A DNA stretch of 64,000 bases, taken from assembly GCF_001690195.1 (NCBI RefSeq), contig NZ_LZGM01000070.1:62001-126000 (forward strand), read 5' to 3'. Position 1 is the first letter of the stretch; each line of letters opens with the position of its first letter. The notes under the pieces are model-generated. The model saw only the letters and a program-made list of their open reading frames with translations, ran no database searches and was not told the DNA's origin. The DNA comes from Gilliamella sp. wkB108. Lineage in GTDB: Bacteria > Pseudomonadota > Gammaproteobacteria > Enterobacterales > Orbaceae. Both the position numbers and the translations under genes were made by a program. Below are positions 1-64,000 of this stretch, one piece after another.

Positions 1-2
1 GT

Positions 3-182
3 GACCAATCAATTAAAGTCCAAGAGATGTTTGATAAAGTGATGCCTAACTTGTTAACAATTCTCTTTGCATTAAGTGTCTTTTACTTAGTCAAAAAATT
101 TCAAGGGAAATATACCGTTACATTAATTATTGGCGTAATGGTATTAGGCGTCATTCTTTCAATGTTGGGTATATTACATTAA
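3..182 (+). CDS. PTS system mannose-family IID component, C-terminal fragment
   Basis: An open frame enters from the left edge and stops with TAA at 180-182. The visible 59 residues match the end of the IID membrane subunit of mannose/N-acetylgalactosamine-type phosphotransferase systems: a QEMFDKVMPNLL segment, then two hydrophobic stretches joined by a basic loop and a short tail ending SMLGILH. In that family IID works with IIC to carry sugar across the inner membrane. The start lies outside the window. The phosphatase gene begins only 14 nt downstream, so the two are probably co-transcribed. The substrate cannot be told from this fragment. Confidence 0.75.
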   Translation, partial: DQSIKVQEMFDKVMPNLLTILFALSVFYLVKKFQGKYTVTLIIGVMVLGVILSMLGILH

Positions 183-196
183 TTGGGTAAAAAACT

Positions 197-1261
197 ATGA
201 TAGAACAAAATAAAAGCGTTTCAGTGGTTCGTAATCAACAGGGTAACCTAGTGGTAACCTTTGATTCATCGGATCAACAATCAATGGATCTATATTGGAC
301 GGAAGAGAGTAATGCTCATACTCAAAATAAAACACTGATCGGCAAGAATGTAAAAAGTCCTGTTATATTTGCAGATCCGTTACAAGCTAAAAAGCGCATC
401 TATTTAATTTTACAATCACAAGGTCAACATCCTATTCTATTTGGTGAAAGAACATTACCTATCACCGGATTAAATAACTTTCGTGATTTTGGCGGTTATG
501 AGGGTAACAATGGTAAGCGAATTAAATGGGGTGTTTTTTATCGTTCTAATCACTTGCATGGATTAAAACCCGATGCTCAATCTTATATTCAGGCTCTTGG
601 GATTAAAACCATTATTGATTATCGCAGCGATAATGAAATAAAAAATAGTCCCAATACTAATATTGGAGAAAAGCAAACATTACATCTCAATGCTTCAGCT
701 CAAACTGCTGAACTCGCGGCACAATTTGCCGCCGATCCAAGCGATGAAGATCGAGCATTAGTTGAAAGTGTATTGCGGGATATTCCTAGAGAATTAGTTA
801 ATGGTCAAGGCGAACAAGTTCTTGAACAATATCGTAATTTTGTTTTAAGTGATAAATCAAAAAACGCATATAAACAAATGTTACAAGTCATTTTAAATCC
901 GAATAATAGCCCAAGTATTCAACATTGTCGCGGCGGAAAAGATCGTACCGGTTATGGCGTATTATTGATACAAATTATGCTTGGTGTATCTGAGAGCGAT
1001 ATTATTTATGATTATATGTTAACCCATGATAATCGTTTAGAGCGTAATAAAATTAAAATGCAGGCTTACCGCAAAATTACTGACAATGAAGATGTTTTAG
1101 GCTATCTGTTAAGTTTAATTGATACCCGTGAAAGCTTTGTTAAAGAGATTCTTGATACTATGAAGAAATTATCGGGTACTCCAAGTAATTACATTAAACA
1201 AGAGCTTGGTTTTACCGATCAAGATTTCCAAACGATGCAACATCTATACTTAGAAAATTAA
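197..1261 (+). CDS. Tyrosine-protein phosphatase (Y_phosphatase3-like)
   Basis: A 354-residue protein whose C-terminal two thirds match bacterial dual-specificity/tyrosine phosphatases of the Y_phosphatase3 type. The N-terminal signature GLNNFRDFGGY lies near residues 92-102 and the CX5R catalytic loop HCRGGKDRTG places the nucleophile at Cys244. The first ~85 residues resemble a small beta-rich domain and are less conserved. There is no signal peptide, so it is probably cytoplasmic. It follows a PTS IID gene by 14 nt and ends before a strong terminator, so it looks like the last gene of a sugar-PTS operon. Its physiological substrate is unknown. Confidence 0.85.
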   Translation: MIEQNKSVSVVRNQQGNLVVTFDSSDQQSMDLYWTEESNAHTQNKTLIGKNVKSPVIFADPLQAKKRIYLILQSQGQHPILFGERTLPITGLNNFRDFGGYEGNNGKRIKWGVFYRSNHLHGLKPDAQSYIQALGIKTIIDYRSDNEIKNSPNTNIGEKQTLHLNASAQTAELAAQFAADPSDEDRALVESVLRDIPRELVNGQGEQVLEQYRNFVLSDKSKNAYKQMLQVILNPNNSPSIQHCRGGKDRTGYGVLLIQIMLGVSESDIIYDYMLTHDNRLERNKIKMQAYRKITDNEDVLGYLLSLIDTRESFVKEILDTMKKLSGTPSNYIKQELGFTDQDFQTMQHLYLEN

Positions 1262-1283
1262 TTTTCTTATCTTATTTAATACC

Positions 1284-1312
1284 AAGCGCGATAAAGGTCG
1301 CGCTTGATTTTT
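1284..1312 (+). terminator. Rho-independent terminator after PTS/phosphatase operon
   Basis: A 7-bp perfect stem (AAGCGCG / CGCGCTT) with an 8-nt loop is followed by a T-rich tract. It lies 23 nt after the phosphatase stop codon. Confidence 0.8.
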
Positions 1313-1514
1313 ATTGTTTTGACCTAATTATGCTCTATAGCAAAATGAATAACCAACACTTTTCCGTTAACATTATCAAAAGTCTGTTATTTTTGAATGG
1401 CTAATGATGATGAGTTGTTATATTGCAACTGAATTAGTTAACATTGGCGATCTTACTTTAACTTGGAGCTATTATTTGTTTTCAATTACGATCTAATTAT
1501 TTAAGCAGCACGTT

Positions 1515-4500
1515 TTACAAATTTTGATTAATTGTGATTATGGATAATAAAGCTTGAATCGGATGTTTTAGCGAAAATTTGTCATACCGTTTTACTTGGC
1601 TACGACATGAGTAACCTGTAGTTAAGCAATGTTCTTTAGGATATGTTGCCAAAGCTTTTTGCCAGGAGAGCTGATAAAGTTGCAAAGATGAAGATAAATT
1701 TTTAACTTCATGCCCATATGTCCCAGCCATTCCACAGCAACCAACACTAACTGTCTGTAATTGCGCGCCAAACAGTTTAAAAATTTGTTGCCACTGTTGA
1801 CTGCTTGCCGGTAGTTGAGTCGTTTCACTACAATGACTAAGTAAATACCATTTTTCTAAACTTGGTTGTATTGATTGAGCAAAACTAGATAGATTTTCAG
1901 TAATATTTGTCAACCATTCATGGGCTAGTAACACCTGAAAATCACCTAACTTTTCCTGTAAAATTAGCTTGTATTCATCGCGATAACATAACACTAAAGC
2001 GGGATCTACCCCTACCATTGGAATACCTAATTGCGCTATTTGTGATAGCATATCAGACGCGGTTTTCGCTGTGTGAGCAAATTGCTTTAAAAAGCCTTTG
2101 ATATGTTGAGCTTTACCATTAGGTACAAAGGGTAATACGACGGGTTTAAATCCTAGTTTTTCAACTAAACAGACAAAATCAAATACAACTTTAGCATCAT
2201 AATAAGTCGTAAACGGATCTTGTACAATAAGGACATAATTAGATTTTTCAGTACTGGTAAGTTTTTGTAACTGTTTAAGTTTAATATTAGCAGAGTTATG
2301 TCCTACTAACTGCTTTTTAAGTGTCGGAGTAGAAAGTAATGGCAAGTTTGCCATACCAACGGTTTTATTAGTGAGTGACTCTATTACCGACATTTTCATA
2401 AAAAAGTTGAAAAAACGTGGAGCTTTTGCCATTAATGGTAGGTAAGATTCAATATTGGCGACTAAATAATCACGTACTGGCCGTAAGTAGCGGGTATGAT
2501 AAAGCTGTAAAAAACGCGCTTTAAAATCCGGCACATCAATTTTAATTGGACATTGAGTTGAACAAGCCTTACAGGATAAACAATGTGCCATTGAATCTTT
2601 TACTTCATGAGAAAAATCATACTCTCCATGCTTAGCTCGCCAAGTGTTGCTTATTTTTTTCGATAGTGCAACTAATGCGCTCTGTTTTTTAGGAAAAAGT
2701 GTGTTGAGTTCATCTTCTGTCATTCCCGATTGAATCATCAACCGTAGCCATTCTCGTACTAATGTCGCCCGTCCTTTTGGTGAATAAACTCGATTACCTG
2801 ATAATTTCATTGAAGGACACATGGGACTATTAACATCAAAATTAAAACACAGCCCATTACCATTACATTCACTCGCACCATGAAAAACCGTTTTTACACT
2901 TACCGGAATCTGCCTATCATAAAAACCACGAGTAATAGCGGTGATTGATAATATCGGTTCATCAACATTTAAAGGGGTGCAAATTTTACCCGGATTTAAG
3001 CGATTATCTGGATCAAATGCGGTTTTAATTATCCTCAGTCCTCGATATAACTCATCACCAAAAAAAGCCGGACTATATTCACTGCGGAAACCTTTTCCAT
3101 GTTCCCCCCACAATAATCCACCATATTTGGCTGTTAGCGCAACCACCTGATCGGAAATTTGCTTCATCAATTTTTCTTGTTCAAGATCACACATATCTAA
3201 AGCAGGACGAACATGAAGTACACCCGAGTCAACATGCCCAAACATACCATAAGTCAAATGATGACTATCAAGTAAGGCACGAAATTCACTAATATAATCA
3301 GCTAAATGTTGCGGTGGTACACAAGTATCTTCAACAAATGGTATCGGTTTACCTGCTCCCTTGGCATTACCTAATAACCCAACTGCTTTTTTACGCATGG
3401 CGTAAATTTTTTCTATCTCGCTAAGATCAACACAAGTTTGATAACCAATAATGCCTAAACTACGATTTATCATAAGTTTATCAAGTTGTTGGCATAGCTT
3501 AACCATTTTGCCTTTAGTCAGTTCATAATCATCACCGGCAAACTCAACAATATTAATCCCTTGCATATCATAACCATCAACATCGGTGATCAACGCCTTA
3601 ATTGATTGCCAAATAATATCTTCTTTAGCCAAACCTAAAACTTTAGAATCAACTGTTTCAACAGATAACGCTTCGGCTTGTACTAAAAAAGGCGCATTAC
3701 TTAATGCAGATTGAAAAGAATCATATTTAATATTGATAAGAAAACGATATTTAGGTAATGGGATAATATTCAATTTAGCTTCCGTTACAAAAGCTAAAGA
3801 TCCTTCACTACCTGTGATAATACGGGTTAAATCAAACTCAGTTAAATTATCATTAAACACATTTTTAAGGTCATAACCAGTCAAAAACCGATTTAATTTA
3901 GGGAACTTATCTAAAATTAATTGTCGATGCGTTTTACAATAATCAAACACTGCACGATAAATTGACGAAGTAGTTATTAACCTTTCAATCTCTTGTAGGC
4001 TTTTTTTACCGGTTTCAAGTATTTCGCCATTTAATAAAACAGCTTTTATCCCTAAAACATGATTTGAGGTTTTTCCATATACCATCGAGCCTTGACCGGA
4101 GGCATCAGTATTAATCATGCCTCCAATCGTTGCTCGATTACTGGTCGATAACTCTGGTGCAAAAAAATAATCATCGGCTTTGAGGTATTGATTTAGCTGA
4201 TCTTTGATCACCCCTGCTTCAACTCTAACCCACCCCTCTTTTAAATTTACTTCTAATATGCGTTTCATGTAACGGGACATATCCACCACAATCCCATCAG
4301 TTAAAGATTGTCCATTGGTGCCTGTACCTCCACCTCTTGGTGTAAATTTTATGGTTTTGAAAGCCTTTTGTTGTGCTAACGTAGTTATCAATTTAACATC
4401 ATCGGTAGAGCGAGGAAATAATATCGCCTGAGGTAAGAGTTGATAGATACTATTATCCGTAGCCATTGTTAAACGTGTAGCATAATCACGGGCAATATCA

Positions 4501-4586
4501 CCACTAAAACCCGAATTTTCAAGCGCAGTTAAGTAATTTAATGTAACTTCATTAATCTGAGGTGATACTGAAAGTCGAGGGATCAT
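1515..4586 (-). CDS. ydiJ: FAD-binding and (Fe-S)-binding oxidoreductase, YdiJ family
   Basis: A 1023-residue protein, close to the ~1018 residues of E. coli YdiJ. The N-terminal half is a GlcD-type FAD-linked oxidase: FTPRGGGTGTNGQSL near residues 82-96 binds FAD, with a GSEGSLAFVTEAKL segment near 260. A ferredoxin-like cluster motif CLSCKACSTQCP appears near 670, and a C-terminal CCG-type domain contains GCCGMAGTYG. The family comprises membrane-associated D-2-hydroxyacid (D-2-hydroxyglutarate-type) dehydrogenases feeding electrons to the respiratory chain; the exact substrate is inferred from family only. It stands alone, convergent with the PTS operon. Confidence 0.9.
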   Translation of the reverse strand: MIPRLSVSPQINEVTLNYLTALENSGFSGDIARDYATRLTMATDNSIYQLLPQAILFPRSTDDVKLITTLAQQKAFKTIKFTPRGGGTGTNGQSLTDGIVVDMSRYMKRILEVNLKEGWVRVEAGVIKDQLNQYLKADDYFFAPELSTSNRATIGGMINTDASGQGSMVYGKTSNHVLGIKAVLLNGEILETGKKSLQEIERLITTSSIYRAVFDYCKTHRQLILDKFPKLNRFLTGYDLKNVFNDNLTEFDLTRIITGSEGSLAFVTEAKLNIIPLPKYRFLINIKYDSFQSALSNAPFLVQAEALSVETVDSKVLGLAKEDIIWQSIKALITDVDGYDMQGINIVEFAGDDYELTKGKMVKLCQQLDKLMINRSLGIIGYQTCVDLSEIEKIYAMRKKAVGLLGNAKGAGKPIPFVEDTCVPPQHLADYISEFRALLDSHHLTYGMFGHVDSGVLHVRPALDMCDLEQEKLMKQISDQVVALTAKYGGLLWGEHGKGFRSEYSPAFFGDELYRGLRIIKTAFDPDNRLNPGKICTPLNVDEPILSITAITRGFYDRQIPVSVKTVFHGASECNGNGLCFNFDVNSPMCPSMKLSGNRVYSPKGRATLVREWLRLMIQSGMTEDELNTLFPKKQSALVALSKKISNTWRAKHGEYDFSHEVKDSMAHCLSCKACSTQCPIKIDVPDFKARFLQLYHTRYLRPVRDYLVANIESYLPLMAKAPRFFNFFMKMSVIESLTNKTVGMANLPLLSTPTLKKQLVGHNSANIKLKQLQKLTSTEKSNYVLIVQDPFTTYYDAKVVFDFVCLVEKLGFKPVVLPFVPNGKAQHIKGFLKQFAHTAKTASDMLSQIAQLGIPMVGVDPALVLCYRDEYKLILQEKLGDFQVLLAHEWLTNITENLSSFAQSIQPSLEKWYLLSHCSETTQLPASSQQWQQIFKLFGAQLQTVSVGCCGMAGTYGHEVKNLSSSLQLYQLSWQKALATYPKEHCLTTGYSCRSQVKRYDKFSLKHPIQALLSIITINQNL

Positions 4587-4703
4587 AATCTATAAAATGA
4601 TAACAATAATGTAGGATAAGTTTAATCTAAGCTATTAATATCGTCAAAATATGTTGCTTTGATCTACTAATAATTATCTAACCAAATAAAAAATAGCGGA
4701 TAA

Positions 4704-5315
4704 CTATTCAGTAGCTGGATATCGATAGATCCAAGTAATATCGCTATGCTCCGCAAATGCATTAGGGAATAGATAATCTCCACTGACTAATGGAAAATCC
4801 ACATATTGCCATTGGACATTAAAATCGGGTTGATACTTAATAATGGCATCAGCAAGTAACGTTGTACAATATAAGTGATTTCTATCACGAGAAGACAATA
4901 TAAAAGGAGCGCCTTGTTGAGAGAGCAAATCTTCAACAATTTGTTGTTTTTGATTCACTGATAAAAAATTTGGTCTAGCAATAGCATATTTTTCAGCTAA
5001 TTGAGGGCTAATAAATTCGGCTAAAGTGGAAACGATGACTTGATTGGGACGATTATGATCATCATCAGTTGTGGCATGAATAATCTTAATATCAGGTTCA
5101 ACGGCAATAATCATACCTATATGAGAAAAATCACCTGCACCAACCTGATTGACAACTAAACTATCTATTTGTACACCTTTACGAAAGATCCAGTCTCCTA
5201 CTTTAACTAAATTACTGTATTTAGCAATTTCAACCGGTGAATTAGGAGATTGTTCCGCAAATGAAAAATGGACAAAAAGAGCAAGTAATAGACAAAAATA
5301 ACGGCAATATTTCAT
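4704..5315 (-). CDS. YiiX/YebB-like NlpC/P60-superfamily cysteine hydrolase, exported
   Basis: A 203-residue protein with a cleavable-looking signal peptide (hydrophobic residues 5-20, ending SFA). The mature part has the features of permuted papain-like (YiiX/YebB, DUF830-type) hydrolases: a GDWIFRKG segment near residue 41, a catalytic-type His in GDFSHIGMII near 68, and a Cys in NHLYCTTLLADAI near 150. In NlpC/P60 relatives these form a Cys/His pair that cuts amide bonds in the envelope. The substrate is not known. It lies between ydiJ and a lipoprotein gene, all on the minus strand, with a terminator separating it from the upstream lipoprotein gene. Confidence 0.7.
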   Translation of the reverse strand: MKYCRYFCLLLALFVHFSFAEQSPNSPVEIAKYSNLVKVGDWIFRKGVQIDSLVVNQVGAGDFSHIGMIIAVEPDIKIIHATTDDDHNRPNQVIVSTLAEFISPQLAEKYAIARPNFLSVNQKQQIVEDLLSQQGAPFILSSRDRNHLYCTTLLADAIIKYQPDFNVQWQYVDFPLVSGDYLFPNAFAEHSDITWIYRYPATE

Positions 5316-5341
5316 AAATAAATTTTTATCAGGTAATAATT

Positions 5342-5370
5342 AAAGAGGGTAAATAATCTTACCCTCTTTA
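5342..5370. terminator. Bidirectional hairpin terminator
   Basis: An 11-bp stem (AAAGAGGGTAA / TTACCCTCTTT) with A- and T-rich flanks on both sides. It lies 40 nt past the stop of the minus-strand lipoprotein gene and 27 nt upstream of the start of the hydrolase gene. Confidence 0.8.
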
Positions 5371-5409
5371 AAAAGATTTATCAGCATTAGCTAATAAATG
5401 AAGATTTTA

Positions 5410-5829
5410 TTAAAAGCTAACTAACCATTTTCCATCAACTTTAACTAATGACATATCACCTTCATTTTTAGTGCCATCTTTAAAAATCATTGCAACTTTA
5501 GTTTTAGCTGCAGTTTTATTATCATTAATATATTCAGCTGGTGAACATTCAACTTTATCTAATCCACCATGTGAATTAGCTTCTTCTACAGCTTTATCCA
5601 CGATAGTTGCGAATTTACTTTTAAGAAGATCTTTGACATTAACTAAATTATCTTTTTGTTCTTCTTTCGGTATATAAATCATGGAAATTACGGTATCCAT
5701 GTCTTTGTCATACATCGCTTTGGTAAATTTTTCAGCCGCTTTCTCAGGTGTACTACTATTATCTTGTGAACAAGCAGTTACTACTAATGCTAATAAAAAC
5801 ACACTAATATATTTAATTACTAATTTCAT
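5410..5829 (-). CDS. DUF4878-type lipoprotein
   Basis: A 139-residue protein with a lipoprotein signal: hydrophobic residues 8-19 and a lipobox ending VVTAC, Cys20. The mature region SSTPEKAAEKFTKAMYDKDMD and the C-terminal DMSLVKVDGKWLVSF fit the small DUF4878 (SnoaL/NTF2-like) lipoproteins, whose function is unknown. It should be anchored to the envelope. It is a single-gene unit: a 370-bp AT-rich gap lies upstream and a strong terminator follows. Confidence 0.7.
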   Translation of the reverse strand: MKLVIKYISVFLLALVVTACSQDNSSTPEKAAEKFTKAMYDKDMDTVISMIYIPKEEQKDNLVNVKDLLKSKFATIVDKAVEEANSHGGLDKVECSPAEYINDNKTAAKTKVAMIFKDGTKNEGDMSLVKVDGKWLVSF

Positions 5830-6201
5830 TATTTATTTCCATAATTGATTTAATTTATATGAACACTTAAAAATCTTTCTAAGTTGAAGTCAATAAGACA
5901 TGAGCATAAGAAAGAAGTAGAAATAATACTCTGTAATAAAATAATTGCCAAGAGACTTTGTAAAATTATTGAAAATTACTATGATTAATTCAGAAAAAAA
6001 TGTCATCTCGTTAAATAAAACTACAATCGACTAAAAAACAAACCATATCAACACAAAATTAGATAAATAATAAACTTATAGTTACAGACATTAATGACAA
6101 CTATTTGCGACAGTTTCTAAGCTAATTTTAATAAAACAAGATCGATATAAAAAATTAAAAATAATTTTGAAATAAAGTCATAATTAAACGACTTAGTCTA
6201 G
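5830..6201. other. Intergenic, AT-rich, no gene seen
   Basis: About 370 bp of very AT-rich DNA between the lipoprotein gene and truC. I see no open frame with a plausible start and no clear hairpin. It must hold the promoter of the lipoprotein gene. Confidence 0.5.
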
Positions 6202-6909
6202 TTATTCAAAATTCTTCAAGATCTCTTGCCAATTTTGATCTAACTTAGCATGAATAGTGATCGCTTTTTTATTGATAGGATGTGTGATTTTAAGTTTTGT
6301 AGCATGCAGCATCAGGCGTTTAAGATTAAAATAATCAGCAAATGCACGATTTTGATGAAGATCCCCATGTTTGCTATCCCCAATAATAGGGTGAAAAATA
6401 TGTTTCATATGGCGCCTGAGTTGATGTTTACGCCCGGTTTGTGGTTTTAATTCAACTAAACTATATCTAGCGGTATCAAATTTACCTACTTTAATTGGAA
6501 CTTCAATTTTACTTATGCCTCGATAAAGGGTTATCGCTTCTTGAGCTGGTTTATTTTGATTTGCAAATTTATCCGCCACTTTATCTAACTCTTCAACTAA
6601 CGGATAATTAATCACACTCTCATCATTTACATAACCACGTACTATTGCATAATAAGTTTTTTCGATCTGTTTTCCGGCAAACTGTTCAGATAACAAACGA
6701 GCTGTATCACTGGATAAAGCAAACAATAATACTCCTGAGGTCGGACGATCTAAGCGATGAACAGGAAACACATGTTGACCAATCTGGTCACGTAGAGTTT
6801 GCATGATCACCACTTTTTCATTTTTATCTAACCAACTACGATGCACCAACCAGCCTGAAGGCTTGTTAATCGCAATTAAGTCATTATCTTGATAGAGAAT
6901 TTCAAACAC
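6202..6909 (-). CDS. truC: tRNA pseudouridine(65) synthase TruC
   Basis: A 235-residue RluA-family pseudouridine synthase. The catalytic motif FPVHRLDRPTSGVLLFA (Asp near residue 54) and the later QTGRKHQLRRHMKHI segment are typical. The N-terminal text ILYQDNDLIAINKPSGWLVHRS matches TruC, which modifies U65 in tRNA. The protein is slightly shorter than E. coli TruC (260). It is followed by 20 bp before ybhA's stop and read in the same direction, so the two may be co-transcribed. Confidence 0.9.
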   Translation of the reverse strand: MFEILYQDNDLIAINKPSGWLVHRSWLDKNEKVVIMQTLRDQIGQHVFPVHRLDRPTSGVLLFALSSDTARLLSEQFAGKQIEKTYYAIVRGYVNDESVINYPLVEELDKVADKFANQNKPAQEAITLYRGISKIEVPIKVGKFDTARYSLVELKPQTGRKHQLRRHMKHIFHPIIGDSKHGDLHQNRAFADYFNLKRLMLHATKLKITHPINKKAITIHAKLDQNWQEILKNFE

Positions 6910-6929
6910 AATTTAACTTTAAAAATAGA

Positions 6930-7748
6930 TTATAAAAATAGTTTTTCAAGTTCAGTTGCGATACTCGCACTATTATTATCGCCAATAGCATAATTAGCTT
7001 GCGCTTTTACTTCATCATCGGCATTTCCCATTGCAATACCAAGTCCAGCAATGGTTAACATACTGATATCATTATAGCTATCACCAAAAGCAACTATTTC
7101 ATTTAATCCGATCTGTTCATGTTCAGCCCAATGTTTTAAGCCATTGCCTTTGGTATTTCCTTTAATTGCAACATCAGCACGATTAGACCAAGACCATTCG
7201 CACGAAAATTCATTTTCGGCATCAACCGCATCAGCAAATTGGTGTAACGTTGTTAAATCGTGACTACTGGTAGCAAATTTAAATATAGCATTAGCTTCAT
7301 CAATAACTTTTTCAAAACTATCTACTTTTTTGATTTCTGGCTGTAAGAATTTCGGTAAACTAGCTACCCATTTAAAAAATCCTGCGAGGTGATCATCAAG
7401 TACCTCATATGTCATTATCTTATCAGTATAAATGAGTGTATGAATTCCATATTGGTTAACCATTTTTAGCAGTTTTCTTGCTTGAGATTTGCTCATAGGT
7501 TTAGCCGCAAAAGATTGTTGCTTAGTAAAATCATACAAATACGAACCATTACAGCATATTACCGGTGTTGATAGTTTGAGCTGATAATAATAGGGGTGGA
7601 TCACGGTATGATGACGTCCTGATACTAAAATGACTTTCACACCTTTGGCCGTGATTTTCTCAATCATATTTACTGTTTCAGGCAAAATTAGGCGATTGCT
7701 ATCCAATAATGTACCATCCATATCAAAAGCGACAGCTTTATACTTCAT
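6930..7748 (-). CDS. ybhA: Pyridoxal phosphatase YbhA (HAD superfamily, Cof type)
   Basis: A 272-residue HAD phosphatase, the same length as E. coli YbhA. Motif I is AFDMDGTLL (Asp9/Asp11), motif II VSGRHH near 44, and motif IV is VAFGDSYNDISML near 217. Distinctive YbhA positions are shared: HPYYYQL, PVICCNGSYLYD and CEWSWSNRADVAIKGN. The family member hydrolyses pyridoxal phosphate and sugar phosphates in the cytoplasm. It lies upstream of truC in the same direction. Confidence 0.88.
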   Translation of the reverse strand: MKYKAVAFDMDGTLLDSNRLILPETVNMIEKITAKGVKVILVSGRHHTVIHPYYYQLKLSTPVICCNGSYLYDFTKQQSFAAKPMSKSQARKLLKMVNQYGIHTLIYTDKIMTYEVLDDHLAGFFKWVASLPKFLQPEIKKVDSFEKVIDEANAIFKFATSSHDLTTLHQFADAVDAENEFSCEWSWSNRADVAIKGNTKGNGLKHWAEHEQIGLNEIVAFGDSYNDISMLTIAGLGIAMGNADDEVKAQANYAIGDNNSASIATELEKLFL

Positions 7749-7847
7749 ATGATTCCTCTTTATAACTTGTCAATATTAATAAAAATTCATTTTTTAAAAT
7801 AACTTAATCCCACAAACGAAGATCGGTTGCTGTATTAATCATTAAAG

Positions 7848-8453
7848 CTAAAATTCAATTTTTTGTCGTCCAACAAACGAATGTGATAATGTGGTTCCAT
7901 CAACCATTTCAAGTTCACCACCTACCGGAACTCCATGAGCGATGCGTGTAGCTATCACATTAAATTCAGCACACATCTGGGCAATATAATTAGCGGTAGC
8001 ATCGCCTTCTACGGTTGGATTAGTAGCTAGAATAACTTCATTTATGGATTCACTGGCCAGTTTAGTTTTAAGGACATCAAGACCTATCTCATTTGGACCA
8101 ATACCGTCTAATGGTGAAAGATGTCCAAGAAGCACGAAATAACGCCCACTATACTGCCCTGTTTGCTCGATAGCCACAATATCTGCTGGTGTTTCAACAA
8201 TACAAAGTTGACCACTTGCCTGACGGCGCACATTGGCACAAATGGTACAAATTTCCTGTTCGGTAAAAGTACGACATTGTTTACAGTGACCTATGTTACT
8301 CATCGCTTCATTTAGAATATGAGCTAATTTGATACCACCTTGACGATTACGTTGTAATAAGTGAAAGGCCATGCGTTGTGCTGATTTTGGTCCTACTCCC
8401 GGCAAACAACGTAATGCTTCCATAAATGATTCTAATAATGGGCTAATTTGCAT
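7848..8453 (-). CDS. recR: Recombination mediator RecR
   Basis: A 201-residue protein of the usual RecR length. It has the helix-hairpin-helix [17 protein letters not shown] near residues 17-33, a zinc finger CKQC...CTIC (residues ~57-72) and a Toprim domain beginning [14 protein letters not shown]. RecR acts with RecF/RecO to load RecA on gapped DNA. The common partners ybaB/dnaX are not adjacent here. Confidence 0.95.
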
Positions 8454-8593
8454 GGATTTGTTGGTTTATCAATAATAATTTTAATTGTTGTTAATAATAA
8501 CGCGTTTCAAGCATCTATAAAATAAGAATTACGCTATTGGTATAATTTAATTATATTTAATTTTGTAAATAAATTTTAGCAATGCTATATGTT

Positions 8594-9199
8594 TTAGTCT
8601 ATTTTATCGCTTTTTCGGCTTAGACTTTTGGGTTCTTCACCTTTTAATAAACGCATGATATTACTGCTATGGCGAATAATAATTAGACATGAAAGCATAG
8701 CAACAGGTAACGTAAGTTCGGGTCTAAATAGCCAGACATAAAATGGTGCTAACAAAAATCCCACAATTGCAGCAACAGATGAATAACCTGTTATCAGTAA
8801 TACCAAAAACCACGTCAAAATAAAACAACCCGTAAAATCAAGTCCAATTGGCATCATCATTCCTAATGCCGTCGCCACACCTTTGCCACCGCGAAAATGA
8901 AAAAAACAGGGAAAAATGTGACCAAGACAAGCTGCAATACCAATAATACCAAGAAAGAAAGGAGAGATTCCTAACCGATAAGCGATATAAACAGGAATTG
9001 CCCCTTTAAGCATATCAAAAAGTAATACTATTATTGCAGGTAGTTTACCATTAATACGTAAGACATTAGTAGCACCGGGATTGTGTGAACCATGTTTATA
9101 AGGGTTGGGTAGCTGCATGATATGACTGACAATCATTGCCCCAGAAAGTGAACCACAAAGATAGGCGATGATTATCATCATCACAATATGTAATGTCAA
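8594..9199 (-). CDS. plsY: Glycerol-3-phosphate acyltransferase PlsY
   Basis: A 201-residue polytopic membrane protein with five predicted hydrophobic segments. Family motifs are GSLSGAMI near residue 16, [13 protein letters not shown] near residues 36-48 (phosphate binding) and [20 protein letters not shown] near 93. PlsY transfers acyl groups from acyl-phosphate to glycerol-3-phosphate in the inner membrane, the first step of phospholipid synthesis. Confidence 0.95.
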
Positions 9200-9369
9200 A
9201 ATAACCTCCCCTTACAGAGTGTTGTTACTTTCCGCTCAATATTTTTTAAACTGTTTACAAAGTATCACTTAACAATTTAAATGCCACCTTTTTTGATATT
9301 GAGAATTAAATAGAAAGAAGTTGGGTATTACTTCCCAACTGTTAATCTTTCGACAGTAAAAGCCATATA

Positions 9370-12216
9370 CTAGTTCGCTTTTTGTTTCTCTAATATCGGT
9401 TTTAAATATTGTCCTGTGTATGATTTTTTCGATTTCACTACTTCTTCTGGTGTACCTTCGGCAATAATCTCACCCCCACCATTACCGCCTTCCGGACCTA
9501 AGTCAACAATCCAATCGGCTGTTTTTATGACATCTAAATTATGTTCAATAACAACAATCGTATTACCTTTGTCCCGAAGTGAGTGTAATTGGGCTAGCAA
9601 TTGTTTTACATCAGCAAAGTGTAAACCGGTAGTAGGTTCATCTAAAATATACAAAGTACTACCAGTATCACGCTTAGATAACTCTTTTGCAAGTTTTACA
9701 CGTTGTGCTTCACCACCAGATAATGTAGTTGCTGATTGTCCAATCGTAATATAAGAAAGACCAACATCGATCAGCGTTTGTAATTTTCGTGCGATCATAG
9801 GTACAGCATCGAAAAACTCTCTTCCTTCTTCAACTGTCATATTTAAAATTTCGTTGATTGATTTACCTTTGTATTTAATTTCGAGCGTTTCACGATTATA
9901 ACGCGCACCGTGGCACTGATCACAAGGGACATATATATCCGGTAAAAAGTGCATCTCGACTTTAATTAAACCATCACCTTGGCAAGCTTCGCAACGGCCA
10001 CCTTTAACATTAAAACTAAATCGACCTGGATTGTAACCTCTAGCTCTTGATTCAGGCACACCTGCATAAAGTTCGCGTATAGAAGTAAAAAAACCAGTAT
10101 AAGTTGCAGGATTTGAACGTGGAGTTCGCCCAATTGGACTCTGATCTATCGCAATCACTTTATCAAAGAAATTCAGACCTTCAATAGCTCGGTAAGGTGC
10201 GATATCGCTTTTTTCAGCGCCATTTAACTCATTTTGAGCTAATGGGTAAAGCGTATCATTAATCAGTGTTGATTTACCCGAACCAGACACACCAGTAATA
10301 CATGTAAACAAGCCAACTGGTATATTTAATGTAACATCTTTAAGATTATTACCTGTTGCACCTATTAATGATAGCATGCGTTTTTTATCAATTTTAGTTC
10401 TGGTTTGAGGGATATCAATTTTTTCTTTACCCGATAAATATTGACCGGTCAATGAGGTTTTACACGCCATAATCTGTTTCGGCGTTCCTTGTGCTACGAT
10501 CTCACCACCATGTACGCCGGCACCCGGTCCAATATCAATAACGTAATCTGCCGCCATAATCGCTTCTTCATCATGTTCAACCACAATGACGGTATTACCT
10601 AAATCGCGCAGATGAGTTAAAGTATCAATCAAACGACTGTTATCACGTTGATGTAAGCCAATGGAAGGTTCATCTAGCACATACATTACACCAACTAAAC
10701 CTGCACCAATTTGGCTAGCTAGTCGAATGCGTTGCGCTTCACCTCCGGAAAGTGTCTCTGCAGATCGGGAAAGCGTTAAATAGTTAAGTCCTACATTAAT
10801 CAAGAATTGTAATCGATCGTTGATCTCTTTTAAGATTTTTTCGGCTATTTGCGCTCGTTGACCAGTTAACGCCAATTTATCAAAGAAATCTTTCGCTTGT
10901 TGTGTACTTAAATTACTAATTGTTGGTAGATTTGTATCATTAATAAACACATGCCTTGCATTTGTACATAATCGAGATCCATGACAAGTTGGACAAGGAC
11001 GATTGCTAATAAATTTGGCAAGCTCTTCGCGTACTGTTTGTGACTCTGTTTCTTTATAACGACGAGTTAAATTATTAACAATCCCTTCAAACGGATGTTT
11101 ACGTTTAACTACATCACCGCGATCATTGGTATAAACAAACTCAACTTCTGTATTACCAGAACCATTTAATAAGATATCTTTTATTTTTTCAGGTAATTTT
11201 TCATAGGGTTTATCAATATCAAATTTATAGTGATCAGCTAATGATTTTAACATTTGAAAATAATAAAAATTTCGACGATCCCAACCTTTAATCGCGCCTG
11301 CTGCCAATGATACCTCAGGCATTAGCACAATACGCTTAGGATCAAAATATTGCTGCACACCCAATCCATCACACTCTGGGCAAGCGCCTGCTGGATTATT
11401 AAATGAAAATAATCGTGGTTCTAATTCAGAAATACTATATCCACAAATTGGACAAGCAAAATTAGCAGAAAATAGTTGTTCTTCTGCATTAGGATCATCT
11501 AAATTGGCTACTTTGATAATACCATTTGTGATAGCCAGTGCTGTTTCAATCGATTCTGCCAATCGTAATTTAAGATCATCACGTATACGGAAACGGTCAA
11601 CAACTACCTCAATGGTATGTTTTTTTTGTAATTCCAATGTTGGTGGATCTGAAAGATCATAAACATCTCCATCAACTCTCACCCGAATATAACCGCTAGC
11701 CGCTAACTGTTCAAACAGTTTTACAAACTCACCTTTACGCTCAGTAACAACTGGTGCTAAGAGCATATAACGGTTTTCGGTAGGTAATGCCATAATACTA
11801 TCTACCATTTGAGATACCGTTTGCGCCGCTAATGGTAAATTATGATTTGGACAACGAGGTTCACCAATCCGAGCAAAAAGCAGACGTAAATAGTCATAAA
11901 TTTCGGTAATTGTTCCAACCGTCGAACGAGGATTATGTGATGTTGATTTTTGTTCAATTGAAATCGCTGGAGATAAGCCTTCAATATGATCAACATCTGG
12001 TTTTTCCATCAGTGATAAAAACTGACGTGCATAGGCTGACAGAGACTCTACATAACGTCGTTGGCCTTCGGCATAAAGGGTATCAAATGCTAATGAAGAC
12101 TTCCCTGAACCCGAAAGCCCAGTGATCACAACTAACTTGTCTCGAGGAATAATCACATTAATATTTTTTAGATTGTGCGTTCTCGCACCACGAATATCGA
12201 TATCTTTAATTGACAT
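9370..12216 (-). CDS. uvrA: Excinuclease ABC subunit UvrA
   Basis: A 948-residue protein with two ABC ATPase modules. Walker A motifs are [13 protein letters not shown] near residue 34 and [13 protein letters not shown] near 643; LSGGEAQR signatures are near 488 and 827. Zinc-type Cys pairs appear in [14 protein letters not shown] near 255-280 and CEAC/CDQC near 740-765. UvrA scans DNA for lesions with UvrB in nucleotide excision repair. A LexA-type box lies about 50 bp upstream of the start, so SOS control is expected. Confidence 0.97.
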
Positions 12217-12264
12217 GAATCTCTTCTTAAGTATGTTTTTTAGGCAAATTGAATAACAAATTAA

Positions 12265-12280
12265 CTGTATATTATACCAG
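12265..12280 (-). promoter_or_regulatory. LexA (SOS) box upstream of uvrA
   Basis: CTGTATATTATACCAG fits the enterobacterial LexA operator CTG(T)-N8-(A)CAG with one mismatch in the right half. It sits 49-64 bp before the uvrA start, where uvrA operators are known in E. coli. Confidence 0.7.
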
Positions 12281-12402
12281 TATTAATAATTGAAATACAC
12301 TCTTAAATATCTGAGTATGTTTCCTTATCGGTTTTATATTGAAACATACCCTTAACCTGAAACTTTTTTACAAAAACAACTTTGAAATTAAGATTATTTT
12401 TT

Positions 12403-12426
12403 CTTTTTTAGTTATAACTAAAAAAG
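12403..12426. repeat. 24-bp perfect palindrome between kdgK and uvrA
   Basis: A perfect inverted repeat with half-site CTTTTTTAGTTA and no spacer, flanked by AT-rich DNA. It lies in the 328-bp gap upstream of uvrA and downstream of kdgK. It could be an operator or a weak terminator; nothing else in the gap decides between them. Confidence 0.5.
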
Positions 12427-12504
12427 ATAATCATCTTGATAATCTGATGAAGCTAATATATATGGGTAAGAATTTTAAAAATTAAAAAAAATAATTTGCT
12501 GATT

Positions 12505-12533
12505 AACAACGGCCATCACTATCGACCGTTGTT
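12505..12533 (-). terminator. Terminator after kdgK
   Basis: An 8-bp stem (AACAACGG / CCGTTGTT) lies just past the kdgK stop. Reading on the minus strand, a run of T residues follows about 15 nt later. Confidence 0.6.
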
Positions 12534-12544
12534 ATCAAATAAAA

Positions 12545-13480
12545 TTAAGCAATTAATTTAGGTGTAGCATCTAAAGGAATAATTGCACCACGGTATTGTA
12601 TAATCGTACCAGCAACTAGATGTCCTTGCAAAGCGGATTGTTCAGGATTTTTACCACTCAATCTTGCACCTAAATAACCTGCACTAAAAGAGTCGCCTGC
12701 CGCTGTCGTATCAACAATTTTCTCTTTGGCAATTTTATTTGCTGGAACATCAAAACGTCCTTCAATTGATTCAATAATACAGCTATCACTTCCTCGTTTG
12801 ATGACAATCTCGCTTACTCCAAACTTTTTAGTTCGTTCTATTACTTGTTCATAAGGTAACTTACCCCATAACAGATCTTCATCATCTAAGGTTAAAAATG
12901 CGATGTCGGTATAGGCAAGAATATCGGCATAAACACTACGAGCTAAATCAAAACTGCTCCATAGACGTGGACGGAAATTATTGTCAAAAATAACTTTACC
13001 ACCATTAGCTTTCACTTTTTTCAGTAAATCTAACAATTTAAGAATACTTTCCGCATCAAGTATTGCAATACTAATTCCACTTAAATAAACGTAATCAAAC
13101 TGGGCTATTTGTTGAACAATACTATCTGTTTGTGCGGTTTTTAACCAAAATTTCGCAGCAGCATCATTACGCCAATAATAAAATGAACGTTCTCCTTGTT
13201 CATCGGTTACTATTGAATAAAGTCCGGGCATCTTATCAGACATTGTTTGCACAAGATCCGTTTGAATATTTTCATTGTGCCAGCTATTAATCATCTCTTG
13301 ACTAAATGGGTCTGTACCTAATCCTGTCACATAATGAATCGAAAAATCTTTATTTTTTAATAAACGTGATAAATAAACCGAAGTATTAAGGGTATCACCA
13401 CCAAAACTACGTGTTGTTGAATCTGGTTTAATTGATAGTTCAATCATACATTCGCCGATAACAGCGATTTTTGTTGTCAT
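12545..13480 (-). CDS. kdgK: 2-dehydro-3-deoxygluconokinase (KDG kinase)
   Basis: A 311-residue PfkB-family sugar kinase. The N-terminus IAVIGECMIELS and GGDTLNTSVYLSRLL (residues ~28-42) match KdgK, and the C-terminal DTTAAGDSFSAGYLG carries the catalytic Asp near residue 255. KdgK phosphorylates 2-keto-3-deoxygluconate in hexuronate/pectin breakdown. The YhcH-type gene starts just upstream (27-bp gap), so both probably form one operon for uronate or sialic-acid-like sugar use. Confidence 0.9.
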   Translation of the reverse strand: MTTKIAVIGECMIELSIKPDSTTRSFGGDTLNTSVYLSRLLKNKDFSIHYVTGLGTDPFSQEMINSWHNENIQTDLVQTMSDKMPGLYSIVTDEQGERSFYYWRNDAAAKFWLKTAQTDSIVQQIAQFDYVYLSGISIAILDAESILKLLDLLKKVKANGGKVIFDNNFRPRLWSSFDLARSVYADILAYTDIAFLTLDDEDLLWGKLPYEQVIERTKKFGVSEIVIKRGSDSCIIESIEGRFDVPANKIAKEKIVDTTAAGDSFSAGYLGARLSGKNPEQSALQGHLVAGTIIQYRGAIIPLDATPKLIA

Positions 13481-13506
13481 GTTGTTACCTATGATCCTTG
13501 CTTTAA

Positions 13507-13977
13507 TTATAAATAATCCAATGCGATTTTTACCACAACTTTGCGAACAGTTGCAATCTTATTGTCAATAGCACAAAGAGGCTTATGAACTTCATTAGGT
13601 AAAAATACAATAAAATCGTTCGCTTGTAATACTAACATCGTCTCTTCATCTGGTGTCTGAACAAAAGCAATATCATTCTCAGCAAGTTTATCGTCTAACA
13701 TTTTAGTATGTGGAGGCAAAGTACTCAAAGCCATTCCCTCTTTTCCGTCTAAAACAATTTGTACATCAATATACTTTGCATGATACTCAGGATTGGCTTG
13801 TTCAATGAAACGAGAGGTACTGTCTGATACCATAAAATACATGTTATCACCGTCAATTTCATAACGACCAACTGGAGTATTGCTATTAACATTATCTTTT
13901 ACATATTCAATTGACTGTTTTATTTTGGCTGGCAAATAAGGGACTAATCCTAAATGATTAATATTACCTATAATCAT
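13507..13977 (-). CDS. YhcH/YjgK/YiaL-family protein
   Basis: A 156-residue cupin-like protein. The internal EYHAKYIDVQIVLDGKEGM segment and C-terminal NDFIVFLPNEVHKPLC, with its metal-binding-type His and Glu, match YhcH/NanQ/EbgC-type beta-subunits. Relatives act as sugar anomerases or accessory proteins in sialate and gluconate catabolism. It is first in a two-gene unit with kdgK. The substrate is inferred only from its partner. Confidence 0.8.
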   Translation of the reverse strand: MIIGNINHLGLVPYLPAKIKQSIEYVKDNVNSNTPVGRYEIDGDNMYFMVSDSTSRFIEQANPEYHAKYIDVQIVLDGKEGMALSTLPPHTKMLDDKLAENDIAFVQTPDEETMLVLQANDFIVFLPNEVHKPLCAIDNKIATVRKVVVKIALDYL

Positions 13978-14312
13978 ACTAAATGATCCTTAATATATTA
14001 GTTAATGCGATTCATAAAAATTATATTGTTCCCAACTAAACTTGGAGTTAAGAGAACCAAATAAATTTGCAAAGAGTATATACTTAAGTAAGGATTTTTT
14101 GTAGATCAATTATTAATAAGTTAACAAACAAATAGAATAATTCTAATATGAAAGCTATTTTAAAGAGAATAGTAGATTTTGGTTTATTGATAATAGGTGT
14201 TGTAAAGTTAATTAATTTTTTCTTATCATTACAATCAATTAAATTAAATAGCAAAATTACTTTATTGAAAACTATAGAAACACTGAAAAACTGCAAAAAA
14301 AACTAAATTAGA
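13978..14312. other. Intergenic, promoter region of yhcH-kdgK
   Basis: Very AT-rich DNA of about 330 bp. It should contain the minus-strand promoter for the YhcH-kdgK unit near 13980-14050. A 70-residue Leu/Ile/Lys-rich open frame at 14084-14296 has no visible ribosome-binding site and biased composition, so I do not call it a gene. Confidence 0.4.
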
Positions 14313-14624
14313 TTATTTTAAAAGAATTTCAGGTGTAGCTTCACCGGTTTGAATATTAAGTCCGTATTGTCCCCCATCCCATCTATATGCCTTATATTCA
14401 TCTTGAATTTTATAAATATTCATAAAACTATCACCAAATCGATCGTTTTTCGAAAATACACGCCATATGACTTGCCCTATATTGTTAATAAAAAAAATAT
14501 TTCTTGACGCTTTTAGAGGATCTTTATTAAAAATACGATTAAAACCATCAATCAAAACTAATTGGCAATTATTATCGATTTTTATTATTTGCAAGGCTAT
14601 TTGAGTATCAATATAATCTATCAT
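14313..14624 (-). CDS. Hypothetical protein, immunity-protein-like
   Basis: A 103-residue acidic-to-neutral protein with no signal or membrane segment. The second half (GQVIWRVFSKNDRFGDSF, then YKAYRWDGGQYGLNIQTGE) has the alternating strand pattern and WDG...Y...TGE wording often seen in small immunity proteins of polymorphic toxins, but I do not recognise a named family. It lies just left of the fossil integrase, so it may be the last gene of an older island or a host orphan. No toxin gene is adjacent. Confidence 0.45.
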   Translation of the reverse strand: MIDYIDTQIALQIIKIDNNCQLVLIDGFNRIFNKDPLKASRNIFFINNIGQVIWRVFSKNDRFGDSFMNIYKIQDEYKAYRWDGGQYGLNIQTGEATPEILLK

Positions 14625-14805
14625 TAAAAACTCATATTATAAAAAATAGTCAGCTTTAATTTATATCAATAATTGATATTGCATTCAATTTGAATTTCAT
14701 TCATCTAATTCAAGTTATTAATAATATCAATCAATAGAAACCTTTTCATTATTTATTCTATATTTTATTAATTGTACTTTGACAAATAGCTGATACTTCG
14801 GCAAG

Positions 14806-15080
14806 GAGCAGGGATCTATGCCTTGCTTAATTAATTCGCGTGCTTCGTCACGTTGTTTTCGCGCTTGTTGTAGTGATGTTTCTGGATATTTACCGAAAGA
14901 TAATAATGTCTCTTTATTCGATATGAGTTTTTTATATTTAAATCGCCATAATTTAGCTCCCGACGATTTGACTTACAAAAAAAGACACCCACCGTCAAAA
15001 TACTTTTTATCCTTACCATTGGCTTTTAATGCTTTTATTTGTGCATCAGTCAAAGGGGTAGTTTTAATAGCCGTTTTTCA
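14806..15080 (-). pseudogene. Truncated P4-type integrase (fossil of a third element)
   Basis: The minus strand encodes about 90 residues matching the N-terminus of the satellite integrase at 22024-23274: TTPLTDAQIKALK, an arm-binding-domain stretch VKSSGAKLWRFKY, and QQARKQRDEARELIKQGIDP. A run of 65+ bp is nearly identical at the DNA level (14806-14875 against 23013-23082). The start codon is missing, an in-frame TAA interrupts the reading near residue 31, and similarity ends abruptly at GIDP. The catalytic domain is gone. This is the right-hand remnant of an earlier element in the same tRNA site. Confidence 0.85.
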
Positions 15081-15147
15081 CCTTTGGAGGGATCTAATTA
15101 TAAAGGGACTTTATCGCCCCCCCAAAATATACCCCCATTATTTTTGG

Positions 15148-15282
15148 TTGTAAATGTACCTTACAGATGCTTGCAGAATAGTAAAATAGACTTTAAGCCT
15201 TGTTTATACTGGTTTTGATGTGCTTTAAAGGATTTTAAAGAATATTACTGAATATTGAATTGGTGCAGTGGTCGGACTTGAA
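15148..15282. repeat. Duplicated int-att leader with decayed att remnant
   Basis: This stretch is a diverged copy of 23336-23472, the DNA between the satellite integrase start and its att site. It ends in a 3'-tRNA-Leu remnant at 15261-15282, with one base deleted and one or more substituted relative to the tRNA. It marks the right end of the fossil element and the left att of the satellite. Confidence 0.85.
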
Positions 15283-15336
15283 AAGCATTGCTTAATTCCT
15301 TTTTGAAATTGTGTTTTTTGTTTTTTATAATTTATT

Positions 15337-15359
15337 CGTATAACTAAACGTATAACTAA
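15337..15359 (+). repeat. Left arm-type integrase sites (pair)
   Basis: Two copies of CGTATAACTAA at 15337-15347 and 15349-15359, 12 bp apart. The same pair recurs at 23304-23326, just inside the other end of the satellite. Paired sites flanking both att ends suggest arm-type binding sites of the satellite integrase. Confidence 0.6.
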
Positions 15360-15418
15360 AACAAAAAATTACCCCATAAATTAGATATTATTATCCTGAC
15401 ACACAAAAGCATAAAAAT

Positions 15419-15500
15419 TAAAAAAATTGGGTTAGCGTTAAAATGAAAGGAAGTGGATGGTTTGGATGACTAAAATCTGTAGAAATTGACCCTCCCCCCA
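15419..15500 (-). other. cos-like sequence 1 in satellite
   Basis: About 80 bp closely resemble prophage positions 42588-42668, the gap between terS and HNH. A 22-bp block (15429-15450 against 42595-42616) is identical, followed by matches through GGTTTGGA.GAC, GTAGAAATT.ACC and a C-rich end. It has the same orientation as the prophage copy. HK97-type phages place cos beside terS/HNH, so this is a candidate packaging-site mimic. Confidence 0.7.
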
Positions 15501-15522
15501 TAAAAATAAAATTTTATAAAAA

Positions 15523-15627
15523 AGTGTTCACGGTGTTCACTATTTCTTTTAAGCCTTATTTTAAAAGGCTTTAGACGGTGAACACTTTAGGATTTACTAT
15601 TCACAAGTGTTCACTTTAGGTGTTCAC
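15523..15627. repeat. Iteron cluster 1 (P4 type I-like), putative replication site
   Basis: Five copies of (A/G)GTGTTCAC or its complement GGTGAACAC lie at 15523-15531, 15532-15540, 15577-15585, 15606-15614 and 15619-15627. Phage P4 alpha protein binds GGTGAACAG-type iterons in ori1 and crr. The alpha-like gene ends just downstream at 15681, so this is a likely alpha-binding locus (ori or crr). Confidence 0.75.
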
Positions 15628-15632
15628 TAAAT

Positions 15633-15660
15633 AAAAAACCGCTCAAATTAAGCGGTTTAT
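15633..15660 (-). terminator. Terminator after primase gene
   Basis: On the minus strand AAACCGCT-loop-AGCGGTTT is followed by a T run, 20 nt past the primase stop codon. Confidence 0.8.
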
Positions 15661-15680
15661 ATGATAACAAATAATAACAA

Positions 15681-18050
15681 CTAGCTAGGTTCTTCTGCTC
15701 TTGGTAGCCAATCCTGACTAGTATAGGTATTAATCTCTACGTTTGTCCTCATTCCTTTATTTGATCTTTTACGGATATAATTTTTACCGTTTTCTTTCAT
15801 TGCATAATTAAGTGATGTACCAAATTGTGTGAGCGATAAAGGGTTGTTTAAGCCTGTATTGCGTATATATTCAATATAAGCATGATACAAATATCTTCTT
15901 GGGTTAAAGGGGGTGATCCCCAAACCTCCCATAAACATCCCATTAGGATAATCAAGGGCATCAAGATAACTACAAAAATCGACTAGATGATCAGATTCGC
16001 GTTTAATAGCGGTTGCTTCCTCTGACTGTTGTTGCTTGTGTAGTCTTTCTTTTGCTTCTATAGGATTAGTAAACTCATTTAATAGTAATCTGACAATAGA
16101 GGGGAGTTCTTGCTCTATTTTGCTGACCAAATTTAAATCTCGCTCTTTTTCAGGGATAACCTCGCCAAAGTGAAAGATTACTCTGCGCCGAGATATACCG
16201 CCGTTACGCTCGTTAAATCGCATTGCTTCGTTATTTATTACCAATACCACAGCAGGGATTTTACAGGAATAGGGTTGCTTGTGTTTTGGGTCTATTGCGA
16301 CTTCATCACCACCGGTAATTGCTTTTAAACCTGCACCACTGCCCATGTAGCGCGGTTGGTCGGGTAATATAACCAATGAATACCCCACGATTAAGGCTCT
16401 ATCTCTTGCCTTCTCTAAAGAGTCCATTGTGCCTATTACGGTATTACTTTTACCAGATAACATGGTCGCGATTTCAGCAAACACACTTTTACCGCTACCG
16501 CCTGCGCCTGTAACTTCTAGGAACAATTGCCAGTCATGTCGATTGGCTAATATCATATATAGCGAAGCAAGGATATTTTTAGCTTTATCCTGATTACCTG
16601 ATACTCTTTTTAGCCATTTAGTAAAATTCGGGGCGTGAGTTTCAAAAGATTCATTTTCCTTGGCAGGGTAGTAATCAATATTGTTATTGACTAATAGCCA
16701 ATCTTGTTTATTGTGTGGTCTAAAGGTTTGGCTTTTTAGCTCATATACCCCATTTCTAAAGCAGATTAAATCTTTTTTAGGTATTCCCATTATGGGCAGT
16801 GATAGCCTGAGCGATTCAACCGCCGAGCTTATCCTTAAGGGGTTAAATGGTTCGCCTGATTGGGTAAATAAATCGGCTAACGTTCGCATTAACACTTTAT
16901 CGCTGATAGGTTGCCATACATTATCTTGATAGTGATAGATTTCATCTGTTCTTAGGTTAATCGCGAGATTATTACCGTAATATTGTTTTAACAGGTCAGC
17001 CCGTTGACTGGATGCCATTTGCGATAAGTTCATGGTGGATAAATCTTTTTGCATGTTATGGTTTGTTATGATTTGTAGCTCAGGTTTTATAAGGTTTGCA
17101 TTAAATGAAGCTGAGGTTTTCTCAAGTCCAAATTGTTGCCTGTAATCGTCCCAATCGGCTTTGAAATCCGTTTCAGGTATCGAGTAATAGCCATTGATTG
17201 CTTGAGCTGTTTCTATCGCTTTTTCTTTCCCTGTGTTTTTGTCATTACCTATATCATTATCACCTGCAATGATGATTTTAGCGGTAGGATTGATTTCACG
17301 AACAGCCTTAGCTACATGAATAAGATTACCTGCGTCAATGGCTGATATAACAATAGACCGATAGCGGAATTCCGCTATCGATATCCCTGTGGCTAAGCCC
17401 TCACAGATAATAATCTCATTATGTGAGCGCAATTTTGCACATACTTCCGCAGGTCTGCTCAAAATTGAGCCGACTAAAATAAAAGCTCCTTTTTTATTTG
17501 AGCCTTTCATTAAATGCTTACTGCCGTCTGATTCAATAAACTGTGCGCCTGCGTATTCATTATGAAGATTCAGCATAGGCGCAAAAATGCGCCCGTTATC
17601 CAGTAAAGGTAAATCAAAGGTTAACCCTTTCTTGGTGAGGTATTCAGATTGCCCTAATGATGTTTTAGAGAGTAAATATTCGACTTTTTTACATACGTGA
17701 TTTTCTGGTATGTTGTTATTATGCAACTGTTCAGAATCTATCTTTTTAAATATGGTTTTTTCTCGTATTTGGTTGCTCTGATTAGATAAATTTAGGCATT
17801 CCGTCACTTTGATTGATGCTTCTTTAGCACTACAATTAAAATAGTTCTTAATCAGCTCTAAGCCGTCACCACTACCACATTGATTACAAATATAAGTACC
17901 TCGCCCATTTTGATTATCAAACCGAAATCTATCTTTACCACCACATATAGGACAAGCGCAATGCTTGCCACTACCCACTTCAATGCCTAATGAATAAAAG
18001 ATATAGTCCCATTTATCTATTGCTTGGGCTGTAATTTCACTTATTTTCAT
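15681..18050 (-). CDS. P4 alpha-type primase/helicase
   Basis: A 789-residue protein, close to P4 alpha (777). Domains in order: a zinc-binding primase finger (CPICGGKDRFRF...CNQCG, residues ~37-61), a Toprim-like segment IIICEGLATGISIAEF near 213-228, and a C-terminal D5/SF3-type helicase with Walker A GAGGSGKS near 507, a Walker B-like VILPDQPRY and PAVVLVINNEAMRF sensor region. P4 alpha primes DNA, unwinds it and binds its origin iterons; the iteron clusters at 15.5 and 21.7 kb fit this. It is the last gene of the minus-strand operon with two small upstream genes, 10 bp from the nearest. Confidence 0.92.
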   Translation of the reverse strand: MKISEITAQAIDKWDYIFYSLGIEVGSGKHCACPICGGKDRFRFDNQNGRGTYICNQCGSGDGLELIKNYFNCSAKEASIKVTECLNLSNQSNQIREKTIFKKIDSEQLHNNNIPENHVCKKVEYLLSKTSLGQSEYLTKKGLTFDLPLLDNGRIFAPMLNLHNEYAGAQFIESDGSKHLMKGSNKKGAFILVGSILSRPAEVCAKLRSHNEIIICEGLATGISIAEFRYRSIVISAIDAGNLIHVAKAVREINPTAKIIIAGDNDIGNDKNTGKEKAIETAQAINGYYSIPETDFKADWDDYRQQFGLEKTSASFNANLIKPELQIITNHNMQKDLSTMNLSQMASSQRADLLKQYYGNNLAINLRTDEIYHYQDNVWQPISDKVLMRTLADLFTQSGEPFNPLRISSAVESLRLSLPIMGIPKKDLICFRNGVYELKSQTFRPHNKQDWLLVNNNIDYYPAKENESFETHAPNFTKWLKRVSGNQDKAKNILASLYMILANRHDWQLFLEVTGAGGSGKSVFAEIATMLSGKSNTVIGTMDSLEKARDRALIVGYSLVILPDQPRYMGSGAGLKAITGGDEVAIDPKHKQPYSCKIPAVVLVINNEAMRFNERNGGISRRRVIFHFGEVIPEKERDLNLVSKIEQELPSIVRLLLNEFTNPIEAKERLHKQQQSEEATAIKRESDHLVDFCSYLDALDYPNGMFMGGLGITPFNPRRYLYHAYIEYIRNTGLNNPLSLTQFGTSLNYAMKENGKNYIRKRSNKGMRTNVEINTYTSQDWLPRAEEPS

Positions 18051-18060
18051 TACATCCCCC

Positions 18061-18444
18061 TTAATGGATAGTCGAGCTTGATTCAGCTTTGATATCTATG
18101 ACTAAATCAATAAATAATGATTCAAGCATTTCTCGCCCTGATTGTGTTAGCTCCATAGGTTTGTCATTACTTTCAAAGTACATTGCTTTTAACAGACCAT
18201 AAGTGCGATTTAAGCCTTCACTCTCGCCGAAGTCTTCAATCAAACAATCTTTAAGACTGACCTTTAACCCTAACACAACTAAATCCCTGTCTATATCAAT
18301 CTTAATACCGTCATGAATAAATACCTTTGCACCGTTTTTATTAATCTGCTCAATTAAAAATAAGCCTGCTATAATCGCCATGGTTGAATCAACTATACTA
18401 TGGTGAATTGCGTTTACTTCTTGTTTATAGTTCATATTATTCAA
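18061..18444 (-). CDS. Satellite hypothetical protein
   Basis: A 127-residue acidic protein with no recognised family. The start region is hydrophobic-helical (HSIVDSTMAIIAGLFLIEQI) and the C-terminus is charged. Its stop is 10 bp before the alpha-type primase and its start overlaps the preceding gene by 8 bp, so it is translated from the same message. A role in replication control or host takeover is possible from position only. Confidence 0.65.
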   Translation of the reverse strand: MNNMNYKQEVNAIHHSIVDSTMAIIAGLFLIEQINKNGAKVFIHDGIKIDIDRDLVVLGLKVSLKDCLIEDFGESEGLNRTYGLLKAMYFESNDKPMELTQSGREMLESLFIDLVIDIKAESSSTIH

Positions 18445-18778
18445 CTACCTTATTGCTACGTTCAGCATCTAATTGATTAATTTGATTCAAAGCAAAATAA
18501 GCTACATCCTTTAATTGCGTTAATAAGTAGCCTATATCACGCATATCATTTTTTAGGTTTTGCTCTGTATAATCCTCACTCTCACAAGCCCAGTACATTA
18601 AATTACCAATCGCGCCAACTCCCCATAAAATAGATTGCTGTAGTTCTTCAAAATGATTCTTTGCTTGCAATAAGTAACAGGTTGGAATATTCGACTTATA
18701 GAGATTTAAGACAGAAATTAAATTAGATAGGTCAAGTTGCCCATTTTCAGGGCGTAAGGTATCATTACTATTAGCCAT
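18437..18778 (-). CDS. Satellite hypothetical protein
   Basis: I start this gene at the ATG at 18778 (MANSNDTLRPENG), giving 113 residues; the frame stays open far upstream but that part has poor composition and no start signal. The protein is helical with a hydrophobic centre (GVGAIGNLMYWACES). Its size and place before the alpha gene recall small P4 derepression-type proteins, but I cannot assign it to one. It overlaps the next gene by 8 bp. Confidence 0.6.
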   Translation of the reverse strand: MANSNDTLRPENGQLDLSNLISVLNLYKSNIPTCYLLQAKNHFEELQQSILWGVGAIGNLMYWACESEDYTEQNLKNDMRDIGYLLTQLKDVAYFALNQINQLDAERSNKVVE

Positions 18779-18870
18779 AGCATTACTCCGTTTAATGTTT
18801 GTGGTTAGATAGCCTATTGAGGTGCGAACTCTTTGGGCTATCGATTTTATTAATATTTTAAATATTAATG

Positions 18871-18949
18871 TGTCCGCACAATATATTTTATTTTGTCCGT
18901 ACATGTCAACACTATTTTTATTCTTTATTTTCGTGTATATTGTCCGCAC
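18871..18949 (+). promoter_or_regulatory. Three TGTCCG(C/T)AC repeats, putative RHH operator
   Basis: Copies lie at 18871-18879, 18894-18902 and 18941-18949 in direct orientation, directly before the ribbon-helix-helix gene at 18972. RHH regulators usually bind tandem short sites in their own promoters, so autoregulation is likely. The same DNA holds the leader of the minus-strand replication operon. Confidence 0.55.
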
Positions 18950-18971
18950 TAATGATATTTGAATAATTAAT

Positions 18972-19130
18972 ATGGCTAACGAAACAAGTAAATCAAAACG
19001 TAAAGATATCCGCTTCCCCCACGACTTAATAGAGCAAATAGATGAACAAGCTAAAAAAGAGAATACTAACTTCTCTGCTTGGGTTATTGCTACTTGTCGC
19101 GAAAAGCTAGCTAAATTAGATAAGAAATAG
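18972..19130 (+). CDS. Small YlcI/YnfO-like ribbon-helix-helix protein
   Basis: A 52-residue protein starting MANETSKSKRKDIRFPHDL and ending AKLDKK. The DIRFPHDLIEQIDEQAKKE..NFSAWVI pattern (strand, then two helices) fits the Arc/MetJ-type fold and the YlcI/YnfO (DUF3950) family of prophages. It is read divergently from the alpha operon and has three direct repeats upstream, so it is probably a satellite repressor of its own and perhaps the operon promoter. Confidence 0.75.
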   Translation: MANETSKSKRKDIRFPHDLIEQIDEQAKKENTNFSAWVIATCREKLAKLDKK

Positions 19131-19533
19131 TCTTTTAACTTAATACCACTGATTGGTGGTATTTGTTTTATTCTTGCTCCATGTTCTTTTTTTATTATTC
19201 CTTTAAATTCCTTATTTTCCTTTTTTATATCGTTCAAAAAACTACTTTTGAAATTCAACCCCATGCAATGAATTTTAAAGGACATGCGCGCGCGCATAGT
19301 GACCACCGAAAAATCTTGCCTAACGTGTCGGAAAATTAAATAAGTTACGAAAAAGTAGCTATTTGACTGGCTATTGATATCAATAAAATCTTCATTGCTG
19401 ACCAAGAAGAAAGATTTCAACCTCTGGATAGCCTTAATCTTACCGTAATGGACTGTTAAGCGATTATTTAGGGTTTGGATAGATTGCCCTATTACTAGGG
19501 CGTTAAAATGGTTTAAATTGGCTTGTAAGATCA
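19131..19533. other. Non-coding stretch with GC palindrome and repeat R1
   Basis: I see no credible gene. A 14-bp palindrome ATGCGCGCGCGCAT lies near 19284-19297 and stands out in AT-rich DNA. A copy of TTTGAAATTCAACCCCATG at 19247-19265 recurs with variation at 21049, 21235 and 21397. The phrase AACGTGTC(G/C)GAAAATT near 19324 also recurs near 21440. The gap carries the leader of the minus-strand operon. Confidence 0.5.
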
Positions 19534-19734
19534 TTATGCCGCCTCGCGACGTTCAACTTTGCGAGATTCAAGCCAAGAATAAATCTCATCAGCTCGATAG
19601 CCAACACGGCGCAATCCTATTCTAATTTTCTGGGGAAAGGTTTCGTCTTTCCGTTCTAGCGTATAAAGACTAGTGTCACTTTTGAAGTGAAGTAAGGCTT
19701 TTACTTCTTTTTTGGATAGAATTTGATTGGTCAT
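19534..19734 (-). CDS. AlpA/Vis-like MerR-type regulator
   Basis: A 66-residue protein with the AlpA pattern: LSKKEVKALLHFKSDTSLYTLERKDETFPQKIRIG...RVGYRADEIYSWLESRKVERR. This is the winged MerR-like fold of AlpA and P4 Vis, which act as excisionase and/or transcription factor at satellite promoters. It is alone on the minus strand with non-coding DNA on both sides. Confidence 0.9.
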   Translation of the reverse strand: MTNQILSKKEVKALLHFKSDTSLYTLERKDETFPQKIRIGLRRVGYRADEIYSWLESRKVERREAA

Positions 19735-20119
19735 TAGTTATCTCCTTAATTTATCAGTATTTGACACTATATTACTGTATAAATACTTAGTACTCCATTG
19801 AGATAGGAATTACTTTAAAACGCTTTTAATTCCGTTAAAACCATGCATATTCCGCCAATAATTAACCCAGTGAGAATACCAATAAAAACAAGCTATTAAA
19901 TGTATAATGTTAGAATATATCCTGATTTCTTAGATGCATGACGAGTCTTTCATTATCATTCTTTTGTATATTTTTATATCTTTTTGCATAATTTAAGACA
20001 CAATACAGATAAATAAGATAATCTAGATATATAAAATATGTTTATTTTCAATAAAATAGATGATAATGGAAAAGAAAGACCAACGGATTAGAAGTCAATT
20101 GGTCATTTGAGTTGAAGTG
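19735..20119. other. Intergenic, upstream of AlpA-like gene
   Basis: A 385-bp AT-rich gap. It should hold the minus-strand promoter of the AlpA-like gene near 19745-19800. I see no open frame with a start signal and no clear repeat. Confidence 0.4.
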
Positions 20120-20761
20120 CTAATCGAGTGTATAAGAAAGAGCTATTTTTGCTTTTTCATAAAATGAAGATTTGGACAATCCATCTAAACTCAAATTATG
20201 AGTTTTTGCTAAGTCCTTAATTTCTTTTTTTATTGTAGCTATATTAGGATTATCGACGGTACCATAAGCATTACCTTGTTTTTTGGCTAATAGTTTTAAT
20301 AACATGCCTGTCATTTTATAGATATTTATCTGCTCTTCATCTTTCTTATATTGCCCTCGTTGGCTTTTAGAAAAATCATAACCAGTCTGCAGTAATTCCT
20401 GCCCTCCCAAATAGAACAAAATATTTTTCCATTCTTTGGGGTATATTTTAGTTATTCGATAAACAGCTTCTTCCGTCCTTTTTCTAATTGGTTCGGGAGT
20501 TTCATCTTTATCAATTAGAGGATAAGCTAAAGCATACATAATGTCACTATCAATATATGAATTATATCTATCTGGATGCCTATTTAAGCAACGTTTTATC
20601 TGATTTTTATATGAATTAAAATCATCTTTGATATCTACTGGAATCTCTTTGATTTTCTTATTAGGATCAACAGAACATAGAATTAAAGCCAATTCATTAA
20701 TTGATAAGACAGGGAATTTTGCTGCTTGTTCAAATATCCCTAATTTTGCAAAACCAACCAT
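20120..20761 (-). CDS. Satellite/island protein of unknown function
   Basis: A 213-residue soluble protein. The N-terminal third (FPVLSINELALILCSVDP) and the C-terminal helical segment LAKTHNLSLDGLSKSSFYEKAKIAL recall proteins often found near AlpA-type genes in genomic islands, and the C-terminus could be DNA-binding. I cannot name the family. It has a good ribosome-binding sequence (GAGGGG) before the start. A folded RNA candidate lies just upstream. Confidence 0.65.
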   Translation of the reverse strand: MVGFAKLGIFEQAAKFPVLSINELALILCSVDPNKKIKEIPVDIKDDFNSYKNQIKRCLNRHPDRYNSYIDSDIMYALAYPLIDKDETPEPIRKRTEEAVYRITKIYPKEWKNILFYLGGQELLQTGYDFSKSQRGQYKKDEEQINIYKMTGMLLKLLAKKQGNAYGTVDNPNIATIKKEIKDLAKTHNLSLDGLSKSSFYEKAKIALSYTLD

Positions 20762-20850
20762 ACGCCCCTCACGCCCCTAATAGATATTTGCGCCAATTCG
20801 CTAGGGTTGCGAATGTTCGGGGATCAGCCTAGACGCAAATAATACTTTAA
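20762..20850. ncRNA. Nested hairpin, possible immunity-type RNA
   Basis: An outer stem ATTTGCG/CGCAAAT (20786-20792 with 20834-20840) encloses an inner stem ATTCGC/GCGAAT (20796-20801 with 20809-20814, loop TAGGGTT). Two copies of ACGCCCCT precede it at 20762-20778 and could pair with GGGG in the interior. P4 makes a short stem-loop immunity RNA (CI) in its leader; position and shape are suggestive only. Confidence 0.4.
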
Positions 20851-20944
20851 TATACAGTTAGCTACATTATAACACTGTATTTATATACATTGAATAAATT
20901 ATGTTAATATTACAAAGTAAAAAACAATACTTAAGGATAATTAA

Positions 20945-21028
20945 ATGAGAAAATTTGTAAAAAATAGCAATCAATATTTGAGCCGTCGGGCTGCTTCAAA
21001 ACATCAAGCGCGCTTATCAGCAAGGTAA
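20945..21028 (+). CDS. Small basic peptide (27 aa)
   Basis: An open frame starting MRKFVKNSNQYLSRR and ending ARLSAR, rich in Arg/Lys/Ser. AAGGA lies 8 nt before the ATG, a good ribosome-binding site. It is read away from the unknown minus-strand gene. No family recognised; it may be a leader peptide or a small DNA/RNA-binding peptide. Confidence 0.4.
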   Translation: MRKFVKNSNQYLSRRAASKHQARLSAR

Positions 21029-21048
21029 TGAATAGCCATTTATTGGGC

Positions 21049-21415
21049 TTTGAAATTCAACCCCATGAAAGAGAGTATAATAATGAGTCGTCTTCATTAT
21101 GAAGATGACTGACCTTTAAACCTTTGCAATCAAGGAATGATTTACTTAAGCAATGGCTTCGATTAGTATCCATTATTTTAAAGCCTTTTAACTGGATACC
21201 TGAGTGGATACCTATTTTTATTGTGAATAGTAGTTTTGAAAAACAAACCCCATGTAAGCAATATTTAGTTCGCATTTATTAAGTATGTTTTCCGTGCGTA
21301 CCTTTGTGCGTACCAAATCATCAGACTTAATTTTATGAACTGACAAAATTATAATTCTAATCAGTTTAGATGTAGTTATGTTAATTAAAAGTATTATTTG
21401 TAAAAACACCCCATG
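21049..21415 (-). repeat. CATGGGGT repeat family, copies R2-R4
   Basis: Minus-strand CATGGGGTT(G/T)..TT.CAAA occurs at 21049-21067, 21235-21254 and 21397-21415, with a fourth copy at 19247-19265. Between copies, GGTACGCAC and GGTATCCA(C/G) each occur as close tandem pairs. There is no gene I trust here. The repeats resemble a transcribed leader, perhaps with several target sites for a small RNA. Confidence 0.5.
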
Positions 21416-21465
21416 CAATCAAAGTAATTATATTGCTTCTAACGTGTCCGAAAATTCTTCAAGCC

Positions 21466-21540
21466 AAGTAAGGAGGGGGTTGTAAATTTCTACAACTCTA
21501 ATCTTTCTACACCGCTCACCCTCATTTTTGTGCAAAACCG
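21466..21540 (+). other. cos-like sequence 2 in satellite, inverted
   Basis: Read on the plus strand this matches the minus strand of prophage 42595-42672: GTAAGG..GGGGG, TGTAAATTTCTA.AACT, CTT.C and ACCGCTC.CCCT in the same order and spacing. It is opposite in orientation to cos-like sequence 1. It matches the prophage best at the C/G-rich side, while copy 1 matches best at the other side. Confidence 0.6.
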
Positions 21541-21730
21541 CGAATTGAAATAATTTTTTTTAGAATTCATTTATTCATTACCACCATATTAATAAGTATT
21601 TAATCGTCCTTTGTAATATTAAGATCGCCTTAAAATATAACTTATTGATTAATAACAGTAGTGATTTCATGGTGTTTAATAATATCTATATAAATCAAGT
21701 TGATAACTACGGGATCAAGATTATATTTAA

Positions 21731-21846
21731 ATGTGAATAGTAGTGAACACTAGTGAATACTAGTGAACACAAAAAAATATATATAATAAGCATATAATAC
21801 ATTGATATATATTAATTAATTTGAAAGAGTGAATACCAGTGAACAC
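21731..21846 (+). repeat. Iteron cluster 2 (P4 type I-like), putative ori/crr
   Basis: Four 10-bp direct repeats lie end to end at 21731-21770 (TAGTGAACAC with variants GTGAATAG, GTGAATAC). Two more, AGTGAATAC and AGTGAACAC, are at 21828-21836 and 21838-21846. They match cluster 1 near 15.5 kb. Two separated clusters of the same alpha-type iteron mirror P4's ori1 and crr, both of which P4 needs to replicate. Confidence 0.75.
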
Positions 21847-21870
21847 TTTTAATGAAAAGTTTAGAATAAT

Positions 21871-21880
21871 GGGGGGGGGG
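21871..21880. repeat. G10 homopolymer tract
   Basis: Ten consecutive G residues in AT-rich DNA between the iterons and the integrase stop. It is not inside a credible gene, so length changes would act, if at all, on DNA or RNA structure. Confidence 0.7.
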
Positions 21881-22023
21881 TAAGTATAAAAAAAACAGTT
21901 TAATAACTGGCATATGTAAAGGGTGATATTTGAAAAAGTACCCCTCACATTTGAGGAGTGGATCTTATTAATAATTGAAAGCGTAACTCAAATATGAGGC
22001 ACGATATTTATAGCGCGGTGTAG

Positions 22024-23274
22024 TTATTGATTGACTATTTTTAAGTTACGGTTACCGGATAATGAGACATTTCCTTGGCTTGCTTGCTCTACAAAATCAC
22101 CCCACCAATCAAGCATAATGCGCCGTTGTTCTAAATAGGTAGCGCGGTTATAGGCTCGTCTTACGCTATTAGTATCGACGTGAGCAAGTGCCGCTTCAAT
22201 AATATTAGGGTCAAAGCCTTGATCATTTAATATAGTACTTGCCAAAGCCCTTAATCCATGTGCGACTAACTTGCCTTTGTAACCCATGCGCTTAATTGCC
22301 ATATTTGCTGTACTGCTATTCATTGGCGCGGTATATGGTGGTTTCATGCTTGGGAATATATGCTCTCTATGCCCACTTATAGGCTTCATGATTGATAATA
22401 TCGCCATAGCTTGCTTATTGAGCGTGATAGTATGCTCTCGTCTCATTTTCATTTTTTCGGCAGGAATAATCCATAAGCAATTATCAAAATCAATTTCCTG
22501 CCATTTAGCTCCTACTGCTTCACTTGGACGTGTCATGGTTAATAATTGCCATTCAATAGCACAACGCGTCCGCAATTCGATTCTAGCTATAGCAAGAGTT
22601 TGCATAAACTGCGGTAATTCAGTTGGATTAATGGTTGGTTGATTTTTTACTTTTGGGCTGTTAAATACGTCAGTGATTTTAGCTAGAGGATTATTATCGA
22701 TAATACCCATATTGACAGCATAATACATTATTTCATTGATTCTCCTGCAAACTCTCTTCACTGTCTCATATTTATTATTGTTATTTAATGGTTGTAATGC
22801 ATTAATAGTTTTAATAGCTGTTACTTGATTTATGGGAATATTTTTTATATAAGGGAAAACATGAATTTCTAATGACCGCCAAGCCTTTTTTAAAGTTTTT
22901 TCTTCTAATCCTTGTTCTGTTTTGAATTTAAACCACCGTTCAGCCATGGAATAGAATGTATTGCCGATTGCTTCTTGCTTAAGTTGTTCTTGTTCCGCTT
23001 TATGTTCTTGGGGATCTATGCCTTGCTTAATTAATTCGCGTGCTTCGTCACGTTGTTTTCGCGCTTGTTGTAGTGAAACTTCGGGATAACTACCAAAGCT
23101 AATTAATGAGCGGATTTTATTTATAGGACGATAATAGTTAAACCGCCATATCTTAGAGCCATTAGATTTAACTAAAAGATATAAGCCGTTGCCGTCTGAT
23201 AAAGAGTAATCCTTATTCTGTGGCTTGGTTGTTCTTATTTGAGTGTCTGTTAATGGGGTAGTTATACGTGCCAT
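22024..23274 (-). CDS. P4-type tyrosine integrase of the satellite
   Basis: A 416-residue P4-family integrase. The N-terminal DUF4102-type domain (TPLTDTQIR...LSDGNGLYLLVKSNGSKIWRF) is followed by a core-binding domain and catalytic domain. Catalytic residues visible are Arg in MTRPSEAVGAKW, HGLRALASTIL (H-x-x-R), LAHVD and the Tyr in RRAYNRATYLEQR. It starts 175 bp from the right att, facing away from it, as P4-type integrases do. The paired arm sites at 23288-23326 overlap its promoter, so integrase probably autoregulates. Confidence 0.95.
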   Translation of the reverse strand: MARITTPLTDTQIRTTKPQNKDYSLSDGNGLYLLVKSNGSKIWRFNYYRPINKIRSLISFGSYPEVSLQQARKQRDEARELIKQGIDPQEHKAEQEQLKQEAIGNTFYSMAERWFKFKTEQGLEEKTLKKAWRSLEIHVFPYIKNIPINQVTAIKTINALQPLNNNNKYETVKRVCRRINEIMYYAVNMGIIDNNPLAKITDVFNSPKVKNQPTINPTELPQFMQTLAIARIELRTRCAIEWQLLTMTRPSEAVGAKWQEIDFDNCLWIIPAEKMKMRREHTITLNKQAMAILSIMKPISGHREHIFPSMKPPYTAPMNSSTANMAIKRMGYKGKLVAHGLRALASTILNDQGFDPNIIEAALAHVDTNSVRRAYNRATYLEQRRIMLDWWGDFVEQASQGNVSLSGNRNLKIVNQ

Positions 23275-23287
23275 AGTTATACGATTT

Positions 23288-23326
23288 TTAGTTAGATGTT
23301 ATCCGTATAACTAAGCATATAACTAA
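23288..23326. repeat. Right arm-type integrase sites
   Basis: CGTATAACTAA at 23304-23314 and CATATAACTAA at 23316-23326, 12 bp apart, plus an inverted variant TTAGTTAGATG at 23288-23298. They match the pair inside the left satellite end. Confidence 0.6.
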
Positions 23327-23448
23327 AAAATCTGATTGTAAATGTGCATTACAGATGCTTACAGAATAGTAAAACAGGCTTTAAGCCTTGCTTTTACTAG
23401 ATTTTATGTATTTTAAAGGGTTTTAAAGAATATTACTGAATATTGAAT

Positions 23449-23507
23449 TGGTGCCAGTGGTCGGACTCGAACCGACACGCTTTTAAGGGCGGCGGATTTT
23501 GAATCCG
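23449..23507 (-). repeat. att repeat: tRNA-Leu 3'-half (attL of prophage, attR of satellite)
   Basis: A 59-bp exact copy of 59709-59767, covering CCA end, T-arm, variable arm and the 3' side of the anticodon stem-loop of tRNA-Leu. Similarity stops at the anticodon loop, so no functional tRNA is made here. It is the junction between satellite and prophage. Confidence 0.95.
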
Positions 23508-23689
23508 AACTAATCTTATTATAAATCATATAATTACAAAAAACACTTGGAATATACAGTATTTTTTATTCATTTTTTCTTTTTTAAATATCAATAAGTT
23601 ATTGATTTTAATTCTTACAAATTCTAACACTTTTTGCGACCCACTTCCCAAAAATCCACTTCAAATTTCACATCACAAAATATTAGTTT

Positions 23690-23953
23690 ATGATGAATAA
23701 AAAACTAATTACCTCTAACATGATCACAATAAACTACACAATACCAATCTATATCAGAATGACGCCTGACGATTACGAAATCGAATTATCAGGCGAGTGC
23801 TATATCATCAATAGTGACGACGATCACAATTATGTATTCTATCAAACACAGAAAACGCTATATGATATTGCTGATTTTGTGATGTTAGATGATGCGGTAG
23901 AGTATGTGAAATTGAAAATTGATAGTATTATTCGGGCTTTTCTGGGAATGTAA
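23690..23953 (+). CDS. Hypothetical acidic protein at prophage end
   Basis: An 87-residue acidic frame (MTPDDYEIELSGECYIINSDDDHNYVFY) with plausible composition. It is read toward the tail fibre assembly gene and overlaps its 3' end by 26 bp tail to tail. There is no clear ribosome-binding site. The position between attL and the last late gene is typical of a lysogenic-conversion (moron) gene, but no family is recognised. Confidence 0.4.
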   Translation: MMNKKLITSNMITINYTIPIYIRMTPDDYEIELSGECYIINSDDDHNYVFYQTQKTLYDIADFVMLDDAVEYVKLKIDSIIRAFLGM

Positions 23954-24320
23954 CATTAATAACTGATGTATCAACCCGAGTGAGTAAAATACGGTACGTC
24001 TTCCACTGTTTTAGCTGCTCTGCCTCGTTTGATTCGATCATACCCAAATCTATAACGTCCTGTAAAATAGATATTTTTTTATTAGCTGCATTTATTAACT
24101 GTTGTTGCTCTAATTTATTCGATGCAATAATTTCATCAGCCGTTAGTACGTACTCAATAGCTACTGGATGGCCGTTTTTGTCTGGCTGTATAACTAGCCC
24201 TGCAGATTGTTTTTGCAGTAATTGAGCATAGCATTCGTTAGTAATTTCGACTGCGTCAGCTGGAATATCATTAAATTCTGAAATATAAAAACCATTAGTT
24301 TGTGCATTATAGAAAATCAT
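23928..24320 (-). CDS. Tail fibre assembly protein
   Basis: A 130-residue protein fitting the caudoviral tail fibre assembly (Caudo_TAP) family: an N-terminal IFYNAQTNGFYISEFNDIPADAVEITNECYAQLL-type region (first half of it is the family hallmark), a KNGHPVAIEY segment near 49, and a C-terminal helix ending QWKTYRILLTRVD. Such proteins are chaperones for fibre folding. It starts one base after the fibre gene stops, the usual order. Confidence 0.85.
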   Translation of the reverse strand: MIFYNAQTNGFYISEFNDIPADAVEITNECYAQLLQKQSAGLVIQPDKNGHPVAIEYVLTADEIIASNKLEQQQLINAANKKISILQDVIDLGMIESNEAEQLKQWKTYRILLTRVDTSVINVTFPEKPE

Positions 24321-24321
24321 T

Positions 24322-25431
24322 TTATTTCCCCCACGCCATCCACACTAAATTACCGCCTATAATTCCGTCACCAACCAACCTCTCAAACAAACACCCCCTA
24401 AAAAATGTTTGCGTTCGTTGTATTTCTGTTATAAAACATGCGTCATTTCTATAAACCGCCTGAAAAAAATCACACCGCTCATTAAACGCAACTGGAAAAA
24501 CTACCGTAAAATTGACCTGATCTCGTGTTGGTGCAATCACTATTTCACCCCATTGATGAATATATCCGTCTGGAGATTTTCTAAACCCATTATTTGTTTG
24601 GTAATCGCTCATTGACACTATATTGGAATGATTAATTTTAACTCGTCCAACATTATCAAATCTCCATTCATTTTTAACGCAATCAAACAGCAATTTATTT
24701 TCCCACGTTCCTGCTCGATTTTTATATATCAATGCAAAATTTCCCTCATCTGACAGCAGATGAGCCATATTTTGCCCTGTGGTATTTTGTAATTGTAGTG
24801 ATGGGTGATCTGCCGATACCATTAGACAATTTTGAATTGTGTCACCTGTTTTACTAACGAACTGAGTTAACGATCTGTCCAATTTGTCGTTGACTGTTTT
24901 AACAGCTAACGACGTTGCCGCGTCTGTTTCTGATGTGCTGTTTGTTTCTGAACTGAGTTTAATTGCCGCAGGGATCATATCGTTTAACCCCATTACATTA
25001 CTAGCAGCTATTTTCCCGTTAATTATGCCATCGTGGTTGATATACCATAAAAAACTGCCGTTCTCACTGAGTTCTCTACTGTAAACACCAATAATGCCAT
25101 CATTTCTAAAAACAAAATGCATTTTTTTATTTGGAGAGTAAAACCGCGTTTCGGCGACGTCATATTGATAGATTTTTTTGATATCATCGATTTTATCATT
25201 AACAGTTTTTACATACTGTTGGATCGCGTGATTAAGTTGATCATGCTTCTCTTTATTTAAAGAAAAGCCTGCCGATTCTATAACATTGGCGATTTCTTCT
25301 TGCACTGCATCACAATACAAATAATCAATTTTTGTTGCTAGTGTACCGGTTTGAGGATTTCCTCGAGTGAAGCCGTTTTTCCCCTGCCCAAATTTATCTT
25401 TCTGCGCTGTTGGTGTGTCAATTCTATGCAT
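24322..25431 (-). CDS. Tail fibre protein
   Basis: A 369-residue protein. The N-terminus HRIDTPTAQKDKFGQGKNG and GNPQTGTLATKIDYLYCDAVQEEI is the typical virion-attachment region of Mu/P2-like fibres. A later segment (TNGFRKSPDGYIHQWGEI) resembles the conserved C-terminal repeat of tail fibres near the receptor-binding tip. It determines host range by analogy. It overlaps the gp48-like gene by 8 bp. Confidence 0.88.
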   Translation of the reverse strand: MHRIDTPTAQKDKFGQGKNGFTRGNPQTGTLATKIDYLYCDAVQEEIANVIESAGFSLNKEKHDQLNHAIQQYVKTVNDKIDDIKKIYQYDVAETRFYSPNKKMHFVFRNDGIIGVYSRELSENGSFLWYINHDGIINGKIAASNVMGLNDMIPAAIKLSSETNSTSETDAATSLAVKTVNDKLDRSLTQFVSKTGDTIQNCLMVSADHPSLQLQNTTGQNMAHLLSDEGNFALIYKNRAGTWENKLLFDCVKNEWRFDNVGRVKINHSNIVSMSDYQTNNGFRKSPDGYIHQWGEIVIAPTRDQVNFTVVFPVAFNERCDFFQAVYRNDACFITEIQRTQTFFRGCLFERLVGDGIIGGNLVWMAWGK

Positions 25432-26014
25432 TGCTTACTCCGTATTTAAAAATTACATAAGTATGTGACGCGCATAACTTTTTAATTATGCATTCAATTT
25501 GTTTATCACCCCATGTTCTCAAGTATGAATCACAGTGATCTTCGCACGTCATTTCTGTTATTTGATAATTATGTGGGATGTTAATAATCCAGTAATAACG
25601 CCATTCTTCATCATACAAATAGTCGTCGCATGATGATTCACACGTAAAAACATTATTGTTATAGTTAGTGATAGTTGCATCTGGATAACCATTGATAGCT
25701 AATATTTGTAGATAAAAATCTTTATTTATTCCGCCAGTCAGATTCAATTTAGAATCTAGTCGATTTCTGCGAGTAGTTAACGTCTGAAATTGTTCTGAAT
25801 AGCAACTATCTGGTAATCCGCAAATTTGCTCATATCTGTCAATAAGTTCGGTTGTTGTGCGTGGGTCTATCTCTCGCATTAAATCATCTACACGGAGATG
25901 CGTTTTTGATAATGTTAATGCTAGTGTTAACAGTATAGGCTCTGTTTTGTTCCACGCTGGACCGTAAGGCAATAAATTGCCAACCATGCTTTGGTATTGT
26001 TTTTCTATATCCAT
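25424..26014 (-). CDS. Baseplate protein, Mu gp48/YmfQ-like (DUF2313)
   Basis: A 196-residue protein. YQSMVGNLLPYGPAWN near the start and the later RRNRLDSKLNLTGGINKDFYLQ segment fit the DUF2313/YmfQ family. These proteins join the baseplate to the tail fibre region in Mu-type tails. It overlaps both neighbours by 8-10 bp. Confidence 0.85.
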   Translation of the reverse strand: MDIEKQYQSMVGNLLPYGPAWNKTEPILLTLALTLSKTHLRVDDLMREIDPRTTTELIDRYEQICGLPDSCYSEQFQTLTTRRNRLDSKLNLTGGINKDFYLQILAINGYPDATITNYNNNVFTCESSCDDYLYDEEWRYYWIINIPHNYQITEMTCEDHCDSYLRTWGDKQIECIIKKLCASHTYVIFKYGVSNA

Positions 26015-27120
26015 TCAATACCCCCAAAAACAGCCACCTGATTTTTCTCAATGAAAATATCTCTATCTGGATAAAATAATTCATGAGAATATTCGCCAAA
26101 AGATTTACTTATAACCTCACTAATTCGTGATTTGAATAATGTTGTTTGTGGGGCGCCTTCTCTCAATAAAAATGATTTCAGCTCTAATCCAATTTGATAT
26201 CGAATTTCAGGGTTATCTGGTGTTACCATTAGTTTAAAATTAATAGGCTTAGGTATCGGTGAAAACACAACCAACATCGAACCGGCGACAGGTGCTAATG
26301 GTTCAATATGCTTTTTAATATTTTGAATTGTTGTATTGTCTAAAACTGGGTTAACTGGATCATTATTAGCGACCAGCAAACCAACGCTACCAGTTCCTGC
26401 CCAATGACGATAGCACCAAACTCTTGTAACTCCCGGCACTTCTTTCGCCCATTGCACGTAATCCTGGTCTGCTCCGCTTTGAGGAGTGTAATACCACCTG
26501 TCTATAATGCGCTTTCTAAATGCTTCTAAATCTTCGACATCAGCACCGGCTTCGATAGAATCGGAAAAGCATGTTGATGATAATCCTGTAATTGGTGTTA
26601 TCAGTGACATGCTTATTCCATCATCACAGTTACCTTTTTTGCCTACCTCATCACACACTACAGGTACTCTTAAAACATTATTTGCAGATGCTGTTGTTTG
26701 TGTAATTGTGTACATACACTGATCAACTTGACGCCTGATCTTTTGATCTTTAGTGATAACGATACCGTCTGGTACTTTATCAAATCGAATATAACCAGTT
26801 GCTGCTGTTGCCTCTTTACGATAGCAACGCTTCATATTACCGTGCCTGATTAACCAGTCTTCATCAGCTTGGTCGGGTAAAATGTTTTTGGCCATGTTTT
26901 CAATGTAGCCCAATAATACATGCGTCGCCCCTGCGATAACTCGTCCGTAGACTTCAGGATCATTTCGACGCAATGAAATTAATTCATCATCAACGGCTAA
27001 ACGCGCGTATAAATCATTGCGAATAGTTGTGATTAAATCGGGTAAAGTTGGTCTTGAAAATCCACTATCCATTAATTTCACTCCAAAGGTTGTTAAACCT
27101 GAATTCTTCGTTGCTACCAT
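26005..27120 (-). CDS. Baseplate J-like protein (Mu gp47)
   Basis: A 371-residue baseplate J family protein: FSRPTLPDLITTIRNDL at the start, LPDQADEDWLIRHGNMKR near 80-97, and AGADVEDLEAFRKRI...PQSGADQDYVQWAKEVPGV near 190-235. It forms the wedge of contractile baseplates. The start overlaps the gp46-like gene by about 55 bp; a shorter start (MDSGFSRPTLPD at 27072) would nearly remove that overlap and has better family fit. Confidence 0.9.
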   Translation of the reverse strand: MVATKNSGLTTFGVKLMDSGFSRPTLPDLITTIRNDLYARLAVDDELISLRRNDPEVYGRVIAGATHVLLGYIENMAKNILPDQADEDWLIRHGNMKRCYRKEATAATGYIRFDKVPDGIVITKDQKIRRQVDQCMYTITQTTASANNVLRVPVVCDEVGKKGNCDDGISMSLITPITGLSSTCFSDSIEAGADVEDLEAFRKRIIDRWYYTPQSGADQDYVQWAKEVPGVTRVWCYRHWAGTGSVGLLVANNDPVNPVLDNTTIQNIKKHIEPLAPVAGSMLVVFSPIPKPINFKLMVTPDNPEIRYQIGLELKSFLLREGAPQTTLFKSRISEVISKSFGEYSHELFYPDRDIFIEKNQVAVFGGIEWI

Positions 27121-27478
27121 CTTTTTTATAAATATTGATGCTAGCAGTTAAAACAGTTAAATCAGTTCGTTGTACTGAAATATCTATACGCGATGCAAGT
27201 CCATCGTCGATCATCCATTGCACCGCTTCTTTGATGTAAATCTTTGCAAAATTGGCTGTCTGATTTGTTAATTTAGAACGGGTCAGTAAATACAATCGTG
27301 ACCCTATTTTGTCGTTTGCAGCGCTTGGATATGAATCACCCCAAAAACCATAAGGGTGCTCTGAATCATCACTGTCATTTTTTCGGCGCCACGTGAATAG
27401 TGAAATTATTAAGGCTCTATGAAGAGGTTTTATTTGTGATGATGCTGTTGTTTGTTTATTATTAACCGTTATAAACAT
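27065..27478 (-). CDS. Baseplate protein GP46 family (Mu gp46)
   Basis: A 137-residue protein. SEHPYGFWGDSYP near residue 40 and KIYIKEAVQWMIDDGLASRIDIS fit the phage GP46 family, a baseplate component. It is the last tail gene before the opposite-strand insert at 27502. Confidence 0.88.
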   Translation of the reverse strand: MFITVNNKQTTASSQIKPLHRALIISLFTWRRKNDSDDSEHPYGFWGDSYPSAANDKIGSRLYLLTRSKLTNQTANFAKIYIKEAVQWMIDDGLASRIDISVQRTDLTVLTASINIYKKDGSNEEFRFNNLWSEING

Positions 27479-27501
27479 GTTAACTCACTTAAGGAATAAA
27501 A

Positions 27502-27996
27502 ATGAAAAAACTATCTATTTTGGCATTAGTTTTATTTGTAAGCATTGTAAGTGCAGAACAGAAAGCATTGTCGTTGACTGCAAAACAATTCAATAACGGA
27601 GTAAAGCAATATTTCAAAACTATTCCTCAATGTTCAACAATTAAAGTAGATGAAATGCGATTATTCAATGATGGTGCAAATGGTTATCAAGAATTTAAAC
27701 AAGAAAACATAACCTTTGCTGTTATATTAAAAATTGATGAAAAAAATAAGCTAACCAATATTCAAATAACATCATCTACAAATGCAAAAAATGAACAATC
27801 TCGTCAAGGTATGCTATGTTCAACATATGCTGTAATGAGAATGTTACAACCAAAATTAGCTTCTAAGGAAGATGCATTAAAACAAGCTGGTCACTTGTGG
27901 GAACTAGCAAAAGACGCACCTTTTGAGATGACTTATTTTAATGACAGAATAAAGGCACAGTTCGTTCCGTTTGAAATAAATGTCTATACAAACTAA
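27502..27996 (+). CDS. Exported protein of unknown function (moron) inside tail module
   Basis: A 164-residue protein with a clear signal peptide (MKKLSILALVLFVSIVSA). The mature protein has two Cys residues (one near 38, one near 108), suggesting a periplasmic disulfide. AAGGAATAAAA before the ATG is a good ribosome-binding site. It is the only plus-strand gene between gp45- and gp46-like genes, and its end touches the gp45 stop, so it is a classic independently transcribed cargo gene. It may alter the lysogen's envelope. Confidence 0.75.
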   Translation: MKKLSILALVLFVSIVSAEQKALSLTAKQFNNGVKQYFKTIPQCSTIKVDEMRLFNDGANGYQEFKQENITFAVILKIDEKNKLTNIQITSSTNAKNEQSRQGMLCSTYAVMRMLQPKLASKEDALKQAGHLWELAKDAPFEMTYFNDRIKAQFVPFEINVYTN

Positions 27997-28556
27997 CTCA
28001 TTTTTTGGTTTGGGGTTTGTGTTATTGAATTTGTTTCGTTATGCGTGTGACCGTTATATGTAGTTCTGATATTAGATATGGTGCTGGTTTTATCCTCAAT
28101 TTCACCGGTTGATTTTAATAACGGTGTATCAAAATTTGTACCTGATGATGCTTTAACAACTAAATTTTTAGTATTTAGTTCTATTGTATCATCAGCATTA
28201 ATGATGAATTTTTTAGTTTTTACATTAATTTCATTATTACGATTAAATGTAATGTAATCTCCCTCATCGGTATAGATAGCAACTTCACCATGCTTTAATG
28301 ACTTAATTCGATAACGACGATCCCCAGCTGTTAAAATTACTCCATGTGATTTATCACCATCTAAAAATAGCGCTACCGCCTCTGCTCCGTCCAGCGGACG
28401 TGAAGTAAAGCCGTATTGCTCTATATGCTCTACATCGCTTTTTAGCTCTCCGCCAGACATTTTGATTTGCAATGTTTGGCATTTACTTGCGCTATCACTA
28501 AATGTGATATAGCCCCTAGATACAATGTTCATTATTTTATTTAAAACTTTACGCAT
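27993..28556 (-). CDS. Baseplate assembly protein, Mu gp45-like
   Basis: A 187-residue spike-type protein. The first half (QTLQIKMSGGELKSDVEHIEQYGFTSRPL is the family region, with LKHGEVAIYTDEGDYI following) and a repetitive strand-rich C-terminus fit Mu gp45, the membrane-piercing spike at the baseplate centre. TYNGHTHNET near the end contains an HxH pair like those that bind iron at spike tips in P2 V/Mu gp45. Confidence 0.88.
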   Translation of the reverse strand: MRKVLNKIMNIVSRGYITFSDSASKCQTLQIKMSGGELKSDVEHIEQYGFTSRPLDGAEAVALFLDGDKSHGVILTAGDRRYRIKSLKHGEVAIYTDEGDYITFNRNNEINVKTKKFIINADDTIELNTKNLVVKASSGTNFDTPLLKSTGEIEDKTSTISNIRTTYNGHTHNETNSITQTPNQKMS

Positions 28557-29626
28557 TAGAATACCTCGCCAGTGTTAGATTTTTTCCCTTTTTTCTTCTT
28601 GGTTTTCTTCCTGTCTGGCAAATAGGCTTCAACTGGTCCAACTTTTAACTCGCATAACGTTCCACGAATGCTTAAACTGTATTTAACTTCAGCAATAACC
28701 AGTTTTTCATTATCATAACCAAGTAGGGGATCATCAACGACAACCATTTGATTAGGTTTCCATAACGTTCCGTCCCCTTGCTTCCAGCCTTGAACCGTAT
28801 ATGTAACTTCTCTGGTTTTACCTGCTCTTAACGTCTTTTCCATTTCGCAACGCTCTTGGCAAGTACCATTATTTGAATCACCGGATTGCTTAATAATAAG
28901 TGGCCTATAACGTAGAATGCTGTCATCCTTAATTGATGCTCGAACTGATGCGAGTGTTGCCTGTCCAAAGTTTTCATCATCACCAACACTTTGGCCTGAA
29001 ACAAAATAATCCGAATATCTATCCTTGATGCTTTTTTCAGTATCAGCAGATAAGATATTTTTACCTAATACTAATGCCGTTTTCGCTTCATCTGAACCGA
29101 TATCACCAATAACCACTTGTCCTTTCTCATCATCAAATACAACTATTTGTTGCATGCCCATTATTTTACTAATGACATCAAAAACTGTGTCGCCTTGATC
29201 CGCTTGAATACTAAGAGAACCTGCATCACCACCTTGGTTAATGACGTTTAGTTTAAATGGCGTAACTAAATCTTGGATCACTTGTATTGTAGAACTTCCG
29301 CTATATTGTTTCGGCACTGCACTGCAATCAACACAATCAGCCGTTTTGCTCCGACCAACTATTCCCATCGATATAGAACTCGCATCATATCTAATCGGTA
29401 ACGCTTCAATATATCCGGTTAAAACAACATCATCATCAATAAAAACCTCAACAAGGTCGCCGTTTTTAACTGTTATTTTGGTTTCTGAATCATCACCAGA
29501 TGATGGCCATTGACGTGTGATAGTGACATTAAAATCTCTTGCAAGCCGTTCAATACCTGCCGAGATACTAATGTCAGTCCAACCGCCGAAATACGTATGG
29601 TTAACTTTTAAAAAAACATTATTCAT
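28556..29626 (-). CDS. Tail protein, late control D family (Mu gp44)
   Basis: A 356-residue protein of the Mu gpP/gp44, T4 gp27-like type. YFGGWTDISISAGIERLARDF near residues 12-32 and the final KLVIAEVKYSLSIRGTLCEL region are characteristic. It forms the baseplate hub. It ends in a Lys-rich tail and overlaps its neighbours by one to four bases. Confidence 0.9.
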   Translation of the reverse strand: MNNVFLKVNHTYFGGWTDISISAGIERLARDFNVTITRQWPSSGDDSETKITVKNGDLVEVFIDDDVVLTGYIEALPIRYDASSISMGIVGRSKTADCVDCSAVPKQYSGSSTIQVIQDLVTPFKLNVINQGGDAGSLSIQADQGDTVFDVISKIMGMQQIVVFDDEKGQVVIGDIGSDEAKTALVLGKNILSADTEKSIKDRYSDYFVSGQSVGDDENFGQATLASVRASIKDDSILRYRPLIIKQSGDSNNGTCQERCEMEKTLRAGKTREVTYTVQGWKQGDGTLWKPNQMVVVDDPLLGYDNEKLVIAEVKYSLSIRGTLCELKVGPVEAYLPDRKKTKKKKGKKSNTGEVF

Positions 29627-31026
29627 GATTTAGGCACTCGTAATTCTCGAACAGGAACAAAACCAGGATGTAAAATATTATTGCGCGTTGATATATCGTC
29701 AAAACGTTTAGAGTTGTTATAGAGATAATGAGATAACACCAGATCTGGTAATACATCGTCTGGGATGTAAACAATTGTTTTCTCTATTTTGATTAATCGT
29801 TCATTGATATCTTGATTAACTGCAGCTTTTAATTTAACTAATGCTACATATAATTTATCATTTTGTGTTCGTGATAATTCAATATCAAATGAGGTATTAA
29901 TAGCATCTTTGATTTCGAGCAAATCATCAAAAGAAATTGTATTATTTTTTACCGTATTTTCATTGTTTACGGTCGTTGTAGTATTGGCGTTATTAGTTCT
30001 ATTTATTATTGACTGTTGTGATGAAGAATTTTCAATTACGTCATATAAATTTGCGCTTTTATCCACACTACTTATAACTGAACCTACAACAGGACTAAGG
30101 CCTACTGGCGGAAACGATGACACTCTTTTTAGTACATCATTTTTAGTTTGCTTCGGTAATGATGCAATTGTTCGTGATGCTTCAGTTAATGCTGTAACAC
30201 GCATTGCAGTATTAATTATATTTTGGTTTTTTTTAGTTTGTGCTGTTGACCGACTATCCGTTGGCCATACTCCAACAGGTGACAAATTTTTCACAAATGA
30301 TGTGCCAGTAAACACCTTAGCCCTAGATATAAGACCTTTTACGGAGTTAGTAAATCTTGTCGCGCTTTTCCATACATTTTTAATTGAATTAACTATTGAT
30401 GAACCACCGGCACCAAGTATCGGTGATAAATCACCATTCATTATTTTTACAGCTTCTCTAACGTATGGAGTAATTGTATTAAATGTATCAGCTATACCAT
30501 TTAATATAGTCATTGTATTATCAAGAATATTCTCTTGAATAAAATCAGGTGCATCGATAAGGTCAAAGTCTTCAAATGCGTCTAACAACTCATGATCTAC
30601 ATTATCTGCATTTTCATTAACTACATCGTCAGTGGCTACAGATGAATCAGGGAATATTAATTCACCAGCTTCAACAAAAGAAAACGATACAACACTCATT
30701 CTTCTTTTATCAACTGAATCGCTAATCGTTACTGTCCCGGCAATATTAACATTAAGTTCACCAAGGAATGGATGTATTAACGTTCCAGCTCCCTCTTGTT
30801 CAATCGCGTCTGCAAGTTTTTCCGCTTGTTCTTTGTGATCATCACCAATTAGAAACGCATCAATTTTATTTTTTCGCGCTAAACGTCCAACATCTTCTGT
30901 ATATGGTACATCTCTAAACGGGTATTCGTGTGTTTGATTGCGTCGCCCAAATTCAGATGACGTACCACTCACTTGGAATGGTACACCTCGGAAACTGGCT
31001 GGTAATAAATCACTTAACCAACTCAT
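29623..31026 (-). CDS. DNA circularisation N-terminal/tail protein (Mu gp43)
   Basis: A 467-residue protein starting MSWLSDLLPASFRGVPFQV with HEYPFRDVPYTEDVGRLARK near 33-52, the hallmark of the DNA_circ_N family. The C-terminus ends in FVPVRELRVPKS. In Mu-type tails this is a baseplate/tail-tip component; the family name reflects an older P22-type assignment. A low-complexity Asn/Thr stretch lies near 350. Confidence 0.9.
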   Translation of the reverse strand: MSWLSDLLPASFRGVPFQVSGTSSEFGRRNQTHEYPFRDVPYTEDVGRLARKNKIDAFLIGDDHKEQAEKLADAIEQEGAGTLIHPFLGELNVNIAGTVTISDSVDKRRMSVVSFSFVEAGELIFPDSSVATDDVVNENADNVDHELLDAFEDFDLIDAPDFIQENILDNTMTILNGIADTFNTITPYVREAVKIMNGDLSPILGAGGSSIVNSIKNVWKSATRFTNSVKGLISRAKVFTGTSFVKNLSPVGVWPTDSRSTAQTKKNQNIINTAMRVTALTEASRTIASLPKQTKNDVLKRVSSFPPVGLSPVVGSVISSVDKSANLYDVIENSSSQQSIINRTNNANTTTTVNNENTVKNNTISFDDLLEIKDAINTSFDIELSRTQNDKLYVALVKLKAAVNQDINERLIKIEKTIVYIPDDVLPDLVLSHYLYNNSKRFDDISTRNNILHPGFVPVRELRVPKS

Positions 31027-33227
31027 TAATTTGCCCCCGCTTTAGAATATGGACCCCATCCAACATCAACTTTCGTATTGAACCCTTCTGACTCCTTAGT
31101 TTTTTTAACAGTAGTGCCATGAGGTATATTCTCAAATTTAACGACTAATTCACTATTCAGTGGTTTGCCCTTTGAAAAGGAGTTATCTGGTATGTGAGGT
31201 GTCGAATAGTATGGATACTGCATTGCAGGACTTGAATAATACGGATATTGTGACATTGTTTTGTCTACTCGTTTTTGTAACTGAGTTGTATCAACATTTA
31301 TTTTGATATTTTTTTCACTGCTACCAAATAACCAATTCCATGCATCGATTAACGGTTGTATACCTGATTTAACACTATCCCACAACCCGCTAAAAAACTT
31401 TTTCACTTTATCCCATGCTTTTGGGATCGCGTCACCAGCCACCTTAAACGGCTCAATGAAGACATCCAGAATTGGCATAATAAATGGTTTTATAGTTCCC
31501 CATAAACCACAAAAAAACTTACTGACTGTTTCCCATGCTTCTGCAATTTTCTTACCACCCACTTTGAACCCTTCAATAAAAAAATCGATAATTGGCATAA
31601 CAAATGGTTTGATAAATTCCCAGAGATTCCTAAAAAATTGACTAACAACACCCCATGCATTTGCAATTAAAGTAGCCCCCACTTTGAACCCTTCAATAAA
31701 AAAATTAATGATCGGCATAACGTAAGGCTTAATGACTCCCCAAAACCATTGGAAAAACTGAACTATTTCATCCCAGTATTCAATAATCAAACCTGCCGCT
31801 AATGCTATTCCTGTCATTACAAGGCCTATTGGGTTTGCTTTTAACGCAGTGTTAAACCCAATAACACTTAACTTTGCAATTTTAAATGCTTTTGATAAAC
31901 CCAACTGAGCGATTGCTAAGGCCTTTGTTGTAAGCTTGACACCTTTCAATATTCCATTAAAGACAGTAATACTTGTCGAAAGTGTACCAACAATAATATT
32001 TACACCTGCACAAGCAACCCTTAATCCTATTAAACCAGCAACCGACATAGCCACCATTTTTACTAGTTCTGGGTTTTCTTGGATAAAATGGCCGAATTCG
32101 ACAATTAATGGCTGTAGCTCGTCCAGTAATTCTGTAAATACCGGCAATAATGCATCCCCAATAGATAAACTGACATCAGTTAATGCGTTATTAAAAAGTT
32201 GTAATTTGTTTGCTGTAGTGTTAGATCTAGATTCGTACTCTTTCTGCATTGAACCAGCATACTGTGATGCATCACTAACTCGGTTGAAATTTGTTTTTAA
32301 TAATTCTAGATTGTTGAGTAACGGCGATATAGCAGCAACGCTTTCTTTACCGAATAAAACAGTTAAAGCTGCAGACTGCCGATCCTTAGACACCTGTCCT
32401 AGAGATTCCAGCACTTTCATAATCGTCCCTTCTGCATCTTTTTGCATTCCTTTAGCTATTTGAGTTGATGTAAATCCCAGTTGCTGTAATGCCTTCTGCT
32501 GTTTTGCTGTTGCGGCTTTACCTGCTGTAAGTGTTAGCATAAAGTTTTTAATACCTGTTGCTGCCTGATCAGCATTTGTACCTGTTGCCATCGTTGTAGA
32601 ACTCAGCGCTGCCAACTTATCAGCACTAACACCTGAAATACTAGCTAGTGGACCTATTCGAGAAACAACATTTGAAATATCCCTGGCTGTTGCATTTTGT
32701 GTATTACCCAATAAATTAATCTTATCAGATAGTTCGACAACCTCAGTTTGTGTCATTTTTAGTGCTGTTCGCCATGTGGCCATTGTGCTACCAGCCTCTT
32801 CTGCGGTAGTATCAAATGCAATACCCATTTTTGTAGCATCTTCTGCAAACCGTAGCAAATCATCTTTCGGAATGTTTGCCTGTCCACCAGCTGCTACAAT
32901 AGACGCAATGTCTTTTGCCGCCATAGGCAAATGCAGCGACATTTCACGAATATCTTTCCCCATTTGCTTAAATTGCTCCGGTGTGTCGAAGTCAACAACT
33001 TTTCTAATATCAGCCATGACTTCTTCATACGCCATTGCATCTTTTACACCTTTTACAAACGGCGCAGAAATAGCAAGTCCGGTAACGGCATCTTTCAATC
33101 CAAGTTTACCAAACCCCGATTTATTCATGGTTTTTTGAAACTTTTCAAGTTTGCCTTTCATTGTATTTAATTGCGGCGACAGTTTATCAACACACGTCAC
33201 TACAGCTTTTAAATTAAAGCCTGCCAT
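31026..33227 (-). CDS. Tape measure protein (TP901 family)
   Basis: A 733-residue protein with the TP901 core near residues 70-330 (MAYEEVMADIRKVVDF, MGIAFDTTAEEAGSTMA) and hydrophobic segments near 400-480. The C-terminal third contains about four tandem units of roughly 45 residues built around W..IKPFVMPIIDFFIEGFKVG. The tape measure sets tail length and passes through the membrane during infection. Its ATG shares a base with the stop of the frameshifted chaperone. Confidence 0.92.
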   Translation of the reverse strand: MAGFNLKAVVTCVDKLSPQLNTMKGKLEKFQKTMNKSGFGKLGLKDAVTGLAISAPFVKGVKDAMAYEEVMADIRKVVDFDTPEQFKQMGKDIREMSLHLPMAAKDIASIVAAGGQANIPKDDLLRFAEDATKMGIAFDTTAEEAGSTMATWRTALKMTQTEVVELSDKINLLGNTQNATARDISNVVSRIGPLASISGVSADKLAALSSTTMATGTNADQAATGIKNFMLTLTAGKAATAKQQKALQQLGFTSTQIAKGMQKDAEGTIMKVLESLGQVSKDRQSAALTVLFGKESVAAISPLLNNLELLKTNFNRVSDASQYAGSMQKEYESRSNTTANKLQLFNNALTDVSLSIGDALLPVFTELLDELQPLIVEFGHFIQENPELVKMVAMSVAGLIGLRVACAGVNIIVGTLSTSITVFNGILKGVKLTTKALAIAQLGLSKAFKIAKLSVIGFNTALKANPIGLVMTGIALAAGLIIEYWDEIVQFFQWFWGVIKPYVMPIINFFIEGFKVGATLIANAWGVVSQFFRNLWEFIKPFVMPIIDFFIEGFKVGGKKIAEAWETVSKFFCGLWGTIKPFIMPILDVFIEPFKVAGDAIPKAWDKVKKFFSGLWDSVKSGIQPLIDAWNWLFGSSEKNIKINVDTTQLQKRVDKTMSQYPYYSSPAMQYPYYSTPHIPDNSFSKGKPLNSELVVKFENIPHGTTVKKTKESEGFNTKVDVGWGPYSKAGAN

Positions 33228-33681
33228 TATGATTCCCTACTATTTTCTATGCGGTTTGCTTGTTCGACTAATTCAAATACTTCTGATAGTGAACGTTCTT
33301 CTATGATGTAAAAGGGGGAGAGTTGCCAGTACTTGGCAAGATCAAAACAAAGGTTTACAAGATATTCGATTGTGATTATTCCGCTGTTGTCGCTTGTTCC
33401 TCCTCCGTTGGAATTGTCTCTTTCTCCTTTGGGCCGAAGAACATCATAATTTCACTGGTGATCATCAGAAAATCATACGGGGTCAGTTGTTCAACCGAAC
33501 TAGGCGTAACATTACCAAGCGCAACAATGTAATCTGCGACTTTTTTCGGGTCGCCAATCATATTGCTATCAAATGGAAAGCCTAGCTTTTTGATGTCTTT
33601 AACTGTTGGTTCTTTAAGTTCAAGCACATGCAATTCGTTGCCGTGTGCCATAATCGGCTGTGATAGTTTAATTTCTTTCAT
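33227..33681 (-). CDS. Tail assembly chaperone, -1 frameshift product (Mu gp41/gp42-like)
   Basis: The frame-0 protein (33376-33681, 101 residues) matches the E/gp41-type tail chaperone: LKEPTVKDIKKLGFPF near residues 22-37. A slippery heptamer C-CCA-AAG in phase lies at plus positions 33427-33433. Shifting by -1 there opens a further frame (ITIEYLVNLCFDLAKYWQL...RIENSRES) down to TAA at 33227-33229, giving 151 residues. The tail-proximal part fits the GpE'/gp42 partner. Mu, P2 and lambda make both forms in a set ratio before the tape measure gene. Confidence 0.8.
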
Positions 33682-34040
33682 TATTGATAAAATCCTTCTT
33701 CACCGTGGAATTCAATTTCTGCTGTACCCTCTTCTGCATTGTGATTCACTTCACCTTCAATCCATGCGTTGGATAGTACATAAACTTTACCGTTAGCTAG
33801 TTCTGCGGTGATTGTCATGGAATCACTTGATTTTAACTTTTCGACTGGAAAGTCTGCAGGTATTTTAAAAGTGCCTTTAATATAAGGTGATCTGTATGTT
33901 TCTTTGTAGTGGACACTTCCGTCAAGCCCGATAATACTTTCTTTAACATTTGTATTCATCGGGACTTCAATACCACCAGTTAATGAAAGCTGTTCAGAAT
34001 CAACTTTAATATAAGTTGTTCCAGCAATACGTTTTACCAT
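33681..34040 (-). CDS. Tail tube protein (Mu gpM-like)
   Basis: A 119-residue protein. IAGTTYIKVDSEQLSLTGG at residues 4-22 and VHYKETYRSPYIKGTF near 43 match the Mu-type tail tube family. It polymerises inside the sheath. It starts at the sheath stop codon and ends at the chaperone start. Confidence 0.92.
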   Translation of the reverse strand: MVKRIAGTTYIKVDSEQLSLTGGIEVPMNTNVKESIIGLDGSVHYKETYRSPYIKGTFKIPADFPVEKLKSSDSMTITAELANGKVYVLSNAWIEGEVNHNAEEGTAEIEFHGEEGFYQ

Positions 34041-35539
34041 TAGTTTGTCTCCTCTGGATATTGCAATCTAAACTGTGCAAGCACAGCAAATACGCGTAAT
34101 TGATTAACTAAATCTGGTGGGAATAACACATCTAGTCGGTTAGGATCGTTGACATTTCGTTCAACGATTAAGTTCTTTTTGAATAAATCAAAGTTTTCAA
34201 CTAATCCCATTAATTCAAGTTGACGATAAGTCGCGTTGATTTCAGCTTTAGCAACTGCTGGCGTAATAATCGCTTGCCCTGCGCCAAATCTTGTACCGTC
34301 ATTTGCCAGTTTATGCCGTGGGTATTTTGTTGTGATTACGCTGCGTAATTTACGCAATACATATGCAAGCGTGTGCAGTGTTTCACTATCCAAATAACTA
34401 TTATCTGCAATCCCATAGCTGTTGCGTTGATATGTACTAATATCACGTTGAATAAGCAATTTTCCGCTTGATACATAAGCAGTTGCAATACCGTGACTTA
34501 ATAATGATTGCTGTTCAGTTAGTGTAAACTGGTTGCTATCAGATGCAGGCAATGCACCATTTAACAACCCTGTTTGCGTTGGTCGCGCTGGGTCATTACA
34601 AATAAATACAGCATTACGAGCAGTTCGCATTGCAATTAATTCATCAATTCCAGTTTGAATTGTTGATTCATAGCCAGCAACAGTAATATGTTGGTAATTT
34701 AATTTATCACCAAATTCGACAAGCTCGGATAATTCTCCTTTTTGGGCTGTATAAACATGTCCATATAATTGGCGAATATAGCTCCAACGACCTTTAGTAT
34801 CACCCATCTCAGCGTTGATTGCTGATAACGAAGCAACATCGCAATAAGGAAATGCGATAAAATCGAGTAATTTATCACCCATTGAAGCAATAACTGGCGT
34901 TAAATCTGGGGTACCAGTTCCACCACTCATTTGAGTTATAGTAATTTTTAATCCGTCCGGCGTTTCTTCACCACCAATCGAGCCGTAATAGTTAATACAT
35001 AGCGGGATATCATTACCATTTAGCCCTTTATTTTTTGCAGTAAGTTTTACTGTACTGTCTGTAACTGTTGCCGTGACTGGTAAATCTTGGTTAGCATTGA
35101 TTGCACTATTTAACGCATTTGCTATATTTTCGGCTGTATCAGAAATGGTCACGCGTGATTGAATTTTAATGTTACCAATATAAAGACTTAATGTTCCTGT
35201 TTCTTCCGCTGTACCAAGTATTTGTATTGTACCAGTTGCATTTGCTCCTGCTGTTGGTTCATCCACAGCAATTACATAAAGCTCTCCGAAATTATCGATA
35301 TTGCGATAGGCATCAACCATTCTTGCTAATTGACTACCTCGACCGGCTAACTTTTTAGCCTGATCTGATGATGGCATAATAATTAACTTATTGCGTTCAA
35401 TTTGGCTATCAATTAGAGGATGAGCAATGATTAATGATGCTCCAGTATCTTGAATTGTATTAGCTGCAGATGAATCTACCTCAGCATAAAACAATGGCAC
35501 CCTAATATTGCTCGGAATATTATTAAAACTAATCGTCAT
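34040..35539 (-). CDS. Contractile tail sheath protein (Mu gpL-like)
   Basis: A 499-residue Mu-type sheath protein: ISFNNIPSNIRVPLFYAEVD at the start, an inserted Thr/Gly-rich domain near 100-200, AYVSSGKLLIQRDISTY near 353 and the C-terminal locking part TYRQLELMGLVENFDLFKKN. It provides the contraction motor. It overlaps the gp38-like gene by 11 bp. Confidence 0.93.
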   Translation of the reverse strand: MTISFNNIPSNIRVPLFYAEVDSSAANTIQDTGASLIIAHPLIDSQIERNKLIIMPSSDQAKKLAGRGSQLARMVDAYRNIDNFGELYVIAVDEPTAGANATGTIQILGTAEETGTLSLYIGNIKIQSRVTISDTAENIANALNSAINANQDLPVTATVTDSTVKLTAKNKGLNGNDIPLCINYYGSIGGEETPDGLKITITQMSGGTGTPDLTPVIASMGDKLLDFIAFPYCDVASLSAINAEMGDTKGRWSYIRQLYGHVYTAQKGELSELVEFGDKLNYQHITVAGYESTIQTGIDELIAMRTARNAVFICNDPARPTQTGLLNGALPASDSNQFTLTEQQSLLSHGIATAYVSSGKLLIQRDISTYQRNSYGIADNSYLDSETLHTLAYVLRKLRSVITTKYPRHKLANDGTRFGAGQAIITPAVAKAEINATYRQLELMGLVENFDLFKKNLIVERNVNDPNRLDVLFPPDLVNQLRVFAVLAQFRLQYPEETN

Positions 35540-35744
35540 TTTTTGTACCTTTCTTTTCCTGTTTTACTTTGATGTTTGTGACTTCTTCAACATCATTATT
35601 TGTCAATCGTCTAGCCCAGTATTGGTTAAACTCAATATTACGGCCTTCAATCGGTAAATAATCCCCATTATCAGGGTCATATACCTGTTTGCCATTCACT
35701 GGTTTAATTATCATTGTTACCCTCGTAGATATTATTGTGTTCAA
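35529..35744 (-). CDS. DUF2635 protein (Mu gp38-like)
   Basis: A 71-residue protein whose segment VNGKQVYDPDNGDYLPIEG matches DUF2635, a small conserved gene before the sheath in Mu-like tails. The start is probably at 35714 (MIIKPVNGKQVYDP), which reduces the overlap with the gp37-like gene to 11 bp. The ending is Lys-rich. Function unknown. Confidence 0.82.
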   Translation of the reverse strand: MNTIISTRVTMIIKPVNGKQVYDPDNGDYLPIEGRNIEFNQYWARRLTNNDVEEVTNIKVKQEKKGTKNDD

Positions 35745-36285
35745 AATTAACGGTTACTGATGAATCAGTATCTTTTAAAGTTCCTGACATCGTGTCGAAT
35801 TTACCTATATTTAATGGGTTATAGTTTTCTGTTGGGTTCAAATCGAAATATTGACGAGTATCTTCAAATCCTACTTCACGCACCGCACTAAAATTAAATT
35901 GATAAAAAATTCTGCCGCGATCTAAATCAAGTAAGTCACCACCATCATATTGAATTGGATGATGGGACGGAGAAACTTCTAGCCCAAGTAAAGCACGCCA
36001 AAGCTCGACTTTAATATCTTCGACAATATCATAGGCCTCATGTTGGCCTCGTTCGTCTAATGGCTTTAATACAACAATGACACCAAACCCCTCTGTCACA
36101 TCTTGCCAATAATCCGTTTGTGATTTGTTATCCTCTGCTCTGTCGTCAAGTGGTACAACGTAAGCTGCTGGTAATTTCAAAAATGTGGCATCTTTAATAG
36201 CTGAAAATTCAGCAGCGCCGCCAATACGACCTTCAAAACTTGGACTTGATTGGCGTAAAGTTTTAACGATATTTGATAGTTTCAT
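35704..36285 (-). CDS. Tail terminator-type protein (Mu gp37-like)
   Basis: A 193-residue protein. LPAAYVVPLDDRAEDNK near residue 37 and EGFGVIVVLKPLDERGQ near 65 fit the phage gp37/tail-terminator group. It should cap the tail tube at the head-proximal end. It follows the HK97 gp10-like gene by a 4-bp overlap. Confidence 0.8.
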   Translation of the reverse strand: MKLSNIVKTLRQSSPSFEGRIGGAAEFSAIKDATFLKLPAAYVVPLDDRAEDNKSQTDYWQDVTEGFGVIVVLKPLDERGQHEAYDIVEDIKVELWRALLGLEVSPSHHPIQYDGGDLLDLDRGRIFYQFNFSAVREVGFEDTRQYFDLNPTENYNPLNIGKFDTMSGTLKDTDSSVTVNFEHNNIYEGNNDN

Positions 36286-36806
36286 TGTTTGACCTGCTTC
36301 ATTGAGTTAACGAGCTCTTTAGCTAACGTGTATTTACTCCACGACGATTCTTTATTTAATGCATCAATCATGAAGTTCCCCCGTGGAGCAATCCGCCATG
36401 GTGTTCCACCTGATGCCCCTTTTTTATGACTTTTACCTCGTTTTGCGTTACGGCGGACACCATAAAATAGGAACGCTGGATAATACGGACCCATTAGCTT
36501 TTCCATATTGTTTCCACCTTTAACATTTGGCATAACAAGAACCATTAATCCTGGTCTCCGTGATGTAGGTCTTGGTACTTTATACCCAATAGATCGACTT
36601 AACTTTCCGCTTCGAAAACCAGGATAATCGCCATTTTTAGAAACTTGTTTTTTACTAACTAAAGCACGTGATGTTGCTTGAATTTTCTTACCAATTTTGA
36701 CAAACGTTTTACGCAATTTTTTACGGTTAAGTTCAGCAGATTCAACTAACGTAAAATCGACGTGAACGTTATAATCCGGATTACTCATTGCTACCAATCT
36801 CCTCAC
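36282..36806 (-). CDS. HK97 gp10-like neck/tail-completion protein
   Basis: A 174-residue basic protein (168 from the more likely start MSNPDYNV at 36788). The Ser/Arg/Lys-rich centre with FRSGKLSRSIGYKVP, the YPAFLFYGVRR region and the C-terminal helix suit HK97 gp10/Mu-like morphogenesis proteins. It lies between head-closure and tail-terminator genes, as expected. Confidence 0.7.
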   Translation of the reverse strand: MRRLVAMSNPDYNVHVDFTLVESAELNRKKLRKTFVKIGKKIQATSRALVSKKQVSKNGDYPGFRSGKLSRSIGYKVPRPTSRRPGLMVLVMPNVKGGNNMEKLMGPYYPAFLFYGVRRNAKRGKSHKKGASGGTPWRIAPRGNFMIDALNKESSWSKYTLAKELVNSMKQVKQ

Positions 36807-37119
36807 ATTCCAACAGTAAATATTTCTTGGGATGATCTAACCATCTGCATCGCTTGATTTTATAAACATGCCCATTCCAAACAACTTCATAATCAATAGA
36901 TATAGGTTCTCGGTTGCTTGCAATTATTTCAAAGTAATGGGTGATTACATTCTCCGTCTGAATTGAATAAAAATAAGTTGATGAGGTGGGTTGCGTAACT
37001 TTAGCCCACTTGTAAATACCTTTTGAATATTCAGCATCAACCTCACTAAAACCAACTGGAATATCAAATCTTCGGCGAATTAATATTTTTTGATTTCGCT
37101 TTCCTGCCGCATGGATCAT
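36781..37119 (-). CDS. Head-tail adaptor (head closure, SPP1 gp16-like)
   Basis: A 112-residue beta-rich protein starting IHAAGKRNQKILIRRRFD, the head-closure motif, with WAKVTQPTSSTYF and HYFEIIASN near the middle. It seals the connector after packaging. It overlaps both neighbours by a few bases. Confidence 0.82.
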   Translation of the reverse strand: MIHAAGKRNQKILIRRRFDIPVGFSEVDAEYSKGIYKWAKVTQPTSSTYFYSIQTENVITHYFEIIASNREPISIDYEVVWNGHVYKIKRCRWLDHPKKYLLLECEEIGSNE

Positions 37120-37448
37120 ATCGGAATATACCTATAAGATTTTAATAATGTATTGAACCCAAGAGGAATGGAATATAACTGTTCGTTAGCAACATCTTCT
37201 CGTTGTTGGTACCAATATCCCACAGCTAATAAAATCGCTATTTTTACATCTGGTTCAACCAACATTGCCGAAGACTGAGCGCCTTCTGGGATTTTATCTT
37301 CATAAAATATGCGATTTGTATAATTTTGCGCTCTACTGATAGCTGCTTTAAGATAGATATTCAACAGATTATCTTCATCATCATTATCAATACGACATTG
37401 TTTTTTTATTTCTTCTAAGGTGGGAAATGTATAAGATTGATCTGCCAT
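37116..37448 (-). CDS. Head-tail connector (HK97 gp6-like)
   Basis: A 110-residue mostly helical protein: PTLEEIKKQCRIDNDDEDNLL near the start, AISRAQNYTNRIFYED and AILLAVGYWYQQREDV. This is the phage gp6/YqbG-like connector pattern. It is separated from the capsid gene by a terminator hairpin. Confidence 0.9.
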   Translation of the reverse strand: MADQSYTFPTLEEIKKQCRIDNDDEDNLLNIYLKAAISRAQNYTNRIFYEDKIPEGAQSSAMLVEPDVKIAILLAVGYWYQQREDVANEQLYSIPLGFNTLLKSYRYIPI

Positions 37449-37465
37449 AATTACCTCAAAAAAAA

Positions 37466-37486
37466 GCCCTTTATTGAATAAAGGGC
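37466..37486 (-). terminator. Terminator after major capsid gene
   Basis: GCCCTTTATT / AATAAAGGGC stem followed, on the minus strand, by an eight-T run. It lies between capsid and connector genes inside the late operon, so partial termination would raise capsid mRNA above tail mRNA. Confidence 0.8.
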
Positions 37487-37492
37487 ATATTA

Positions 37493-38701
37493 TTAGCTAC
37501 CTTTTTTGATTGTAAGCAACTTAATTGCGTTACTATCATTTAACATTGAGCCAACGCGTTTAGTCGTATAGAACCCGACAAATGGTTTCTTAGTATACGG
37601 ATCACGTAACATGCGAATACCAATACGGTCAAAGATATAAAAACCACGTTTAAAGTTACCAAATGCAATTGGGGCCTTACCAGATGTATCACCGATATCT
37701 GGCATTTGCTCATTTTCAGCAACAGCAAAACCAGACAGTAATGACGGTTGACCAACTTGCAATCCTGGTTGCCAGATGTAATTGCCTTTATCATCTTTTA
37801 ATAAACGAACTGCTAACAATGATTGATTGTTCATCATGAATTTAGCACCATTACGATAGACTTTGCGTAAGGTATAAGTAAGACTCACAATATCATCTGC
37901 AGATATTATTTTTACTGCACCTGATGTGATATTTTGCAATTTACCCCAATCGCGAGCTTTATCATCTTTTGCATCGGTTGCATAAGCTAAAAAGCCTTTT
38001 GGTTTTTTATTACCATCACCAAGAGTGAACGCCTCTTCTTCACGTTCAGCAAACTCTTGCGTTAACTCGTCTGTGATAAATGACTCTACATTGAAAAATG
38101 CATCATCAAGCATAGTTTGGGTGGCGTACGGGTTACCGTAAATTTCACCCCAAACAGGAGTAATTACACCAAGTTGAGGTGTGCCAGTTTCAGGTCGCGG
38201 ATCGGTTTCATCTACCCAACCACTAGAAATACCGCCTTTATTGACTAGTTTTTTCCAATCTGGGGTACCAACTGTAATGACATTACATTCCTGGCGCATC
38301 ACGACTTCATCACGTAAGGCGGATAAAATGTCAGTGTTTAATTCTTCAGGAACGGCATAGCCACCGTCAGCATCAATACCTGTTTGCATTGCTTTTTGTT
38401 CTAACTCTGCTAAACCTTGGTCGTCACCCTTGCGGATGAATCGCGCAAATGCTTCTTTATGTGCTGAGGCTTGTTTATTTCCACCTGCTGGGCGTTTAAA
38501 CTCGGCAAGCTCGTTTTCTAACGCGGCTTTAGTACTATCTAATTCTGATAACTTGCTGTTTAGCGTCTCGACTTGCTCAGCTAGCTTCCCTTTTTCTTGT
38601 GTGATTGCTTCTAATCGCTGATCATTTTTAGTCTTAAACTCTTCAAACTGTTGTTTAAGTTCCTGCGCGACTAGTTCAACATCTTTATTATCAACTGCCA
38701 T
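37493..38701 (-). CDS. HK97-family major capsid protein
   Basis: A 402-residue protein. Residues 1-80 are a charged coiled coil (delta/scaffold domain), followed by KAMQTGIDADGGYAVPEELN near 104-123, where the protease-cleaved mature capsid domain begins. GTPDWKKLVNKGGISSGWV and the C-terminal FGNFKRGFYIFDRIGIRML are the standard HK97 fold signatures. Confidence 0.95.
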   Translation of the reverse strand: MAVDNKDVELVAQELKQQFEEFKTKNDQRLEAITQEKGKLAEQVETLNSKLSELDSTKAALENELAEFKRPAGGNKQASAHKEAFARFIRKGDDQGLAELEQKAMQTGIDADGGYAVPEELNTDILSALRDEVVMRQECNVITVGTPDWKKLVNKGGISSGWVDETDPRPETGTPQLGVITPVWGEIYGNPYATQTMLDDAFFNVESFITDELTQEFAEREEEAFTLGDGNKKPKGFLAYATDAKDDKARDWGKLQNITSGAVKIISADDIVSLTYTLRKVYRNGAKFMMNNQSLLAVRLLKDDKGNYIWQPGLQVGQPSLLSGFAVAENEQMPDIGDTSGKAPIAFGNFKRGFYIFDRIGIRMLRDPYTKKPFVGFYTTKRVGSMLNDSNAIKLLTIKKGS

Positions 38702-38714
38702 AATATATAATCTC

Positions 38715-39368
38715 CTAGTTAAAAATTGATTTTAAAATATTTAATGCGTTTTCCTCGCTATTACTAGCATCTCGCTGTTTTAGTGAAGAATATCCCTCAG
38801 ACATAAACGCTTTTGCCTGAGTTCTGGAGAGTCCAACGTCGCGCAGCACTCTTTCAATTTCTTTCGGTGGCGGTATGTCACCACTTTCAAAAATACTTTT
38901 TACGTTATCAATTCTCGCTTCATCGTTTGCTGGGAAAGTGACAACAGACACCTCCCAGAGATCAATCTCTTTCAAAATGAATGCAGATTTTTCTTTGTCG
39001 TAATCATAATCATTTAAAATATATCCGATTGATAACCCAGATAATGATTTAGCTTTCATGTGAGCATGGGCACGTTTAGCGAGCGGATCATCATCAATTA
39101 ATAATTGCCCCTCAAGATACAACCCGTTATCGTCCTCAACCATTTTTGTGTAATAGCCGATAGGTTCATCCATCTTGTGTTGCCATAGAAGTACAGGCAA
39201 ACGCCCTTTCTCTTTCCACATGTTAAGCGATTTAGTAAATGCGCCTTTAATTACGATATCTGAATAGCTATCTTTCACGCCAAATACTGAGCCGTAGCCT
39301 GTAAATGCACCTGAATCGCTCACCGATTTAATCTCAAAAGGCATATCAAGTCGTTTTTTATTTAGCAT
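38715..39368 (-). CDS. HK97-family prohead protease
   Basis: A 217-residue serine protease of the U35/S78 type. The start FEIKSVSDSGAFTGYGSVFG and IVIKGAFTKSL match the family; the His in LLWQHKMDEPIG near residue 64 and Ser in SLSGLSIGY near 113 are the expected catalytic positions. It removes the capsid delta domain. It overlaps the portal gene by 11 bp. Confidence 0.92.
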   Translation of the reverse strand: MLNKKRLDMPFEIKSVSDSGAFTGYGSVFGVKDSYSDIVIKGAFTKSLNMWKEKGRLPVLLWQHKMDEPIGYYTKMVEDDNGLYLEGQLLIDDDPLAKRAHAHMKAKSLSGLSIGYILNDYDYDKEKSAFILKEIDLWEVSVVTFPANDEARIDNVKSIFESGDIPPPKEIERVLRDVGLSRTQAKAFMSEGYSSLKQRDASNSEENALNILKSIFN

Positions 39369-40560
39369 CTTTGTTGTTATCCTGTGGTTTAGTAGTCATG
39401 TTCATTGGGGTTAGATAGATATCGCCGCCATCACGAGGATTGCGCTCTTCTAAATCACGGCACTCGTTCGGTGATAAAATGCCCCAGTTGATACCTGTTG
39501 CGTATGAGTCGTAGCGAGATTTCATGTCACCGCGCAATAACGCCCCGACGTTAAACTTGGCATAAAATTGACCTCGTTTTTCTTTACTAACGAGTCCAAT
39601 GTTGATGCGTTGCTCAATTCGTGTTAGATAGGGCACTAATGAGTAATTAACAAACCCCATACCGAGATTTTCAATATTATTGAATGTGGCCCTGTCGGTG
39701 TTTTGGACCATATGCATCGGCACGCGAAATATTCGGCAAATTTCCTCAAGTTGAAATTTTCTGGTTTCTAAAAACTGGGCATCTTCGGCAGACATACTGA
39801 TGTTATTCCACTTAAGACCCATTTCTAATATCATGGGTTTGTGTGCATTTTCTAGCCCTTGATGCTGTTCTTGAAAGTTTTCTTTTAGTCGCTTGTATGC
39901 TTCATCAGTTAATACCTGATCGGTTTGTAATACACCGCTTGAAACTGCGCCATTACTAAATAGTCGCGATCCGTGTTCTTCAGTGGCTAAACCAAGCCCT
40001 ATAGCGTGCCTTGCATAACTAATCGGGCTTAAGCCAACCAATGAATCCATTGAAAATGTGCGCACGTGCCAAATTTCATCTTGAGAAAGCACATCACAAG
40101 AGCCATCAGGGAAAGTTACTTGATAAACAGGCTCCCATTTATCATTTAATTTCGGCTGCACACTACCGGGCAAAAGAGGGAGTAACTCAACAACTTCACC
40201 GAATACTTTGACTTTATATGCGTAAAAGTTACCACGTAAACACAGACAGCCGATCAGGTACTCCCAAAACTCTTGTGGGGTCATGTAGTTATTTGGCGCA
40301 ACATATAAAAGTGAGTACAGTTTTTCTTTGGGTGCTTTTTTGCGCCCGCTATCTGTTGCTTGATATAAGAAACATGGCAACATTCCGACAGATTCAGTTA
40401 ATACACGAACGCAGCCAAATACAGCAGTTAACTGCATAGCAAGAGCCGGACTAACCCTACGACCTGCATAGGTATCTAGCGAAAAACCTACATAATCAGA
40501 TAACTCTTGAGCGGTAGTAATAGATTTTTCTTTACGTTTAAATAAGTTAAATATATTCAT
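39358..40560 (-). CDS. Portal protein (HK97 family)
   Basis: A 400-residue portal: QLTAVFGCVRVLTESVGMLP near residues 44-63, NNYMTPQEFWEYLIG near 93, and NTDRATFNNIENLGMGFV near 283. The protein forms the 12-mer DNA channel at the capsid vertex. It starts at the terminase stop codon. Confidence 0.93.
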   Translation of the reverse strand: MNIFNLFKRKEKSITTAQELSDYVGFSLDTYAGRRVSPALAMQLTAVFGCVRVLTESVGMLPCFLYQATDSGRKKAPKEKLYSLLYVAPNNYMTPQEFWEYLIGCLCLRGNFYAYKVKVFGEVVELLPLLPGSVQPKLNDKWEPVYQVTFPDGSCDVLSQDEIWHVRTFSMDSLVGLSPISYARHAIGLGLATEEHGSRLFSNGAVSSGVLQTDQVLTDEAYKRLKENFQEQHQGLENAHKPMILEMGLKWNNISMSAEDAQFLETRKFQLEEICRIFRVPMHMVQNTDRATFNNIENLGMGFVNYSLVPYLTRIEQRINIGLVSKEKRGQFYAKFNVGALLRGDMKSRYDSYATGINWGILSPNECRDLEERNPRDGGDIYLTPMNMTTKPQDNNKDAK

Positions 40561-42077
40561 TATAATGACCGTATTCCTACGTTTAAGATGTGTTCTGATA
40601 AAGAGCTTTCTGATTCATCCTCTTTATTTGTCACGCCAAAAGCCATCGCCAAAGCCTGCATACCATCAATGCGACCAGTAGCTTTGTGTTTATCAAATTT
40701 CCTATTGTCAGCTTCATCTCTTGTTACCACAGCATTAGCGGCGCACATGGTCAGTATTGGGTGATTGCCATGACGAATAGTTCCATTTAAAAGTTCGTCT
40801 TCTAAAATAGATAAAGCTGGTGACATGTCCTTGAAACCCTGCCCAAATTTGACTAAAGGCGGATTAGCATTAATTCGCTCAAATTCTTTGATTAAAAAGT
40901 CAATGTGATATCGGTCAAAAGCAATGGCCGAGATATTGTATTCTTGGATGATTTCGTCCAACTCTTTAACCAGGTATTCATAATCAATAGATGCGCGTGG
41001 CGTTGTCCTTAGGTAACCCTGTTTTGCCCATACATCGTAAGGCACTCTGTCTCTTTTTGAACGATCATGTATGCCAACCTCTGTCGCCCAAAAATAAGGG
41101 TGAACATTCCAGTACCCATCGCTCGTTTTTGATATAACAACGAATGCGGTTAAGTCGTTCTTTTGGGATAAATCAAGTCCTGCAAAGCTGATAACATCTT
41201 CTGATGTTGGTTTAGCTGAGCATGATTCCCACACGTTGCGAGATACAAATGGACTAACAACCGATACTCGCTGATTTAGATTGAGATTTCGGAATTTATT
41301 TTCTTCAATTGGCATACGGTTTGCCGCATTAGCTAACCGCTTTAAATCATCGTAGGAACGGAATAATCCAAGTGCAGGATTAGCCGCATACCACGCTTTT
41401 TCATCAAGCACGTCAGCATCTTTTTCAGCAGCATAAACATGTGAAATGATATGCGGATCGTTAGAACTTTTAGCATCATCAAGCCATACACTGAATAAAT
41501 CAGCATCATTTGCAGCTTGGGTACTAATCGCAATAAGTAAAGGTTCTTTATGCGCGCCCTGTGAAGTAGTGATTGCGTCAACAAAATCACTTCTTGGTCC
41601 AACTATTTGTCCAACTTCATCCAGAATAGCAAGAATAGGCGATAACCCATGCGCGGTTTTACCATCAGCAGCCAATGCTTTATATTCAACATTGCAAAGC
41701 AAACCATAAAGCCTTTTGCCACTTGGTACGATTCTAACTATTTTTTGCAGTTCAGGGTTTAAGTTAACGATTTTAACCGCCAATTCAAACACAATTGATG
41801 CTTGATCTCGGCTCATTGCACCGCTGACGATCTGCGAATTTTGAACAGCTTCAGGACCAACTAAATGTGCTAACAATAACCCAGCAATTAAACCTGTTTT
41901 ACCGTTCTTTCTTGCAATACTGAGATATGCTGAATAAGTCCTGTTAGGGTTATCATAAATATCTAAAATAAACCGTTTTTGGAAATCAGCTAATTGCATC
42001 GGTTCGCCAAGATGCTCACCGTCAGGCACTCGGCAATAGTGCTCAATAAAAGCAATTACCTTTTCACCTCGTGTCAT
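40560..42077 (-). CDS. Terminase large subunit
   Basis: A 505-residue protein of the HK97/P27-associated class. Walker A-like SIARKNGKTGLIAGLLLA lies near residue 52, Walker B LAILDEVGQ near 143, and the nuclease domain begins FAGLDLSQKNDLTAF near 289. It cuts and pumps DNA. The neighbours (terS, HNH, portal) match known HK97-like gene order. Confidence 0.94.
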   Translation of the reverse strand: MTRGEKVIAFIEHYCRVPDGEHLGEPMQLADFQKRFILDIYDNPNRTYSAYLSIARKNGKTGLIAGLLLAHLVGPEAVQNSQIVSGAMSRDQASIVFELAVKIVNLNPELQKIVRIVPSGKRLYGLLCNVEYKALAADGKTAHGLSPILAILDEVGQIVGPRSDFVDAITTSQGAHKEPLLIAISTQAANDADLFSVWLDDAKSSNDPHIISHVYAAEKDADVLDEKAWYAANPALGLFRSYDDLKRLANAANRMPIEENKFRNLNLNQRVSVVSPFVSRNVWESCSAKPTSEDVISFAGLDLSQKNDLTAFVVISKTSDGYWNVHPYFWATEVGIHDRSKRDRVPYDVWAKQGYLRTTPRASIDYEYLVKELDEIIQEYNISAIAFDRYHIDFLIKEFERINANPPLVKFGQGFKDMSPALSILEDELLNGTIRHGNHPILTMCAANAVVTRDEADNRKFDKHKATGRIDGMQALAMAFGVTNKEDESESSLSEHILNVGIRSL

Positions 42078-42086
42078 AAAATTACC

Positions 42087-42566
42087 TTAATGTAATGGCG
42101 TAGCAAGCAATCCTAGCCCGTCATGTTTATCCATGTAAGCTCTTGCGTTTTGCTCATTTTTGTTGCGGTTTTGCTGATCTCTCGATTCGCCATTTGTGGC
42201 GTGAGAATGTATTTGTAGGTTTCTTTTTTGTGCTGCGACTAACCTACCCAGATCGGTTATTTGTTTATCAATGCGCTTAATCTCGTTCGGATTACGTTCT
42301 TCACCAACTTTTTCATTTTCGCTGGCTAGCTCTTTTCTTAATTCAAGTATTCTTAGCTGATTATTTGATAAATCGGCGCACTCGATAAGGTCCGAATCAG
42401 TCCACGAATCAAGAGCTTTTGATTTAATATTGGAATCCCAAAAAGGACGAGCTTTAGTTGATAATCCTGCGTAGGCTGGTGGTTCAATAGTGTTTTTTAC
42501 GGCATTGTCCATAGCTTTGATAGCTGCCGCAGTGCTATCAGAACGTGTTCTTTTCTTTGCGGCCAT
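42087..42566 (-). CDS. Terminase small subunit (P27 family)
   Basis: I choose the start MAAKKRTRSD at 42566, because TTAGGAACAT supplies a ribosome-binding site just upstream; the frame is open to 42638 but that part overlaps the cos-like DNA. The result is 159 residues. EPPAYAGLSTKARPFWDSN and LRILELRKELASE..., then QITDLGRLVAAQKRNLQIH fit the P27-type small terminase. It recognises the packaging site by family. Confidence 0.85.
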   Translation of the reverse strand: MAAKKRTRSDSTAAAIKAMDNAVKNTIEPPAYAGLSTKARPFWDSNIKSKALDSWTDSDLIECADLSNNQLRILELRKELASENEKVGEERNPNEIKRIDKQITDLGRLVAAQKRNLQIHSHATNGESRDQQNRNKNEQNARAYMDKHDGLGLLATPLH

Positions 42567-42587
42567 ATATGTTCCTAAAAAAAGTAA

Positions 42588-42668
42588 AAAAATCGGGTTA
42601 GCGTTAAAATGAAAGGGGACGAGCGGTTTGGAAGACAAAAAGTTCTAGAAATTTACCACCCCCTCCCC
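42588..42668 (-). other. Putative prophage cos/packaging site
   Basis: The gap between terS and HNH is short, conserved in the satellite twice (15419-15500 and 21466-21540) and has a G/C-rich block beside an AAATTTCTAGAA segment. HK97-type phages with HNH proteins carry cos here. The nicking position cannot be read from sequence alone. Confidence 0.65.
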
Positions 42669-43013
42669 TTACCTAGATAATTTATTATTAATCCAATGTC
42701 CACCAAACGGCATACCATTAACATCGCATCCTATCTCTGTGCCTATGTTCTCTATTCTCTGCTTGGTGCTTGAGTGGTGAGTGTTACACAGTCCTTGATA
42801 GTTTGATGAATCCCAAAACAATTTTTGCGCCTGTTTAATTCTTACTGGGTCTTTGGATATTAATGCTTGCTCTAACTTGTGCGGAATAATGTGGTCTACT
42901 GCGGTTGCGGGTTCATATCTACCCTGCTTTAAACACATAACACAAAACGGCTTGCGCTGTAGGTATGTTCGCCTAGCTTTACGCCAACGGGGGTTGTTAT
43001 ATACGTTTATCAT
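42669..43013 (-). CDS. HNH endonuclease (packaging-associated)
   Basis: A 114-residue HNH nuclease: CVMCLKQGRYEPATAVDHIIPHK (residues ~24-46) with the zinc Cys pair, and DSSNYQGLCNTHHSSTKQR (~71-89). In HK97-like phages it works with the terminase to cut cos. It stands next to terS with the cos-like stretch between. Confidence 0.93.
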   Translation of the reverse strand: MINVYNNPRWRKARRTYLQRKPFCVMCLKQGRYEPATAVDHIIPHKLEQALISKDPVRIKQAQKLFWDSSNYQGLCNTHHSSTKQRIENIGTEIGCDVNGMPFGGHWINNKLSR

Positions 43014-43057
43014 AGAAACTGTATTGTTTTAAAAAGTGTAACTTTAAGTTACGGAAA

Positions 43058-43080
43058 TAAAAAAACCGCCGAAGCGGTTT
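43058..43080 (-). terminator. Terminator before HNH gene
   Basis: AAACCGC-TTCG-GCGGTTT with a T run on the minus strand, between the 43099 gene and HNH. The late transcript must read through it, which fits Q-type antitermination. Confidence 0.8.
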
Positions 43081-43098
43081 AAATATTTTGAATGGTAT

Positions 43099-43677
43099 TT
43101 ATATAAATGCTTTTTTTAATTTCCAACCGGTTTGGAGGGATAAAATCGGGTATATTTCTGATTGTAAAACTCCAGATGGGCATTCTGTATTTTGCAAACC
43201 CATAGGAATCCAGAGAACTAAAGATCCTACTTCTAAATGATAATCAATGACAGGGGAGCGTACAGTGGTTTTAAAAGGTCCCGTATTTAACGCTATTTCA
43301 ATTTCATAAACAGGTGCAAATTTTGTAATATCGAACATGTACCTGCTAGTGGATATATCTCGTACTATACCAACCAATGGCTGATTTATTTCCAAAGGAG
43401 CAGAATTCTCACACGCAAATAAAAATGCTTCTGTTGTGCTTCTAAATCTAATTATATTTTTATGACTATGCTTATCTTTTAATTTACTAAATTTTTGATA
43501 ATAGTATTCTGCTTTGGCTTTTGATTGACGTTTTAGTTCTTCCTTATACCAACGTTCAAGTTCACTCTTAGGTTGGGAAAGTTTTTCAAAAATATTTAAT
43601 ATTCTTTTCCTAAAAACTATAAATATATAAACCGCGAGAATAACCGCCCAAATAGCTATACTATTCGTCTTATCCAT
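43099..43677 (-). CDS. Membrane-anchored hypothetical protein
   Basis: A 192-residue protein with one N-terminal transmembrane helix (AIWAVILAVYIFIVF, residues 8-22), a basic helical linker and a soluble domain with VGIVRDISTSRYMFDITKF. No family recognised. It stands alone with a terminator behind it and non-coding DNA ahead, as a cargo gene between packaging and lysis modules would. Confidence 0.6.
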   Translation of the reverse strand: MDKTNSIAIWAVILAVYIFIVFRKRILNIFEKLSQPKSELERWYKEELKRQSKAKAEYYYQKFSKLKDKHSHKNIIRFRSTTEAFLFACENSAPLEINQPLVGIVRDISTSRYMFDITKFAPVYEIEIALNTGPFKTTVRSPVIDYHLEVGSLVLWIPMGLQNTECPSGVLQSEIYPILSLQTGWKLKKAFI

Positions 43678-43797
43678 TTAACACCCACAAAAACAATTTA
43701 TTAATAATAATCAAAAGGCGCAAAATTGCGCCGAGTATATTCTTCTGAGCATTATAATTTTATTATAGGGAAAAGCAAAAATTACCTAAAACATTGA

Positions 43798-43977
43798 TTT
43801 CACTACAAAACGCAAAATTGCGCTCTGTAAACTCACTTGAACAATCTAGTTTTCTTATTGCTCTAAGAACATCTGAATGTCGTTTACCAAAATACTTGGC
43901 TACCTTTAAAGATTCGTCATTACTTGATTACCTTGTAAAGTAACCATTTCGTTAAAATCGAATTTAATAATATTCAT
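43798..43977 (-). pseudogene. Broken Rha-family antirepressor fragment
   Basis: On the minus strand the gene starts MNIIKFDFNEMVTLQGNQ with a strong GGAG ribosome-binding site, then hits a stop. In another frame the Rha pattern continues: SLKVAKYFGKRHSDVLRAIR and KLDCSSEFTERNFAF, ending early. A one-base frameshift near 43920 plus a lost C-terminus explain this. Intact Rha proteins act as phage antirepressors or host-range regulators. The structured leader ahead of it is intact. Confidence 0.75.
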
Positions 43978-43989
43978 GGTGTTCTCCGT

Positions 43990-44075
43990 TAGAAATGAGT
44001 TTTAGTCACACAGGGAACCAGTCCAAGAGAGGTAAACCATGATAACCATCTGGTACCCTCTAAAACTCATTCCTA
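43990..44075 (-). ncRNA. C4-like antisense RNA leader 1
   Basis: ATGAGTTTTAG (43995-44005) pairs perfectly with CTAAAACTCAT (44060-44070). Inside are two hairpins, GGTACCA/TGGTTTACC and GGA/TCC, making a three-way junction. It lies immediately before the Rha-type gene. In P1/P7 a folded C4 RNA is processed from the same transcript as the antirepressor and silences it. Family assignment is by shape and position only. Confidence 0.45.
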
Positions 44076-44179
44076 AAAGACTCTTTTTTTAATTGCCAGT
44101 GTGAATGACGTTGATTGTAAAATAGGTGGCGGTGCGTTTTTGCACCAAATGAAGATTTTTTTAATAAATTTTAAGCACA

Positions 44180-44202
44180 AAAAAACCGCAGTTAAGCGGT
44201 TT
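44180..44202 (-). terminator. Terminator after lipoprotein gene
   Basis: AAACCGCTTAACTGCGGTTT with T7 on the minus strand, 20 nt past the stop of the 44225 gene. Confidence 0.8.
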
Positions 44203-44224
44203 GATCAATAATGTTGATAATTTA

Positions 44225-44662
44225 TTAATTTTTTTGCCTAACACATGTTGTTGTATAAACATTTAACTCGCTAGGTTTTTTTGTAGATCTATACCTCGAA
44301 CTATAAGTTTCAACATGTTTAAACTCATCGTCTGATACATATTGATATTCCAATGTCCGATCGAACTCAATATTTTCATCAAAATTGCGATGTATTTTTT
44401 TATAGCGTTCGAATAAAAATTTTTTGGGTGGTAAATTATAATATTGCTCTGTCATTGAATTATTTTTTTGTTTTTCATATTTTATCTGGATATCATTTAT
44501 TTCAGAATTTCTATCATCAGTGGCTGTTTTTTCTATATTGTATAATCTTTGGTGTTGACATATCCATGAACCAATTAACATATCTTCTGTAACATTTTCA
44601 CCTGAAGGTGAACATCCAAACAAAGCCAACCCCGTTAATAATGCAGTTATTTTTTTTAACAT
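44225..44662 (-). CDS. Prophage-encoded lipoprotein, unknown function
   Basis: A 145-residue protein with a lipoprotein signal: MLKKITALLTGLALFGC, Cys17. The mature region has MLIGSWICQHQRL, a GxW pattern seen in small lipocalin-like envelope proteins, and a Tyr-rich C-terminus. It is read downstream of Rz1 with its own terminator. Such proteins often change surface properties of lysogens; no family is named. Confidence 0.65.
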   Translation of the reverse strand: MLKKITALLTGLALFGCSPSGENVTEDMLIGSWICQHQRLYNIEKTATDDRNSEINDIQIKYEKQKNNSMTEQYYNLPPKKFLFERYKKIHRNFDENIEFDRTLEYQYVSDDEFKHVETYSSRYRSTKKPSELNVYTTTCVRQKN

Positions 44663-44723
44663 TACAATTCCATTTTATTTTTATTACAATGTCTTTAAAT
44701 TATAACAAATCATTTTAGGAGGT

Positions 44724-44972
44724 TCATTTAATAATATCTTTTATTGCGTGTTTGTCACTATTACATTTTTCAATGACATTTAATAAATGCTCGTTATATT
44801 TAAGGCTCTCACCAAATGTCATTGATTTAGGTGGTAACTGTGGAAGGCAATCACTTAATAGATTGGCTGGTATCGGTTGACTCACGTAAATTTTTCGCTC
44901 GGTTGTACAAGCTGGCAGAAACAGGCATAGGCACAAACCGATTAGCACAATCATTGTCTTTGAGTTGCTCAT
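44724..44972 (-). CDS. Rz1-type outer-membrane spanin lipoprotein
   Basis: An 82-residue Pro-containing lipoprotein: signal to LCLCLFLPAC (Cys22), then SQPIPANLLSDCLPQLPP. It starts inside the Rz gene in another frame and runs past its end, the classic embedded Rz/Rz1 arrangement. With Rz it fuses inner and outer membranes at lysis. Confidence 0.88.
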   Translation of the reverse strand: MSNSKTMIVLIGLCLCLFLPACTTERKIYVSQPIPANLLSDCLPQLPPKSMTFGESLKYNEHLLNVIEKCNSDKHAIKDIIK

Positions 44973-45201
44973 TCATTTGCTCCTGTCTTTCTTGTGATTG
45001 ATTTTCGAGCTTAACCTTTTCTTGCTCGTTATTAGTCACCAACTGATTATTTTTCTCTATACTCTGCTCTAACTGTAATATTTTGTCGGTTAATATCCTA
45101 GCCTCTTTCTGTGCGTTTTTTTTATCCAACCACTGATCAATCGTGGTGTATAGAAATAGCACACAAAGAAGGGCTGAAAACAATATTTTTTTATCTATCA
45201 T
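44851..45201 (-). CDS. Rz-type inner-membrane spanin
   Basis: A 116-residue protein with one N-terminal membrane helix (FSALLCVLFLYTTI, residues 8-21) and a long coiled coil rich in Gln/Glu/Asn (residues 30-85). Size and the embedded Rz1 frame identify it as Rz. It overlaps the DUF5675 gene by 11 bp. Confidence 0.85.
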   Translation of the reverse strand: MIDKKILFSALLCVLFLYTTIDQWLDKKNAQKEARILTDKILQLEQSIEKNNQLVTNNEQEKVKLENQSQERQEQMNEQLKDNDCANRFVPMPVSASLYNRAKNLRESTDTSQSIK

Positions 45202-45574
45202 AGTTTTCTACTATTTCCAGTTTAAATGATTGTTCGTCAAGCTCATTCATTAATAAAGTTAACGCCTTTCTACTTTCAAATAATTGAGAATCGTTATTAC
45301 TCATTCCAACCAGAATGCAACCCGATGTATCTTTAGTCCAATTACCGGCATGAATTAAAATATGAGAGCGATTCGGTACATCTTTAACTTGATATACTCG
45401 TCCGAACTTTGGCGAATTAACTATATCACATTGATATGTAGCGGCGGGAATGCATGAAATTTGGCGTTGATTATCTTTCCATTGTAGTTCTAAAGTTGAC
45501 AGAACTTTGCCTGACGGCAATTGAATCTTACCAAATGTTCCATTTAAATTAGTTTTTAGCCTTGTTAGCTTCAT
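45191..45574 (-). CDS. DUF5675-family lysis-module protein
   Basis: A 127-residue protein: GKVLSTLELQWKDNQRQISCIP near residues 22-43, HILIHAGNWTKDTSGCILVG near 70-89. The His...SGC arrangement resembles L,D-transpeptidase/amidase active sites. It occupies the endolysin place between holin and Rz, and no other lysozyme is present, so it is the best candidate for the cell-wall enzyme. That role is inferred from position. Confidence 0.75.
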   Translation of the reverse strand: MKLTRLKTNLNGTFGKIQLPSGKVLSTLELQWKDNQRQISCIPAATYQCDIVNSPKFGRVYQVKDVPNRSHILIHAGNWTKDTSGCILVGMSNNDSQLFESRKALTLLMNELDEQSFKLEIVENYDR

Positions 45575-45897
45575 TGTTCATCTCCTTTGGCTTTTTTTAT
45601 TAATCGTTCCTCAAGTGCTTTGATTAATGTTGCACCTGACCAACCAGCTAAACCAGCAATCCCGCCGGCAAACTCAAAAGCCCAATTGAAATAACTAGCG
45701 GCTAACACAACTAGCGCGCCAGCAAATATTGAAATGAATATTTGAGCAATTAAAACCCAAATATTAAATTGGTCACCATTAAGAACGTGATAACAATAGC
45801 TAGCTAATGAGCCAAGCGATGTTATGATGAATAGATAAATGACAACAAGCCAGTTGACATTATCAGGGTCTTTTATAGGCATGCGTTTAATCTTCAT
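45571..45897 (-). CDS. LydA-type holin
   Basis: A 108-residue protein with three hydrophobic segments (residues ~15-35, 45-68, 70-90) and a charged C-terminus, matching LydA-like holins (WVLIAQIFISIFAGALVVL). It makes the lethal inner-membrane hole. It is the first lysis gene and overlaps the DUF5675 gene by 4 bp. Confidence 0.82.
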   Translation of the reverse strand: MKIKRMPIKDPDNVNWLVVIYLFIITSLGSLASYCYHVLNGDQFNIWVLIAQIFISIFAGALVVLAASYFNWAFEFAGGIAGLAGWSGATLIKALEERLIKKAKGDEQ

Positions 45898-46041
45898 GAT
45901 ATGCCTCCATTTGTTTGAGGCTGTTAAAATAATGGTAGCGTACTAGCTATTGATTGAAGATGTGTGTGTCTAGCATTGCTACCGGTTTGATGTTGAGTGA
46001 ATACTCAAAATTTGGGTATAAAAAAACCGACTTTCGCCGGC

Positions 46042-46353
46042 TTATTTTTTCTTTTTAAAATTCTTTGATGTGTATATTTCGTATTTTTTAAATTTTTCAT
46101 TTACTGGTTTAGGTTTCTTGCTAAAACGAACTTTATTTTGATTTGATTTCTCTTGCTCATCTTTAAATTTATCGTCTTCCAGCTTATTACCAACTATAAT
46201 ATAAATTGCAAAAATCAGTCCAATAAAAAAAGTAACATCGATTATCATTAATAATGTGGGATCTTTAGTACGAATTGGAGGAGCATATACCGCTGAAGCA
46301 TCCATGATTGCTAACCAACAAACAAAAAAGAGCAATATTAATTTTTTCATCAT
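46042..46353 (-). CDS. Small exported or membrane protein paired with endonuclease
   Basis: A 103-residue protein with a signal-like N-terminus (ILLFFVCWLAIMDASA), one transmembrane helix (IDVTFFIGLIFAIYIIVG) and a Lys-rich tail. Its ATG overlaps the endonuclease stop by 4 bp, implying translational coupling. It could be a partner or inhibitor of the nuclease, but no family is known. A hairpin followed by T's at 46021-46046 ends the pair. Confidence 0.6.
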   Translation of the reverse strand: MMKKLILLFFVCWLAIMDASAVYAPPIRTKDPTLLMIIDVTFFIGLIFAIYIIVGNKLEDDKFKDEQEKSNQNKVRFSKKPKPVNEKFKKYEIYTSKNFKKKK

Positions 46354-47030
46354 TTACACGATCCTGTAACAAACTTATTATCATTACCCTGTATCTGTTT
46401 GATTTGCTGATTACGCTCGCATTCCCATTTATCAGGCGGATATAATTTATCCCATGCGCGCATCAATTTAAACTCTGAATCTGATAGATTGATATTGTAT
46501 TTTTCTGACATGTAAAAATATGTGCGAGCTATAACGCCACGAATTTCGTCGCGAGGTTGAAATTTACGAATTTGAAAATCCACTGCTGTTTTACAGCGTC
46601 CGTACTGGGTGAATTCATTAGTAAATTGAGAGTATCTGAAATTAGAACGATCACCATTTACCTCACCAATTGAAGGTTGCAAATTATGCATATCTCCCTC
46701 CATTTGGTTAAAAACAGTGTCTTTTTTACACTCTCTACGTCCACCGTCGCGCCAACACTGGAGATGCCTACCAAAATTTTCAGCCGGCATGACATGCTCC
46801 CATTCAATGCGTTTAGCTCTGAATTCATTTTTTCTCGGCTCATATCCACATTTACTGAAATCAACTACACCTGATTTATTATTGAATGTGAATTCACAGT
46901 CACAATAAAATGTTGTCTGTTCGGGATTTGATTTATACAACTGGACTAATTTTGTTTTAGCTGTATTGAAGTTTTGTGCCGAGTAAGCAAGAAACGGAAT
47001 TAAAAATAGAGTAATAAGTAGCTTTTTCAT
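46350..47030 (-). CDS. Endonuclease I (EndA-like), exported
   Basis: A 226-residue EndA/NucM-type nuclease with a signal peptide (LLITLFLIPFLAYSA). The catalytic segment RIEWEHVMPAENFGRHLQCW (residues ~74-93) and MHNLQPSIGEVNGDRSNFRY (~113-132) are conserved, with several Cys for disulfides. It degrades DNA in the periplasm or outside. It is an unusual prophage cargo placed between lysis and regulatory modules. Confidence 0.88.
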   Translation of the reverse strand: MKKLLITLFLIPFLAYSAQNFNTAKTKLVQLYKSNPEQTTFYCDCEFTFNNKSGVVDFSKCGYEPRKNEFRAKRIEWEHVMPAENFGRHLQCWRDGGRRECKKDTVFNQMEGDMHNLQPSIGEVNGDRSNFRYSQFTNEFTQYGRCKTAVDFQIRKFQPRDEIRGVIARTYFYMSEKYNINLSDSEFKLMRAWDKLYPPDKWECERNQQIKQIQGNDNKFVTGSCK

Positions 47031-47082
47031 AAGTCCATTTATGTAATAAAAATTCTAATTTCTTAACTCAGACTAATATATT

Positions 47083-47916
47083 TTATTGTTTTGGACAACT
47101 GCTCTTATCCATATGAATTACAAACGGCTTTTCATCTTCAATAGAATATATATAAGACACCCCATTAGGAAATATCATTTTTAATTGTTGGAGTATTTTA
47201 GGTGTTGATTCATCTATATTACAGTATTTATCAACTGCTGATACTTTTAAGAAAGCTTTAAGTATTTCATCATTAAAGTTACCTTTTGAATATTTTTTCA
47301 CGCTTATTTTATAGAATAATTCATTATTTTTTTTATAAACATCTTGCAATATAGTATATTCATCTAGATCCTTAGGAATTATTTTTTTAAGGGTTTCTAT
47401 TATATTATCCTGTAATAAATTCAAATCAGCTTGAAGTTTTTGCATATCAATCTGATTACTAAAAGGATTTTCTTTGTAATATTTACAAAAAGGCAAAGTA
47501 TCTTTATTGGTAGTATTAATGTAATTAATTTCTATTTTATTGTAAGAATAACCTGGCATGTCATAGATAAGTTTTAATGCTGAATTTTCTACGTTCTCTA
47601 CTTTTAGCTTACTAACAAATCCATCTTTAATTGATAATTGCCCTATGTATATAATTCCATCTTCTATTTTGTATTGTTTAATTGTTTCGCCGTCATATAA
47701 TGCTTTTTTTGCATCATTATCACAAATATAAGACTTTGAAGTAACTGTCCCATTACCGTAAAATGTAACAATATTAGCTTCACGACCAATTTCATACATA
47801 TTCCATTTACCAATAATTTTTTCTTTTATTTCTTGGTCTGATAATTTCTGTTTATTCGCAGCAAAAACAATACAAGGAATAATTAAGAGGATTAATAATA
47901 TTTTTTTCATATTCAT
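47083..47916 (-). CDS. Exported hypothetical protein (cargo)
   Basis: I start at 47916 (MNMKKILLIL), where AAAGG precedes the ATG; the frame extends to 47949. About 277 residues. A signal peptide (ILLILLIIPCIVFA) is followed by EKIIGKWNMYEIGR and TFYGNGTV, a lipocalin-like GKW pattern, then a long helical region and a C-terminal domain. No family recognised. It is Lys/Asn-rich like the neighbouring cargo genes. Confidence 0.6.
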   Translation of the reverse strand: MNMKKILLILLIIPCIVFAANKQKLSDQEIKEKIIGKWNMYEIGREANIVTFYGNGTVTSKSYICDNDAKKALYDGETIKQYKIEDGIIYIGQLSIKDGFVSKLKVENVENSALKLIYDMPGYSYNKIEINYINTTNKDTLPFCKYYKENPFSNQIDMQKLQADLNLLQDNIIETLKKIIPKDLDEYTILQDVYKKNNELFYKISVKKYSKGNFNDEILKAFLKVSAVDKYCNIDESTPKILQQLKMIFPNGVSYIYSIEDEKPFVIHMDKSSCPKQ

Positions 47917-48015
47917 TACCTTTAGGACAATTATGCCTAATGATAACAAAAATAATGTAGAAAAATATCTAGAATGTTTAATTTTTTGATGCTATCAAAT
48001 TCTATCTTGAAAGCA

Positions 48016-48040
48016 AAAAGCCTCTTAATTGAGGCTTTCT
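48016..48040 (-). terminator. Terminator after membrane protein gene
   Basis: AAAGCCTC-AATTAAGAGGCTTTTT on the minus strand, 14 nt past the 48054 stop. Confidence 0.8.
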
Positions 48041-48053
48041 CTTAAATTAGAGT

Positions 48054-48734
48054 TTAAAGTTCAGGTAATAACTTTTCTAAAAAAGCATCTTTAACTTTTA
48101 AAAAATCCTCTTTTTCTCTTTTTCTTATAATACGACTTAAGAAATAAAGAGTCGGAATAACAAATATTAATAGTTGTATGAGTAATATTATACGATAAAA
48201 CGATAAAGAAGAGACGTAAAATAAATACCAAAAAATGGAAGTCAAAACAAAAAAGAAAAATGCAAAAAAACCATATACTATATTATTGAATAATATCATA
48301 TTGTTGGATATTTTAATATCATCCTTCTCTATAACTAAGTAACCATACAATCTTTCAAAATGTGTAGGCGAAATTTTATTTTTAGTTAGCTTTGTTAATC
48401 CGAAGAAAAATAAAGCTAACCGTCTATTTCTACATTTAGTTATATCTTGTATATATAAAACTTCTTTCTCTTTACTGCACACCTTCTTACATAAACCATT
48501 TTCTAGATTTTCGTCATTAATAATTCGATCTTGTTTTTTTTGATTTCTATTCAATAAAGGTTTAATAAAAAACGCTAAAATTGGTTTTAGAACATAAAAT
48601 AATAAAGCCAATGTAAAAAGTGAACAAAAAACTAGAGCGAATATAAATAATAAATTCTCTGTTAAATGAGAAAAAAAGAACTTTAATAGATCGAATACAT
48701 TAGTAACGAGCTCTTTATTTAAGGATTCTTCCAT
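48054..48734 (-). CDS. Polytopic membrane protein, unknown function
   Basis: A 226-residue protein with about four transmembrane helices: residues ~28-58 (two close), ~133-150 and ~155-180. The loop between pairs is Lys/Asn-rich and cytoplasmic by charge. No family recognised. It is a single-gene unit with terminators on both sides. Membrane cargo proteins of this sort can act in superinfection exclusion, but there is no direct evidence. Confidence 0.6.
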   Translation of the reverse strand: MEESLNKELVTNVFDLLKFFFSHLTENLLFIFALVFCSLFTLALLFYVLKPILAFFIKPLLNRNQKKQDRIINDENLENGLCKKVCSKEKEVLYIQDITKCRNRRLALFFFGLTKLTKNKISPTHFERLYGYLVIEKDDIKISNNMILFNNIVYGFFAFFFFVLTSIFWYLFYVSSLSFYRIILLIQLLIFVIPTLYFLSRIIRKREKEDFLKVKDAFLEKLLPEL

Positions 48735-48780
48735 AATTATTCTCCCAGAATAAAAATAATAATAGAATAATATGGAAATA

Positions 48781-48808
48781 AAAAAAGCCCAACTATTTAG
48801 TGGGCTTA
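48781..48808 (-). terminator. Terminator after BRO-family gene
   Basis: AAGCCCACTAAATAGTTGGGCTT-type stem with a T run on the minus strand. Confidence 0.75.
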
Positions 48809-48887
48809 AATTTCATGCGTTCAAAACCGCATTATAGGTATATTATCCGTTTAAACGTTTAAACAGTCAAGTGTTTAAGGCTTTCAA

Positions 48888-49664
48888 TTAATTATTTCTT
48901 ATAACTGACAAAACCATATTCCATTTATCAATGATATTTTTAGCTTTAATATGAGCCGTTTCCCTTGCAATTATTATCCTGGCATCATTTAAAGTCCGTT
49001 TATATTCACGAGACATAGAGTAGAAAGCCGCTCTAAAACTTGAATCTATTGCATGTAATGCAGGCTCTATTAATTCTATTTGATAACGCATTCGCTCAGC
49101 AGCTTTATATAACCAAGCCAAATCATACCAATCTTCGTCAGATAATCCGCTTCGAGAATGCACACCACCTAACCACTTAATAGCATTCTCAAATTGATTG
49201 GCTGGCAAATCTTGATAACGAGGTATTTTGAATTGCTGATGTAGTTTTGAATAAATAGCCTGATGCCTTTCACCTGTTCTATAAGAACGCTCGTTTACTG
49301 CTTGCTGAATTGCTTGTTGCTGTTCTGAATTAATGGTTAGCGAATATGAACCTGTTTTACGAATTGTTGGTAATACTTCATCAAATACCCAATTTTGGAA
49401 GTCTACAGCTTCTTTTTTATTACTTCTAAAAATTACACGATATAAATTAGGTTCATCAATGAATGTAATTTCTTGGTTTCCACTTTTCGTAGGGAGGTAC
49501 ATTTTATGTACCCCTTTACTTGATATATTGAAACGACTGACTTTTGCATTGCTAATATTCAAAATAACAGCAACGTCTTTTAAGCAAAAAACAGGTTGAT
49601 TATTTAATAATTGAACACGAACTTGAGAATTATTGAAATTGAAAACTGATAGTTGATCTGACAT
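48888..49664 (-). CDS. BRO-N domain antirepressor
   Basis: A 258-residue protein. Residues ~8-110 form a BRO-N domain (VQLLNNQPVFCLKDVAVILN, FRSNKKEAVDFQNWVFDEVLPTIR). The C-terminal part (QAIYSKLHQQFKIPRYQDLP) is a P22-AR/ORF6-type domain. Such proteins bind and inactivate phage repressors, or regulate transcription. It is preceded by a folded C4-like leader. It is the only intact antirepressor in the prophage. Confidence 0.88.
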   Translation of the reverse strand: MSDQLSVFNFNNSQVRVQLLNNQPVFCLKDVAVILNISNAKVSRFNISSKGVHKMYLPTKSGNQEITFIDEPNLYRVIFRSNKKEAVDFQNWVFDEVLPTIRKTGSYSLTINSEQQQAIQQAVNERSYRTGERHQAIYSKLHQQFKIPRYQDLPANQFENAIKWLGGVHSRSGLSDEDWYDLAWLYKAAERMRYQIELIEPALHAIDSSFRAAFYSMSREYKRTLNDARIIIARETAHIKAKNIIDKWNMVLSVIRNN

Positions 49665-49689
49665 GATTTATACCTCGTATGTTTAGTGA

Positions 49690-49800
49690 TTTGATCACTT
49701 AGTAGGTGATCGGGCTTCAACTACCGCATACGACGGCGGGACTTATTTCTCTTTCGAGTATTGTATTACGTCCTCTCGACCCGATCATAGATATGATCAA
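49690..49800 (-). ncRNA. C4-like antisense RNA leader 2
   Basis: TGATCGGG (49707-49714) pairs with CCCGATCA (49780-49787). Inside, GGAC/GTCC encloses CTC-GAAA-GAG (a GNRA tetraloop), and CCG/CGG forms a second hairpin. The three-way junction lies 40 nt before the BRO-type antirepressor start. P1/P7 C4 RNA has the same place and shape and represses ant post-transcriptionally. Confidence 0.45.
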
Positions 49801-49903
49801 ATACCTAAAAAATAGGCATAAAAAAACCGCTAATCTTTCGGGTGCGGAAGTCCGCGTATGTTGTAGTATTAACAACTATACAACCCGATAAAACCATTGT
49901 CAA

Positions 49904-50257
49904 CTATGCAACTTTTGAAAACAATTCGATGATATGACCTCTAATGAAACATTCTGCTGCCAATAATATTTTTGTAATTTCAGAAGTTTGCTTACCTAAG
50001 ATTCGCGCTTGTTTACTACAAGAGACTTCACGAAGATAAAAAGCTGTTAAAATTACCCAATGCTCAACATTATCAACTTTAAGTCTCAATACCGCATCAT
50101 CAACAATTTTAGCTTCTTCTTCCGTTAAGTATTGTCGATAATCAAAGTCACGAGGTGCGCCTTCTATACCTGCAGATTTAGACGGATATTCTGTACCCAT
50201 TCGCTTAAGAATACGTGTATTTTTCCATGCAGTTAAAATATCTTTAGTTTCTCTCAT
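49904..50257 (-). CDS. Q-like antitermination protein (DUF1133-type)
   Basis: A 117-residue basic, helical protein. EGAPRDFDYRQYLTEEEAKIVDDAVL and the Cys-containing helix EVSCSKQARILGKQTSEI fit phage Q-type antiterminators of the DUF1133 group. It is the last gene of the early minus-strand operon, as Q should be, and the several hairpins in the late region would require it. Confidence 0.75.
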   Translation of the reverse strand: MRETKDILTAWKNTRILKRMGTEYPSKSAGIEGAPRDFDYRQYLTEEEAKIVDDAVLRLKVDNVEHWVILTAFYLREVSCSKQARILGKQTSEITKILLAAECFIRGHIIELFSKVA

Positions 50258-50259
50258 TG

Positions 50260-50465
50260 CCCCCCTCTTCTTTTCTCTAATCTTTTAGCCTTTTTAGTGA
50301 AAATAAACTTAATTCTTTTGAGATACTCAATATCAAATTTTCTTATTTCATTGTTATTATCTAACGCTTCGACTTTCTCAATACCTATGCGTTTAATTAA
50401 GCTGCTCTAAAATCTAATTGCGCACCGCTTTTATAACAATTGCAATAAACGCATTGCTTAGCCAT
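50260..50465 (-). pseudogene. Possible frameshifted small zinc-ribbon gene
   Basis: A 22-residue frame starts at 50465 (MAKQCVYCNCYKSGAQLDF) and stops at 50397. A second frame without an ATG starts right after it (KRIGIEKVEALDNNNE...) and ends overlapping the Q-like start. A one-base shift would join them into ~70 residues. This could be a broken ninG-like or other zinc-binding gene. The case rests on the join only. Confidence 0.35.
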
Positions 50466-50524
50466 GTTATGCAGATTAAATCTCAAGTGTGACGCGTCCG
50501 AGCGGGCAGTGGTTAACCCAACCC

Positions 50525-51367
50525 TTATTTACGATAGCTTTCCCAGTCAAAGACAAGTTCACATCCTCCACCGTCTTTCATGCGATCAATTACTCGCTCA
50601 CCGACTATTTCAGCTAGTTGCTCGCGAGTTTCATTGCTGATTAAAATAGTTGGGCGCATTTCTTCATATCTGGTATTTATGATTTCAAAAATAATTAATC
50701 TTTCTGAATCAGAACCGTATTGAACCCCTACTTCATCAATAACTAGCAACTCAGGTGATGAAAATTCAGCTATTACTTCCGATTCTGACTTAGTCGTATC
50801 TTTCGACCAGGTAGAGCGATATTCACGAATGATTTTATTGACTGAGGTTAATAGAACATAATGCTGGTGGTTTTTGATAATCTCTTTCATGATTGATACT
50901 GCAAGATGATTTTTACCTGTACCTGGTAAACCAACCATTACCATGCCACCGCCGTTTTTTAATCGATCTTCCCATTTTTCGGCGTAAGCTTTACAAATTC
51001 TTAAATTGCGTTCTGCAGATTTATTACCAGGTAAATAATTATCAAAAGTGCATAATTCGAATCTTTTTGGTATTTCAGCCCAGGATAATAATTTTGTTAT
51101 TTCAAGTTCTTTTGTCTTTGCTTTTTTATCAGCAATTTGTTGTTTGATCTGATCGACTTTTTCTTTGGCACAAACTGGGCAAATAGTTTCTGTTTTTATT
51201 GTTGCCATCATGGTTATCTTTCTGGACCATTTTTTGTATTCACCGTGTAGCTGACAATTCGCAATAGTTTCAGTTACGCTAAGCCCATCTATTTCTTTTA
51301 ACCCATTAATGCTATTGGTCAAATCTGTTTCGGCTCTTTCTAGAGTTTTTGATAATCCGCTATCCAT
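50525..51367 (-). CDS. DnaC-like replicative helicase loader
   Basis: I start at 51367 (MDSGLSKTLERAE), where AGGAG lies 8 nt upstream; this gives 280 residues. Cys pairs in CPVCAKEKV near 70 precede the AAA+ domain: Walker A VGLPGTGKNHLAVSI near 145, Walker B LLVIDEVGVQ near 205. It loads the host helicase at the phage origin, as DnaC/lambda P do. It is directly downstream of the O-like gene with a short gap. Confidence 0.9.
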   Translation of the reverse strand: MDSGLSKTLERAETDLTNSINGLKEIDGLSVTETIANCQLHGEYKKWSRKITMMATIKTETICPVCAKEKVDQIKQQIADKKAKTKELEITKLLSWAEIPKRFELCTFDNYLPGNKSAERNLRICKAYAEKWEDRLKNGGGMVMVGLPGTGKNHLAVSIMKEIIKNHQHYVLLTSVNKIIREYRSTWSKDTTKSESEVIAEFSSPELLVIDEVGVQYGSDSERLIIFEIINTRYEEMRPTILISNETREQLAEIVGERVIDRMKDGGGCELVFDWESYRK

Positions 51368-51369
51368 GG

Positions 51370-52113
51370 TTATACTCCTGCCCATTCTGGCTGGGTTGTT
51401 TCGCCGTAGTTTTGATTAGCAAAACTAGTGCTGATTGATTTTGTTTTACTAGGTGATTTTGTTTTGTCAGGAAATAAACCCTGCCACCCATTCATGATTG
51501 ACTGGTTGATCACTTGCTCTGGATTTGCTTGTTCTTCAAGCATTTTGCTTTGAGCTTTCCAGGTACTAGGGAGTAATTTATGTTTTTTAGCAGCTTTGTA
51601 CTCAATCCAAGTTATCCAGGTTTCTAGTGATAAGTTTTTGGGTTTAACAGAAATAGGATCGAAAGAATCTTTTTTATTTATTTTTTTAATATTACTGATC
51701 TTAGTATTATTAATATTAGTATTCTTATATGTCGGATTTATTTCCGAGCTTTCTCGGATTTCAATCCGAGTTTGTTCGGATTTATTTCCGAGCGTCGGAT
51801 TTATTTCCGAGTTCCATTCTTTGCCTTTTTGAGTTAATGAAATGCAATCTTTGTCACCATATTTTTTATAATTAATTAATCCTTTCTCGCTCAATGTTTT
51901 TAATGCGCGATAAACAGTATCAACTTTGTTATAAGCAAGCGGGATTTCATTACAAATCATCTGTTTTGATGCCCAATAATACATTTCGCCATCAATAATT
52001 ATGGGGTCAGCCCATGTATGAAGTTGATTGAGTAAATCAAATAATGCACCTTGTTGCATATTTAGCTCCCACTCAATGCACTTGGAATTATTAATAAATG
52101 AAGTGATTCGCAT
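51370..52113 (-). CDS. O-like replication initiator
   Basis: A 247-residue protein. The N-terminal half is a winged-helix domain (MYYWASKQMICNEIPLAYN, YRALKTLSEKGLINYKKYG) as in phage replication proteins. The middle is low-complexity Asn/Ile-rich and contains the SEINPT words encoded by origin iterons. The C-terminus SFDPISVKPKNLSLETW resembles DnaT-like parts. It should bind the iterons and recruit DnaC/DnaB. Confidence 0.82.
   Translation of the reverse strand: MRITSFINNSKCIEWELNMQQGALFDLLNQLHTWADPIIIDGEMYYWASKQMICNEIPLAYNKVDTVYRALKTLSEKGLINYKKYGDKDCISLTQKGKEWNSEINPTLGNKSEQTRIEIRESSEINPTYKNTNINNTKISNIKKINKKDSFDPISVKPKNLSLETWITWIEYKAAKKHKLLPSTWKAQSKMLEEQANPEQVINQSIMNGWQGLFPDKTKSPSKTKSISTSFANQNYGETTQPEWAGV
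51732..51810. repeat. Four palindromic iterons inside the O-like gene: prophage origin
   Basis: TCGGATTTATTTCCGA occurs at 51732-51747, 51776-51791 and 51795-51810, and a variant TCGGATTTCAATCCGA at 51754-51769. Spacing is 22, 22 and 19 bp, two helical turns. Each is a near-palindrome. Lambda O protein binds four such iterons inside its own gene, so this is the probable prophage origin. Confidence 0.85.
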
Positions 52114-52337
52114 TAGCCAATCCTCAAAGAATACTCCGCAAAATTGCCACCATTTTTATATATAATCTTAGTAACAATCGGAAAATTTTGTTTTCTTAAA
52201 TCGTGAATGCGCGCCCCTAATCTGTAGCAACCGAATAAGTTCCATGCTTGTCTAGGATTAATTGTTTTACCGCTTTGTAAATGCTGTAAGATTTGGTCAC
52301 ACTGGCTCAGTGTTTTTTTAGTTTTTAACGTACTCAT
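52113..52337 (-). CDS. Small helix-turn-helix protein
   Basis: Start chosen at 52337 (MSTLKTKKTLSQCDQ), preceded by GAGGTG; the longer frame has no signal. About 74 residues. LSQCDQILQHLQSGKTINP and LFGCYRLGARIHDLRKQ fit the short HTH (HTH_39-like) proteins common in phage early operons, near the replication genes. It overlaps the O-like start by one base. Confidence 0.75.
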   Translation of the reverse strand: MSTLKTKKTLSQCDQILQHLQSGKTINPRQAWNLFGCYRLGARIHDLRKQNFPIVTKIIYKNGGNFAEYSLRIG

Positions 52338-52347
52338 GAACACCTCA

Positions 52348-52800
52348 CTAATTAGATGGTTTATGCGCTGCAAGTGTTTCTTGATGTGCCGTAAGTCGTC
52401 TTTTTACTATTGATTCGCATAAAGTATTTAATACCGCTTCTTCATCACTAGTAATGACGCCGTCACTAATCGCTTTGGCTAAATACGCCTCATACTCACC
52501 TCTTGCTGTTCCAATGCTTAACATCGATTCAAAAAGGTCATAACTTCCTGCTTTAGCGACATCAGGTTTTTTTATAACTATGCAGTCCACTGCTCTTGCA
52601 AAATAATCAGCAACTAATGTTGTTCCACTTAACTCTTGTAATGCTAAAAGTTCATCACAAGTAAAAAATCGAGTGCCTTTATTTTCATAAAGACGATCTT
52701 TAAAGACAGAAAGTGAAATTCCTAAGTAAGAAGCAGCTACAGCTTGCCCGCCTTTTATGTACTTAAGCATTTCAATTACAAGTTCTCTTTGGTTTCCCAT
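52348..52800 (-). CDS. CII/YmfL-type regulatory protein
   Basis: A 150-residue protein. The N-terminal HTH IKGGQAVAASYLGISLSVFKDRLYENKG and the following FFTCDELLALQELSG resemble phage regulatory CII/YmfL proteins. It is the second gene after Cro in the early operon, the place of CII. Its target promoters are not visible to me. Confidence 0.75.
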   Translation of the reverse strand: MGNQRELVIEMLKYIKGGQAVAASYLGISLSVFKDRLYENKGTRFFTCDELLALQELSGTTLVADYFARAVDCIVIKKPDVAKAGSYDLFESMLSIGTARGEYEAYLAKAISDGVITSDEEAVLNTLCESIVKRRLTAHQETLAAHKPSN

Positions 52801-52855
52801 CTTTTTACCTTTTCAGTTGGGTTACTTTTAAAATAAATATTACGTATAGTATTAA

Positions 52856-53065
52856 TTAGGCTGCATCAGGTGGGAAAACATCATCCAAAGAGATGTTAAG
52901 TCCTAAACTGATAAAAAACTGCGTTATATCTCGACATGTTTTTAAATTCACATCTCGATAACCCAATTCATAATGGGAGATTGCGCCTTGAGAGGTATTT
53001 ATTGCTCTTGCTAGTTCTTCTTGAGTAATACCTAATTGCTCTCTAAATTCCTTAATTTTGTTCAT
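52856..53065 (-). CDS. Cro-type repressor
   Basis: A 69-residue HTH protein: LGITQEELARAINTSQGAISHYELG (helix-turn-helix at ~12-32). It is divergent from CI with operators between, the usual Cro position. It should bind the same ATTACAT palindromes. Confidence 0.88.
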   Translation of the reverse strand: MNKIKEFREQLGITQEELARAINTSQGAISHYELGYRDVNLKTCRDITQFFISLGLNISLDDVFPPDAA

Positions 53066-53078
53066 AACTGATGCCTCA

Positions 53079-53146
53079 ATTACTGTTATGAATATAAATA
53101 TTACATTATGTAATTTATTATTTCAACATTTATTACATTTTGTTAG
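53079..53146. promoter_or_regulatory. CI/Cro operators in the switch region
   Basis: ATTACATTATGTAAT at 53100-53114 is a perfect palindrome. Weaker versions are at 53079-53093 (ATTACTGTTATGAAT) and 53132-53146 (ATTACATTTTGTTAG). The three-site layout between divergent cro and cI genes is that of a lambda-type OR. Confidence 0.75.
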
Positions 53147-53191
53147 TTGTTAATTTAATACAGTTCGTAATAATTAAAGTCGGAGGATCAT

Positions 53192-53863
53192 ATGAACACT
53201 TGGCAAAATATAATAAAAAAGAGAATGCAAGATATTGGCGAAACACAAGAAAGTCTTGCAGAAAAATTGAGTGTAACTCAGGGCAGTGTTGCTCATTGGC
53301 TATCCGGTCGAAGAAAACCAGACACCGATATTATCGCATCAATACTGAAAGCAGTAGGAATTAGGGAATTAATAATAAATGCTGATGGCTCAGCAGCAGA
53401 AAATAATACTAAAAACAAACTCAATAAAAATAATTTTCAAATCGAGGTTTTAGATATTACAGCTAGCGCAGGAGCAGGCTACCTAAATTCGGATGTAAAG
53501 GAAGTGATTAAATTAATAGAATATGATTCAAGTCAGGCAAAAATGCTATTTAATGGCATGGATGCGAACAATTTAAAAGTTATAAACATCTCTGGTGATT
53601 CGATGCAGGGGACATTTGAAAGCGGTGATTCAATTTATGTAGATGTTTCAAAAAAAGAATTTAATGGTGATGGAATATATGTATTCACATTTGGTAAAAG
53701 TTTGTATGTAAAACGATTACAAATAATCAAAGATAAACTTATTGTTATATCTGATAATAAAAAATACAAAGAATGGGATATAAGCGAAGATGAAATTGAC
53801 CAACTTTATATACATGGCAAAGTAATGCTAAGTCAATCAATGTTATTGAGAAAACATGGATAA
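53192..53863 (+). CDS. CI-type repressor with S24 peptidase domain
   Basis: A 223-residue protein. Residues ~8-60 are a HTH domain (TQESLAEKLSVTQGSVAHWL). The C-terminal LexA-like domain has the cleavage-type Ala-Gly near TASAGAGYLN, nucleophile Ser in ISGDSMQGTFESGDS near 132 and Lys in SLYVKRLQII near 169. It keeps lysogeny and should self-cleave with RecA. AGGAGG lies upstream. Confidence 0.93.
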   Translation: MNTWQNIIKKRMQDIGETQESLAEKLSVTQGSVAHWLSGRRKPDTDIIASILKAVGIRELIINADGSAAENNTKNKLNKNNFQIEVLDITASAGAGYLNSDVKEVIKLIEYDSSQAKMLFNGMDANNLKVINISGDSMQGTFESGDSIYVDVSKKEFNGDGIYVFTFGKSLYVKRLQIIKDKLIVISDNKKYKEWDISEDEIDQLYIHGKVMLSQSMLLRKHG

Positions 53864-53917
53864 CTGCTTTGGCAGTTTTGTAAATAATAAATTCATAAAA
53901 TATAAAGAATATAAATT

Positions 53918-54439
53918 ATGCAAATTAATGGAAGTATTGATTATGATTTTGCAGAGCAGTTTCAGTTAGCCATTACTAAAGCTATTGCTAGTTCATGTCA
54001 TTTTATGCATGCTGATGGAACAAAACCAGATCGTCAAAGTATTGATTTAACTATATCGACAAGTTATTTTAATACAGATTTAGGATACACAGTAGAGGGA
54101 CATATAGATTTGCAATTAAAAACAGTAATCAATCCAACTGTCATAAATAATATCCTTAAATATCCATTAAAAATTAAAAATTATAATGAACTTATAGGTA
54201 AAAGAAGAAATCCAAAATATCTTTTTGTCATGATTATTCCAGATAATAAAAAAATGTGGATGCATGAATTTAACAATGGTATCTTTCTCCCATATAAATA
54301 TTATTGGATTAATTTAGAAGGGTTTCCACCTTCAAATAATAAAACCTCAGTTACGATAAATATTCCAATACACCAAGAATTAACACGTGAATCATTAATG
54401 AAAATGCTGGAATATGCAATAGAAGGTAAAACTTTATGA
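53918..54439 (+). CDS. Unknown protein A of two-gene operon, DUF4365-like fold possible
   Basis: A 173-residue soluble protein. The stretch RQSIDLTISTSYF...GHIDLQLKTV resembles the D...QxK core of DUF4365/PD-(D/E)XK-type domains, and YYWINLEGFPPSNN near 130 fits the end of that fold. The acidic residues are only partly canonical, so nuclease activity is unsure. Its stop overlaps protein B's start (ATGA), so both are made together. It follows CI by 54 bp, the usual place for lysogeny-expressed defence genes. Confidence 0.6.
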   Translation: MQINGSIDYDFAEQFQLAITKAIASSCHFMHADGTKPDRQSIDLTISTSYFNTDLGYTVEGHIDLQLKTVINPTVINNILKYPLKIKNYNELIGKRRNPKYLFVMIIPDNKKMWMHEFNNGIFLPYKYYWINLEGFPPSNNKTSVTINIPIHQELTRESLMKMLEYAIEGKTL

Positions 54440-55578
54440 GTAAATTATTAGACGTAAATAAAATTGCATATTATATTGAAATGATAGAGAAATTTCTTTC
54501 TGACCATGATTGGCACCGCTTAAAAGAATATGATACTTTTTCTGTATGGAACTTAAAAGAAAATCCTACTTTTAAAACAGATATCCGTTTACCTATAAAC
54601 TCAAATAATGAATATGCTGACGATATAGATTTGATTGAAGAAGCAATAAATAAATTAGCTATTATTTTTAATTCTAATTTTGAATTCATTTTGCAATCAA
54701 TAATAAATAAACAACCAATAACCAGCGTTTCAAAAATTAGTTTTAGAGTTATTAGTGATGATGTTATGAAAGGCAATATTCCGCTTGATGAAGGGATTAA
54801 TTTAATAACAAATGTTAAAAAGTTCATAGAAAATATAGCTAAAGCAACTGAAACTAAAAAACCAAGTTTTACAAACTATAAATCAAAAGATATTATGGAT
54901 TTCATGGGGTCAATTCAGTTAGGACAGACCGAAATAGGAAGTTACATTGTAAATTTACATTATCCAATTTCACAAACAGATACACTTGATAATATAAATA
55001 AAGTTGAACAATCCTTCTCAGAGTGCGTGGATAATGATATAGAAATCGGATTAAAAACATTAACCGAAATAGTAAATGAGAATAAATATATTGATGATAT
55101 TGCGACATTAGTTAAAAAAGGAATAAGTGCTAATTTATGTGATTCATTAATTGATTTGACTGGATTGTCACAAAATAGAGATGTTGAGATTATTTTACAT
55201 AATAAAACAAAAAAATTAACTCCTTTTTATTTTGACAAAACCAGAATTTCACTCATAAAAAAGATTTCAAAAAAATTATATCAAGATGAGTTTATTTTAG
55301 ATAATTTTACTGTTACAGGTTACGTGGTTGATAGACACAGTCTAAGTGGAAATCTATTAGAAGGAGGCAAAATCTCAATTAAAATGCCTATTTTGTATAA
55401 AATGAGAAATATCGACATCGATCTTAATACAGAACAATACTACATGGCTAATGAAGCAGTAAAATTGGCTAGCCAGATCAGCATAACTGGGAAATTATCA
55501 ATAAAAAAAGCAACTGGCACATTAGTTAATATATCCGACATAAAAATAGTCGAACAAAAAGAAATCAATTTTGTATAA
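54436..55578 (+). CDS. Unknown protein B of two-gene operon
   Basis: A 380-residue soluble protein with no recognised family. The N-terminal third (MIEKFLSDHDWHRLKEYD and FKTDIRLPINSNNEYADDIDLIEEAINKLAIIF in part) reads like an alpha/beta domain; the C-terminal part (NFTVTGYVVDRHSLSGN, then ISITGKLSIKKATGTLV) is beta-rich, with an OB-like appearance. No membrane segment. It is coupled to protein A and followed by a strong terminator, so the pair is a separate lysogeny-phase unit. Confidence 0.6.
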   Translation: MSKLLDVNKIAYYIEMIEKFLSDHDWHRLKEYDTFSVWNLKENPTFKTDIRLPINSNNEYADDIDLIEEAINKLAIIFNSNFEFILQSIINKQPITSVSKISFRVISDDVMKGNIPLDEGINLITNVKKFIENIAKATETKKPSFTNYKSKDIMDFMGSIQLGQTEIGSYIVNLHYPISQTDTLDNINKVEQSFSECVDNDIEIGLKTLTEIVNENKYIDDIATLVKKGISANLCDSLIDLTGLSQNRDVEIILHNKTKKLTPFYFDKTRISLIKKISKKLYQDEFILDNFTVTGYVVDRHSLSGNLLEGGKISIKMPILYKMRNIDIDLNTEQYYMANEAVKLASQISITGKLSIKKATGTLVNISDIKIVEQKEINFV

Positions 55579-55626
55579 CAAACAACTAAATATAATTACC
55601 CAATAAAAATTACTAGCTTTTATAAA

Positions 55627-55649
55627 AAGCCCCTAATCGGGGCTTTTTT
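55627..55649 (+). terminator. Terminator after two-gene operon
   Basis: AAGCCCC-TAATC-GGGGCTT followed by T6, 48 bp past the stop of protein B. Confidence 0.88.
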
Positions 55650-55713
55650 CATGCCTAAAATCTGCATATAAAATCCTTCCTCGCTCAAATTGTATAAATA
55701 ACAATCAAACTAT

Positions 55714-55761
55714 ATTACATTTTGTAATTACATCTTGTAATGTATAATTACATATTGTAAT
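55714..55761 (+). promoter_or_regulatory. Second CI/Cro-type operator cluster
   Basis: Three 15-bp palindromes ATTACATNTTGTAAT lie at 55714-55728, 55727-55741 and 55747-55761, matching the cI-cro operators. They precede the plus-strand early block by about 180 bp, so that block is probably repressed in the lysogen. Confidence 0.75.
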
Positions 55762-55939
55762 ATTAACACATCAAAACAAATTAACTTACCAAATGATTAG
55801 TTTTGATTAGATAGTCGAACGGCGCGACTTTAAACCATGCGTCGGGACTGTGGCGGTAACTCAATACAGGCGGTAAACAATCAAACTAAATGCCTTTCAG
55901 TGAGAGTTATATAGTTTGATAACAACAGAGGATTAAATC
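55762..55939 (+). other. Leader region with possible folded RNA
   Basis: Non-coding. TAGTTTTGATTAG, AATCAAACTAAA and ATAGTTTGATAAC near 55797-55922 are mutually complementary or repeated, with GC-rich words GCGTCGGGACTGTGGCGG between. It could be a structured 5' leader of the 55940 gene. Confidence 0.35.
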
Positions 55940-56356
55940 ATGTTTAAAGTAGGCGACAAAGTAGTACCGAATGGGTTTAGATATAAGGTTGATACACATA
56001 GATACGGCACTTATCTAATAATGGTTAAGTGGGAAGAAGAATCAAAAGTGGTAACAGTTGAAAGCATTGGTGAAAATAATTGTATCAATGTAACTGATGG
56101 AAAGTATGAGTTTATCTATCACCCATCAGAACTGCGAATTGCAACGGAAAAAGAGATAGAAACGCTTAATGAAACAAAAGAACAAAAGTTTGATTTTAAT
56201 AATTACTTCTATGTGTTAGCGCTTAATGATGGCAAGCGGTTTATCGCTACATGTAGAGATTTTACAGATGAAATTTATGGGATAAACGAAAACAATTCCG
56301 CTTTTATTGATAAAGGTAGCATCAAAAAAATCATAGCAATCATACCAAAGCAATAA
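55940..56356 (+). CDS. Early-block hypothetical protein
   Basis: A 138-residue acidic protein. FKVGDKVVPNGFRYKV at the start suggests a small beta-barrel, and the C-terminal FNNYFYVLALNDGKRFIATCRDF a second beta region. AGAGG precedes the ATG. No family recognised. It opens the block controlled by the second operator cluster. Confidence 0.6.
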   Translation: MFKVGDKVVPNGFRYKVDTHRYGTYLIMVKWEEESKVVTVESIGENNCINVTDGKYEFIYHPSELRIATEKEIETLNETKEQKFDFNNYFYVLALNDGKRFIATCRDFTDEIYGINENNSAFIDKGSIKKIIAIIPKQ

Positions 56357-56436
56357 CAAATTTAAACAAGTGGGCTTGAGTTTGATGTTAAGAACACTGA
56401 CAGCTCGGAAAGACGGCACATTGCTACATCCTATTT

Positions 56437-56460
56437 GCCCTCCTAGTGAGGGCTTTTTTT
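56437..56460 (+). terminator. Terminator within the early block
   Basis: GCCCTC-CTAGT-GAGGGC followed by T7. It separates the 55940 gene from the next small genes, which therefore need antitermination or another promoter. Confidence 0.85.
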
Positions 56461-56481
56461 ACAGAATTAAGGAATAAAACA

Positions 56482-56715
56482 ATGAATTATCAGAAATGGA
56501 AATCCGAGTATTTAGACTCGCTAAATAAAAAAATCAAATCACATAAATATTCGGTTAATTACACAGAACACTATATCAACGAGTTATGTCTAGAATTATT
56601 AGAAAGAGGCGGTTTCGATGAGGATTACGGACATTGGGAATGTGTAACGGCTGAACACGCATCACAAGAAAGTTTTGAATTTTGGCTAAAAGATTATTTT
56701 ACCGATGAGGAATAA
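56482..56715 (+). CDS. Early-block hypothetical protein
   Basis: Start chosen at 56482 (MNYQKWKSEYLDSLN), with AAGGA 8 nt upstream; the longer frame runs through the terminator. 77 residues, helical and charged, ending FWLKDYFTDEE. No family recognised. Confidence 0.6.
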   Translation: MNYQKWKSEYLDSLNKKIKSHKYSVNYTEHYINELCLELLERGGFDEDYGHWECVTAEHASQESFEFWLKDYFTDEE

Positions 56716-56719
56716 AACA

Positions 56720-56797
56720 ATGAATAAATTAGTACCACAAAACGAAGAACAAGAACACATGATTCAAATTCTACTTGCAAAAATGCAGGGGGGTTAA
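56720..56797 (+). CDS. Small acidic peptide (25 aa)
   Basis: MNKLVPQNEEQEHMIQILL... ends in GG. GAGGAATAAAAC before the ATG is a clear ribosome-binding site, and its stop abuts the next ATG. The arrangement suggests translation, but function is unknown. Confidence 0.45.
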   Translation: MNKLVPQNEEQEHMIQILLAKMQGG

Positions 56798-56974
56798 ATG
56801 AACACAATACCAACTGATCTTGTCGGCTGTAATGTTCATGAAACAGACCGATTTAATCTCAATTATAAATTAACTAAGAGCGAACTGATGTACGCCCATT
56901 TTTGTACCTATGTACTAACGATCGGCATGTTGTTTATGTTGATTCGCTGGATGTTACAAATTGCTACGAGGTGA
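56798..56974 (+). CDS. Small single-span membrane protein (58 aa)
   Basis: MNTIPTDLVGCNVHETD...ends with a transmembrane helix (FCTYVLTIGMLFMLIRWML). CAGGGGGG lies before the ATG. Tightly packed between small genes. Membrane-bound phage micro-proteins of this sort often interact with host proteins; no homologue recognised. Confidence 0.55.
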   Translation: MNTIPTDLVGCNVHETDRFNLNYKLTKSELMYAHFCTYVLTIGMLFMLIRWMLQIATR

Positions 56975-56986
56975 ATATGGGAAGAA

Positions 56987-57232
56987 GTGTATAACTCGCT
57001 ATCAATCCAAGCAAAAATGACTATTGAAATAGCTGAACTTAAGGCACATCACGGATTTGCATATGTTACTACTACCAATAATGAAAAAATGATAATTGAT
57101 TGTTCAAGTATAGATAATTCGGATGATGGTACATTCTTTATCGGATTGAGAACTGGAGACTTTGATACATGGTCTGTGAATATTGATTGTATAGCTAGTG
57201 TTGAAAATCTATTAGGAAATGATTATGACTGA
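56987..57232 (+). CDS. Early-block hypothetical protein
   Basis: An 81-residue frame starting with GTG at 56987, or from ATG 57017 (MTIEIAELKAHHGF), giving 71 residues. Neither start has a strong ribosome-binding site. The sequence is acidic and beta-rich (FAYVTTTNNEKMIIDCSS). It overlaps the Lar-like gene start. Confidence 0.5.
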   Translation: MYNSLSIQAKMTIEIAELKAHHGFAYVTTTNNEKMIIDCSSIDNSDDGTFFIGLRTGDFDTWSVNIDCIASVENLLGNDYD

Positions 57233-57452
57233 ACAATTAAAACCTTGCCCGTTTTGTGGTAGTGAAGATTTATTTATTGATGATATCGATTATAGGTTTA
57301 ATGAAGATATCTCAGAGGAACATAGAGACGGTATTTGTTCTGCTGTCGTTTGTTTTAACTGTAATGCAAGAGGCAGTGAGAAAGATTCCGAGAATAAAGC
57401 AATATTAGCTTGGAATTCAAGAAAAAGTGGAACAAATGAGGAAAGGCAATAA
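57225..57452 (+). CDS. Lar-like restriction alleviation protein
   Basis: Start taken at 57225 (MTEQLKPCPFCGSED), 75 residues; two codons longer is possible. CPFCG near residue 8 and CFNCNARG near 50 form the two zinc half-sites of the Lar family, which reduces type I restriction of incoming DNA. It overlaps the next ATG by one base. Confidence 0.8.
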   Translation: MTEQLKPCPFCGSEDLFIDDIDYRFNEDISEEHRDGICSAVVCFNCNARGSEKDSENKAILAWNSRKSGTNEERQ

Positions 57453-58051
57453 TGACTACTCCAACATTAGAGCAATTTTTAGATGATGTTAAAAACCACG
57501 AATTAACAATTCATCAAAATAATGGTGTTTATCGCCATTTAACGTTCAAAAATCCAGAATCAATTAATCAGTATTTTAACATTACTACATATCCAGAATA
57601 TCTCGTAATCACTGGCGATATGGGGTCGTTAATATTTTCCAGACTAACAGATATGTTTAATTTTTTCCGTTCTGATGATTTGCAGATAAAACCTGACTAT
57701 TGGTCTGAAAAAATAGAATCGATAAATTACAACGCAAAATCAGCGAGTTATTCAGAGTTTGATATAGATGCAGTAAAAAAGTATGCACAGGAAGATTTAA
57801 ATGATTATCTAGACGGAAATCAAACGCTATCAAGTAATGATAGAGAAGAGTTAATCGAGGAATTCGATAATAAAATCATGTGCGCATCTAACGAATGGGA
57901 AATGGTCGAAGCAATTAGAAATTTTAATTGTAATGGTTTTGAATTTGTCGATTTTTGGGAAAGAGACACAAGCAAATATCTGTATCGTTACATCTGGCTG
58001 TGTTATGCGATCGTCTGGGGGATAAAGAAATTTGATGAGGTGATTAAGTGA
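57452..58051 (+). CDS. Early-block hypothetical protein
   Basis: A 199-residue acidic protein. The N-terminal TPTLEQFLDDVKNHELTI and the internal EYLVITGDMGSLIFSR segments are recognisable from Gram-negative prophage early regions of unknown function. No catalytic motif is obvious. It overlaps the next gene by 4 bp. Confidence 0.65.
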   Translation: MTTPTLEQFLDDVKNHELTIHQNNGVYRHLTFKNPESINQYFNITTYPEYLVITGDMGSLIFSRLTDMFNFFRSDDLQIKPDYWSEKIESINYNAKSASYSEFDIDAVKKYAQEDLNDYLDGNQTLSSNDREELIEEFDNKIMCASNEWEMVEAIRNFNCNGFEFVDFWERDTSKYLYRYIWLCYAIVWGIKKFDEVIK

Positions 58052-58347
58052 CAAATAAAAAAATAATCAAACGGTTAATAAAAGGCAATTGGTATTTAAA
58101 AGCTGAAGATGATCACGATTTAGCTCTAATACTAAACGCCTGTCATGACGCTAAATTAACGTGGATAAGTGGCAATACTAAAGTGAGTGAGGTAATAATC
58201 GAAGATGGTGGGTATATCCTGCACCCAATATATTTTATTGGTATTGATTGTGATGATACAGAGTTGTCATATAGCCATACACCATCGGCATTTGAGTTTA
58301 CCTATGACATTACAGACTGGTTTTATCGAGAGGTGATCAATGACTAA
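58048..58347 (+). CDS. Early-block hypothetical protein
   Basis: A 99-residue protein with a GTG start overlapping the upstream TGA (GTGA). AGGTG is upstream. Composition is acidic with many beta strands (WYLKAEDDHDLALIL). No family recognised. Confidence 0.55.
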   Translation: MTNKKIIKRLIKGNWYLKAEDDHDLALILNACHDAKLTWISGNTKVSEVIIEDGGYILHPIYFIGIDCDDTELSYSHTPSAFEFTYDITDWFYREVIND

Positions 58348-58387
58348 ATATAGCGAACTGTCTAAAAATGATTGATGAGGTATAAGT

Positions 58388-58609
58388 ATGAGCGAATCAA
58401 TTATATTAACTGATGATGAGTTACAATTATTAACAGGCAGGAAAAATAAAAGCCTTCAAATTAAATGGCTTAAAGAAAATAAATTTTGTTTTCATGTTAA
58501 TTTACTAGGTAAACCCATTATTCTACGCGCATCATTAAATCAAAAAGTAATAATTGAAAATAAGCAACAAGAACCAGATTTTGGAGCTTTAAATGGCAAG
58601 GAACCGTAA
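58388..58609 (+). CDS. DUF4224 protein before integrase
   Basis: A 73-residue protein: ILTDDELQLLTGRKNKSLQIKWLKENKF is the DUF4224 signature (residues 6-33). These usually lie just before phage integrases and may act as excisionase-type or regulatory factors. It overlaps the integrase start by 17 bp. Confidence 0.85.
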   Translation: MSESIILTDDELQLLTGRKNKSLQIKWLKENKFCFHVNLLGKPIILRASLNQKVIIENKQQEPDFGALNGKEP

Positions 58610-59615
58610 AGACAAAAAAGATAACATACTCCCCCCTCGTGTATCTAAAAACAAATACTCCTACTACTTAAAAACCAGAGAAAATAAAACAATTACGCTT
58701 GGTTCCGTTGGAATAAGCATGATAGAACTTTGGGCTAAATATGAAGGTGTAATAGCTGAACAAAAGGAAGTAATGACGTTTAGTAAACTTTGGAGTATGT
58801 ACTTAAAAAGTCCAGGATTTAATAAACTATCACCTCGGTCACAACAAGATAAGTTAAAAGGTGCTAAAAAAATATTACCGGTATTTGGAAATATAAACGT
58901 TGATAATATCAGACCAGAGCATATACGCCGATATATGGATATAAGAGGAGAGCAAAGCGAAGTACAAGCTAATCACGAATTATCATATATGTCCGTTGCT
59001 TTTGCGTGGGGATACGAAAGAGGATATTGTAAAATTAATCCTTGCACAGGAATTAAGAATTTCACAATCAAACCTAGAGATAAATATATCGACGATATTG
59101 AGTATTATACTATCTATGATGAAGCTATAGACATCATTAAAGTTGCTATGGAAATATCATATTTATGTGCAGCTCGGCAGGGTGATATATTTAATCTAAA
59201 GCATAACCAGATTCTAAAAGAAGGTTTGTATATAAAACAAGGTAAAACAGGAAAAAAACAAATCAAACAATGGACGGAAAGATTAAAGAAGGCTATTGAT
59301 TTAGCAACAAAACTATTTCCGCCATCTTCGTCTGATTCATTTGTTTTACTTAACCAGTCAGGAAGGAAGTTAATCCAAAAAACATTCAATTCATATTGGC
59401 TAGAAGCTAAAAGAGCCGCTGAAAAGAAATTAGGCAAAGAAATAAAATGTACATTCCATGACATAAAAGCCAAAGCTATTTCAGACTATGAAGGAGCAAC
59501 TAAAGATAAACAACTTTTTAGCGGTCACAAAACCGAAGCGCAAGTTAATACATATGACCGAAAAGTCAAAGTTACACCAACCTTAAATCCACCTAAAAAA
59601 GAAAATTTATTCTAA
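58593..59615 (+). CDS. Tyrosine integrase of the prophage
   Basis: A 340-residue integrase. An N-terminal basic part (RNRKDKKDNILPPRV) is followed by a SAM-like core-binding domain and a catalytic domain: Arg in YLCAARQGDIFNLK near 196, HDIKAKAISDYEG near 289 (H-x-x-K rather than H-x-x-R), GHKT near 311 and Tyr in NTYDRK near 320. It ends 93 bp from the tRNA, facing it. It is unlike the satellite integrase in sequence although both use the same tRNA. Confidence 0.93.
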   Translation: MARNRKDKKDNILPPRVSKNKYSYYLKTRENKTITLGSVGISMIELWAKYEGVIAEQKEVMTFSKLWSMYLKSPGFNKLSPRSQQDKLKGAKKILPVFGNINVDNIRPEHIRRYMDIRGEQSEVQANHELSYMSVAFAWGYERGYCKINPCTGIKNFTIKPRDKYIDDIEYYTIYDEAIDIIKVAMEISYLCAARQGDIFNLKHNQILKEGLYIKQGKTGKKQIKQWTERLKKAIDLATKLFPPSSSDSFVLLNQSGRKLIQKTFNSYWLEAKRAAEKKLGKEIKCTFHDIKAKAISDYEGATKDKQLFSGHKTEAQVNTYDRKVKVTPTLNPPKKENLF

Positions 59616-59708
59616 CTGTATATTCTAAGTAAATTCCAAGCTTGTTGTTTGTTTAACTGTTCAATAACAAATAAATAATCTATTGCATTGATTTAATTGA
59701 TATTTATG

Positions 59709-59767
59709 TGGTGCCAGTGGTCGGACTCGAACCGACACGCTTTTAAGGGCGGCGGATTTTGAATCCG
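59709..59767 (-). repeat. attR of prophage (within tRNA-Leu)
   Basis: The 59-bp segment identical to 23449-23507, from the CCA end to just past the anticodon. Confidence 0.92.
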
Positions 59768-59795
59768 CTGCGTCTACCAATTTCGCCACACTGGC
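59709..59795 (-). tRNA. tRNA-Leu (anticodon CAA)
   Basis: Reading the minus strand: acceptor GCCAGTG/CACTGGC, D-arm, anticodon stem GCGGA-TTCAAAA-TCCGC (anticodon CAA at 59759-59761), a long variable arm, T-arm GGTTCGAGTCC, discriminator A and encoded CCA. It corresponds to E. coli leuX, also an island hotspot. The prophage repeat covers 59709-59767. Confidence 0.95.
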
Positions 59796-59893
59796 ATTAG
59801 AAGTGTAATTAAGTAAACGTTGGCATTATACTAAGCTCTGAAATATCTGCAACAGATATTGTAATAAAGTGCTTTGGTTGCCTAAAAATTCAG

Positions 59894-60136
59894 CTACCAC
59901 TTGCGTTTCCAAGCTGGTAATTTTTTAAGAATGGTATAAGCGTTCTGTTTTGCTATCGCATAATCGACATTATGATGATTCGCATAATGAAGTGTTAATT
60001 CATGCCATTTTTCATCAAATGATTTCATTGTTCCATCTTTGTGAGCGCAATGTTTACAATAATTTTTGGACATATCATGTAACGGGTAGTCGCCAATAGA
60101 GGTCATTGGCATGCCACATGCAATGCACATTTTCAT
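59894..60136 (-). CDS. Zinc-ribbon protein (Zn_ribbon_2-like)
   Basis: An 80-residue protein: CIACGMPMTSIGDYP (residues 4-18) and YCKHCAHKDGTM (~27-38) form a zinc ribbon; the rest is helical. Such proteins are small and of uncertain function. The gene is single, on the minus strand, just outside the tRNA. Confidence 0.75.
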   Translation of the reverse strand: MKMCIACGMPMTSIGDYPLHDMSKNYCKHCAHKDGTMKSFDEKWHELTLHYANHHNVDYAIAKQNAYTILKKLPAWKRKW

Positions 60137-60256
60137 ATTTAAGATCTCTTTTAAATTAATTAAAGAAAACTAACTTTCATTATTGATTTAATGAAAATGC
60201 TACTCCGAGTTAAGTGCGATTACAAGGTTTGGTTGCATTAAGGAAAATTATTTTAT

Positions 60257-60508
60257 TTAAAAATTAAGTTCAATTTGAGTTTTTGGCTCAGTAATTTGTT
60301 GCTGACGTTGTTGTGCTAATAGATAACGACGTCTTTGCGCTCGTTGTTTGCATAAACGTAGGACTTCTTGTTTTTCAGCATCAGAATAGCTTAACCATTT
60401 GAATCTTTCTTCTCTGGAACGATAACATTTGATGCAATATCCTTGTTTGTCAGTTTCACATACGCGTTGGCAAGGACTTTGGATGTCAAAAAATTCAATC
60501 TGATCCAA
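60257..60508 (-). CDS. ydhL: DUF1289 protein YdhL
   Basis: An 83-residue protein matching E. coli YdhL: IEFFDIQSPCQRVCETDKQG, CIKCYRSREERFKW and SDAEKQEVLRLCKQR. Four Cys residues suggest metal binding. Function unknown. Confidence 0.85.
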   Translation of the reverse strand: MDQIEFFDIQSPCQRVCETDKQGYCIKCYRSREERFKWLSYSDAEKQEVLRLCKQRAQRRRYLLAQQRQQQITEPKTQIELNF

Positions 60509-60547
60509 TCGACTATCCTTCCTTTTAATTAATGCTATGCCATTAAA

Positions 60548-61819
60548 TTATTGTTCTTTTAAACCTAATCCTTTACTGAGAACTTTAAAACAATCATCAC
60601 AATCATGCGTTGCAGCATGAAGTAAGGTTTGGGTAGGAGCATGAATTAATTTGTTAGTTAATTTATATGAAAATTCTGCAAAAACTTCATCAACATTAGC
60701 ACCTTGTTTGATTGCATTCATGGCTTTTGATTCTAATTCTCGTTTTATATTTTCAGCATTACTTCGATATTGTTTTACAAAATCAACGGCATGGCGAGAT
60801 TTGAGCCAATCATTAAAAAGTTCGGCTTGTTCTTGGATAATATATTGTGCTTCTTTGGCTGCAATGGCACGTTGCTCTAAATTAGAGGCTACCGTTTTTT
60901 GTAAATCATCAATAGTATAAAGGTATATATTATCGAGTTTACTTATTTCTTCTTCAACATCACGCGGTACGGCAAGATCAATAAATAACATGCGTAAGTT
61001 ATCTCTAGCTTGCATCGTGCGTTCAACCATTCCTTTACCAATAATAGGCAATGGACTGGCAGTTGAGCTAATAACAATATCAACATCTTTGAGTCGATTA
61101 GCTATATCAGGTAGTGAGATAATTTCTGCATCAATAATAGAAGCCAATTTTAATGCTTTCTCACGAGTACGATTAGCAACAATTACATGATTAAAACCGT
61201 GAGGTTTTAAATATCGTGAAATTAACTCTATGGTTTCCCCTGCCCCAACTAACATTACATTGATTTGTTTTGCATCCGTAAATAGTTGCCTAGCAACCAT
61301 GCAAGCAGCATAAGCGACTGAAGCAGTATTTGCACCAATATTGGTTTCAGTTCGTACGATTTTTGCCACATGAAATATGTTTTGAAATAACTTTTCTAAT
61401 TCAACTGATAAGCAGTTATTTTTCTGCGCATAGCAATAAGCTTGTTTAACCTGACCTAAGATTTGTGGTTCACCAAGGATCATTGAATCAACACCACTAG
61501 CAACAGACATGAGATGTTCGATTGCTGTTATTCCTTCATACCAGTAGATCGCATTTTGATAAAGTGTTATATCTATTTGATGAAACTGTCCTAACCAGTT
61601 TTCAACCGACTGTTTTAATCGCAGATAATCAGTTTTATGTTCGTAACTTAAATAGATTTCAGTTCGATTGCAAGTAGACAAAATAACACAACCATCTACT
61701 AATGGATGTTGATAGAGACTATATAGCGCTTTATCGATAATTTCATTAGGGAAAGCTAATTTTTCCCTTAGGGTTATCGGCGCTGTTTTATGATTAACAC
61801 CTAATATTGTTATTGACAT
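60548..61819 (-). CDS. hemA: Glutamyl-tRNA reductase HemA
   Basis: A 423-residue enzyme: GVNHKTAPITLREKLAF (residues 7-23), catalytic Cys50 in STCNRTEIY, GVDSMILGEPQILGQVK near 109 and the NADPH-binding VMLVGAGETIEL near 190. It reduces glutamyl-tRNA to glutamate semialdehyde, the first step of C5-path haem synthesis. It is divergent from lolB, as in E. coli. Confidence 0.96.
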   Translation of the reverse strand: MSITILGVNHKTAPITLREKLAFPNEIIDKALYSLYQHPLVDGCVILSTCNRTEIYLSYEHKTDYLRLKQSVENWLGQFHQIDITLYQNAIYWYEGITAIEHLMSVASGVDSMILGEPQILGQVKQAYCYAQKNNCLSVELEKLFQNIFHVAKIVRTETNIGANTASVAYAACMVARQLFTDAKQINVMLVGAGETIELISRYLKPHGFNHVIVANRTREKALKLASIIDAEIISLPDIANRLKDVDIVISSTASPLPIIGKGMVERTMQARDNLRMLFIDLAVPRDVEEEISKLDNIYLYTIDDLQKTVASNLEQRAIAAKEAQYIIQEQAELFNDWLKSRHAVDFVKQYRSNAENIKRELESKAMNAIKQGANVDEVFAEFSYKLTNKLIHAPTQTLLHAATHDCDDCFKVLSKGLGLKEQ

Positions 61820-61993
61820 TGCATTGCTTCTTTTATAAGAGTTTTAATAAACATAGCTATTTCATTAAGCGCTTTACTTATAACATTATATAAAAAAATA
61901 ATAAACGTTAATTTACAGTAACTTTTTCTATTCTGCTAATTATCAGTTATAATGCCTCACTCGATTAGTCATAAATTTCTAAAGAGCCTTTTT

Positions 61994-62614
61994 ATGCGTA
62001 AAATCAAATATATTTTCTTATTTATATTGCCTTTCTTGCTTATAGCCTGTCAATCTAACAGATTCAAAGACAGTGAATCAATTCAAAGACAGTGGCAAAT
62101 TCACCAACAAGATCTTAAACAAATAAATGCTTTTCAAGTAAATGGTAATATAGCATATTATAGCACTAGCACACGCAATTATGGTCGATTTTTCATCATC
62201 CAACAATCAGTTAATCGTTATGAAATAAAAATAACCACACCTGTTGGCACAAATATTTTAAGCTTGAAGGTTGATGCTAATTATGCTGAGCTAGTCGATA
62301 ATGATGGTAAACATTATACCGATACCAATGTTGAAGATTTAATGAAAACAATCACAAATATCAATATTCCTTTCAATTCGTTACATGATTGGTTAAAAGG
62401 ATATTCAAATGATGCTTATGTCGATAAATTAGATAAATCAGGTCGGCTGGCTTCATCAGAATTTATGCAAAATGATAATAAATGGAATTTGAAAATTCCT
62501 AGCTATATGACGCGTAATTACAAAAATCGCCAAATTGATTTACCTTCAACTATCGAACTCTCTCATGGTGAAGAACGAGTGCGTTTAAAAATTAATAATT
62601 GGATAGTACGTTAA
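61994..62614 (+). CDS. lolB: Outer-membrane lipoprotein LolB
   Basis: Start taken at 61994 (MRKIKYIFLF), which puts a proper lipoprotein signal at the N-terminus ending LLIAC, Cys19. The protein is about 206 residues. HQQDLKQINAFQVNGNIAYY and the following GRFFIIQQ match LolB, which receives lipoproteins from LolA and inserts them in the outer membrane. It is 13 bp before ispE. Confidence 0.88.
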   Translation: MRKIKYIFLFILPFLLIACQSNRFKDSESIQRQWQIHQQDLKQINAFQVNGNIAYYSTSTRNYGRFFIIQQSVNRYEIKITTPVGTNILSLKVDANYAELVDNDGKHYTDTNVEDLMKTITNINIPFNSLHDWLKGYSNDAYVDKLDKSGRLASSEFMQNDNKWNLKIPSYMTRNYKNRQIDLPSTIELSHGEERVRLKINNWIVR

Positions 62615-62627
62615 TAGGTAGCAAGTC

Positions 62628-63467
62628 ATGAAACAGTGGTTGTCCCCAGCTAAATTAAACTTATTTTTATATATTACCGGTCGACGCACTGATAATTATC
62701 ATAATTTACAAACACTGTTTCAGTTTATTAATTATTGTGACCAATTAACGTTCAATGTCCGTCAAGATAATCAAATTAACTTATTAACGCCGTTTGCTAA
62801 TATTCCTGCTCATAAAAACTTAATTATTATTGCGGCAGAGCAATTAAGAACTTTCACCCAAAGACCCGACTTAGGTGTCGATATTGCTATTGATAAAAAA
62901 ATTCCTATGGGGGGAGGACTTGGTGGCGCATCTTCTAATGCGGCAACAGTTTTAGTGGCGCTTAATCAGTTATGGCAACTTAATTTATCCACTGAAACTT
63001 TAATGGATATTGGTCGCAAAATTGGTGCTGATGTGCCTATCTTTATTTATGGTCAAGCTTCTTTTGCTCAAGGGATTGGCGATCAGTTCCAAGCCTTGGA
63101 TATACATGAATATTGGTATTTGGTAACCTGTCCGAATATAGAAATATCGACTGTCAATATTTTTAATGATCCCCAACTTCCACGTAACACACCTGTTCAA
63201 AGTTTACACGATTTGCTTTTATTACCCTTTGATAAACAAAGAAACGATTGTGAAGGTATTGTACGCAAACATTACCCATTAATTGATAAAGTAATTGATT
63301 ATTTATCACACTATGCAACCACACGTTTAACGGGTACTGGTGCTTGTGTTTTTACTCAGTGTAAAACCGAACAACAAGCTAAAGAGATACAAAAGCATCT
63401 TGACACGCTATCGATTGATAGCTTTATTGCTAAAGCATTAAACCATTCTCCACTCTATACAAATTGA
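62628..63467 (+). CDS. ispE: 4-diphosphocytidyl-2-C-methyl-D-erythritol kinase IspE
   Basis: A 279-residue GHMP kinase: SPAKLNLFLYITGRR at the start, ATP-binding PMGGGLGGASSNAATV near 89-104, and TRLTGTGACVFT near 230. It phosphorylates CDP-methylerythritol in the MEP isoprenoid path. The hemA-lolB-ispE order is the conserved enterobacterial one. Confidence 0.95.
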   Translation: MKQWLSPAKLNLFLYITGRRTDNYHNLQTLFQFINYCDQLTFNVRQDNQINLLTPFANIPAHKNLIIIAAEQLRTFTQRPDLGVDIAIDKKIPMGGGLGGASSNAATVLVALNQLWQLNLSTETLMDIGRKIGADVPIFIYGQASFAQGIGDQFQALDIHEYWYLVTCPNIEISTVNIFNDPQLPRNTPVQSLHDLLLLPFDKQRNDCEGIVRKHYPLIDKVIDYLSHYATTRLTGTGACVFTQCKTEQQAKEIQKHLDTLSIDSFIAKALNHSPLYTN

Positions 63468-63550
63468 GTGAAGAATATCAGTAATAATAATACTTGAGTC
63501 AATACCCCTATCAATAAATAGTGCTATTTTTTATTTAATAAAATGTAAAA

Positions 63551-64000
63551 CTAACTGACTGACTCACTTGGTATGACAAACAGATGATGATCATAATATT
63601 CAACACAATATAAACCATCGTACGAATGGTAACCTTGTTCTGACAATTTCGATTTTAACCAATCTTCATTTTTGCCGATATTCTCAAGGACATCCTCTCT
63701 TGGTTTTTCATTTTCCAGAACAATGACCGAAATATCTTTATCGCCTTTCTTAACTACCGTTAATTGTCCATTGGGTTCAAGTATAGCTTTATCAACAGCA
63801 TTAATCGTAAAAACATTTTTCATACGCAATAATACAGCAAAGCTAGAAATATCCATGTTAATACTAGCAAAAGCATCCAATTGAATTTTACCTTTTTTCA
63901 TCAATATGATTGGATTCCCCACAATAAACGCCTTGGCATTTTGGCTTTTTTGTTTTAAATAATTCGAGGTGTACATAATAATAGTCCACATAACGATGAC
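63551..64000 (-). CDS. YetF-like DUF421 protein, C-terminal part (partial)
   Basis: The frame runs off the right edge; an internal ATG at 63991 is not the true start. The visible ~150 residues match the cytoplasmic part of DUF421/YetF proteins: GNPIILMKKGKIQL, LLRMKNVFTINAVDKAILEPNGQL and the end YCVEYYDHHLFVIP. The missing N-terminus should carry membrane helices. Function unknown. Confidence 0.75.
   Translation of the reverse strand, partial: VIVMWTIIMYTSNYLKQKSQNAKAFIVGNPIILMKKGKIQLDAFASINMDISSFAVLLRMKNVFTINAVDKAILEPNGQLTVVKKGDKDISVIVLENEKPREDVLENIGKNEDWLKSKLSEQGYHSYDGLYCVEYYDHHLFVIPSESVS

Follow-up and report, generated by a model that had tools for sequence, protein, structure and literature searches.

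A Gilliamella satellite with putative cos sites for two different kinds of phage terminase

Satellites that mimic the cos site of a helper phage are known, and the cases described in the portions of the literature available to us carry one kind of cos per satellite. The closest are EcCICFT073 and the other Gram-negative cos PICIs (PMC6092414 and PMC6739421, both in part), which resemble the element reported here in their int-alpA-primase layout, their lack of a TerS gene, their two cos sites and their dependence on the helper TerS. EcCICFT073 itself has two cos sites with one lambda/phi80-type cut site, a cosB unlike that of its helper and a need for Rpp (same partial sources), whereas the satellite described below has a near-exact HK97-type TerS site and putative sites of two different terminase families. 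The cos SaPIs SaPIbov4 and SaPIbov5 also carry the cos of their helper (PMC6092414, PMC8569155), and two putative cos sites are attributed to SaPIbov4 (PMC6092414); they differ in being Gram-positive and, for SaPIbov5, in having the capsid-resizing gene Ccm (PMC8569155), and the available portions of these two papers hold no report of sites for different terminases. By the description in the accessible part of PMC6092414, the P4/P2 pair is similar in its P4-type primase, AlpA/Vis-type regulator and helper cos. In HK97, the minimal TerS site spans cos +15..+29 (CTAACCCGATTTTTT), with T16 and the G of position 21 as contacts and with an A-tract at 24-29 that the binding requires (excerpts of PMC11331095), and the overhang is a 10-nt 3' extension according to a figure legend of PMC9410871, the discussion of which gives 12 nt, apparently swapped with lambda. 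Among the matches listed in open-licence literature (titles and beginnings of abstracts), none described a satellite whose two cos sites differ in terminase family, lie in opposite orientations and are exchanged as cassettes, and none on satellites in Gilliamella concerned two cos types. We read the two-helper packaging suggested by our comparisons as belonging to a kind of cos satellite that is already known, the two-terminase variant of which was not found described.

The DNA analysed here (the window) is a stretch of 64,000 nucleotides from the bee-gut bacterium Gilliamella sp. wkB108, in which a satellite, at about 15.24-23.5 kb and with ~8.2 kb between its att copies, and a prophage of ~36 kb lie in tandem at a tRNA-Leu gene (Table 1). 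The satellite has the hallmarks of a Gram-negative PICI, namely int, alpA, a primase/rep module, small size and an absence of capsid genes. Its primase scored 104.3 bits against the P4-family primase model TIGR01613 (curated cut-off 108.7), and its Pfam primase and D5 domains exceed their own cut-offs. Genes such as psu and delta are typical of P4-type satellites; no member of the psu, delta or sid families was detected among the satellite ORFs scanned (those of at least 66 aa), which sets the element apart from P4. None of the scanned ORFs matched a terminase family either. Three ORFs have no clear function or family, and searches of these against defence families and the PDB returned nothing useful.

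Table 1. Positions of the main features in the window.
Feature	Position	Strand	Basis
Satellite outer att	about 15244..15282	.	
HK97-type (type A) cos1 of the satellite, primase end, adjoining the attachment site	15413..15497	-	prophage cos match and cassette alignment with relatives
Predicted cos1 TerS-binding site (HK97 +15..+29), 14/15 as in HK97	15421..15435	-	PMC11331095 (in part)
Projected 10-nt cos1 overhang CATCCACTTC, cut between 15450 and 15449	15450..15459	-	projection from HK97 left end
Likely iterons for replication, repeats of GTGTTCAC/GTGAACAC in the primase-cos1 interval	15500..15640	.	sequence; predicted function
Satellite primase-helicase (P4-alpha-like)	15681..18050	-	Zn_Ribbon_Prim, Toprim_3, D5_N, Pox_D5
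Satellite AlpA regulator	19534..19734	-	PF05930
Satellite cos2 (type C), in the opposite orientation to cos1, next to integrase 3' end	21464..21560	+	
Projected cos2 overhang CGCTCACCCT	21513..21522	+	projection from left-half homology
Predicted type-C recognition motif GCAAAACCGCGAATTGAAAT, 19/20 as in the HNH-terS gap of three phages with P27-like TerS	21532..21551	+	
Satellite integrase	22024..23274	-	PF00589 and arm domain
att common to prophage and satellite, copy of tRNA-Leu 3' end	23440..23507	.	95.6% to 59700-59767
Prophage TerL	40560..42077	-	phrog_9
Prophage TerS (from its ATG start), HK97 gp1 homologue	42087..42566	-	phrog_5601; PDB 8pop/6z6e
Prophage cos (type A)	42579..42663	-	phage matches and self-BLAST
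Predicted prophage TerS-binding site, 15/15 as in HK97	42587..42601	-	sequence comparison (HK97 site from source seen in part)
Prophage HNH endonuclease, packaging-associated	42669..43013	-	phrog_2323
Prophage integrase	58593..59615	+	
tRNA-Leu, integration target	59709..59795	-	

A preliminary description of the window had proposed that a segment of ~80 bp in the satellite, which has no terminase, copies the gap between the HNH and terS genes of the prophage, that this gap is the packaging site in HK97-type phages, and that the copy is a cos mimic; the copy was confirmed, and its interpretation is supported at the level of sequence. Self-BLAST of the window aligned the two blocks (cos1 and the prophage cos) in the same orientation with 80% identity over 85 bp (E 2.7e-14), including the 22-bp identical core that had been pointed out, GGGTTAGCGTTAAAATGAAAGG (15429-15450 in the satellite, 42595-42616 in the prophage). 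The match scored 77.9 bits, which was reached by 0/200 dinucleotide shuffles of the satellite (best shuffle, 45.5 bits). A search of the whole host genome found the block in three places: cos1, the prophage (80%) and C122:8071-8190 (84%), the last adjoining a primase fragment.

Searching 50,697 phage records with the prophage block by blastn matched 40, and the 20 of these listed were mostly HK97-group coliphages (Escherichia/Enterobacteria phages). The block aligned with bases 2-36 of the HK97 (AF069529), HK022 and HK75 records, that is, with the start of the HK97 linear genome, the record of which begins GTTTGAATTTAACGCTAACCCGATTTTTTT and ends ...CGCCGCCAAA; the match fell near the other end in some records because these had been opened at a different point. 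The prophage block also has the expected placement between HNH (right end) and terS, a criterion that does not apply to the satellite, which lacks such genes. The prophage TerS matched PDB 8pop/6z6e with an E value of 4e-49, and in the alignment all eight of the DNA-contact residues checked are retained (K4, R5, R7, K96, K100, R107, R114 and R128). From these comparisons we conclude that the prophage copy is an HK97-type cos. Since the block matches the HK97 end, the minimal TerS site of the partly available source is present at 15/15 positions in the prophage and 14/15 in cos1, and the eight TerS contacts are retained, the sequence supports the reading of cos1 as a cos mimic.

The single change in the satellite TerS site, G22 to A, counts against this reading, and the retention of T16, C21:G and the A-tract at 24-29 for it; position 22 lies outside the contacts named in the available text of PMC11331095. 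The projected cuts (between 42616 and 42615 in the prophage and between 15450 and 15449 in the satellite) fall at the edge of the shared block and not deep within it, and the projected 10-nt overhangs are different (CATCCACTTC in the satellite, CGCTCGTCCC in the prophage); the difference between the overhangs counts against our preferred explanation. By comparison with HK97 (PMC11331095 and PMC9410871, both in part), the likeness extends to the site sequence, its spacing to the projected cut and the TerS contacts, and the differences are the overhang and the location of an HK97-type site in a satellite.

The satellite contains a second cos-like block, cos2, which the preliminary description had overlooked. 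Its left half is like that of the prophage cos and its right half is different. Compared with the prophage alone, cos2 gives a match of just 26 bp and 39.2 bits, which is within chance (7/200 shuffles reach 39 bits), and the support for cos2 as a putative packaging site comes from relatives and not from the prophage match. With the window's own sequence as the type-C search motif, GCAAAACCGCGAATTGAAAT was found at 19/20 positions in the HNH-terS gap of the Gilliamella prophages G019 and G020 and of the IMG/VR contig L161, and at 17/20 between the corresponding genes of Klebsiella phage ST899-OXA48phi17.2. L161 has a Terminase_4 (P27-like) TerS, unlike the HK97 protein, and the TerS proteins of G019 and G020 are 100% and 89% identical, respectively, to that of L161. 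No type-C TerS was found in the host genome, and cos2 is therefore without a resident helper, which counts against our preferred explanation.

Related Gilliamella satellites carry putative sites of three types, A being of the HK97 kind and B and C of the P27-like kind, with homology to HNH-terS gaps in three phage groups. Type B is a block that occupies the cos1 position in most related satellites. It corresponds to the HNH-terS gap of the prophage G016:C86 (73%, E 4.9e-7), whose TerS (TerS_B) is also Terminase_4-like but distinct; against the phage collection it gave nothing better than E 0.3, and it is linked to phages through IMG/VR as well. In that database the type-B motif had 24 matches, 22 followed by TerS_B and 2 in satellites, and the type-C motif had 15, 12 followed by TerS_C and 3 in satellites, including that of the window strain. 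The exact 22-mer type-A motif had 97 matches, and the 300 bp after 87 of them contain a TerS to which the window and HK97 proteins both match; one further match was the window strain's own satellite and nine lay too close to the end of the stretch to tell. One of these nine (L189) resembles a satellite cos2. The idea that the nine were physical cos ends was rejected, several records having simply been opened at the start of terS.

Allowing at most one mismatch, the type-A motif occurred in 8/394 genomes of the host order, all of them in the host family, and a reversed control gave 0; a scan at the level of the family found it in 10/44 genomes. A 19-mer scan of genome contigs returned 7 stretches, 3 being Gilliamella and one a contig opening with an HK97-like cos in a Paenochrobactrum MAG (possibly misbinned); the stretches L010, L011 and L013 were taken as chance because a 4-mismatch scan of a longer motif missed them. 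Loose type-A matches (5 mismatches) in L109 (729), L118, L121 (10950), L125 and L098 (15867) were likewise taken as chance and left uncounted. Several motifs were left unclassified, namely type-A motifs without a nearby TerS match (G013:C5, L026; G036, L277), type-C motifs outside a recognisable satellite (L270, L271, L272 and an extra one in G020) and variant motifs (L263, L273 and L276).

The comparison of relatives shows that the site types are swapped as cassettes of ~100 bp within a conserved backbone. When the cos1 regions of 4 type-A and 9 type-B elements were aligned, identity between the types was 0.92-0.98 over the 40 columns to the left, fell to 0.32-0.56 in the core, rose to 0.71-0.80 over the next 60 columns and was then about 0.5, with core identity within types being 0.77-1.0 for A and 0.91-1.0 for B. 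Trees of primase and integrase were built with FastTree from the longest tblastn piece of each element, stops being read as X. In the primase tree the B/C element L121 groups with the window element (A/C; support 0.94), inside a clade with L105 (1.0), so that cos1 types A and B are mixed in one supported clade and the cos1 type has therefore changed among close relatives.

The site itself appears to be modular at the cut. We aligned 11 A and 11 C sites, selected from those found but without the Klebsiella phage and the variant C sites, on the projected cut. Over the 40 bases to its left, A and C sites shared 63% identity (A sites among themselves 61%, C sites 78%), whereas the 22 bases to its right were 30% identical between types and 91-93% within them. 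In the A phage of G018 and the C phage L161, 40/40 left bases are identical and divergence sets in one base past the projected cut; the position of the C cut is supported and not proven by this, since it was placed by left-half homology. The left half, from the G-run to the overhang, would thus be common to terminase types and the right half would follow TerS; the comparison identifies the TerS-specific half of an HK97-type cos. We speculate that halves may be shuffled through the joining of compatible cohesive ends at the cut; ordinary recombination in the common left half would give the same pattern.

A relative of the primase, fragments included, is present in 27/35 genomes of the genus; TerS_A is found in 3 of the 35, TerS_B in 1 and TerS_C in 2. 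Two-terminase sites and cassette exchange could explain why satellites are far commoner than prophages with matching terminases. Both sites (given as cos1/cos2) were found in the window element and G028 (A/C), in G016 and G020 (B/A), in G003, G002, G034, G012 and G017 (B/C), and in degraded elements of G005, G025 and G024 (B/C; 4 mismatches in each G024 motif) and G021 (A/C). All 13 two-site elements (13/13) have two different types on opposite strands; heterotypy is partly built in, because B never occurs at cos2 and C never at cos1 among these 13, and a homotypic case could arise only as A/A, with ~0.5 estimated by chance. In the G020 stretch, a type-C motif lies 2 kb beyond cos1 in addition to the two sites, which counts against our explanation. 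Two IMG/VR contigs also have B and C motifs; as possible duplicates of these strains, they were left out of the count.

Some elements do not conform. Among close-group elements with both primase and integrase in the fetched stretch, 9/12 have both sites and 3/12 have cos2 with no recognisable cos1 (L113 and L116, type A; L124, type C), which counts against the two-site arrangement, as does the chance-level result for all three motifs in the distant elements L118, L119, L120, L122 and L125. In L123 the sole site is a variant B at cos1. Elements with only the cos1 side (L102, L107, L108, L126, L033, L128 and L276) or only the cos2 side (L263-L268, L273 and L274) are mostly cut by a contig end or decayed; for L108, integrase and cos2 were not found within the 16 kb fetched. 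Of the genomes with both a satellite and a phage type, only 2/4 show agreement between the two (G000 and G016), which also counts against our explanation: in G018 an A phage coexists with satellite pieces of types B and C, and in G020 a C phage with a B/A satellite.

These results point to a model in which the ~8.2-kb PICI/P4-like satellite borrows the packaging machinery of helpers through cos1 (HK97-type) and cos2 (the phage group with P27-like TerS), a reading that we regard as highly probable. Since cos1 holds an HK97-type TerS site and cut region, the terminase and HNH protein of the tandem prophage, or of a relative, should bind it, cut it and fill capsids, and either of the two kinds of phage could probably pack the satellite into its own particles. 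Induction of a helper would be followed by AlpA-driven excision of the satellite and its primase-driven replication to concatemers; the helper TerS would then bind cos1 on the concatemer, or a type-C helper cos2 instead, and TerL and HNH would cut the satellite cos for the DNA to be packed. In this way cos2 would give the P27-like-TerS group equal access to the satellite. The steps after sequence recognition are modelled on EcCICFT073 (PMC6092414 and PMC6739421, in part) and HK97. A head made for 36 kb would presumably take the 8.2-kb unit as multimers of about four. With two sites for unrelated TerS proteins, one satellite could therefore ride two phage lineages and re-tool by a swap of ~100 bp, and the choice of helper would become readable from about 100 bp of sequence. 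Whether this extends to a genus-wide family of two-helper satellites, with two inverted cos sites for unrelated TerS at fixed positions, exchangeable cassettes of three or more types and a modular cut, we judge to be an even bet.

The most serious competing view, which we hold to be possible but clearly less probable, is that cos1 works and that cos2, like the other heterotypic second sites, is a relic of a former helper and now unused. The missing type-C TerS in the host, the chance-level resemblance of cos2 to the prophage and the decay of several related elements all fit with this, as does the report that EcCICFT073 transfer needed only one of its two cos sites (PMC6739421, in part). It sits poorly with the 19/20 agreement of the window motif with each of three type-C phages, with a right half that is ~93% identical among 11 C sites and conserved across the cos2 of many satellites, and with the occurrence of types A and C at the same place in relatives.

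It seems unlikely that packaging needs TerS to be redirected by a satellite protein resembling Rpp, which is the mechanism of EcCICFT073. Any of the three ORFs of unknown family could encode such a protein, but no sequence match to Rpp or TerS was found among the satellite ORFs in searches of families and PDB chains, a search that remote homologues would escape and whose PDB library may lack Rpp chains. Moreover, the EcCICFT073 mechanism goes with a cosB unlike that of the helper (available part of PMC6739421), whereas here the TerS site is kept.

We give little credence to the suggestion that the block is phage DNA which was captured, plays no part in packaging and persists by chance or through recent recombination. 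A satellite and a prophage in tandem could recombine, but the functional site is the best-conserved part of a block that has otherwise diverged, the block is retained in satellite relatives of genomes without a type-A TerS (G028, G008 and G021), and type-B satellites have the cos of another phage in its place and not a loss. The block does lie next to HNH genes in phages, but the idea that it is a homing target of the HNH endonuclease, or a relic of it, is the least credible of all, since the block coincides with the experimentally mapped cos and TerS site of HK97 (sources seen in part) and its right half tracks the type of TerS and not of HNH, the HNH proteins of the G018 (A) and L161 (C) phages being 96% identical.

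Several further observations were made on these elements. Just beyond the outer att of the satellite lies an integrase fragment (14811-15062; 64% to the satellite integrase), which is what is left of a third element of this tRNA-Leu array. A 30-bp repeat (90%) with paired short words flanks the att sites (15332-15361 and 23299-23328); the word exists in at least four versions among relatives (GTTATACG, GGTATACG, GGGACTA and GGGGGTAC), which look as if they were allele-specific binding sites of Int or AlpA. Within the prophage, a direct repeat (31379-31742; 72%, 120-bp offset) lies in a 733-aa ORF, perhaps a tail protein. The host genome (G000) has two further satellite pieces, one on C122 (L033) with a type-A cos beside a broken primase and one on C107 (L103), a primase piece in which no motif was found.

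In several sister satellites there is a gene for a small terminase-like protein (PF16677, GP3_package; L027:7207-7605, minus strand, with homologues in L106-L110, L264, L266 and L268). It adjoins cos2 in most of them, and no such gene was found in the window satellite; the sister elements might have a third packaging route. An ORF that appears by eye, from its motif, to be Fic-domain-like is carried as cargo between primase and cos1 in L042/L110 (G002) and L100:9143-10477 (G024). Finally, L100:3640-8865 (G024), next to a decayed satellite, contains a tandem array of six or more paralogous ORFs (274-275 aa; MPSKYRPQ...GWIGDLEKGKNYLT) that are conserved at the ends and vary in the middle.
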